Assembly (NCBI GenBank): GCA_949285325.1
Contig: CASDYZ010000051.1
Coordinates: forward strand, 1-34,566
Direction of reading: 5' to 3'
Source of the DNA: an uncultured bacterium
Lineage (GTDB): Bacteria; Bacillota_I; Bacilli_A; RFN20; CAG-826
Length of the DNA: 34,566 nt
The notes under the pieces: generated by a model
Databases searched by the model: none
What the model was told of the DNA's origin: nothing
Seen by the model: the letters and a program-made list of their open reading frames with translations, nothing else
Made by a program: the position numbers and the translations under genes
Shown here: one piece after another, positions 1 to 34,566 of the stretch
Layout of the letters: each line of letters opens with the position of its first letter
Position numbering within the stretch: the stretch's first letter is position 1

Positions 1-376
1 TTACACCATGTTAGGTGTCGTCATTCTTTTTGGTTTGATGGAGATATTTTTCTTTATCATTCTTCACGTTAGATATAAGAAGACATTCTACTGTCTAACA
101 AACAAAAGAATTATCATACGAACTGGGTTTATTGGAGTTGATTTTAAAACCTTAGATATCAAAATGGTTGGGGCAATTGATATAAGGGTTGGACTACTTG
201 ATAAAATCATTAAGCCCGCGACCGGTAACATCTATTTTGGTTCGAGTGCTTCTCCAATAATCACCGGTAATAATGGTGTGTTCTCATCGAGTTTTACTTT
301 CGAACATATCGATGATGCTTATATGACTTATAAGGAAATAAAAGAAAAGATAGAAGACGTTAAAGAAAGTAAATAA
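1..376 (+). CDS. PH-domain (bPH_2/YdbS-like) membrane protein, 5'-truncated
   Basis: The frame is open to the left window edge, so the N-terminus is probably missing; the first visible ATG is at 8 and has no visible ribosome-binding site. The visible part begins with a hydrophobic segment (about residues 2-20 from that ATG), followed by a charged YKK stretch. Then comes a typical bacterial PH-like pattern: YCLTNKRIIIRTGFIG, a basic/hydrophobic strand series, and a TGNIYFGS strand. This matches the bPH_2/DUF304 family (YdbS, YdbT), membrane-anchored proteins of poorly defined role. Family assignment is by pattern; biological function is unknown. The downstream gene starts 37 bases later. Confidence 0.65.
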   Translation, partial: YTMLGVVILFGLMEIFFFIILHVRYKKTFYCLTNKRIIIRTGFIGVDFKTLDIKMVGAIDIRVGLLDKIIKPATGNIYFGSSASPIITGNNGVFSSSFTFEHIDDAYMTYKEIKEKIEDVKESK

Positions 377-391
377 AAAATAACTATAAAA

Positions 392-408
392 CTACTAGAT
401 AACTACTA
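392..408 (+). promoter_or_regulatory. Direct-repeat box CTACTA-N5-CTACTA (copy A)
   Basis: Two exact CTACTA hexamers lie 11 bases apart (392-397 and 403-408). A third partial half-site, TAACTA at 381-386, is in the same 11-base phase. The box ends five bases before the start codon at 414, where no SD is visible. The same architecture recurs before secDF, tkt and dxs. Tandem half-sites with an 11-base period are characteristic of OmpR/PhoB-type response-regulator boxes; that link is an inference. Confidence 0.35.
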
Positions 409-413
409 TTTAT

Positions 414-1310
414 ATGAAAAAGAACTTAGATGAATTAGACAAATTATTTGAAGAAAATAGGTTAGACACTATCATTGAGAAGACAAGTGAAAGTAAAGAT
501 TTAAAATCTCTTTTTTACCGCATTTCTTCTTTTATCATGTTAGAAAAATATGATGATGCATTAAACTGTATCAATAAAAATAAAAGCGTTTTGATGGACG
601 ATTTACCATCCCTTATAAAAGTCCATATCGATTTACTTTGTGAGATGAATAAATACGATGAAGCGTATGAAGAAGCTAAAGTTTATTCTAACCTTCCTTA
701 TCATTCTCAAGAAGTGGAAGAAATACTTAGAAATTTAAATAAAAATATAAGGGAACACGAAAGGCGAAATAACGCGAATAGTGTCGATGTTACAAGTGCG
801 ATAGAAAAACTCAAAGATTTTAAAAATTTAGATTTTAATGAAATTTTGACTTATATCGATTGTTTAAATAATTTAGGTGAACACATGGACGTTATCGCTC
901 CTATTTTAAAAGAATACAAAAACATCTACGCGAGAGCGTACATTCTCCTCGCTTTAAATAAAGAAAATTATACGTTTGACGTCAGTTATTTATCTAATGA
1001 TAAAAAGATTATAAATATCAATCCATCAAAGCTTACTACTCCTTATTTTGGAAGCGTTGGATTAGAAGTATATAAAAAATTAGACGATAAAGATAAGACT
1101 ATCGAGAAAGTCGCTAAAGACATATTTTTCTATTACACAACTTACATCCTTCCAGATGAATTCAAGGGCGATGTTGATAAGATGGTAGAGGTCATAAAAT
1201 TTAAAGCCCATCAATTAATTGGCAATAAAGATTGTTCTTTATCTAATCACTCTGACGAACAAATACAAAATTATTTAAAAGAAGTAGAAGACGCTTTAAA
1301 AAACATTTAA
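414..1310 (+). CDS. TPR-like cytoplasmic protein of unknown function
   Basis: I do not recognise this 298-residue protein. It is highly charged and mainly helical, with no signal peptide or membrane segment. Residues about 30-130 have a helix-turn-helix rhythm resembling degenerate tetratricopeptide repeats (for example EKYDDALNCI and NKYDEAYEEA, each with an aromatic-D-E/D-A core). The C-terminal half has no motif I can name. No SD precedes the ATG; the CTACTA repeat box occupies that position instead. It lies between a PH-domain membrane protein and the trigger-factor gene, which does not reveal a role. TPR character suggests protein-protein interaction, but this is an inference. Confidence 0.7.
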   Translation: MKKNLDELDKLFEENRLDTIIEKTSESKDLKSLFYRISSFIMLEKYDDALNCINKNKSVLMDDLPSLIKVHIDLLCEMNKYDEAYEEAKVYSNLPYHSQEVEEILRNLNKNIREHERRNNANSVDVTSAIEKLKDFKNLDFNEILTYIDCLNNLGEHMDVIAPILKEYKNIYARAYILLALNKENYTFDVSYLSNDKKIININPSKLTTPYFGSVGLEVYKKLDDKDKTIEKVAKDIFFYYTTYILPDEFKGDVDKMVEVIKFKAHQLIGNKDCSLSNHSDEQIQNYLKEVEDALKNI

Positions 1311-1348
1311 TTTTTAAAAATAGAAAAAGAAAATAGTAAGTTTTAAGC

Positions 1349-1364
1349 ATCTTGCTTGCAAGAT
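1349..1364. repeat. Perfect 16-base palindrome before trigger factor
   Basis: ATCTTGCTTGCAAGAT is self-complementary around its centre. Its right half overlaps the candidate -35 element at 1356-1361. It could be an operator, or a short hairpin ending the upstream transcript, although the following T-rich stretch is interrupted. Confidence 0.4.
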
Positions 1365-1383
1365 TCTTATTTTATAGTAAAAT
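1356..1383 (+). promoter_or_regulatory. Candidate sigma-A promoter for tig-lon-engB
   Basis: TTGCAA (1356-1361), a 16-base spacer and TAAAAT (1378-1383) precede trigger factor by about 40 bases. Both hexamers are close to consensus, and the -35 lies inside the palindrome at 1349-1364. Confidence 0.45.
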
Positions 1384-1420
1384 AATGCTTGCGTGTATCT
1401 TATAACGGAGGAAAATAAAA

Positions 1421-2695
1421 ATGGAAAGAAAAGTTAATAAATTAGAACATTGCCATGTTGAAGTCGAAGTTGTAGTCGACAAAGAAACGTGGAAAAAAGC
1501 ACAAGATAAAGCTTTTGAAAAAGCTAGTAAAGACGTGACTGTCAAAGGATTTAGAAAAGGTCACGCCCCTTTAAATCTCGTCAAAGAAAAAGTTGATATG
1601 ATGAAAGTTATGGATGAGGCGATCAATTCCCTCCTTCCTAATATTTATTCAACTATCCTTAAAGAAGAAAATATTAGACCTTACGCCAGACCTGAAGTTA
1701 ATGTCACTAAGATTAGTGATACCGAACTTGAAATAAAATTTACTTTAGTAACTGCACCGGAAATTGAATTAGGTCAATACAAAGGTTTATCCATTGGTAA
1801 AGAAGAAGTAAAAGTCACTGACGAAGATATCGCAAGTGAATTATTAAAACTTCAACAACAAAACGCGATGGTCGTCTCAAAAGAAGGCGCGGCGGAAAAT
1901 GGCGATATCGTCATCATCGATTTCGTCGGTGAAGTCGATGGCAAACAATTTGATGGAGGCAGTGCATCTAATTATGAATTAGAACTTGGTTCACATTCAT
2001 TCGTCCCGGGTTTTGAAGAACAATTAGTCGGTGTAAAAGCTAATGACACAAAAGATATCAACATCAAATTCCCAGAAAATTATGTTGAAAATTTAAAAGG
2101 GAAGGACGCTGTTTTTCACGTAACTGTTCACGAAGTTAAAACTAAACAACTTCCTGAACTTGATGACGCTTTTGTCAAGACTCTCAACATGAGTGGCGTC
2201 AATACTCTTCAAGATTTAAGAAATCAAAGAAGAGCACAACTTACGATGGAAAAAGAACGCTCGGCGAAAGGAGCGTTCATCAACAAAGTTATCGATGAAG
2301 TAGCAAAGAATTCTAAAATCGATATCCCAGATGAAATTTATAACAGCCAAGTAGAAGCGATGAAAGAAGATGCTTCACACCGTATGGCGCAGTCCGGACT
2401 TACTCTCGAACAATATTTATCGATAGTCGGACAAAGTGAAGAACAATATACAGAATCATTAAAAACACAAGCTCGTAAAGATGTAACTGGTTATTTCATC
2501 CTCGACGCCATCGGGCAAAAAGAAGAAATAACAATTGAAGAAGCAGATTTAGAATTTGAATACGCAAAGATGGCGGAACAATACAAAATGAGCATAGACG
2601 ATGTGAAAAAAGCTCTTGCTCCTCAACTTGACAGCTTTAAAAACAGCGTCAGGATGAGCCGTATCGAAGACCTCTTATACAAAGAGAACGATTAA
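1421..2695 (+). CDS. tig: Trigger factor, ribosome-associated chaperone/PPIase
   Basis: Trigger factor binds ribosomal protein L23 at the polypeptide exit tunnel and shields nascent chains in the cytoplasm; its middle domain is a peptidyl-prolyl isomerase. The ribosome-docking signature is visible as GFRKGHAP at residues 43-50. An FKBP-type domain follows at about 155-245 (DFVGEVDGKQFDGG, then a GFEEQLVG stretch), and a long helical C-terminal arm runs to the end. The 424-residue length is normal. The ATG at 1421 has a strong SD (CGGAGG). In many Firmicutes clpX follows tig; here lon follows directly after 30 bases, so chaperone and protease are adjacent and probably co-transcribed. Confidence 0.97.
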   Translation: MERKVNKLEHCHVEVEVVVDKETWKKAQDKAFEKASKDVTVKGFRKGHAPLNLVKEKVDMMKVMDEAINSLLPNIYSTILKEENIRPYARPEVNVTKISDTELEIKFTLVTAPEIELGQYKGLSIGKEEVKVTDEDIASELLKLQQQNAMVVSKEGAAENGDIVIIDFVGEVDGKQFDGGSASNYELELGSHSFVPGFEEQLVGVKANDTKDINIKFPENYVENLKGKDAVFHVTVHEVKTKQLPELDDAFVKTLNMSGVNTLQDLRNQRRAQLTMEKERSAKGAFINKVIDEVAKNSKIDIPDEIYNSQVEAMKEDASHRMAQSGLTLEQYLSIVGQSEEQYTESLKTQARKDVTGYFILDAIGQKEEITIEEADLEFEYAKMAEQYKMSIDDVKKALAPQLDSFKNSVRMSRIEDLLYKEND

Positions 2696-2725
2696 AAATA
2701 TTTCCGCCACTAGAGGGGAGGAATT

Positions 2726-5056
2726 ATGTCTAATAACAGTACCAAATTAACGCTTCCTTTATTGATTACAAGGAGCGTCGTTATCTTTCCTGGTGTCGCT
2801 CAAATTATCGAAGCAGGAAGAGAAATATCAATCAATGCGATAAATCATGCCCACGACAGTGCTGATTCACTTATTTTAGTGACTACTCAACTCAATTATG
2901 AAGTAGAAAATCCAACACCTGACGACGTATATAAAATGGGTACGCTTTGTCGTATTGTCAATTACAATCAAAGACCAAATAATGGGGTGAAAATTAGAGT
3001 TGAGCCAATCGATAGAGTCCACCTTGATTCCATCAGTGAAAATGAGGCTGGATTTTATGTGTCAGACGCAAGAATAGCGCGCATTGAAAATTACGATGCG
3101 AGCAAAAATAGAGCGGTGCTCGACAGCGTCAATTCTATGCTCGATAGTCTACCTCACGTCTTAAATAAGTTTTCTAAAACGACTCTCGCTGGTATTTCTA
3201 GAACCAATTCTGCGCAGTTTTTATGCTACACGATCATGTCTAATCTAGATTTACCAACTGATAGAATTCAAGCTGCACTAGAGGCTAATTCTATCGAAGA
3301 TTTGATGAAGATTGTTTTGACCGCACTTGCGGGAGAAAAACAAAAAGGCGAAATCGATAGAGATATACAAGAATCGATACGCGCCTCGACTGAAAAATCA
3401 CAAAAAGAATATTATTTAAGAGAAAAATTAAAAGCGATTAAAAAAGAATTAGGCGATTCTGGTAATGGCGAGAATGATATCGACGCCATACTAGAAAAAG
3501 TTGAAAAGAACCCTTATCCAGAAAACGTCAAAGCCAAAGTAAAGGCGGAAATCAAAAAATATGAAATGATGCCACCTGGCTCGCTAGAAGGTGCGTTGGT
3601 GCTCAACTACATCGATATTTTACTCAGTGTACCTTGGTATCAAAAAACCGAAGATAATGACGACTTAGAAAGAGTGGAAAAAATTCTTGACGAAGACCAT
3701 TATGGGTTAGAAGAACCAAAGAAACGTATCTTAGAATATTTGGCGGTTAAAAAATTAACTGGTAATTTAAAATCACCTATCTTATGTTTTTATGGGCCAC
3801 CTGGATGTGGTAAAACCTCGCTTGGTAAATCTATCGCCCGTGCTTTAGGAAGAAAATTTTTCAAAGCTTCTTTAGGCGGTATAAGCGATGAAGCAGAAAT
3901 AAGAGGACATAGGAGAACATACGTCGGCTCGATGCCTGGAAGGATCATCCAAGGGATGAGAAAAGTAGGGGTCAATAATCCAGTGTTCTTACTAGATGAG
4001 GTTGATAAATTAGCCTCTTCTTATAAAGGCGATCCAGCCAGCGCTCTTTTAGAGGTGCTCGATCCCGAACAAAACTATGCCTTTAATGACAATTATTTAG
4101 AAGAGCCTTACGATTTGAGCGATGTCTTATTTATATGTACGGCAAATTATTTAGAAAATATACCCGCACCTCTTAGAGATAGGCTCGAACTCATCGAAGT
4201 CAATTCTTATACTGAATATGAAAAACTTCAAATCGCTAAAAAATATTTAGTGAAGAAACAAATAGAATTAAACGGGCTAAAAACTGAGCAAGCCGATTTT
4301 AGCGATGAAGCAATATTATATATCATTCAACGCTACACGAGGGAGAGCGGTGTCCGTGAACTTGAAAGGAAAATTGCTTCATGTTTGAGGAAAGTCGCGG
4401 TGGCTATCGTCAAAGATCCAAACATTAAAAATATTCACATCGATGAAAAGAAGGCTAGAGAATTTTTGGGTATTGAATTATTTGACAACACCAAAAAAGA
4501 AGCAAAAGAGCAAATCGGTGTCGTCACTGGTTTAGCCTATACGCAGTATGGCGGAGATATACTCCCGATCGAAGTCACTTATTTTAAAGGTAAGGGCGGA
4601 CTTATTTTAACTGGACATTTAGGCGATGTCATGAAAGAGAGTTGCTCAATCGCTCTCGACTACGTGAGGGCAAATGCGACAAAATACGGCATCGATCCTA
4701 TCCTATTCCAAGAAAATGACATCCATGTTCACGTTCCTGAAGGCGCGGTGCCAAAAGATGGCCCAAGCGCTGGTATTGCCATTACTACGGCGATTATATC
4801 TTGCTTATCTAAAACACCAGTTAATCCTGACGTTGCTATGACAGGAGAAGTTACTTTAAGAGGTCACGCTTTACCTATCGGTGGCTTAAGAGAAAAATCG
4901 CTCGCTGCCTTAAGGAGTGGCATCAAGACAATCATCGTTCCAAAAGAAAATAAAAAAGATGTCGATGAACTACCTCAAGAAGTGAAGAAATCTCTACAAA
5001 TTGAATTTATGGAAAGAGTGGACGATGCTTTAAAAATCGCACTTATTAAAAAATAA
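2726..5056 (+). CDS. lon: ATP-dependent protease Lon (LonA)
   Basis: Lon is a cytoplasmic AAA+ serine protease that degrades misfolded and regulatory proteins. The 776-residue protein has the LonA layout. An N-terminal substrate-binding domain begins with LTLPLLITR. The AAA+ module has Walker A GPPGCGKTS at 357-365 and Walker B FLLDEVDK at 421-428. The C-terminal protease domain has nucleophile Ser681 in PKDGPSAG and Lys724 in GGLREKSLAA, the Ser-Lys dyad. Everything needed for activity is present. The start is fixed by a strong SD (GGGGAGG) seven to eight bases upstream. It is followed after five bases by engB, the gene order found in Bacillus (lonA-ysxC). Confidence 0.98.
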   Translation: MSNNSTKLTLPLLITRSVVIFPGVAQIIEAGREISINAINHAHDSADSLILVTTQLNYEVENPTPDDVYKMGTLCRIVNYNQRPNNGVKIRVEPIDRVHLDSISENEAGFYVSDARIARIENYDASKNRAVLDSVNSMLDSLPHVLNKFSKTTLAGISRTNSAQFLCYTIMSNLDLPTDRIQAALEANSIEDLMKIVLTALAGEKQKGEIDRDIQESIRASTEKSQKEYYLREKLKAIKKELGDSGNGENDIDAILEKVEKNPYPENVKAKVKAEIKKYEMMPPGSLEGALVLNYIDILLSVPWYQKTEDNDDLERVEKILDEDHYGLEEPKKRILEYLAVKKLTGNLKSPILCFYGPPGCGKTSLGKSIARALGRKFFKASLGGISDEAEIRGHRRTYVGSMPGRIIQGMRKVGVNNPVFLLDEVDKLASSYKGDPASALLEVLDPEQNYAFNDNYLEEPYDLSDVLFICTANYLENIPAPLRDRLELIEVNSYTEYEKLQIAKKYLVKKQIELNGLKTEQADFSDEAILYIIQRYTRESGVRELERKIASCLRKVAVAIVKDPNIKNIHIDEKKAREFLGIELFDNTKKEAKEQIGVVTGLAYTQYGGDILPIEVTYFKGKGGLILTGHLGDVMKESCSIALDYVRANATKYGIDPILFQENDIHVHVPEGAVPKDGPSAGIAITTAIISCLSKTPVNPDVAMTGEVTLRGHALPIGGLREKSLAALRSGIKTIIVPKENKKDVDELPQEVKKSLQIEFMERVDDALKIALIKK

Positions 5057-5061
5057 AAAAT

Positions 5062-5649
5062 ATGAAGATCGATTTTTCTAAAGCTAAATTCATCAAAAGC
5101 GTCGTCGACATCAACTTAAAACCTAAGACACTAAATAAAGAAATTGTCTTTTTAGGTCGCAGTAACGTCGGTAAATCATCTTTGATAAACGCTTTGGTGA
5201 ACAATTCTAATCTAGCCAAAACCTCGTCTAAACCTGGTTTGACTAAGATGCTTAACTATTTTGAAATCGATAGTAAATTTTATCTTGTCGATGCTCCTGG
5301 ATATGGGTACGCCAAAGGGGGCATCGATTTAGATAAATTATTTTTAAATTTAATGAATTCTTATTTTGTGAATAATTCCCAACTAAAAGGCGCACTTTTA
5401 CTCGTAGACGCTAGGAGGGAATTAAATGAGATGGATGAGATGATGAAAGATTTTTTAATTAAATATAAAATCCCTTTTATTCTCGTCGTCACTAAGATAG
5501 ATAAAATCAATCAAAGTGAAAAATATAAGATTCAAAAACATCTCAAAGAAAAAGGAATTGAAGAAAATAAAATAAAATATGTCTCATCTTTCAAGAAAGA
5601 TAACATCATATCTTTACAAAAAGATATCGCTTCTTTACTGAATAATTAG
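5062..5649 (+). CDS. engB: Ribosome-assembly GTPase EngB/YsxC
   Basis: EngB (YihA/YsxC) is an essential TRAFAC-class GTPase needed for large-subunit maturation. The 195-residue protein shows G1 GRSNVGKSS (32-40), a conserved SKPGLTK switch region (56-62), G3 DAPGYGYAKGG (77-87) and G4 TKID (about 143-146). The length is normal. The ATG lies only five bases after the lon stop and has no SD, so translation is probably coupled to lon. Its TAG stop lies inside the candidate -35 box of the valS promoter, so the next transcription unit begins without any gap. Confidence 0.96.
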   Translation: MKIDFSKAKFIKSVVDINLKPKTLNKEIVFLGRSNVGKSSLINALVNNSNLAKTSSKPGLTKMLNYFEIDSKFYLVDAPGYGYAKGGIDLDKLFLNLMNSYFVNNSQLKGALLLVDARRELNEMDEMMKDFLIKYKIPFILVVTKIDKINQSEKYKIQKHLKEKGIEENKIKYVSSFKKDNIISLQKDIASLLNN

Positions 5650-5675
5650 ACATTTAAAATTTATTTAGGTATAAT
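5647..5675 (+). promoter_or_regulatory. Sigma-A promoter for the valS T-box transcript
   Basis: TAGACA (5647-5652), a 17-base spacer and a perfect TATAAT (5670-5675) give a near-consensus promoter. Transcription should start at about 5682, just before the first T-box helix. The -35 overlaps the engB stop codon. Confidence 0.75.
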
Positions 5676-5681
5676 CATTTT

Positions 5682-5897
5682 GTCCGGAGAAAAAGAGGAG
5701 TAACCACATATTTATTAATAGAGAGTCGAGGATGGTGGAAGCTCGGTAATAAGTAGTGAGTGAAGGTCGCTTTGGAGGGCGAGTTAATTCTATACTTCAA
5801 TAGAATCAATCAAGGGCATTATTAGTTATAATAATGAACTAAGGTGGTACCGCGCATATGTAATGCGTCCTTAGGCAGGGCGCTTTTATTTTTATTT
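5682..5897 (+). ncRNA. T-box riboswitch (tRNA-Val sensing) controlling valS
   Basis: T-box leaders bind uncharged tRNA and then form an antiterminator, raising expression of the matching aminoacyl-tRNA synthetase. The diagnostic T-box AAGGTGGTACCGCG is at 5841-5854. Stem I can be drawn: CCGGAG (5684-5689) pairs with CTTTGG (5770-5775), TTATTA (5712-5717) with TAATAA (5747-5752), and CGAG (5727-5730) with CTCG (5742-5745) around the GATGGTGGAA region typical of Stem I. The likely specifier is GTC (5766-5768), a valine codon, just before the closing strand of Stem I; it agrees with the valS gene downstream. A further hairpin is ATTCTAT/ATAGAAT (5787-5806). The leader ends in the terminator at 5865-5897. 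Confidence 0.92.
5865..5897 (+). terminator. Conditional terminator of the valS T-box
   Basis: GCGTCC (5865-5870) pairs with GGGCGC (5878-5883), with one G-U pair and a 7-base loop. A T-rich tract (TTTTATTTTTATTT) follows. It lies after the T-box as expected for the alternative, tRNA-charged state. Confidence 0.85.
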
Positions 5898-5914
5898 AAA
5901 GGAAGGAGAAAATT

Positions 5915-8512
5915 ATGCTCGACAAACGTTATGACCATCATAAAGTTGAAGAAGGAAAATATGAAAGGTGGAAGCAAAAAGGTTATTTTAAAGCCGATAA
6001 CAATTCTAAAAAGCCACCCTTTTGCGTAGTTATACCACCACCAAACGTTACTGGTAAACTTCACATTGGACACGCTTGGGACAACACCGTCCAAGATATA
6101 ACCATTAGATATCACAAAGCAAAAGGATACGATACACTCTATCTTCCTGGTATGGACCACGCTGGTATAGCCACCGAGGCAAAAGTGATGGAAAAACTTA
6201 GAGGACTAGGTATCGACACCACTAAGATTAGTAGAGACGAATTTCTCTCCTACGCCTGGGGATGGAAAGATGAATACGCAAGTTCAATCCACGAGCAGTG
6301 GGCGAAGATGGGACTTGCTTTAGATTATTCACGAGAAAGATTTACCCTCGACGAAGGGTGTAATAAGGCAGTGCGTAAAGTCTTTGTCGAACTATATAAT
6401 GAAGGTCTTATTTATCAAGGTTATAAAATAATCAACTGGGATCCTATACAAAAGACCGCATTAAGTAATATCGAAGTCATCCATCAAGACGACAAGGGAT
6501 ACATGTATTACTTTAAATATCACATCGTTGGAAGCGATAAATATTTAATCGTCGCGACAACTAGACCTGAGACGATGTTTGGTGATGTGTGTGTCGTTGT
6601 CAATCCTAATGATGTTAGATATAAAGATGTAATTGGGCAAAAAGTTATAAATCCCGCGAATGGGGATATATTACCGATTATCGCTGATGAATATGTCGAT
6701 ATTAGTTTTGGGACAGGAGCGATGAAATGTACACCTGCTCACGATTCAAACGATTTTATCATCGGTGAAAAATATCATCTAGACATGCCTGTCATTATGA
6801 ATGACGATGGGAGCATGAATGAAAAATGTGGTAAATATAATCATTTAGATCGCTTTAAATGCCGTGAAGTTTTACTAGAAGACATAAAATCGAATGGCGA
6901 TTTGGTAAAGATAGAAGAAATAACCCATCCAGTCGGACACTCTGAAAGAAGTGGTGCGGTAGTCGAACCGATGCTTTCTAAACAATGGTTTATTAAAATT
7001 AGGTCGCTCGCTGATAGGGCTATTGAAAATCAAAAAGGTAAAGATAAAGTTAATTTTATTCCTAAACGTTTTGAAAAAGCATTTTTACAGTGGATGCAAA
7101 AGGCGGAAGATTGGTGTATTTCCCGCCAGCTTTGGTGGGGACATAGAATACCAGCGTATTATAGTAAAGTTGATGGCTCTGTTTTAGTGAGTATGGAGCC
7201 ACCTATCGACATAGAAAATTACGAGCAAGATAAAGATGTGCTCGACACGTGGTTTAGCTCTGCGTTATGGCCTTTTTCTACTTTAGGATGGCCGTCTAAA
7301 ACTAAAGATTTTAATCGTTATTTTCCAACTAGCGTATTATCGACTGGTTACGACATCATTTTCTTTTGGGTGTCGAGGATGATATTCCAATCTCTCCACT
7401 TTACAAAAAAATCTCCATTTAAAAAAGTAGTGATACATGGTTTAGTGAGAGATAGTCAAGGGAGAAAGATGTCAAAATCGCTTGGAAATGGGGTCGATCC
7501 AATCAAAGTTATAAACGAGTATGGCGCGGACGCCTTAAGATATTTCCTTACCACTAATTCAACTCCTGGGCAAGATATGCGTTATATGGATGAAAAGCTT
7601 GTCTCTGCGACAAATTATTTAAATAAAATATGGAATTCTGCTAGATATGTTCTATCTATTCTTCCTAGTGATTTTACTCCAGTTAAAGATATGTCAAAAT
7701 TATCTTTTTCTCCACTTGATAGATGGATAATAAACAAAGAGCAAAAGACCATTCAACAAGTTAGTAAATATATGGATAAATACGATTTTAACGTCGCATC
7801 GAGTTTTCTTTACAATTTTGTCTATGAAGATTTTTGCTCTTCGTATCTAGAGATGAGTAAAGTTGTCCTCTTCGATGAAAACCAAGACAAAAATAGCACT
7901 TATCAAACTTTATATCACTGCTTAAAAAACATTATCTTGATGATTTATCCTTACACCCCATTTATCGGAGAAGAACTATATCTTCAACTTCCTTACCACC
8001 TTGATAGTGTCATGGAAGAATCTTATCCTAAATTTGAAAGAAAATTGATAGATGATAAAGATGATCGAGATGTCGAGTTATTATTTAGTTTTATTAAAGA
8101 TGTAAGAAATTATAAGATAGAGAACAAATTAGCCCCTAATGCACCTCTCGACATCATCTTTAATTTCCCTAAAAAAGTATTTGATTCTTTCTATACTTAT
8201 TTTAAAAGATTTAGTTTCTCTAATAACATAACACAAGGCGACACACATATTAATGGCTCGCTATTCGTCCACGACGGATATGAGATGCTCATAAAAACTA
8301 ATCAAAGTGTCGAAGAACTTCTCACTCAACTAAATAAAGACATAGAAAACGAGAAAAGAGAAATTGAAAGATGTCTAAAGATGCTCTCTAATCCTTCATT
8401 TATGGCTAAAGCACCAAAAGAAAAAATAATGGTGGAACAAGAAAAATTAAATACTCATCAAAATAATTTAAAGTTATTAGAAAATAAAATAAATAAATTA
8501 AAAAAAGACTAA
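5915..8512 (+). CDS. valS: Valyl-tRNA synthetase
   Basis: ValRS charges tRNA-Val and edits misactivated threonine. The 865-residue class I enzyme has the HIGH motif as HIGH at 50-53 (within PPPNVTGKLHIGH), an editing domain at about 190-335 (ATTRPETMFGD), the tryptophan-rich WCISRQLWWGH block at 400-410, and KMSKS at 518-522. An anticodon-binding domain follows, and a C-terminal charged coiled-coil arm runs from about 800 to the end, as in other ValRS. The ATG at 5915 is preceded by the strong SD GGAAGGAG. Expression should be under T-box control from the leader directly upstream, and a terminator follows the gene. Confidence 0.98.
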   Translation: MLDKRYDHHKVEEGKYERWKQKGYFKADNNSKKPPFCVVIPPPNVTGKLHIGHAWDNTVQDITIRYHKAKGYDTLYLPGMDHAGIATEAKVMEKLRGLGIDTTKISRDEFLSYAWGWKDEYASSIHEQWAKMGLALDYSRERFTLDEGCNKAVRKVFVELYNEGLIYQGYKIINWDPIQKTALSNIEVIHQDDKGYMYYFKYHIVGSDKYLIVATTRPETMFGDVCVVVNPNDVRYKDVIGQKVINPANGDILPIIADEYVDISFGTGAMKCTPAHDSNDFIIGEKYHLDMPVIMNDDGSMNEKCGKYNHLDRFKCREVLLEDIKSNGDLVKIEEITHPVGHSERSGAVVEPMLSKQWFIKIRSLADRAIENQKGKDKVNFIPKRFEKAFLQWMQKAEDWCISRQLWWGHRIPAYYSKVDGSVLVSMEPPIDIENYEQDKDVLDTWFSSALWPFSTLGWPSKTKDFNRYFPTSVLSTGYDIIFFWVSRMIFQSLHFTKKSPFKKVVIHGLVRDSQGRKMSKSLGNGVDPIKVINEYGADALRYFLTTNSTPGQDMRYMDEKLVSATNYLNKIWNSARYVLSILPSDFTPVKDMSKLSFSPLDRWIINKEQKTIQQVSKYMDKYDFNVASSFLYNFVYEDFCSSYLEMSKVVLFDENQDKNSTYQTLYHCLKNIILMIYPYTPFIGEELYLQLPYHLDSVMEESYPKFERKLIDDKDDRDVELLFSFIKDVRNYKIENKLAPNAPLDIIFNFPKKVFDSFYTYFKRFSFSNNITQGDTHINGSLFVHDGYEMLIKTNQSVEELLTQLNKDIENEKREIERCLKMLSNPSFMAKAPKEKIMVEQEKLNTHQNNLKLLENKINKLKKD

Positions 8513-8522
8513 ATTAAATAAA

Positions 8523-8553
8523 AATCTCCTATTTTATATGTAGGAGGTTTTTT
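8523..8553 (+). terminator. Terminator hairpin after valS that contains the SD of the next ORF
   Basis: AATCTCCTA (8523-8531) pairs with TAGGAGGTT (8541-8549) around a 9-base loop, with one U-G pair, and runs into six T (8548-8553). This is a good intrinsic terminator. The 3' arm contains AGGAGG (8542-8547), which is also the only plausible SD for the ATG at 8558, so in a read-through RNA the SD would be paired. Confidence 0.75.
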
Positions 8554-8557
8554 ATAA

Positions 8558-8749
8558 ATGAACGATAATTTAGTAAGAAAAATGGATGAGCGCCAGCTCA
8601 AAAACGAAGTAGTTGGAGAAGCGATAACCTTGACAGCCGTCATGGCGGTAGTCGCCGCGGCAGTAGTGGCAGTTGTAGTGTATAGACTCTTCTTTGCCGG
8701 CAAGGGCTCAGTAACTATCCCAGGTGGCTGGAAATTCTCTTGGAATTAG
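8558..8749 (+). CDS. 63-residue single-pass membrane microprotein, unknown
   Basis: I do not recognise this small protein. It has a charged N-terminus (about 1-20, containing VRKMDERQLKNE), one strongly hydrophobic Ala/Val-rich helix (about 22-46), and a short polar C-terminal tail rich in Gly and Trp (IPGGWKFSW near 54-62). It has no cysteine and no lipobox. The SD AGGAGG lies ten bases before the ATG, inside the valS terminator stem. Its TAG stop directly touches the radC ATG, so the two are probably translationally coupled. A tail with conserved-looking GGW residues suggests a real gene rather than a chance ORF. A bacteriocin-like peptide or a membrane-localising partner are both possible; neither is shown. 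Confidence 0.7.
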   Translation: MNDNLVRKMDERQLKNEVVGEAITLTAVMAVVAAAVVAVVVYRLFFAGKGSVTIPGGWKFSWN

Positions 8750-9427
8750 ATGGGCAACATCAAAAAACTACCGCCACTAGATAGGCCAAGAGAAAAAGCG
8801 CTTAGATTTGGATTAGAAAATTTAAGCGACCAAGAACTTATTGCCATATTGATTTCGAGTGGGACTAAAAATAATAGTGCGATTGACATCGCCTCACATC
8901 TATTAAGCGAGAAAGGTGGGCTATTTAATCTATCGATAGCAAACTATAACGAACTGATAAAATACAAAGGGATATCGAAAGTCAACGCTTTAAAAATCAT
9001 AAGTGCTTTTGAACTCGGTAGGAGAAACACCGCCAAAAGTGTCGAGATAGAAGAAAGAAAAGCGGACAAAGATTACTTGATAAAAAAATATTCACCACAA
9101 TTTCAAAAATTTGAACAAGAGACGCTTTTGGTGATATCTTTAAACAAGAAAAGAAGGATAATTAAAGAGACGTTTTTATACCGCGGGACAAGCGAAGAGA
9201 CAAGCGTGTCGATAAAAGAAATTTTAAAAGAATTAATAAGCGCCGGGGCGTATAGTTTCTTCCTCGTCCACAACCACCCAAACATGGAAAGTAAACCATC
9301 ATATTTCGATATCGCCCTAACTACTACTCTCATAAAAGAGACAAAAAAACTAGGAATAAATTTACTCGATCACATCATCATCTCTAAGACTGATACATTC
9401 TCATTTAAAGAATCTAAGACAATATAA
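8750..9427 (+). CDS. radC: RadC-family JAB/MPN protein
   Basis: RadC proteins carry a C-terminal JAB1/MPN metalloprotease-like domain; despite the name, a direct DNA-repair role is doubtful. The 225-residue protein has an N-terminal helix-hairpin-helix region (about 60-92, YKGISKVNALKI) and an MPN domain with HNHP at 174-177, Ser184 and Asp187. These supply the predicted metal ligands (H-x-H, S, D). The usual spacing is kept, but the loop reads NMESKPS rather than the more common SGNPEPS. The ATG follows the microprotein stop with no gap and has only a weak GGA upstream, so coupled translation is likely. Confidence 0.93.
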   Translation: MGNIKKLPPLDRPREKALRFGLENLSDQELIAILISSGTKNNSAIDIASHLLSEKGGLFNLSIANYNELIKYKGISKVNALKIISAFELGRRNTAKSVEIEERKADKDYLIKKYSPQFQKFEQETLLVISLNKKRRIIKETFLYRGTSEETSVSIKEILKELISAGAYSFFLVHNHPNMESKPSYFDIALTTTLIKETKKLGINLLDHIIISKTDTFSFKESKTI

Positions 9428-9439
9428 GATAAAAAAATG

Positions 9440-9468
9440 TTGTATATAGATTATAACTATGTTATATT
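9440..9468 (+). promoter_or_regulatory. Sigma-A promoter for rplU-prp-rpmA
   Basis: TTGTAT (9440-9445), a 17-base spacer and TATATT (9463-9468) lie just upstream of the structured leader. They predict a start near 9475. Confidence 0.65.
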
Positions 9469-9474
9469 ACATGC

Positions 9475-9588
9475 GTTGTCGCCTCACTAGCTACAACCGC
9501 CTAGAATAGGTAACTAACTAGAATATAATAATATATTCTGACCTCAATAGCGAGTCATTAGTGAATTTTTAAAAAGGAGGGACTCTCA
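9475..9588 (+). ncRNA. Structured 5' leader of rplU, probable L21 leader
   Basis: The region between the promoter and rplU is non-coding and can fold extensively. TCACTA (9484-9489) closes with TAGTGA (9559-9564). Inside are the short hairpin CCTA-GAAT-AGG (9500-9510) and a perfect 8-bp hairpin AGAATATA/TATATTCT (9520-9539). A long-range closing helix with internal hairpins directly before rplU is what is expected of the Firmicutes L21 leader, thought to mediate autogenous control by L21. I did not fit it to a covariance model. Confidence 0.6.
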
Positions 9589-9897
9589 ATGTACGCAGTG
9601 ATTGAGACTGGTGGAAAGCAAATCCGCGTCGAAGTTGGACAAAAAATATTTGTCGAAAAATTAGAAGCGGAAGTAGATGCTCAAGTAACATTTGACAAAG
9701 TGCTTTTCATCGGTGATAAAAAAATCAGTGTTGGTAAACCTTATGTCAAAGGTGCTAATGTGGTCGCCCGTGTTGCAAAACATGGACTTGGCAAGAAGAT
9801 TCGCGTCTTCAAATACAAATCTAAAGCTAACGAACGCAAGACCATCGGACATCGCCAACCATATACTTGTTTAGTTGTTGAAAGCATCAATGCCTAA
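9589..9897 (+). CDS. rplU: 50S ribosomal protein L21
   Basis: L21 is a 23S rRNA-binding protein of the large subunit. The 102-residue product begins with [18 protein letters not shown], the classic L21 start. It contains the conserved [11 protein letters not shown] rRNA-contact region and the [11 protein letters not shown] signature near the C-terminus. The start is supported by a strong GGAGG eleven bases upstream. It heads the conserved rplU-prp-rpmA operon; expression is probably controlled through the leader at 9475-9588. Confidence 0.98.
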
Positions 9898-9899
9898 TC

Positions 9900-10208
9900 A
9901 TGATTAAAGTCAAAATTATTTACAAAAATCAAAAATTTGAATCTTTAGAAGTGAGTGGGCACGCCAACTTCGCTCCTAGTGGAAGCGACCTAGTGTGCTC
10001 GGCAGTAAGTGCTGTTCTCACTGGAGGATTCAATAACATTAAAGATGAAAATTCTTTATCGCTCAAACTAGATAATGGATACGCATCCATCACCAGCAAG
10101 GGCGAAATTACTAAACACGATGAAATAGTGATTGAAACGATTATTGTCTCACTTAAGACGATAGAAGAAAGTTATCCTAAATTCATCGAAATTAAACAAA
10201 TAGATTAA
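9900..10208 (+). CDS. prp: Ribosomal-processing cysteine protease Prp
   Basis: Prp (YsxB) cleaves the N-terminal extension of ribosomal protein L27 in Firmicutes and relatives. The 102-residue protein has the catalytic pair His21 (in VSGHANF) and Cys33 (in [10 protein letters not shown]), with the normal spacing. It lies between rplU and rpmA, two bases after the rplU stop, the standard position. Its expected substrate, an extended L27, is encoded immediately downstream, so the protease-substrate pair is complete. Confidence 0.95.
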
Positions 10209-10221
10209 AGAGGTGTTAAAA

Positions 10222-10509
10222 ATGATGAAATTTAAATTAGATTTACAACTCTTTGCTTCGAAAAAAGGTGTTGGTTCGACTAAGAATGGTCGTGATTCAG
10301 CTGGTAGAAGACTCGGCGCGAAAGTAAGCGATGGTGAGTGGTGTCACGCCGGTTCGATAATTTATCGACAAAGAGGTACAAAAATTTATCCAGGAGAAAA
10401 TACTAAAAAAGGTGGAGATGATACCATCTTCGCACTCGTCTCTGGAATTGTGAAATACGAAAGACTCGGACGCGATAAAAAAGCGGTGAGAGTAATCGCA
10501 GATAAATAA
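10222..10509 (+). CDS. rpmA: 50S ribosomal protein L27 with Prp-cleaved extension
   Basis: L27 sits near the peptidyl-transferase centre. The predicted N-terminus reads LDLQLFA followed by [14 protein letters not shown]. The LQLFA-SKKG junction matches the Prp cleavage site of Firmicutes L27, with cleavage expected after Ala12. I prefer the ATG at 10222 (95 residues): the SD AAGAGGTG at 10208-10215 is six bases upstream, whereas the longer GTG at 10213 would lie inside that SD. The ATG at 10225 is equally possible. The gene follows prp by 13 bases and is ended by the hairpin at 10526. Confidence 0.96.
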
Positions 10510-10525
10510 GTTAATAAAATAAGTT

Positions 10526-10550
10526 AAGACCACAATTAGTGGTCTTTCTT
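10526..10550 (+). terminator. Intrinsic terminator of rplU-prp-rpmA
   Basis: AAGACCAC (10526-10533) pairs perfectly with GTGGTCTT (10539-10546) around a 5-base loop. It is followed by a T-rich stretch. Confidence 0.85.
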
Positions 10551-10573
10551 TCTTAATAAATTAATTGTATAAT
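10545..10573 (+). promoter_or_regulatory. Candidate promoter for the GT2-obgE-ruvAB unit
   Basis: A perfect TATAAT is at 10568-10573. The -35 region 17 bases upstream (TTTCTT, 10545-10550) is weak and overlaps the tail of the preceding terminator. The first gene starts 20 bases downstream with a GAGG SD. Confidence 0.5.
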
Positions 10574-10592
10574 TAATTAATGAGGTTTTTAT

Positions 10593-11549
10593 ATGAAATT
10601 AGTGTCGATAGTTGTTCCTATGTATAACGAAGAAGAAATGGCCCCTATCTTCTTAAAAGAAGTAAGTGCCGTTATGTCTTCTTTAAAAGATTATAATTTT
10701 GAAATTGTCGCGGTTAACGATGGCTCAAAAGATAATACTTTAGATATTTTAAAATCATCTTTAAAAGATTATCCGAATTTAGTCATCGTCAATTTATCGC
10801 GTAATTTTGGGCATGAAAGCGCCCTTCACGCTGGACTAATAAACGCTAGAGGGGATGCGGTTATACCGATGGATGCTGACTTACAAGATCCACCTTCTCT
10901 CATAATAGAATTAATTAAGAAGTGGGAAGAAGGATATGACGTCGTCAACGCGAAAAGAAAAAGTCGCGATGAAGACACTCGTTTTAAAAGAGGAACAGCT
11001 GAATTATTCTATAAATTAATCAATAAACTGTCACCAAAGGTGAAAATACCAGAAAATGTCGCTAATTTTAGACTTATTGATAGAAAAGCGCTCGATGTCG
11101 TCTTGTCTTTAAGTGAAAAGAGCCGTGTCTTTAGAGTCGAAGTTCCTTTTGTCGGATTTAGAGTAGGAGAAGTGTTATTTTCTCGTCCAAAACGCGACAA
11201 AGGATATTCAAAATACAATACGAAAGCGATGGTTAATCTCGCTATCGACTCTACTATATCTTTAACTAATCGCCCACTTGAATGGTGCATTGGTTGGACT
11301 GCGACGATGGGGATCATCACCGTCTTATCAATAATAAGCGAAATTGTCATCGCTATACTTTTAGCACTAGATGTCTTATCTTTTAGTTGGATGTACATGC
11401 TCATTTGGTTAATTGTTAACATTGTTTTGATTGTCGGGTGCGTTTTAATGGTGCAACTAAGTATCATGTCTTTATATTTAGCTAAAAATATTGTAGAGAC
11501 GAGAAATAGACCAGACGTCATCGTAAGAGAAGTGATAAGGAAGGAATAA
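10593..11549 (+). CDS. Membrane glycosyltransferase, GT2 family (DPM1/GtrB-like)
   Basis: A family 2 glycosyltransferase that probably transfers a sugar from a nucleotide sugar to undecaprenyl phosphate on the inner face of the membrane. The GT-A domain shows PMYNEE (9-14), NDGSKD (42-47) and the metal-binding DADLQDPP (94-101). Two C-terminal transmembrane helices (about 232-260 and 265-295) give the GtrB/YkcC/CsbB architecture. At 318 residues the length is typical. Donor sugar and final acceptor cannot be read from sequence. It has its own terminator upstream and sits between rpmA and obgE, which are often adjacent, so it looks like an insertion into a conserved ribosome cluster. Confidence 0.9.
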   Translation: MKLVSIVVPMYNEEEMAPIFLKEVSAVMSSLKDYNFEIVAVNDGSKDNTLDILKSSLKDYPNLVIVNLSRNFGHESALHAGLINARGDAVIPMDADLQDPPSLIIELIKKWEEGYDVVNAKRKSRDEDTRFKRGTAELFYKLINKLSPKVKIPENVANFRLIDRKALDVVLSLSEKSRVFRVEVPFVGFRVGEVLFSRPKRDKGYSKYNTKAMVNLAIDSTISLTNRPLEWCIGWTATMGIITVLSIISEIVIAILLALDVLSFSWMYMLIWLIVNIVLIVGCVLMVQLSIMSLYLAKNIVETRNRPDVIVREVIRKE

Positions 11550-11554
11550 AATAA

Positions 11555-12823
11555 GTGTTTATCGATCGCGTCATAATCGAAGTTAGAAGTGGAAAAGGTG
11601 GCGATGGGGCAATCGCTTTTAGGCGTGAAAAATATGTGCCTAAAGGTGGACCAAGTGGTGGGAATGGTGGAAGAGGCGCTTCCATCTATTTAAGAGCCAA
11701 TAAGACGATAAATACTTTATTCAATTTCCGTCACTCAAAGACTATTATCGGAGAAGATGGCGAAAAAGGGGGAAGTAAAAACCAATACGGTAAATACGCT
11801 ATAGATGTCTATGTCGATGTTCCAGTCGGGACGGTCGTATATCTAGAAGAAGGTAAACGTTTTTTAGTCGATTTAGATCGAGATGGTAAAACTTTTAAAG
11901 TCGCAAAAGGGGGAAGAGGAGGAAGAGGAAATACTTGCTTTAAATCCCCAACTAATAGAGCGCCTAAGATCGCTGAAAATGGCGAGCCAGGAGAGAGAAA
12001 AAGACTAATATTAGAACTCAAATTACTCGCCGATGTCGGTGTAGTTGGCCTTCCTAGTGTTGGTAAATCAACGCTTTTAAGTGTCATTTCCAGCGCCCGT
12101 CCTGAAATTGCCGATTATCCTTTTACGACTATCATCCCAAATCTTGGTGTCGTGTATCATAAAAATAAAAGTTTTGTCGTCGCCGATTTACCTGGGCTTA
12201 TAAAAGGGGCACACCAAGGTAGAGGTCTAGGGCTACAATTTTTAAGACATATAGAGAGATGTAGACTCATCATCCACGTCGTAGATATGGGAGAAAATGG
12301 AAGAGATCCGATAGAAGATTATGAGACGATAGTCGATGAACTCAATCAGTACGGGCTAGGTCTAATAAAAAGAAGGATGATTGTCGTCGCTTCAAAGATG
12401 GATGAAGAAGGCGCGGATAAAAAACTTGATATTTTGCAAAAACATTTAAAAAATACGAAAATTATCCCGATATCGTCACTTAGTGATGAAGGGATAGATG
12501 AACTTTTAGATGAATGCATTAAACTATTAGATGAGATACCTTTAACCCCTCTTTACGAGGTGGAGGACGATGAAACTAAAGTGTACACTTTAGATGATGA
12601 AAAAGAATTTGTTATACTCCATCCTGAAGCACACCGCTTCGTCATAAGTGGAGATAAAATTATTAAATATTACAAAATGACTAATATATCGACAGATGAA
12701 GGGATGATGAAATTGTTATCTCATTTTAGACATATCGGTATCGATGATGAACTAGAGAGGATGGGGGCAAAAAACGGAGATACAGTCGAGATATGCGACT
12801 TTGTCTTTGACTATGTCGAATAA
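11555..12823 (+). CDS. obgE: GTPase ObgE/CgtA
   Basis: Obg is an essential GTPase involved in large-subunit maturation and linked to ppGpp signalling. The 422-residue protein has the glycine-rich Obg fold (1-158; GKGGDG at 13-18 and KGGPSGGNGGRG at 30-41). The G domain has G1 GLPSVGKST at 165-173 and G3 DLPGLI shortly after. A C-terminal OCT domain is present (about 345-422). The start is GTG at 11555, with AAGGA about ten bases upstream; the MFIDRV start matches Obg family N-termini. It follows the glycosyltransferase by five bases. Confidence 0.97.
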   Translation: MFIDRVIIEVRSGKGGDGAIAFRREKYVPKGGPSGGNGGRGASIYLRANKTINTLFNFRHSKTIIGEDGEKGGSKNQYGKYAIDVYVDVPVGTVVYLEEGKRFLVDLDRDGKTFKVAKGGRGGRGNTCFKSPTNRAPKIAENGEPGERKRLILELKLLADVGVVGLPSVGKSTLLSVISSARPEIADYPFTTIIPNLGVVYHKNKSFVVADLPGLIKGAHQGRGLGLQFLRHIERCRLIIHVVDMGENGRDPIEDYETIVDELNQYGLGLIKRRMIVVASKMDEEGADKKLDILQKHLKNTKIIPISSLSDEGIDELLDECIKLLDEIPLTPLYEVEDDETKVYTLDDEKEFVILHPEAHRFVISGDKIIKYYKMTNISTDEGMMKLLSHFRHIGIDDELERMGAKNGDTVEICDFVFDYVE

Positions 12824-12826
12824 TTT

Positions 12827-12922
12827 ATGAAAAACGAAAAAATTGACGTCGCTTTAATTTCTTCACTCGTCAGTGCGTTCATCATACTTTTAGTCATATT
12901 GTTATTTATTTTGATAAATTAG
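12827..12922 (+). CDS. 31-residue predicted single-TM micro-ORF between obgE and ruvA
   Basis: An ATG three bases after the obgE stop opens a 31-codon frame. It has a charged start (MKNEKID) followed by a continuous hydrophobic stretch (ALISSLVSAFIILLVILLF) that would form one membrane helix. No separate SD is visible; it would depend on coupling to obgE. Its TAG stop overlaps the SD (AGGAGA) of ruvA, a tight arrangement. The topology is like that of known bacterial membrane microproteins, but there is no family I recognise and an AT-rich gap can produce such a frame by chance. Confidence 0.45.
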   Translation: MKNEKIDVALISSLVSAFIILLVILLFILIN

Positions 12923-12933
12923 GAGAAACATTC

Positions 12934-13485
12934 ATGATATTTTATTTAAAAGGAAAAATAGTTTATAAAGATGAGAGCAGTGTAGTAGTCGACGTCAACG
13001 ATGTCGCCTATCAAGTTTTAGTGTCCCACATCGAACAATATACGATAGGAGAAGAATGCTTAATCTACACTTATAGTGTAGTGAGAGAAGATGAAGAATA
13101 TTTAGTCGGATTTAATTCCCTCGATGAAAAAAGCGTCTTCTTATCTTTAATTAAAGTTAAAGGGCTAGGCCCAAAAAGCGCGATTAACGCCCTATCTAAC
13201 ACTACCCCTGAACTAGTTCTTAAAGCTATTGCTTCTAACAATGTCGCCTTCTTAAAAAAATTACCAGGTATCGGCTCGAAAGCTGCCGCCCAAATAATTT
13301 TAGACTTAAAAGGACAATTGACGGGCACGAAAGGCGATCCTAGCGTGTATGAAGAAGTGTATGATGCACTTAAAGAATTAGGGTACAAAGGCACACTTAT
13401 CGATAAAGTTTTATCAAATATAAACGAGCCAGATTTAACGAGTGAACAACTCTTAAAGCTCGCTCTTAGCAAGATGAGGAAATAA
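12934..13485 (+). CDS. ruvA: Holliday junction branch-migration protein RuvA
   Basis: RuvA binds four-way junctions and loads the RuvB motor. The 183-residue protein begins MIFYLKGKIV, the N-terminal OB fold. Two helix-hairpin-helix motifs follow (VKGLGPKSAINAL near 72-84 and LPGIGSKAAAQIILDLKG near 108-125). The C-terminal RuvB-contacting domain contains LKELGY. It is slightly shorter than the usual 190-205 residues because of a short flexible linker. The start has SD AGGAGA. ruvB follows after two bases. No ruvC is nearby; Firmicutes normally use RecU. Confidence 0.97.
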   Translation: MIFYLKGKIVYKDESSVVVDVNDVAYQVLVSHIEQYTIGEECLIYTYSVVREDEEYLVGFNSLDEKSVFLSLIKVKGLGPKSAINALSNTTPELVLKAIASNNVAFLKKLPGIGSKAAAQIILDLKGQLTGTKGDPSVYEEVYDALKELGYKGTLIDKVLSNINEPDLTSEQLLKLALSKMRK

Positions 13486-13487
13486 TT

Positions 13488-14492
13488 ATGTCGAGATTGA
13501 TGGATGCTTCTAAAAATAAAAGCGAAGAGAAAGAAGAAATATCGTTAAGACCGCAAAAACTAAATGAATATGTCGGTCAAAGCGATTTAAAAGAAAATTT
13601 AAAAGTTTTTATTGGTGCGGCCCTTAAAAGAGAAGAGCCACTCGACCACATCCTCTTTTATGGTCCACCTGGACTTGGTAAGACGACTCTCGCCTATGTC
13701 ATTGCCAATGAGATGGGGGCGAAACTGCACCTCGCCAATGGCCCTAGCATTGAAAAAACTGGCGACTTAGCGGCCCTATTGACATCGTTAGAGCCAGGCG
13801 ACGTATTATTTATCGATGAAATTCACCGTCTACCACGAGTTGTTGAAGAAGTACTTTATGGGGCGATGGAAGATTTTAATTTAACTATCCTCATCAATAA
13901 AGACAATTCTCAAAGAGCACTCAATCTCCCTCTCCCTCCTTTCACATTGATAGGCGCGACCACTAGAGCTGGAGACTTATCCCTCCCACTTAGAACTAGA
14001 TTTGGTTATACTGAGAAAATTAATTTTTACAGCGTCGATGAAATAAATCAAATCGTTCACCGCACCGCGAGAGTATTTAACTGTAAAATCGACGATGATG
14101 CGGCTTTCGAAATCGCCAAAAGAAGTAGAGGTACTCCACGTATCGCTAATAGATTATTTAAAAGAGTGAGAGATTTTGCTAATTTTGATGGTAAAGATGA
14201 CATATCTTTAATTGAAACACAAAAAGCTTTAAAAGCGTTAAAAGTCGATGAAATTGGTTTAGATGATGTCGATATTCGATATTTAAAAACATTGATTGAA
14301 AGATTTAAAGGTGGTCCGGTAGGACTTGAAGTACTCGCCAACGCAATTGGGGAAGAGACGATGAATTTAGAAGATGTTTATGAGCCTTATTTGCTTCAAA
14401 TTGGTTTAGTCGATCGCACTCCTAGAGGAAGAGTGGCGACTGAAAAAGCGTATAAACATTTAAAAATTACCCATCAAGGTCAACTATTTTAG
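13488..14492 (+). CDS. ruvB: Holliday junction helicase motor RuvB
   Basis: RuvB is the hexameric AAA+ ATPase that drives branch migration with RuvA. The 334-residue protein has Walker A GPPGLGKT at 59-66, Walker B FIDEIHRL with DEIH at 110-113, the sensor stretch GATTRAGDLS with the downstream LRTRFG arginine region, and a C-terminal winged helix (RTPRGRVATEKAYKH). Length and motifs are normal. GAGGA in the end of ruvA serves as SD, and the two-base gap means coupled expression. Confidence 0.98.
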   Translation: MSRLMDASKNKSEEKEEISLRPQKLNEYVGQSDLKENLKVFIGAALKREEPLDHILFYGPPGLGKTTLAYVIANEMGAKLHLANGPSIEKTGDLAALLTSLEPGDVLFIDEIHRLPRVVEEVLYGAMEDFNLTILINKDNSQRALNLPLPPFTLIGATTRAGDLSLPLRTRFGYTEKINFYSVDEINQIVHRTARVFNCKIDDDAAFEIAKRSRGTPRIANRLFKRVRDFANFDGKDDISLIETQKALKALKVDEIGLDDVDIRYLKTLIERFKGGPVGLEVLANAIGEETMNLEDVYEPYLLQIGLVDRTPRGRVATEKAYKHLKITHQGQLF

Positions 14493-14503
14493 ATATAAAA
14501 AGA

Positions 14504-14520
14504 TAGTAAAAACATAGTTT
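14504..14520 (-). promoter_or_regulatory. Direct-repeat box TAGTAA-N5-TAGTTT (copy D)
   Basis: TAGTAA (14504-14509) and TAGTTT (14515-14520) are spaced by 11 bases. This is the complement orientation and the weakest match to the CTACTA-N5-CTACTA boxes at 392, 24898 and 29661. It lies just upstream of the predicted secDF promoter and overlaps an AT-rich hairpin. Confidence 0.25.
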
Positions 14521-14526
14521 TTATTA

Positions 14527-14555
14527 TTGAAATATGTATATATTTGTAGTATTTT
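14527..14555 (+). promoter_or_regulatory. Candidate sigma-A promoter for secDF
   Basis: TTGAAA (14527-14532), a 17-base spacer and TATTTT (14550-14555) lie about 50 bases before the secDF ATG. They imply a leader of about 45 bases. Confidence 0.5.
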
Positions 14556-14607
14556 AATTGATAGACGTGCGTACACGCTTATGTATCACTAGTTTGGAGG
14601 AACAGAT

Positions 14608-17247
14608 ATGAGAAGATTATGGGCATATATAATATTAGCCTTTACCGCGATAGTTTGTATGGGGGTTAGTTTCACAAATATATTCGTGCAAACTGATTCA
14701 AATATCGAATATCAAGATGGACGTGAAATCGTCTTTAGAATTAGCGATGAAGATAGCGGAGATGAAGAGCTTCCTGAAGGTGCAGTTAATGAAATCGCTT
14801 CAGTCATGGAAGAAAGACTCAATAACTCTGACATCAGCCGTTATGAAATTCAAATTGCTGGAGATGACACCATCAAAGTCATATTCTCCGAACAAGATAC
14901 CGCTCAATATGAGAATATTGTTTACTATCTTTCCTTCAACGGACAATTTGCTTTATCGACCTCGACTGATATCGTCGCTTTAGGCGATGAATTTAAGACT
15001 GACGAAAAAGCGTATTTAGATACAATTAACAATTATCCATGCGTCGTCATCCCTATCGACACTTCAAATGAAGAATTTAACGCTGTCATAGAAGAAGGGA
15101 ATAAATTAAGAGACGATGGAGTCGGTGAAGAAGTTTCAACTGGTGAAACTGATGAAGAAGGTAATCCAGTCAACGAAACTATCACTTATTTATATCTATG
15201 GTGTGATTATGAAGAAGGAGATACTTATTCTCAAACTCAAAGCGCCAATGAAGATTACGACCCAGAAGTAGCAGAAAAAGTCATCATGAAATTCAATGTC
15301 AATGACGGTATTTGGTTTCCAGATGGTGATGAAAATAAATTAGGTTCTGCGATAAATGTCGATACCAACGGCGATGGTGTGGCAAGCGTCAACGAAGTTG
15401 AAAATGCTTACCAAACAGCGAGATTTTATATCAATTTATTAAATTCTGAAGCTTTAAATTACGATATTACTTACCTTTACGATAAATCTGTTCCAGCCTG
15501 GACAGAAAATTTAATCGACTATGGGGCAAAAGCAACACTCGCTTGGTCTAATACCCTTCTAGCGACAGCGGTGGCGACCATCGTCTTATGCTTAGTGTTC
15601 ATCGTCTTTTATCGACTTGGGGCCATATCGACTATTGTTATGACTCTTGGCTCAATTTTTGGGGCAATCGGGTTTGTCGTCTTATTTGGTGTACAAATTA
15701 ATTTAGCGACCATCGTCGGTTTAGTTGCCCTCTCATTAGTATCGATGGTTTCTTCAATCATCTATTTTACAAAATTGAAAGAAGAAGCATATCGTGGTAG
15801 AAGTTTAAAGAAAGCGAATACTGAAGCGAGCAAAAAATCGTTGTTACCAATTGTCGATGTCAATGTCGTATTGATAGTAATAGGTGCGATTGCCTACGCT
15901 TTAGGTGGCTCAATCATGGTAGGTTTCTCCGCTGTTTGTGTACTTGGAGGACTTGTCTCTATCATCTTAAATACCTTAGGTTTAAAAGGTATGATGTGGT
16001 TAGCGACCAACACGACAGCACTCACTGGTAAATATCAATGCTTTGGTATCGATCCTAAATTAGTGCCAGATTTAACTAAAGAAGACAAACAAACATATTA
16101 TGGTCCTTATCAAGATAAAGATTTAACTAAACATAAGAAGTTTGTCGGTATTTTTGCTTCAATTTTATTTGTCGCCTCTCTAGCGGGCATGATTACTTTT
16201 GGAGTTTTAAATAACGGAGATATTTATCAAGCCCCATCAAATGTTGTAAATTCACAAATTTATTTTGAAACAACGACAGAAAATTCTGCACTCAACTCGA
16301 CTTCCATTAGAGAATTGTTAGATGACGTTTATTTACCTATGGTCGTCGACGAATCTCAAGAAACTTCTCCTCAAGTCGATGATTCTCTTTTAGAATATGT
16401 CCTCGATATAGAAGATTTTGAAAGAACTGATACAGTCGAAGGAGTGGAAGTTAATTACTATTATTACGTCGTCACTCTCGACTCATCAATCACCTCAAGT
16501 ACAATTTGCTTTTATGGGGAAGGAGAAGCAGAAGAAATCAATTTGACCCTTGAAAATGCTTTAAATAGTCAAGCGATGGACGCGAATGCGACCGTGTCAC
16601 TTAAAGATGTGACGATTGTCTACGAAGAACAACCAGCGTGGGAGCCAATCGTTTTATCAACTTTTGTCAGTGTCCTTATCATCAGTTTCTATTTGATGCT
16701 TAGATATGGTTTATCTAGAGGCTTAAGTGCATTGCTATTAAGCGTACTTAATAGCGCGGTGGCTATGGGATTCTTCTCTCTTACTAGATTAGTTACTTCA
16801 ACTTATGTAACTATCGCTTTACCGCTAATCGCCACCATAAGTTTCGTATTCATGATTATGTTTATGAATAAAGAAAAAGAATTGGTAAATGAAGATCGTA
16901 AAGCTAATAATTCGCTCGATTCAAGAAAAGAAATTATGCTTAAAGCTACTTCCCTTTCTTTTTCACTTATCTTAAGCGCTTTGTGTGTCGGATTATTACT
17001 TACTTTGTGCTTCTTTGGATTTGGCCCTGTATCAACTTCTTACACTTACTTAATGGTGTTAGTGGGAATATTGTTCGGCGCCTTATTCATCACTGTCTTA
17101 ATTGGACCTATGAGTCACTTATTCTATTCGTGGTTCTCAAAAGTTCACATCAACGTTAAGCCACCTAAGAAGACAAAGAAGAAAAAACAATATAAAGCAA
17201 AATCTGCTGAGCCAGAAGAAGCTATCTTTATCGGCATTAACGATTAA
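14608..17247 (+). CDS. secDF: SecDF protein-export protein (fused SecD-SecF)
   Basis: SecDF is a proton-driven RND-type membrane protein that pulls on substrates leaving the SecYEG channel. This 879-residue protein joins SecD and SecF halves, as in Bacillus. The SecD half has TM1 (about 4-25), a large acidic outer domain (about 27-300) and five helices (about 308-470). The SecF half has a TM at about 512-532, an outer domain (about 540-675) and five helices (about 678-845). The tail is lysine-rich. The sequence is divergent, so assignment rests on architecture, the duplicated 6-TM pattern and gene position. Residues 252-263 form a canonical EF-hand loop, unusual for SecD. SD is TTGGAGG. Confidence 0.88.
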   Translation: MRRLWAYIILAFTAIVCMGVSFTNIFVQTDSNIEYQDGREIVFRISDEDSGDEELPEGAVNEIASVMEERLNNSDISRYEIQIAGDDTIKVIFSEQDTAQYENIVYYLSFNGQFALSTSTDIVALGDEFKTDEKAYLDTINNYPCVVIPIDTSNEEFNAVIEEGNKLRDDGVGEEVSTGETDEEGNPVNETITYLYLWCDYEEGDTYSQTQSANEDYDPEVAEKVIMKFNVNDGIWFPDGDENKLGSAINVDTNGDGVASVNEVENAYQTARFYINLLNSEALNYDITYLYDKSVPAWTENLIDYGAKATLAWSNTLLATAVATIVLCLVFIVFYRLGAISTIVMTLGSIFGAIGFVVLFGVQINLATIVGLVALSLVSMVSSIIYFTKLKEEAYRGRSLKKANTEASKKSLLPIVDVNVVLIVIGAIAYALGGSIMVGFSAVCVLGGLVSIILNTLGLKGMMWLATNTTALTGKYQCFGIDPKLVPDLTKEDKQTYYGPYQDKDLTKHKKFVGIFASILFVASLAGMITFGVLNNGDIYQAPSNVVNSQIYFETTTENSALNSTSIRELLDDVYLPMVVDESQETSPQVDDSLLEYVLDIEDFERTDTVEGVEVNYYYYVVTLDSSITSSTICFYGEGEAEEINLTLENALNSQAMDANATVSLKDVTIVYEEQPAWEPIVLSTFVSVLIISFYLMLRYGLSRGLSALLLSVLNSAVAMGFFSLTRLVTSTYVTIALPLIATISFVFMIMFMNKEKELVNEDRKANNSLDSRKEIMLKATSLSFSLILSALCVGLLLTLCFFGFGPVSTSYTYLMVLVGILFGALFITVLIGPMSHLFYSWFSKVHINVKPPKKTKKKKQYKAKSAEPEEAIFIGIND

Positions 17248-17255
17248 TATCAATA

Positions 17256-17277
17256 GGCTACTTCGGTAGCCTTTTTT
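17256..17277 (+). terminator. Strong intrinsic terminator after secDF
   Basis: GGCTAC (17256-17261) and GTAGCC (17266-17271) enclose a TTCG tetraloop and are followed by six T. The recJ ATG is only ten bases beyond the T run. Confidence 0.9.
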
Positions 17278-17287
17278 ATCTAAATTT

Positions 17288-18859
17288 ATGAAAGACACAT
17301 TATTTGAAAGATTATTGAAATTCTATAACATAACAGAAGATGATTTTAAAGAATTATCGAAAGATTACAATCTTAATAATTTTATTGGTAATCATCATTT
17401 TGACGATATTGAAAATGCCTCTATCCTCGTAAAAAAGGCGATAGAAAAACAAAGCAAAATAATCGTTTATGGCGATTATGATGCGGACGGCGTAATGGCG
17501 ACTTCCATACTTGTGAAAGCCTTTAAAAAATTAAATTATGATGTCGGTTATTATTTACCGAGCCGATATTTGGATGGATATGGTATAAATACTTTAAAAG
17601 CGAAAGAAATCATCGATAAAAAATATGATTTAGTCATTACCGTAGACAATGGGATAAATGCTTTTGAGCCGATAAAAATGCTCAAAGACGCGGGTATAGA
17701 TGTCATTGTTATCGACCATCATACCCCAAGTGAAGAAAAAGTGGATGCTTCTTATATCATCCATCCAAGCGTCTCAAACTTTGGTCTTACTCCTACGAGC
17801 GCGGGGTTCGTTTCATTTATATTTTCTTATTATCTATTAGGAGAATTTGATCCATATCTATCGATCTTAGGGGCCATATCCGTGGTGAGCGACATGATGC
17901 CTCTTAAAAGTTATAATCGCCGTTTATTAAAAGCGGTATTCTCTTATTATACAGAAGGCAAATATTCTCCAATCGACGCTTTAAAAGATGACGATAAATT
18001 TGATGAGAATTGTATCGGAATGAAAATTGCCCCACGTATAAATGCGGTGGGAAGAATTGTGAAAGACGCTTCAATAAACCATCTAGTCACTTATTTTGTA
18101 AGTGAAGATAAAGATATAATCTTTAAATTATCAGAATGGATTAAAAATAAAAACGAAGAGAGAAAAGAAATATCAAAAAGAGACATATTGTATTTAAAAG
18201 ATAAAATTGATGAAAGTGAAAGCGCGATCATCCTTAAAAGCGATATCGACGAAGGCTTATTAGGGCTGGCCGCCAATAACTTTGTAAGAGAATATAACAG
18301 ACCAATAATAATATTCACAAAAGATAGCAATATAGAAGGTGCACTTAAGGGTTCTGCTAGAGCTATCAAAAGTTTTAATGTCGTGGAAGCTTTCGCTAGT
18401 TTATCCTCATATATCCTAACTAGTGGCGGACACGCTTTGGCGGGCGGATTAAGCATTAAAGAAGAGGACTTTCTCGACTTTAAAAACGCGTTTATCGAGT
18501 ATACAAAAAAGAAGAAAATCGAAGTTGTAAAAGAAGAAACAATTGATTTAGGTATTACTGAATTATCACTAGAAAACTACTATTTAGTGCAAAAGTTTGC
18601 CCCTTTTGGTGAAGAATGGCCTGCACCGACATTCAAGGTAAATCACATTAAAACCTCAACTTTAACTTATTCAAAAAATGGACTTCACATACTTTCTAAT
18701 TTAGGATTTCGTACCCGTTTAGTCGGCTTTGGATTTTCTAAAGAATATGTCAGCCAATTTGACTTTATTAACATCTACGGTTCGATGCGTCTATCGTATT
18801 TTAGAGGTATTCAAAATTTAGAATTTGTTATAAAAGAAATTGATAACTATGATGAATGA
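17288..18859 (+). CDS. recJ: Single-stranded-DNA exonuclease RecJ
   Basis: RecJ is a DHH-family 5'-3' ssDNA exonuclease used in recombination and repair. The 523-residue protein shows motif I YGDYDADGV (61-69), VDNGIN (119-124), the DHH triad at 143-145, and later the DHHA1 signature SGGHALAGG. A C-terminal OB-like region follows (FAPFGEEWPAP and beyond). It is shorter than Bacillus RecJ (about 785 residues) and lacks the extra C-terminal domain. There is no visible SD and the start lies just after the secDF terminator, so how it is transcribed and translated is unclear. It ends in TGA. Confidence 0.93.
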   Translation: MKDTLFERLLKFYNITEDDFKELSKDYNLNNFIGNHHFDDIENASILVKKAIEKQSKIIVYGDYDADGVMATSILVKAFKKLNYDVGYYLPSRYLDGYGINTLKAKEIIDKKYDLVITVDNGINAFEPIKMLKDAGIDVIVIDHHTPSEEKVDASYIIHPSVSNFGLTPTSAGFVSFIFSYYLLGEFDPYLSILGAISVVSDMMPLKSYNRRLLKAVFSYYTEGKYSPIDALKDDDKFDENCIGMKIAPRINAVGRIVKDASINHLVTYFVSEDKDIIFKLSEWIKNKNEERKEISKRDILYLKDKIDESESAIILKSDIDEGLLGLAANNFVREYNRPIIIFTKDSNIEGALKGSARAIKSFNVVEAFASLSSYILTSGGHALAGGLSIKEEDFLDFKNAFIEYTKKKKIEVVKEETIDLGITELSLENYYLVQKFAPFGEEWPAPTFKVNHIKTSTLTYSKNGLHILSNLGFRTRLVGFGFSKEYVSQFDFINIYGSMRLSYFRGIQNLEFVIKEIDNYDE

Positions 18860-18884
18860 TTTAAAATATTAACGAGGAAACAGT

Positions 18885-19544
18885 ATGAAAAAATATGTAT
18901 TATTATTTATACCGCTTTGTGGACTTAGCTTAACTTCTTGTGTTCAATTTATCGATGAAGAACATTCTCTAGGCTTAAGTGGGGGAGATTCTCAAATAGA
19001 AAACGACTACATAAATCCTACTTTTGTCGATAATCCTACTCTACCTAGTGAACTTAGTTTATCGTTTACTATCTCATTTAAAAAGAGTAATTCAGAAAGT
19101 GGCTACATCTCAACTTATGATGAATTTTTAAATATATTAGCATCTAATAACGACACATCTCATATCAATTCCATCGATGTCGATAATATGCGTTATGTAT
19201 CACAAGGCTATCAAGGTTTAAAACTCGGATTAAACATCGGTGATAATTATGGCTTTATATCTTTAAACACTAATTCTACTTTTAAAGCGGTGAGTATTAA
19301 GGCTTATCCTCGCTTTGTAGAAACTTTTGACTATCAAAGTGGTGTCCTCGAATTAGATATCGATAAAGAGAGCGCTTTAAGCGCTGATAAGAATAATTTT
19401 ATTAAAGTCAACGGCGATTTTATAACCGCTGATGAGGTTAAATCAAGTACGATTAATTTCATCTTTGACGAAGATAAAAGCACTTTAGATCTATACTCCT
19501 ATGGTGGGCGTATAGTCATCGATTCCATCTCATTTTATAACTAA
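18885..19544 (+). CDS. Predicted lipoprotein of unknown function
   Basis: The N-terminus is a clear lipoprotein signal: two lysines, a hydrophobic stretch (VLLFIPLCGLSL) and a lipobox LTSC ending at Cys19, which would be lipidated after export. The remaining 200 residues are polar, rich in Asp, Ser and Asn and predicted mostly beta. They contain no enzymatic motif I recognise; a beta-sandwich binding or surface protein is one possibility. An SD (CGAGG) precedes the ATG. It occupies the recJ-rel interval where Bacillus has apt, so it is a lineage-specific replacement. A terminator-like hairpin follows at 19577. Confidence 0.82.
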   Translation: MKKYVLLFIPLCGLSLTSCVQFIDEEHSLGLSGGDSQIENDYINPTFVDNPTLPSELSLSFTISFKKSNSESGYISTYDEFLNILASNNDTSHINSIDVDNMRYVSQGYQGLKLGLNIGDNYGFISLNTNSTFKAVSIKAYPRFVETFDYQSGVLELDIDKESALSADKNNFIKVNGDFITADEVKSSTINFIFDEDKSTLDLYSYGGRIVIDSISFYN

Positions 19545-19576
19545 GCATTAATCAATTAATCATTTTTTACTTCTTT

Positions 19577-19613
19577 AATAAACAAGTATGCAAATATTTG
19601 TTTATTTTTCTTT
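19577..19613 (+). terminator. AT-rich terminator hairpin after the lipoprotein gene
   Basis: AATAAACAA (19577-19585) pairs with TTGTTTATT (19598-19606) and is followed by TTTCTTT. The right arm can instead pair with the downstream repeat at 19616-19624, so this hairpin is one of two exclusive structures. Confidence 0.45.
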
Positions 19614-19630
19614 ATAAAATAAACATTTGC
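19590..19630 (+). repeat. Second inverted repeat in the rel leader
   Basis: GCAAAT (19590-19595) and GTTTATTTT (19600-19608) pair with AAAATAAAC (19616-19624) and ATTTGC (19625-19630), leaving a 4-base bulge and a 7-base loop. It shares its left strand with the right arm of the preceding hairpin. Confidence 0.5.
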
Positions 19631-19639
19631 AGGTATGAT
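19611..19639 (+). promoter_or_regulatory. Candidate rel promoter giving a very short leader
   Basis: TTTATA (19611-19616), a 17-base spacer and TATGAT (19634-19639) precede the rel ATG at 19649 by nine bases. Transcription would begin about two to four bases before the start codon. The -35 is only four of six. Confidence 0.35.
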
Positions 19640-19648
19640 ATTAGGTGT

Positions 19649-21850
19649 ATGAAATCTAAAGCAGTTCTCGTCAATGGTGGTTATCCTCTCCATACTTTTG
19701 AAGAAGTAGAAGACATTTATAAAACGTATATTTCTTCATTAGAAGATAGGAAAAAGATTCGTGAAGCTTACGAATTTATTTTAGTTAAGCACAAAGACCA
19801 ATACCGAAAAAGTGGCGAACCTTACTACCATCATCTAGTGGAAGTGAGTTACATTTTAGCTAAGCTTCAATGTGGGCCCGCGACAATTGTTGCGGGGCTT
19901 CTACACGATGTCGTCGAGGACACTGATGTCAAAATAAGTGAAATAGAAAAAAGATGGGGAGTGGAAGTCGCAAAGATCGTCGACTCTTTAACTAAAATTC
20001 AACGCTTAAAATTATCGAAGATGAAAAGTGAAGAATTCGAGGCTGAAGACCACAGAAAAATATTTATTGGGATGGCGAAAGATATCCGCGTCATCATCAT
20101 CAAATTGGCGGATAGACTCCACAATTTAAGAACGCTTGGTGCTCTTTCAAACGAGAGGCAAATAACTATTTGTAAAGAGACGATGGATGTCTTTGTCCCA
20201 ATTGCTCATCGCCTCGGATTAGATGTCATAAAAAGCGAGATGCAAGATATTTGTCTATCTTATCTAGAGCCTGATAAATTTAATGAAATTAAACAACTCT
20301 TATCTAAAAAAGAGAAGACAATGGGTAAATCTCTCGACAACCTCAAAAAAAGAATTGCTGATATATTGTTTGAACACAATATTCCATTTGAGATGTCGTC
20401 TCGTGTTAAATCTATTTATTCAATTTATGAAAAAATGTACGTCAAAGGTCATCCTTTCGATGAAATTTATGACATACTTGCCCTTAGAATCATCACCGAT
20501 ACTGAACTTGAATGTTATGAAATATTAGGATTGATCCACCAGACATACGTTCCAGTTCCTGGTAGATTTAAAGATTACATCTCGATGCCTAAAACTAACA
20601 TGTATCAATCTTTGCACACCTCCATCATCTCAGGAGACGGAAATCGATATGAAGTGCAAATTAGAACGAAGCAGATGGATGAAGTCGCTGAAACGGGAGT
20701 TGCTGCCCACTGGGCATATAAAGAGGGTGGATATAACTCTAAACAAGAGCAAAGAGAAATCGAAGACAAATTACATTGGTTTAGAGATTTTGTCTCGATG
20801 AGTAGCGACGCGCAGAACGAGAACGCGAAAGAATATGTTGAAAATTTAACTAAAGATATATTTGAAGCTAATATTTATGTCTTTACCCCAAAAGGTAAAG
20901 TCATTGAATTACCAGCTGGTTCAACCCCTGTTGATTTTGCTTACCGCATCCACACAAAAATTGGGGATACGACAGTAGGAGCACTCGTCAACGGTGTGAT
21001 GGTTCCTCTTAACACCATCCTTACCACTGGTGACATGGTGGAGATTAAGACAAATAAAACCTCTACTCCAAGTGAAGGGTGGCTAAATTTTGTTAAAACG
21101 AGCATCGCTAAATCACAAATTAAAAAATTTATCGCTAAAAAAAGTGCTGAACTAGTTAAAGAAGAAAGAATAAATAAAGGTCGACAGTCTTTAATTGACG
21201 CCTTCCACGATAGAAATATCAGTGAGCAAGAAATGATGGACATGGTTGACAATAAAAAAGTATTAGAGCATTTTGAATGTGAGAATATTGAAGAACTATG
21301 TATCGGGATAAGTGGTAGGAAGCCGACTGCTTCTGCGATTATTGAATACTTAGGTATTAAAAGGCCTATCGTCTTACCGACAGGGGCAAAAATTAAAAAT
21401 GTCGGGCACTGTTGTCCAGTGTACTGTAAAGGGGCGACGAACATCGCTTTAAATTTAGCAAATTGTTGTACACCTATCCCTGGAGACGATATTATCGGAT
21501 ATATTACCAAAGGTAAAGGGATAAGTGTCCACCGCAAAAACTGCCCGAATGTCTCAAAAGAAAAGAATAGATTGATAGATGTTTATTGGCGGGACGATAT
21601 AGAGAGTGCAACCTATCCAGTTGATATTCAAATTGAGGCGGGAGATAGACCTAAACTCCTCCTCGACATAATGGCGGCGCTCGCTAATCAAAAAATTAGT
21701 TTAAGTTCTATCCACGCGAGGCTCACTAACGGTAACACCGCGGTGTTTAACGCGACGATATTAATAAGCGACTCAAAAAGATTAAACGATATTATCAACG
21801 TCTTATTAAATGTCAGCGGTGTATATTCTGTCAGTCGAACTATTCATTGA
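19649..21850 (+). CDS. rel: Bifunctional (p)ppGpp synthetase/hydrolase Rel
   Basis: Rel makes and degrades (p)ppGpp during the stringent response. The 733-residue protein has the HD hydrolase domain (YYHHLVEV at 59-66, HDVVEDT at 86-92), the synthetase domain (about 240-350; RVKSIYSIYEKM, then SMPKTNMYQSLHT), TGS (about 405-465), a cysteine-rich linker and an ACT domain (about 655-733). I place the start at the ATG at 19649 because MKSKAV is a plausible terminus and the longer frame begins inside an AT-rich inverted repeat. No properly spaced SD is visible. The linker carries C588, C589 and C593 in addition to the usual C606, C607 and C632. It ends in TGA, and hisS begins 14 bases later. Confidence 0.95.
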   Translation: MKSKAVLVNGGYPLHTFEEVEDIYKTYISSLEDRKKIREAYEFILVKHKDQYRKSGEPYYHHLVEVSYILAKLQCGPATIVAGLLHDVVEDTDVKISEIEKRWGVEVAKIVDSLTKIQRLKLSKMKSEEFEAEDHRKIFIGMAKDIRVIIIKLADRLHNLRTLGALSNERQITICKETMDVFVPIAHRLGLDVIKSEMQDICLSYLEPDKFNEIKQLLSKKEKTMGKSLDNLKKRIADILFEHNIPFEMSSRVKSIYSIYEKMYVKGHPFDEIYDILALRIITDTELECYEILGLIHQTYVPVPGRFKDYISMPKTNMYQSLHTSIISGDGNRYEVQIRTKQMDEVAETGVAAHWAYKEGGYNSKQEQREIEDKLHWFRDFVSMSSDAQNENAKEYVENLTKDIFEANIYVFTPKGKVIELPAGSTPVDFAYRIHTKIGDTTVGALVNGVMVPLNTILTTGDMVEIKTNKTSTPSEGWLNFVKTSIAKSQIKKFIAKKSAELVKEERINKGRQSLIDAFHDRNISEQEMMDMVDNKKVLEHFECENIEELCIGISGRKPTASAIIEYLGIKRPIVLPTGAKIKNVGHCCPVYCKGATNIALNLANCCTPIPGDDIIGYITKGKGISVHRKNCPNVSKEKNRLIDVYWRDDIESATYPVDIQIEAGDRPKLLLDIMAALANQKISLSSIHARLTNGNTAVFNATILISDSKRLNDIINVLLNVSGVYSVSRTIH

Positions 21851-21864
21851 TGAAAGGAAATATT

Positions 21865-23142
21865 ATGGAAATAAGAAACGTTAAAGGAACTCACGATATA
21901 TTTGGTGAAGATAGTCGTATATATGGGTATATCTACGATAATTTTGTCGCATTTGCCTCTTCTTACAACGCTAAACATATAATCATCCCTGTCATAGAGC
22001 AAAGCGATTTATTTCAACGTGGAGTAGGAGAAGCGAGTGACGTAGTAAGAAAAGAGATGTATACATTTTTAGATAAAGGGAATAGGTCGATTACTCTCCG
22101 TCCAGAATTCACCGCTGGGATAGTGAGGAGTTTTATTCAAAATAAGATGTACGCGACAATGGATTTACCTATTAAACTATATTACTGTGGTCCAGTATTT
22201 AGATATGAGAGACCTCAAGCCGGAAGATATAGACAATTTGAACAGCTCGGTGTCGAGTTTTTAGGGAGTGATAGTGAGATGGTCGATGTTGAAACTATCT
22301 CTCTCGCTTATAACTTTTTAAAATCGATAGGATTAGGTGAAATAGTCGTATTTAAAATAAATTCTTTAGGCGATGAAGAAACTAGAGACAATTACCGCCT
22401 TGCTTTAAAAGAGTATTTTAAAGAGCATTTAGAAAATATGTGTAACGACTGTAAAAATCGTTATGAATTAAATCCTTTAAGGATTTTAGATTGTAAAGTG
22501 GAGGATGATAAAAAATATATTGTAAACGCTCCAAAGATAAATGATTTTTATTCTTCTAATTCTAAAATTAGATTTGAAAAAACACTAAGAGCACTAGATA
22601 TATTAAAAATACCTTATGTCGTCGACAATACTTTAGTTAGAGGTCTCGACTACTATAGCGAGACTGTATACGAAATACATTTTAAAGATGAAGATATAGG
22701 CGCACTCGGCGCTGGCGGGCATTACTCCAACTTGATTGAAGAATTAGGTGGACCTAAGTTGAGTGGAGTGGGATTTTCTTTCGGAATAGAAAGATTGTTA
22801 TCTTTATTTAAGGATAAAAACCCTTATTATAAACAAGTTATAGAGCAAGAACAAATTGTTTACATCATGCCAATAGGCGAGGAAAGTGTATTAAAAGGAA
22901 TGGAAATTGCCTCGAAATTAAGAGAAGAATATATCCCTTGTGAAATGTGCTTCGACAATGTTAAATTTGGGGCGATGTTTAAAAAAGCAAATAGACTACA
23001 CGCCTCTTACGCTTTAATTATCGGTGAAGAAGAAATTAAAAACGACACTTATAAAATTAAAGATTTAGAAAGTGCGACTCAAATAGAAGTTAGTGGTGAA
23101 CAATTAATAGACAAAATAAAACAATTATTTTTCCATCTTTAA
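21865..23142 (+). CDS. hisS: Histidyl-tRNA synthetase
   Basis: HisRS charges tRNA-His. The 425-residue class II enzyme begins with MEIRNVKGTHDIF, the family-typical start. Motif 2 is at 106-131 (YYCGPVFRYERPQAGRYRQF), the histidine-binding LVRGLDYYSETVYE stretch follows at about 255-268, and motif 3 is GVGFSFGIERLLS. A C-terminal anticodon-binding domain completes it. I chose the ATG at 21865 because AAAGGAAA lies about six bases upstream; the in-frame TTG at 21847 and ATG at 21850 overlap the rel stop and lack an SD. The rel-hisS-aspS order is conserved in Firmicutes, here without dtd. Confidence 0.97.
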   Translation: MEIRNVKGTHDIFGEDSRIYGYIYDNFVAFASSYNAKHIIIPVIEQSDLFQRGVGEASDVVRKEMYTFLDKGNRSITLRPEFTAGIVRSFIQNKMYATMDLPIKLYYCGPVFRYERPQAGRYRQFEQLGVEFLGSDSEMVDVETISLAYNFLKSIGLGEIVVFKINSLGDEETRDNYRLALKEYFKEHLENMCNDCKNRYELNPLRILDCKVEDDKKYIVNAPKINDFYSSNSKIRFEKTLRALDILKIPYVVDNTLVRGLDYYSETVYEIHFKDEDIGALGAGGHYSNLIEELGGPKLSGVGFSFGIERLLSLFKDKNPYYKQVIEQEQIVYIMPIGEESVLKGMEIASKLREEYIPCEMCFDNVKFGAMFKKANRLHASYALIIGEEEIKNDTYKIKDLESATQIEVSGEQLIDKIKQLFFHL

Positions 23143-23160
23143 AGAAAGGCAAATTATCTT

Positions 23161-24885
23161 ATGAAAAGAAGTCATTACAATGGTGAAATCAATATTTCAA
23201 ATCTAGGTGAAGAAGTAGAAGTGCTCGGTTGGGTGAGTAAAAAAAGAAATCACGGGGCAATTGTCTTTATCGATTTAAGAGATAGAACCGGCATCGTTCA
23301 AGTCGTCTATACCGATAGCGACTTTGCTCTCGATATAAGAAATGAATACGTCCTTCACGTAAAAGGAAAAGTATTAAAAAGAGAAGTCAGCAATCCAAAA
23401 ATCAAAAGTGGTGAAATTGAAATTAAGGCGAGCGAAATTGAAATAATTAATACCGCGAAAACGACACCATTAATCATCGCTGATGAAACTGACGCCTTAG
23501 AAGATACGAGATTAAAATATCGTTACCTCGATTTAAGAAGGCCAAAGATGCAACACTTCCTCGATGTGAGACATCAAGTGAAGATTATAATCCATCAATA
23601 TTTAAGCGATAGAAGATTTATTGAAGTTGAGACTCCTAATCTTATTTTATCGACGCCGGAAGGCTCTAGAGACTACCTTGTTCCTTCTAGAATTCACCAC
23701 GGTAAATTTTATGCCCTACCTCAATCACCACAAATATATAAGCAGTTATTGATGATTGGCGGTATCGAAAGATATTATCAAATATGCCGTTGTTATAGGG
23801 ATGAAGATTTACGCGCGGACCGTCAGCCAGAATTTACCCAAGTCGACATCGAGACGAGCTTTCTCGACCAAGATGAATTCCTTACATTGATGGAAGGCTT
23901 AATAAAAGAAATATTTATTAAGACAATTGGATATGAAGTTAAACTTCCACTGAGAAGAATACCTTATCTAGAAGCGATGGATAGATACGGTTCAGATAAG
24001 CCAGACACGAGATTTGGTATGGAGTTATTCGATTTAAAAGAAATCTTATCCAAATGCTCTTTTACTGGATTTAAAGATGTCGAGGCTATAAAAGGTATTA
24101 AAGTCGATAAAGTCGCTAGTACGACATCGAGAAAAATAATCGATAACCTAACGCTTGAAGCAAAGAAATTCTCTTTAAGCGGGATAGTGGTTTTAAAGAT
24201 GGAAAACAATGAATTAAATGGTTCATTTACTAAATTTTTAAGTGAAGAAGAAAAAAGACAACTAATAAATATAAGTGGGGCAAAAAATGACGATATTATC
24301 ATCTTTGCTGGTGGGCCAAAAAATCGCGTTTGTCCGCTTCTTGGGGCTATTAGATTAAACTATGCCCGTCAATTAAATTTAATCCAGCCAAATACTTACG
24401 ATTTACTTTGGGTCGTCGATTTCCCGCTATTTGAAAGGGATGTCGAAAGTGGACAAATAACGAGTTCACACCACCCATTCACTCGTCCTAAAGACGAACA
24501 TCTTAAATACTTAGATAGCGACCCAACCAAAGTCTTATCATACGCTTATGACATAGTCATAAATGGATATGAAGCTGGTGGTGGTTCACTTAGAATTTAT
24601 AACCAAGACGTTCAAAAGAAAATATTTGAAGTGCTCGGTTTAACTAAAGAAGATTTAAAACGTAAATTTGGTTTCTTCATCGATGCGTTTGAATATGGCA
24701 CTCCACCTCACGCAGGGATGGCGTTTGGCCTCGATAGGTTGATGATGATACTTACTAATACCGATAATATAAAAGACGTCATCGCTTTCCCTAAAAATTT
24801 AGCAGCGGTCGATCCAATGAGTGGGGCTCCTCAAAGTGTCGACGAGTCTCAACTAAAAGAACTAGGAATTAAAATTGAAGAATAA
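23161..24885 (+). CDS. aspS: Aspartyl-tRNA synthetase (bacterial type)
   Basis: AspRS charges tRNA-Asp. The 574-residue protein has an N-terminal OB anticodon-binding domain (VEVLGWVSKKRNHG, FIDLRDRTG), motif 1 around FIEVETPNL (156-164), and motif 2 with CRCYRDEDLRADRQPEF. A bacterial GAD insertion lies between motifs 2 and 3 (about 290-410), and motif 3 is GMAFGLDRLMM. Length and insertion show the bacterial, not archaeal, form. An AAAGG lies somewhat far upstream. It forms a pair with hisS (18-base gap). Confidence 0.97.
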   Translation: MKRSHYNGEINISNLGEEVEVLGWVSKKRNHGAIVFIDLRDRTGIVQVVYTDSDFALDIRNEYVLHVKGKVLKREVSNPKIKSGEIEIKASEIEIINTAKTTPLIIADETDALEDTRLKYRYLDLRRPKMQHFLDVRHQVKIIIHQYLSDRRFIEVETPNLILSTPEGSRDYLVPSRIHHGKFYALPQSPQIYKQLLMIGGIERYYQICRCYRDEDLRADRQPEFTQVDIETSFLDQDEFLTLMEGLIKEIFIKTIGYEVKLPLRRIPYLEAMDRYGSDKPDTRFGMELFDLKEILSKCSFTGFKDVEAIKGIKVDKVASTTSRKIIDNLTLEAKKFSLSGIVVLKMENNELNGSFTKFLSEEEKRQLINISGAKNDDIIIFAGGPKNRVCPLLGAIRLNYARQLNLIQPNTYDLLWVVDFPLFERDVESGQITSSHHPFTRPKDEHLKYLDSDPTKVLSYAYDIVINGYEAGGGSLRIYNQDVQKKIFEVLGLTKEDLKRKFGFFIDAFEYGTPPHAGMAFGLDRLMMILTNTDNIKDVIAFPKNLAAVDPMSGAPQSVDESQLKELGIKIEE

Positions 24886-24897
24886 TTATATAAAAAT

Positions 24898-24914
24898 CTA
24901 CTAAAAAACTACTA
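24898..24914 (+). promoter_or_regulatory. Direct-repeat box CTACTA-N5-CTACTA (copy B)
   Basis: CTACTA (24898-24903) and CTACTA (24909-24914) are separated by AAAAA, giving an 11-base period identical to copy A. The box lies 17 bases before the tkt ATG and directly upstream of its SD, where a bound regulator could block transcription or the site could act in the RNA. Confidence 0.4.
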
Positions 24915-24931
24915 AACGAGAGGAATTAACT

Positions 24932-26908
24932 ATGAAAGACATCGACAAATTATCAATCGCGACTATCAGGTCAATGTGTATCGACATGATTAACCACGCT
25001 AATTCGGGGCACCCCGGAATGGCGCTTGGCTCTGCTCCAATACTATATACTTTATTTACTAGACATCTAGTTGCTACTCCATTAGATTCAAACTGGATTA
25101 ATCGCGACCGATTTATTTTAAGCGCCGGGCACGCTTCTAGTTTACTTTATTCATTATTACATCTATGTGGATATAAACTAAGTATCGATGATTTAAAACA
25201 ATTTAGACAACTTGATTCTCTCACTCCTGGACATCCTGAATATATGCATACCGATGGAGTGGATGCGACGAGTGGTCCTTTAGGACAAGGTATCGCCCAA
25301 TCTGTCGGGGTGGCTATTGCTGAACAAGCCCTATCACACTTATATAAGGATGGAGATAAATTATTCGATCACTATACTTATGTGCTCTGTGGAGATGGTT
25401 GTCTTCAAGAAGGGGTGTCGCAAGAAGCTATCTCTCTAGCAGGACATCAAAAACTCAATAAATTAATTCTTTTTTACGATGCGAATAACGTCACTCTCGA
25501 CGGCGGTTTAGATTTATCTTTTTCAGAAAATGTCAAACTCCGTTTTGAGGCGAGTGAATGGAATGTAATTGAAGTAAAAAATGGTAATGATGTCGACGCT
25601 ATTGATGTGGCGATTCAAAAAGCAAAAAAATCTAAAGATAAACCAACTCTTATCATCGTCCATACCATTATTGGATATGGTTCTAGCAAACAAGGGACAA
25701 GTAAAGTCCACGGTTCACCTTTAGGTGAAGAAGATGGTAAGAGAACTAAGGTTGAAGTATATCATTTCGATCATCCTGATTTTTATGTCCCTAGTGAAGT
25801 TTATGAGCATTTTAAAAATACATTTAATAAGCGTGGCTTAAAAGCATATGAAGAATATCAACGCACTCTTAAAAAATATGAAGAGAAAAACGAAAGTGAA
25901 TATATTAGATATAAATCTTTACTAGGTCACGACTTATCTTCATATTTACCAGATGTCTATCCTGATTTTGAAATTAATAAATCTATTTCTACCCGTCTAT
26001 CTAGTCAAGACGCACTTAACGATTATATGCTTTCTATTCCAAATTTATATGGCGGGAGTGCGGATGTCGCTGGTTCAGTCATGACTAAATTAAATGTCTC
26101 GTCTGATTTTACTCCTTCTAATAGAGGTGGGCACAATTTCAACTTTGGGATAAGAGAGTTCGCCATGGCGAGTGCCCAAAACGGGATGCTTTTACATGGC
26201 GGGGTGAGAACTTACGTCGGATGTTTCTTAGTCTTTGCCGACTATTTAAAGCCAGCGATACGTATGGCGGCCATTTCAAAATTACCTGCCATCTATTTAT
26301 TTTCTCACGATTCAATCGCTGTTGGAGAAGACGGTCCAACCCATCAACCAATCGAGCAACTCGCGATGCTTAGAAGTATACCAAATATCAAAGTTATAAG
26401 GCCCGCTGATAAAAAAGAAACATATGGGGCGTGGCATGAAGCATTAAAGAGTGTTTCAACTCCGACATGTTTAATTTTATCGCGTCAAAATTTACCTATT
26501 TTAGAAAATTCTAAAGCGGATAAAGTATCTTTAGGCGGGTATATCGTCTCTAAAGAAAAAGAAAAGATAGATCTATGCCTCATCGCCACTGGTTCAGAAG
26601 TGAGTTTATCCATCCAAGTTCAAAAAGCACTGTGGGAAGAAGGTATCGATGTCAGAGTCGTATCCTTACCTTGCTTAGAAAATTTTAAAGCCCAGGGAGA
26701 AAAATACATGGGTGAAGTTATCGGTGTCCCGTATGAAAAAAGAATATCTATCGAGATGCTTTCAACTTTTGGATGGGGTAGTATTGCCAAATATAATTAT
26801 GGTATAGATACTTACGGGGCAAGCGCGAAAGCAAATCAACTTTTAGAAAAATTTAATTTTGATATTATTCATTTAGTTAATTACTGCAAGAGTTGTCTTA
26901 AAAACTAA
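24932..26908 (+). CDS. tkt: Transketolase
   Basis: Transketolase moves two-carbon ketol units between sugar phosphates in the pentose phosphate pathway using thiamine diphosphate. The 658-residue protein has conserved His27 (SGHPG) and His67 (SAGHASS), and the cofactor motif GDGCLQEG at 154-161 continuing to the downstream NN of DANNVTLDG. It also has the EDGPTHQPIEQLAMLR region and a C-terminal transketolase domain. Length is normal. The start has SD GAGAGGAA. With dxs and deoB elsewhere in the window it feeds from the glyceraldehyde-3-phosphate/pentose pool. The tandem CTACTA box just upstream may control it. Confidence 0.97.
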   Translation: MKDIDKLSIATIRSMCIDMINHANSGHPGMALGSAPILYTLFTRHLVATPLDSNWINRDRFILSAGHASSLLYSLLHLCGYKLSIDDLKQFRQLDSLTPGHPEYMHTDGVDATSGPLGQGIAQSVGVAIAEQALSHLYKDGDKLFDHYTYVLCGDGCLQEGVSQEAISLAGHQKLNKLILFYDANNVTLDGGLDLSFSENVKLRFEASEWNVIEVKNGNDVDAIDVAIQKAKKSKDKPTLIIVHTIIGYGSSKQGTSKVHGSPLGEEDGKRTKVEVYHFDHPDFYVPSEVYEHFKNTFNKRGLKAYEEYQRTLKKYEEKNESEYIRYKSLLGHDLSSYLPDVYPDFEINKSISTRLSSQDALNDYMLSIPNLYGGSADVAGSVMTKLNVSSDFTPSNRGGHNFNFGIREFAMASAQNGMLLHGGVRTYVGCFLVFADYLKPAIRMAAISKLPAIYLFSHDSIAVGEDGPTHQPIEQLAMLRSIPNIKVIRPADKKETYGAWHEALKSVSTPTCLILSRQNLPILENSKADKVSLGGYIVSKEKEKIDLCLIATGSEVSLSIQVQKALWEEGIDVRVVSLPCLENFKAQGEKYMGEVIGVPYEKRISIEMLSTFGWGSIAKYNYGIDTYGASAKANQLLEKFNFDIIHLVNYCKSCLKN

Positions 26909-26931
26909 TTACTTTATTTAGACAATTTTAT
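26893..26931 (+). terminator. Weak terminator hairpin after tkt, overlapping the next promoter
   Basis: TTGTCT (26893-26898) with the following AAA can pair with TTT and AGACAA (26920-26925), and TTTTAT follows. The right arm contains the -35 box of the next promoter. Confidence 0.35.
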
Positions 26932-26947
26932 AAAAATTATTTATACT
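26919..26947 (+). promoter_or_regulatory. Sigma-A promoter for the yqhY-nusB-xseAB unit
   Basis: TAGACA (26919-26924), a 17-base spacer and TATACT (26942-26947) are each five of six to consensus. The predicted start near 26954 leaves a leader of about 11 bases, just enough for the SD GAAGGA. Confidence 0.7.
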
Positions 26948-26964
26948 ATAGGGAAGGAAATCTT

Positions 26965-27306
26965 ATGGCGGAATATATTTACATTAATTCGTACTCTAAC
27001 AAAGGCAAATTAGCCATTAGTCGCAATGTATTTGACGAAGTGGTGTCGATTGCTTTAACGAGGTTAAAGGTTGCTAAATCGAGCAAAAGAATGAAAAAAA
27101 GTCAACTCTTTAGACTCAATAGACCTGTACAGACGACTATAAAACATGGCATTGTCCACGTCTGGGTAGCAGTCGATATACCAAAGAAGATGAACATTCA
27201 AGAAATATCTTCAAAAATACAACAAGAAATAGTCGACTTATTTTTAGCGATGACTGATCAAATTCCTTTTGATGTGCAAGTTAAAGTAGAAACATTACTC
27301 GACTAA
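26965..27306 (+). CDS. yqhY: Asp23/Gls24-family protein, YqhY-like
   Basis: A 113-residue Asp23/DUF322 family protein. It shows the family pattern of a short N-terminal strand with GKLAISRNVFDEVVSIAL, a central VHVWVAVDI strand and a C-terminal helix-strand (IQQEIVDLF, PFDVQVKVETLL). Its position ahead of nusB-xseA-xseB-dxs matches B. subtilis yqhY, whose loss perturbs fatty-acid precursor control (acetyl-CoA carboxylase). Here the accBC genes are not adjacent. The start has SD GGGAAGGAAA and the gene has its own promoter. Assignment to YqhY rather than another Asp23 paralogue rests on the neighbourhood. Confidence 0.82.
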   Translation: MAEYIYINSYSNKGKLAISRNVFDEVVSIALTRLKVAKSSKRMKKSQLFRLNRPVQTTIKHGIVHVWVAVDIPKKMNIQEISSKIQQEIVDLFLAMTDQIPFDVQVKVETLLD

Positions 27307-27321
27307 TAAGGGGTATTATCC

Positions 27322-27909
27322 GTGTTCAGAAAGAAAAAAATGTCTTATGTGGACGCGCATAATAACGCCGTTAGGGCATATAAAAAAGCATCGACATCAA
27401 TAATCTTTATCGGGATTTTTAATGTCATCGGTGCTATTTTTTATTTAGTACAAATAAATGATGTCGGGGATTTTGCTGGGCAGTTTCTTTGCCTGGGCTT
27501 AAATATGTTTATTTTTTCTATCCCCCCAGTCGGTGAATTTCTCATTTCAAATTTACCTTGGAGTGTCATTATTTATATATTGTTATTTTTTTCTTTTGGG
27601 GCGCTTTATGCTTTTTTAGGAGTGATGGCAAATAGAGGCAAAGGTAAATATTTATACGCTAGTCTAATATTATATTTAATCGATTGGGTATTTTTACTAT
27701 GTTGCTATTTTTATTTGAATGCTTTTTTAAGTTCTAATTCTGTTTTTTTAATGATTGGTGTACATTTAATTGTCACCGTCTTCCTTTTTATGGCAATATA
27801 TCAATATCACAAAGTGATAAGTATTGAAATAGTGCATAAAAGAGAAATACAAAAAGAAAAAATGACCAGTGAAGGAGAAAATAAACAAGATGACAATAAC
27901 GAGAAATAA
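27322..27909 (+). CDS. Five-TM membrane protein of unknown function
   Basis: I do not recognise this 195-residue protein. After a basic start (FRKKKMSYVDAHNNAVRAYKK, a cytoplasmic amphipathic segment) it has about five transmembrane helices (roughly 25-46, 52-70, 78-102, 109-132 and 137-160). A charged, glutamine- and lysine-rich cytoplasmic tail follows. The start is GTG at 27322 with AAGGGG eight bases upstream; the ATG at 27340 has no SD. The 3' end overlaps nusB by 20 bases, indicating co-expression. It is inserted between yqhY and nusB, which are adjacent in Bacillus. Confidence 0.75.
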   Translation: MFRKKKMSYVDAHNNAVRAYKKASTSIIFIGIFNVIGAIFYLVQINDVGDFAGQFLCLGLNMFIFSIPPVGEFLISNLPWSVIIYILLFFSFGALYAFLGVMANRGKGKYLYASLILYLIDWVFLLCCYFYLNAFLSSNSVFLMIGVHLIVTVFLFMAIYQYHKVISIEIVHKREIQKEKMTSEGENKQDDNNEK

Positions 27910-28312
27910 ACAACAATTTATTATAATGACTACCCTTTATGATGTCATAAATGAAATCGATACAAAAAGTGAAGACATAGTGTTTAAAGATCCTCGCATA
28001 GTATTAGAAAGTCTATGTGGCATTGATTATGAACAAATACCGATATTTATAAAGAAAGTAGTCTATGCATCTTTAGACAATTATTCCTTAATAAAAAATA
28101 AAATTGAAACAAAATTAATCGATTGGAAATGGGAAAGATTACCTGTACTTACACGTGCGATATTTTTACTATCTTATTCCCATTATTATTTAATTGAAGA
28201 AAAAGTCGATAAAAGTATCGTCATCGATGTAGCAATTAATTTAGCAAAAAGATACATCGATGAAAAACAAGCAAAATTTATCAACGCTGTACTAAACGGG
28301 GTGCTTCAATGA
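27890..28312 (+). CDS. nusB: Transcription antitermination factor NusB
   Basis: NusB binds boxA RNA with NusE (S10) and promotes antitermination of rRNA operons. The 140-residue protein is all-helical, with the family pattern at the start (TRNKQQFIIMTTLYDVI) and the C-terminal signature KSIVIDVAINLAKRY then DEKQAKFINAVLNGVL. I prefer the ATG at 27890, which has AAGGAG 12 bases upstream; a longer GTG start at 27869 would precede that SD. Its TGA overlaps the xseA ATG in ATGA, so translation is coupled. Confidence 0.93.
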   Translation: MTITRNKQQFIIMTTLYDVINEIDTKSEDIVFKDPRIVLESLCGIDYEQIPIFIKKVVYASLDNYSLIKNKIETKLIDWKWERLPVLTRAIFLLSYSHYYLIEEKVDKSIVIDVAINLAKRYIDEKQAKFINAVLNGVLQ

Positions 28313-29460
28313 ACAGTGCTTTTACCCCACCGATATACTCAGTCTCGCAAATAAATCAATTAGTCAAGTCGCTCATAAGTAATGATCCGAGACTACAATA
28401 CGTTTTAGTGCGGGGAGAATTAAGCAATTTAAAACAGCAAGCACGAGTAGGACATCTTTATTTTTCATTAAAAGATGAAAACGCACTTATAAATGCCGTG
28501 ATGTTTGCCTCGAACGCTAAAAACATCAATTTCCCAATCGACAATGGGCAAGAAGTAATATGTTTAGCCCAACTCGATGTATATGTGCCTAGAGGCACTT
28601 ATCAGCTAAATGTCATCGCCATTGAGCAAGTAGGAGAAGGTAAAGCCCTCTTACAATTAGAAAAACTTAAAAAGAAACTTAACGAAGAAGGACTTTTTGA
28701 TACATCTCGAAAAAGAAAGATAAATCTATACCCTAAAGCAATTGGAATAATAAGTGCGAAAAATGGGGCAGCCATCAGCGATATATTAACTAATATTAAA
28801 AGACGTTATCCATACTGCGACATATATTTCTTCCCTAGCCAAGTGCAAGGAAATGAAGCGAGCAAAGACTTATTAAGAGCGTTTAATTTGTCACAAAAAT
28901 ATGATTTAGATACTCTCATCATCGGAAGAGGTGGGGGAGCAAGTGAAGATTTAAGTGCGTTTAATGATGAGACACTAGTGAGGGCGGTAGCTTCCTCTAA
29001 AACGCCAACCATCTCTGCAGTTGGACATGAAATTGATGTCACTCTTATCGATTTAGTCGCTGATGCGCGCGCTTCAACCCCGACCGGGGCGGCGGAATTA
29101 TCGACTGTCGATAGAAGGGAAATAGAACAGAGATTATTTGACGCATCAAATCAAATAAAACAACTTTTATCGAGGATGTATAACAACGTTATAGAAAAGA
29201 TTGACGCATATAAAAATATGCTTAAGACCATCATTAAAAATAACGTCAGCTTATTTGAAACTAGATTGATGTCGAAGAAAAGTGTCGTTGAATCTTTAAA
29301 TCCAAGAGCGATATTAAATAGAGGCTTTACTATAACTTTAGATAGCGAAGGTAAACCTTTAAGAAAAATAGAGCAAATTAAACGAGGGGAGACAATGACA
29401 ACGCTTTTGAAAAATGGTAAAATAATAAGCAATATCAAAGATGTTATAAAGGAGGAATAA
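28309..29460 (+). CDS. xseA: Exodeoxyribonuclease VII large subunit
   Basis: XseA is the catalytic subunit of exonuclease VII, which digests ssDNA from both ends. The 383-residue protein has the N-terminal OB fold (YVLVRGELSNLK, GHLYFSLKD, about 30-55). The catalytic domain shows GIISAKNGAAISDI, GRGGGASEDLSAFNDE (about 204-219) and GHEIDVTLIDLVADARASTPTGAAE (about 242-266). A short coiled-coil and a C-terminal segment follow. It is shorter than Bacillus XseA (about 450), mainly in the coiled-coil arm that binds XseB. It overlaps nusB by four bases, and xseB follows after two. Confidence 0.96.
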   Translation: MNSAFTPPIYSVSQINQLVKSLISNDPRLQYVLVRGELSNLKQQARVGHLYFSLKDENALINAVMFASNAKNINFPIDNGQEVICLAQLDVYVPRGTYQLNVIAIEQVGEGKALLQLEKLKKKLNEEGLFDTSRKRKINLYPKAIGIISAKNGAAISDILTNIKRRYPYCDIYFFPSQVQGNEASKDLLRAFNLSQKYDLDTLIIGRGGGASEDLSAFNDETLVRAVASSKTPTISAVGHEIDVTLIDLVADARASTPTGAAELSTVDRREIEQRLFDASNQIKQLLSRMYNNVIEKIDAYKNMLKTIIKNNVSLFETRLMSKKSVVESLNPRAILNRGFTITLDSEGKPLRKIEQIKRGETMTTLLKNGKIISNIKDVIKEE

Positions 29461-29462
29461 AT

Positions 29463-29663
29463 ATGGATAAAGATAATTTTAATATTAAGGAAAAATTAAA
29501 TTCACTCGATGAAATAATTGAAAAAATGCAAAATAACGAGCTTGATTTTGACACCAATATCGCCCTTTATAATAAAGCAAATAAAATAATTGAAGAGTTA
29601 GAAAAACGGTTATCTCAAGTGAGAGAGCAAATAGTTAAAGTTGTAGAAAAAGAAGAAGAATAG
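29463..29663 (+). CDS. xseB: Exodeoxyribonuclease VII small subunit
   Basis: XseB is the small regulatory subunit of exonuclease VII and wraps around the coiled-coil of XseA. The 66-residue protein has the family features: FNIKEKLNSLDEIIEKMQNNELDFDTNIALYNKANKII in a helical hairpin, with the central E-L-D/E-x-x-x-x-L-Y pattern, and an acidic C-terminus. The SD AAAGGAGG is strong. Its TAG stop is the first half-site of repeat-box copy C. Confidence 0.95.
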   Translation: MDKDNFNIKEKLNSLDEIIEKMQNNELDFDTNIALYNKANKIIEELEKRLSQVREQIVKVVEKEEE

Positions 29664-29677
29664 TAAATAAATAGTAG
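29661..29677 (-). promoter_or_regulatory. Direct-repeat box TAGTAA-N5-TAGTAG (copy C)
   Basis: TAGTAA (29661-29666) and TAGTAG (29672-29677) are 11 bases apart. On the complementary strand this reads CTACTA-TTTAT-TTACTA, close to copies A and B. It lies 11 bases before the dxs ATG, which has no SD, and overlaps the xseB stop. Confidence 0.35.
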
Positions 29678-29688
29678 TTTTTAAGTAT

Positions 29689-31551
29689 ATGAAAGACAAG
29701 AGAAAAGACAATTTAAACATCGATTTAACTTCAATCAAAGAACCTTCTTTTGTCAAGCAGTTAAACTATAAACAACTAGATGAGTTAAGTTTAAAAATAA
29801 AAGATTATATTCTCGAAGTCGTTTCAACCAATGGCGGTCATCTTTCGAGCAATCTTGGAACGATAGATGCGAGCATTTCTCTTTGTCGTAATTTTGATTT
29901 TTTAAAAGATAAGATTATCTTTGATGTCGGTCATCAAAGTTACGCTTATAAAATTTTGACTGGTAGAAACTTAAAAACTTTAAGACAAAAAGACGGGATC
30001 AGTGGTTTTCAAAAGATGGATGAATCGCCTTACGATCACTTTGAATGTGGACATAGTTCTACCTCTATAAGTGCGGCGTATGGACTAGCCATCGCCCGCG
30101 ACTTAAAAAAAGAAAAATATGATGTCATCGCGTTTATTGGGGATGGTTCACTAATTAATGGACTCGCACTTGAAGGGCTAAATGTCGCCTCACAAAATAA
30201 TCACAAAGTGATTATCGTCGTCAATGATAACGAGATGTCGATCTCTCGTCCAGTCGGTGGGTTTGCTTCCATGTTTAGAAAATTATCCGTCTCCTCTTTT
30301 TATACTAAATCTAAAAGCGCTTATAAAAGAATGCTTTTAAAGACGAAAGCAGGTCGATGGATATATCAAGTAAGCGCGAGAACGAAAAACTGGTTAAAAA
30401 GACATTTAATAAAAATGAATTTGTTCGATTTGTTAGACTATTCTTTCATCGGCCCGATCGATGGACATAACATCAAACAAATGGATAAAGCTTTTAAAAA
30501 AGCGAAAGCGATAAATAACTCAGTCGTCGTCTATCTTAAAACTGTCAAAGGTAAAGGTTATAAATACGCCCAAGAAGATGAATATGGATATTATCACGGA
30601 GTAGGTCAGTTCAATGTCGAAAATGGGCAAATTGAAATCGATAAGAAAAATATTTCCTGGTCAAAAATATATGAAAAGATATTGTTAGAGCAGATGGAGA
30701 AAAATGAAAAGATAGTGACCATCGTCCCAGCGACTGGGGTAGGGAGTGAACTCGGCCCGATATTTAATAAATTTAAAAATAGGACGATAGATGTCGGTAT
30801 CGCTGAAGAGCACGCGCTTACGATGGCGAGTGGATTAAGTGTCGGTGGTATGCACCCGATAATTTGTATATATTCAACCTTCCTTCAAAGGGCATACGAC
30901 CAATTAAGTCACGATTTATCGAGATTAAAATGTAACTGCACATTACTTATCGATAGAAGCGGATTAGTTGGAAAAGATGGGGAGACTCACCAAGGGATAT
31001 TTGATGAAGCGTTTCTTTTTACTATCCCTCATATCAATATTGCGATGGCCTCATCAATCGAGCAAGCTCTATTTTTGTTTAACGAATCGATAAATGGGGG
31101 GCATGGAGTTTTTGCTATCCGCTTCCCTAAAGATAATATCCGTGATTTTAATATCGATGGCGTAGAACTAAAATACGGCAAATGGCTGAAATTAAAAGAG
31201 AGTAAAAATAAAGATACCGTCATCGTATCATTTGGTCCAGTTATAAATACAATTTATAAAAAAATGGAGGAAAAGCATATTGACGCCTCACTTTTTAATG
31301 CGATTTATCAAAGACCGATGGATAAGGCTGCTATTAAGGAGCTTTTAAAATATAAAAGAGTTATTATTTATAATCCATATGCGACAAAATTTGGCTTTGT
31401 CGACACTTTGATTGAAAAGCTCGTATCTTTAAAATATAAAGGCGTCATAGAATTTAAATGTCTACCTAATGAATTTATTAAGCAAGGAACAATACAAGAA
31501 CAATTAGATGAATACCATGTCAGTGTCGACGATTTATTTGATATCTTATAA
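29689..31551 (+). CDS. dxs: 1-deoxy-D-xylulose-5-phosphate synthase
   Basis: Dxs joins pyruvate and glyceraldehyde 3-phosphate using thiamine diphosphate, the first step of the MEP isoprenoid pathway. The 620-residue protein has the conserved HLSSNLG (51-57), FDVGHQSY (78-85), GFQKM, FECGHSSTSIS, the cofactor motif GDGSLINGLALEGLN (151-165) with NDNEMSIS, and the catalytic DRSGLVGKDGETHQG region. It follows xseB as in Bacillus, but ispA is missing. No SD precedes the ATG; the repeat box lies in that interval. It implies MEP-type isoprenoid synthesis in this organism. Confidence 0.97.
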   Translation: MKDKRKDNLNIDLTSIKEPSFVKQLNYKQLDELSLKIKDYILEVVSTNGGHLSSNLGTIDASISLCRNFDFLKDKIIFDVGHQSYAYKILTGRNLKTLRQKDGISGFQKMDESPYDHFECGHSSTSISAAYGLAIARDLKKEKYDVIAFIGDGSLINGLALEGLNVASQNNHKVIIVVNDNEMSISRPVGGFASMFRKLSVSSFYTKSKSAYKRMLLKTKAGRWIYQVSARTKNWLKRHLIKMNLFDLLDYSFIGPIDGHNIKQMDKAFKKAKAINNSVVVYLKTVKGKGYKYAQEDEYGYYHGVGQFNVENGQIEIDKKNISWSKIYEKILLEQMEKNEKIVTIVPATGVGSELGPIFNKFKNRTIDVGIAEEHALTMASGLSVGGMHPIICIYSTFLQRAYDQLSHDLSRLKCNCTLLIDRSGLVGKDGETHQGIFDEAFLFTIPHINIAMASSIEQALFLFNESINGGHGVFAIRFPKDNIRDFNIDGVELKYGKWLKLKESKNKDTVIVSFGPVINTIYKKMEEKHIDASLFNAIYQRPMDKAAIKELLKYKRVIIYNPYATKFGFVDTLIEKLVSLKYKGVIEFKCLPNEFIKQGTIQEQLDEYHVSVDDLFDIL

Positions 31552-31566
31552 TTTTTAATATTCTAG

Positions 31567-31595
31567 TTAACATAATCTAAATATTGTTTTACAAT
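31567..31595 (+). promoter_or_regulatory. Sigma-A promoter positioned for a leaderless dinB mRNA
   Basis: TTAACA (31567-31572), a 17-base spacer and TACAAT (31590-31595) are each five of six to consensus. The dinB ATG begins seven bases after the -10, where transcription normally starts. No SD is visible. Confidence 0.6.
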
Positions 31596-31601
31596 GTAGA
31601 C

Positions 31602-32789
31602 ATGAGTAAAATTATCGTTCACATCGATTTGAATACTTTTTTTGTAAGATGTGAAGAAATTAAAGATCCGACATTAGAAAAAAAGGCAGTCGCCATCGGG
31701 CATGAAGGTCGAGGCGGAATTATTTCTACTTGCTCGTATGAGGCGAGAAAATATGGCGTTTCTTCTGGTATGCCGACCTTTAAGGCAAAACAAGCTTGTC
31801 CTTTTTTAATTTTAAAGCCGAGCGATTTTCCTTTTTACCGCGTCATGTCGCATTCTTTTTACCGCTTTGTAAAAAGATATACGGATAAAATTGAGCCTGC
31901 TGGTATCGATGAGCTTTACGCTGATTTTACTGATGTGCTAAAAAGTGTTAGAGATGTCGAGCAATATTTTAAAGATTTTGAAAACAAACTTTTTAATGAG
32001 ACAAAATTAAAGTGCTCTATCGGTGTCGCCCCCAATAAGTTTTTGGCGAAGATGGGAAGCGATTATAAAAAACCGATGGGAGTGACAATAATTAGAAAAA
32101 AAGATATACAAAAAATATTATATCCTCTCCCTATTCAAGATTTTTACGGTATTGGTAAAAAGACTTATCCAAGATTAAAACAAATTGGGATAAATACAAT
32201 AGGTGATTTAGCTAATATGATTTATAACAATAAAGATTTACTCATCTTAACTATTGGGGAGAATACATTTAATTATGTCAAAGATGAATTAGAAGGGAAG
32301 GGGAGCGACGTCATAAATAGTGTGCCTAACGATCCTAAATCAATTGGTAATTCTTCAACTCTTATGCACGATACATCAAACATTGAAGAAATTAAAATTA
32401 TGCTTCGTCAAATAGCAAACGAAGTATCTTTAAGAGCAAAGCAAGATAAAAAACTCGGTTCGACCATCCAACTAGTCGTTAAAAATACCGATTTTAAATC
32501 ATTTAATAAATCTATCACTTTCTCTAATCCGACAGACGATAAAGATGTCATATATAATCACGCCTTAAGACTATATGAAAATAATTTTGACGGGATGGAT
32601 GTGAGGCTAGTTGGTATCACTTTACAAAATTTAGTGTCTATTGAAGATATGTCGATACAAATGACTTTATTTGATTACGAGGAGCATGAAGAAGAGTCTA
32701 AAATTAAATTATTGATAAATGATTTAAATAGAAAGATGAATAAAAAAGTTTTCATAAGAGCTAGTCAAATAAAAAAGGAGAAAAAATAA
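31602..32789 (+). CDS. dinB: Y-family DNA polymerase (Pol IV/PolY)
   Basis: A translesion polymerase that copies damaged templates. From the ATG at 31602 (395 residues) the palm has metal ligand Asp9 (VHIDLN), steric-gate Phe14, and Asp103-Glu104 in GIDELYAD. The usual serine before IDE is replaced by glycine, but both acids are kept. The finger region SYEARKYGVSSGM, the SIGVAPNKFLAKMGSDYKKP thumb entry and helix-hairpin-helix GIGKKTYPRLKQIG follow. A sliding-clamp motif QMTLF is at 353-357. I place the start at 31602 because MSKIIVHID aligns with the family; the upstream in-frame ATG at 31584 lies within the promoter. No SD. Confidence 0.93.
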   Translation: MSKIIVHIDLNTFFVRCEEIKDPTLEKKAVAIGHEGRGGIISTCSYEARKYGVSSGMPTFKAKQACPFLILKPSDFPFYRVMSHSFYRFVKRYTDKIEPAGIDELYADFTDVLKSVRDVEQYFKDFENKLFNETKLKCSIGVAPNKFLAKMGSDYKKPMGVTIIRKKDIQKILYPLPIQDFYGIGKKTYPRLKQIGINTIGDLANMIYNNKDLLILTIGENTFNYVKDELEGKGSDVINSVPNDPKSIGNSSTLMHDTSNIEEIKIMLRQIANEVSLRAKQDKKLGSTIQLVVKNTDFKSFNKSITFSNPTDDKDVIYNHALRLYENNFDGMDVRLVGITLQNLVSIEDMSIQMTLFDYEEHEEESKIKLLINDLNRKMNKKVFIRASQIKKEKK

Positions 32790-32790
32790 T

Positions 32791-33678
32791 ATGCGTGTAC
32801 TTTTAAAAGACGCCAGCGAGATGTTCATCGAGCATATACTTGCGGAAAAAGGGCTATCTAAACAAACCGCGATCAACTATTTAGAAGATTTAAAACAATT
32901 TTTTAACTATTTTGAAGATAAAGTCTATGTCGATGAGTTAGAAGGGCAAGATCTAAATCAATTTTTGCAGTATGAATTATCCTGTGGGATGAAGGTTTCA
33001 ACCGCCTTAAGAAGGCTTTCATCAACCAAGAGTTTCTTTGTCTTTCTAGCTAAAGAAAATTTATTTAAAGATGAGATACCCTCTATCCCAACTCCAAAAA
33101 AACCAGAGAGGCTACCATCTTGTCTATCGTTTGAAGAAGTCGAACTCCTTTTAGACGCCCCATCGTTAGAAAAAAATGATGGGATTAGAGATAAAGCGAT
33201 GTTAGAGACTATGTATGCGTGTGGACTTCGAGTAAGTGAACTCTTATCTTTAGAAAGAAACAAAGTCGATTTAAAAAGAGGACTAGTGTCGATTATGGGT
33301 AAAGGGGCAAAAGAAAGAGTTGTCCCGCTTGGAGATTTCGCCATCGAATATATCGTCAAATATTTAAATGAAGTACGAAATAAAAATAAGGGGAGAGATT
33401 CTAAATATTTATTTTTATCAAAGTATGGTAAACCGATATCTAGACAGTACTTTTTTAAAGTGATAAAACAGTACGCATTTAACGCCGGGATAAAAAAAGA
33501 TATATCGCCACATACTTTAAGACATTGCTTTGCAACTCACATGTTAGAAAATGGGGCAGAGTTAAGAGCGGTGCAACAAATGCTAGGTCACACCAACATT
33601 GCCACCACGCAAATATATACTCACGTATCAAGTAAGCGTATTATATCAGCCTACGACTCATACATGAATAAAAAATAA
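32791..33678 (+). CDS. xerD: Site-specific tyrosine recombinase XerD
   Basis: XerC/D-type recombinases resolve chromosome dimers at dif sites. The 295-residue protein has an N-terminal SAM-like core-binding domain (about 5-90) and the catalytic domain with Arg147 (CGLRVSEL), Lys171 (GKGAKER), His241 and Arg244 (HTLRH), His267 (GHTNI) and nucleophile Tyr276 (QIYTH). All six active-site residues are present. The SD AAAGGAG lies in the end of dinB, one base before which dinB stops. I call it XerD rather than XerC because deoB follows, as in B. subtilis xerD-drm; no mobile-element context is present. Confidence 0.92.
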   Translation: MRVLLKDASEMFIEHILAEKGLSKQTAINYLEDLKQFFNYFEDKVYVDELEGQDLNQFLQYELSCGMKVSTALRRLSSTKSFFVFLAKENLFKDEIPSIPTPKKPERLPSCLSFEEVELLLDAPSLEKNDGIRDKAMLETMYACGLRVSELLSLERNKVDLKRGLVSIMGKGAKERVVPLGDFAIEYIVKYLNEVRNKNKGRDSKYLFLSKYGKPISRQYFFKVIKQYAFNAGIKKDISPHTLRHCFATHMLENGAELRAVQQMLGHTNIATTQIYTHVSSKRIISAYDSYMNKK

Positions 33679-33683
33679 GAGGC

Positions 33684-33697
33684 ATAACATTTGTTAT
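33684..33697. promoter_or_regulatory. Palindromic operator candidate upstream of deoB
   Basis: ATAACATTTGTTAT is a perfect 14-base palindrome. It overlaps the candidate -35 TTGTTA (33691-33696), where a bound repressor would block RNA polymerase. Confidence 0.45.
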
Positions 33698-33719
33698 ACA
33701 TTATAAAAAGTTTTAAAAT
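33691..33719 (+). promoter_or_regulatory. Sigma-A promoter for deoB
   Basis: TTGTTA (33691-33696), a 17-base spacer and TAAAAT (33714-33719) give a start near 33726 and a leader of about 47 bases. Confidence 0.55.
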
Positions 33720-33729
33720 ATGAAAGGAA

Positions 33730-33745
33730 GTTAATTAAGATTAAC
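33730..33745. repeat. Inverted repeat in the deoB leader
   Basis: GTTAAT (33730-33735) and ATTAAC (33740-33745) flank TAAG. It lies between the promoter and the SD; it could be a second operator or a small hairpin. Confidence 0.35.
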
Positions 33746-33772
33746 TCTAATAAAATGACAAGGAGGAAATAA

Positions 33773-34566
33773 ATGAATAAATACAAAAGAATATTTGTCG
33801 TCGTCATGGACTCTTTAGGTATAGGAAGTGAACCTCGTTCTAAAGAATTTGGCGATGATGGGGCTAATACTTTCGTCCACGTCGCCTCTAGATGTAATGG
33901 ACTCAATATCCCTAATTTAAACGCTTTAGGTATAAGAGATCTAGCCCCTATACAAGGTACTAGTTTTGTCTTACACCCCCATAGTTATGTCATGTGTGCC
34001 TTAGAAAAAAGTAACGGCAAAGACACGATGACAGGACACTGGGAGATGATGGGTATCAACACCACTAAACCGTTTAAAACATTTACCGACACCGGTTTCC
34101 CAAAACAATTGATCGATTTGTTAGAAAAAGAAACTGGACATAAAATAATTGGCAATTACGCGGCGAGTGGAACTGAAATTTTAAAACAGTTAGGAGAAGA
34201 ACAAAAAAGAGATAATTCTCTCATCGTCTATACGAGTGCTGACAGTGTCCTTCAAATTGCTGCCCACGAAGAGACGACTGGAGTAAAAGAACTTTATCGA
34301 TGCTGTGAAATCGCTAGAGAAATATGTATGAAAGATGAATGGAAAGTCGGTAGAATTATCGCCCGCCCATTCGTCGGGGAAAATAAAGATAATTTTAAAA
34401 GGACGCCTAATAGGCACGACCTAGCCCTTGCTCCGAGTGAAAAAACAGCGATGAACATCCTTCAAGATAATGGATATATGGTTAGTTGTATCGGTAAAAT
34501 CGGCGATATCTTCAACGGATATGGAGTTAGTAAAACTCAAAAGACAGTGAGCAATATCGACGGGAT
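33773..34566 (+). CDS. deoB: Phosphopentomutase, 3'-truncated by the window
   Basis: DeoB interconverts ribose (or deoxyribose) 1-phosphate and 5-phosphate, linking nucleoside salvage to the pentose pathway. The frame from the ATG at 33773 (SD AGGAGG six bases upstream) stays open for 264 codons to the window edge; the full enzyme is about 390 residues. Visible features: [12 protein letters not shown] at 10-21 (metal-binding Asp), DDGANTF, and [12 protein letters not shown], which contains the threonine phosphorylated in characterised homologues. [15 protein letters not shown] and GRIIARPF follow, with FKRTPNRHD. It follows xerD as in Bacillus, with its own promoter and palindromes. Confidence 0.96.

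Follow-up and report, generated by a model that had tools for sequence, protein, structure and literature searches.

A lineage-restricted EF-hand-type loop in the P1 base of SecDF, a probable structural calcium site

Introduction

Does an EF-hand-type loop in the extracytoplasmic part of a SecDF protein bind calcium, and what would the ion do there? The question is raised by a locus in the window, the whole 34,566-nucleotide stretch of DNA from an uncultured bacterium that was analysed here. A sequence-only reading had proposed that calcium may stabilise or regulate the export motor through this loop. Our analysis points to a Dx[DN]xDG-type loop that probably acts as a structural Ca2+ clip in the base of the SecD P1 domain, having originated once by insertion and been kept in most of one clade.

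Results

A SecDF protein with an exact EF-hand-type loop

The gene lies in the order obg-ruvA-ruvB-secDF-recJ-(unknown)-relA-hisS-aspS. Homology to SecD and SecF was found by Pfam SecD_SecF_C (E 3.8e-9, above cut-off), by alignment with SecD chains of solved structure in the PDB (top match E 1e-17) and by NCBIfam SecDF_plasm, whose E of 2.9e-48 corresponds to 164.6 bits, below its cut-off of 500. A scan of viral contigs found no relatives, and one of genome contigs found a single relative (L169). Between recJ and relA (18885-19544) lies a 219-amino-acid open reading frame with a lipoprotein-like start and no Pfam match. The features needed here are as follows.

14608-17247, plus strand: secDF, fused SecD-SecF of 879 amino acids (open reading frame; SecDF_plasm below cut-off; SecD_SecF_C)
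14692-15531, plus strand: P1 extracytoplasmic region, approximately residues 29-308 (hydropathy; alignment to solved SecD chains)
15340-15360, plus strand: LGSAINV, hydrophobic segment preceding the loop, a presumed strand (alignment; matches the strand ending [IV]xG in canonical SecD)
15361-15396, plus strand: EF-hand-type loop DTNGDGVASVNE (translation; ligand conservation; ligand-restricted selection)
15361-15363, 15367-15369, 15373-15375 and 15394-15396, plus strand: putative side-chain ligands D252, N254, D256 and E263
15385-15387, plus strand: S260, loop position 9
15388-15444, plus strand: helix after the loop, residues 261-279 (AF2 fragment helix; conserved helix of canonical SecD)

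Translation of 15361-15396 gives DTNGDGVASVNE at residues 252-263 and confirms the exact 12-residue loop that had been read from the sequence, with Asp, Asn, Asp, Gly, Ser and Glu at positions 1, 3, 5, 6, 9 and 12. The loop thus carries side-chain ligands at positions 1, 3, 5 and 12 and an oxygen at position 9, with V258 expected as the backbone ligand, and it also has the form Dx[DN]xDG followed by a later acidic ligand (DTNGDG and E263). Across the 24 open reading frames of the window (10,237 amino acids) there is a single match to D.[DN].DG.{5}[DE], the one in SecDF, against a shuffle mean of 0.06 over all 24 frames and 0.003 for SecDF. The six-residue core is commoner, with four occurrences in the window, one of them in the DHH-domain region of RecJ, and 30 genome-wide matches to its DNA pattern compared with 4 for the reversed control. 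When 20 such loci were read, the core proved to be in frame in 19, within ordinary proteins (RecJ, for example), and just 3 carried an acidic residue at position 12. Since the core is also found in unrelated proteins, seldom with that acid, it is weak evidence by itself. In one relative (L078), a second EF-like loop, DSNDNGVLDTNE, was observed at residue 569 in the SecF ectodomain; the same pattern detected none in its genus mate L009.

The loop aligns with a strand-to-helix turn, probably at the base of P1

P1 is flanked by hydrophobic segments at residues 2-28 and 309-351, as judged by hydropathy, and the N-terminus carries an Arg-Arg pair. This arrangement places P1 outside the cell and supports the extracytoplasmic location originally proposed for the loop. 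To position the loop, profiles of canonical and order SecD sequences were aligned with solved SecD chains, which matched the window protein weakly over residues 55-146 and clearly from 303 onwards. The loop site aligns to V228-I229-E230-G231-L232-S233-S234 of Thermus thermophilus SecDF (3aqp), ahead of E236-E237-A238 (numbered by counting along the alignment), and by this alignment it corresponds to a turn in the solved protein, the strand-to-helix turn G231-S234. We take this turn to belong to the P1 base, where the chain has come back from the head, and topology suggests that the site is membrane-proximal. The sequence-only reading had linked the loop to the P1 head that is thought to grip substrates; because the alignment puts the site at the base, under our assignment of the domains, that link finds no support.

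Structure prediction for this region was of low confidence. AF2 run on P1 with a two-sequence alignment gave a pLDDT of 42, and a 66-residue fragment, again with two sequences, gave 55, with a helix at fragment positions 26-44 (residues 261-279; block means 60-74). Foldseek found no match in the PDB at E <= 10. The predicted helix holds E12 of the loop in its first turn and contains the nearly invariant A271. A helix beginning at loop position 10, as in the AF2 fragment, is also seen in EF-hands. A profile of loop and helix built from 45 sequences had calmodulin and other EF-hand proteins as its top PDB matches, with 426 distinct sequences at E <= 10; its best E, 2.5e-10, was summed over repeats, and no single stretch among the matches listed did better than 0.84. 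None of the 45 members reached the curated cut-off of a Pfam EF-hand model (best E 0.02, any one model matching at most 11 of 45), and the window SecDF had no such match even below threshold. The likeness to a canonical, calmodulin-type EF-hand lies in a 12-residue loop with positions 1, 3, 5, 9 and 12 filled and a helix after it, the latter predicted by AF2 at low confidence. The differences are that the SecDF loop is single and unpaired, being the only pattern match in the window protein, that its Pfam scores fall below cut-off, and that no preceding helix is expected, the segment before the loop aligning instead with what we take to be a strand of canonical SecD.

One gain and four losses within the family

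SecDF was found in 212 of 224 genomes of the family. We read 121 sequences from 120 genomes and then 20 more, 141 in all, the remainder belonging mostly to g18, g25 and g27, outside the clade described below. With a full ligand set scored as D1, [DNS]3, [DNS]5 and [DE]12, 45 of the first 121 rows were positive (45/141 overall). They came from 12 of 34 genera, and within those 12 genera 45 of 46 rows had the full set, so that all ligand positions are kept across these genera, which is what the sequence-only reading had proposed to check by aligning relatives. One genome (G137) has two full-length secDF copies, L071 and L109 on contigs C17 and C11, with the loop present in both.

A tree of the 121 family rows and 9 outgroups, calculated with the loop columns excluded, grouped all 45 loop-bearers within a single 65-row clade (SH-aLRT 100). 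Full sets were absent from the 56 first-sample rows outside this clade and from the loop site of the 20 later rows, all of them outside it. Rooted on the outgroup, the distribution requires a minimum of five changes, one gain and four losses, and a mixture-model tree of 55 rows again gave five. Loss of ligands in close homologues had been named beforehand as an observation that would count against a calcium site. No such loss was found in the nearest relatives, but the set has gone from L003, from L016, from 15 rows of g26 and from three rows of g17; a clade that has lost the loop four times can evidently dispense with it. At position 5, Asn is common in genus g23, and Asn or Ser occurs in some relatives.

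Among canonical SecD sequences of the class, the loop was found in none of the 22 loci that were readable from a sample of 30 (the other 8 were dropped); at the site these have GxF[ST]xxxA, preceded by a short stretch that looks like a strand. The earlier view that an EF-hand is not a standard part of SecD is borne out by this sample. A literature search for an EF-hand in SecD found no report, which by itself does not prove absence elsewhere.

Sister groups have a similar acidic turn (e.g. ADSEGNYD) that lacks the full ligand set. Dipeptide expansion of a sister D-x-x-G-x-Y-D turn is an attractive origin for the loop. However, g17, itself nested in the clade, has this short turn too, which leaves precursor and relic indistinguishable. 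In five g27 sequences (L042 and L200-L203) the same turn holds a longer insert that is rich in Asp and Ser and lacks the EF ligand set.

Selection acts on the ligand positions

Substitutions were counted in 16 species pairs picked by hand among loop-bearers. In the ligand codons, 170.7 sites yielded 2 replacement differences, both of them D/N swaps by the aligned loops. The remaining codons of the loop yielded 79.5 in 289.8 sites, and P1 outside the loop 1785.5 in 8920.2. Because the pairs were drawn from loop-bearers, this conservation of the ligands is biased upward. Synonymous differences per site in the three classes were 0.98, 0.62 and 0.62, respectively. Across the whole clade, losses included, positions 1, 3, 5 and 12 had middling rates (ranks 123, 113, 111 and 95 of 247 P1 columns). 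On the sequences read, two further observations are freer of the bias from choosing bearers. Position 9, which is not part of the set definition, has a side-chain oxygen in 45/45 loop-bearers, and loss comes close to all-or-none: of the 65 rows in the clade, 45 score four ligands, one scores three and 19 score two or fewer. Shuffling of columns gave a mean of 25.6 and a maximum of 35 full sets against the 45 observed, in a comparison that ignores kinship. A chance motif was also considered and was ruled out by shuffle rarity, ligand conservation, the tree and selection on ligand codons.

In one rival reading no metal is bound, and an acidic, Gly-containing turn with a helix N-cap merely resembles an EF-hand loop. 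The weak AF2 and Pfam support would fit such a turn, as would the like acidic turn and incomplete ligand set of the sister groups. To cap the helix, however, its first residue would suffice, whereas here selection falls on positions 1, 3, 5 and 12 while 2, 4, 6, 7, 10 and 11 vary, and the ligands of the clade are held or lost nearly as a set. We therefore regard a metal-free turn as unlikely.

Rival roles for a bound ion

If an ion is bound, the most likely role of the loop, judged from sequence comparison, would be that of a constitutive calcium staple. The sequence-only reading had suggested that calcium may stabilise or regulate SecDF, and the first alternative is a regulatory sensor role, with SecDF gated or tuned according to calcium outside the cell. 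Extracytoplasmic Ca2+ would normally saturate such a site, particularly a single, unpaired loop; secDF is retained in the four lineages that lost the loop, and neither a partner nor a response element was found. Regulation by calcium is thus unsupported, and a sensor seems quite unlikely, even though the preceding strand would lie in the P1 base, whose sheet rearranges between SecDF forms according to the account in PMC8669966, and an ion could bias that change.

Less likely still, and in our view very improbable, is a Ca2+-dependent docking surface for SecY, YidC or a secreted chaperone, comparable to that of a dockerin. The site is predicted to lie near the membrane, and an extracellular lone loop of calcium type with a single helix behind it resembles the layout that we take a type I dockerin F-hand to have (the F-hand is described in PMC4728124). 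Unlike a conserved interface, however, positions 10 and 11 are fast-evolving (ranks 199 and 192 of 247 P1 columns). Type I dockerins have a duplicated F-hand, whereas the window SecDF has a lone loop and no second F-hand, no known cohesin-type partner, and a loop embedded in SecD in place of a separate module.

Finally, Mg2+ or Mn2+ as the physiological ion of the same loop is extremely unlikely, given that E at position 12 (41/45 loop-bearers) favours a seven-coordinate Ca2+ site and that, although the motif holds Mn2+ in some crystals, Ca2+ is deemed the stronger candidate in such a case by PMC3123361.

The TM4 proton-relay Asp is missing from all family sequences read

The sequence-only reading had treated SecDF as an export motor. 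The proton wire of SecDF includes a TM4 Asp, D519 in Escherichia coli (PMC8669966); in T. thermophilus it is D340 by our alignment numbering, and the D365 that PMC8669966 prints for Thermus is not reconciled with this. The corresponding feature in the window is given below.

15748-15750, plus strand: V381, column of the TM4 proton-relay Asp (alignment column, mapped via the 3aqp alignment)

The Asp is replaced in 141/141 family rows by F, V, A, I, L, S, T or C. In order relatives the column holds D in 7/27 and N in 4/27, and in the canonical SecD alignment Asp is invariant (21/21 rows). The counterparts on the SecF side are seemingly lost as well, with D in 0/136 rows that have a residue and R in 0/135, although the alignment is less sure there. 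Because the loss of the TM4 Asp spans the whole family read, it predates the loop. Given its absence from every sequence read, a proton-driven motor is not assumed for SecDF here, and the designation of this protein as an export motor becomes doubtful. One could imagine a calcium-dependent, proton-independent SecDF without the known proton wire, in which Ca2+ bound to the base sheet of P1 determines or gates how the head swings, but we consider this highly improbable.

Discussion

The structural clip, which we consider the probable function of the loop, could have come about and worked as follows. A single insertion would have taken place in the P1 base, at the turn that leads from a strand of its sheet into the conserved helix. 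The resulting loop would hold one extracellular Ca2+ through the side chains of D252, N254, D256 and E263 and one backbone carbonyl, with S260 probably contributing via water. The bound ion would permanently staple strand to helix and stiffen the base that carries the swinging P1 head, acting as a clip and not as a sensor. Since SecDF forms differ in the arrangement of their base and P4 sheets (PMC8669966, in the account cited above), a clip at this point would stiffen or bias the base.

Compared with canonical SecDF (T. thermophilus 3aqp, Deinococcus radiodurans 5xan, E. coli 5mg3), the gene, the fold as judged by alignment and the P1 helix after the turn are the same. The differences are a short turn there where the clade has a loop, and the absence here of the TM4 proton-relay Asp.

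A close parallel is the Dx[DN]xDG motif of Rigden et al. 2011 (PMC3123361), which likewise has ligands at positions 1, 3 and 5, Gly at 6 and a later acid, and is inserted in unrelated folds. As set out there, the motif has originated repeatedly, mostly in extracellular settings, replacing short loops between secondary-structure elements, and slippage in Asp- and Gly-rich stretches is named as one route to it. The present case differs in the frequent Asn at position 5 of the loop in one genus and in its Ca2+ site being a predicted one, and the main Table 1 of that paper does not list the SecD P1 base as a context.

This calcium motif is known for its convergent origins, and the P1 base of SecD would be a structural context new to it. 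The family also offers a tree on which the loop was gained once and lost four times and whose sister groups have turns without the motif; well-supported, rootable trees of this sort are hard to obtain according to PMC3123361. For SecDF itself the clip makes a testable prediction: the stiffness of the P1 base would depend on Ca2+ in some species, and this dependence would be absent in their sisters.
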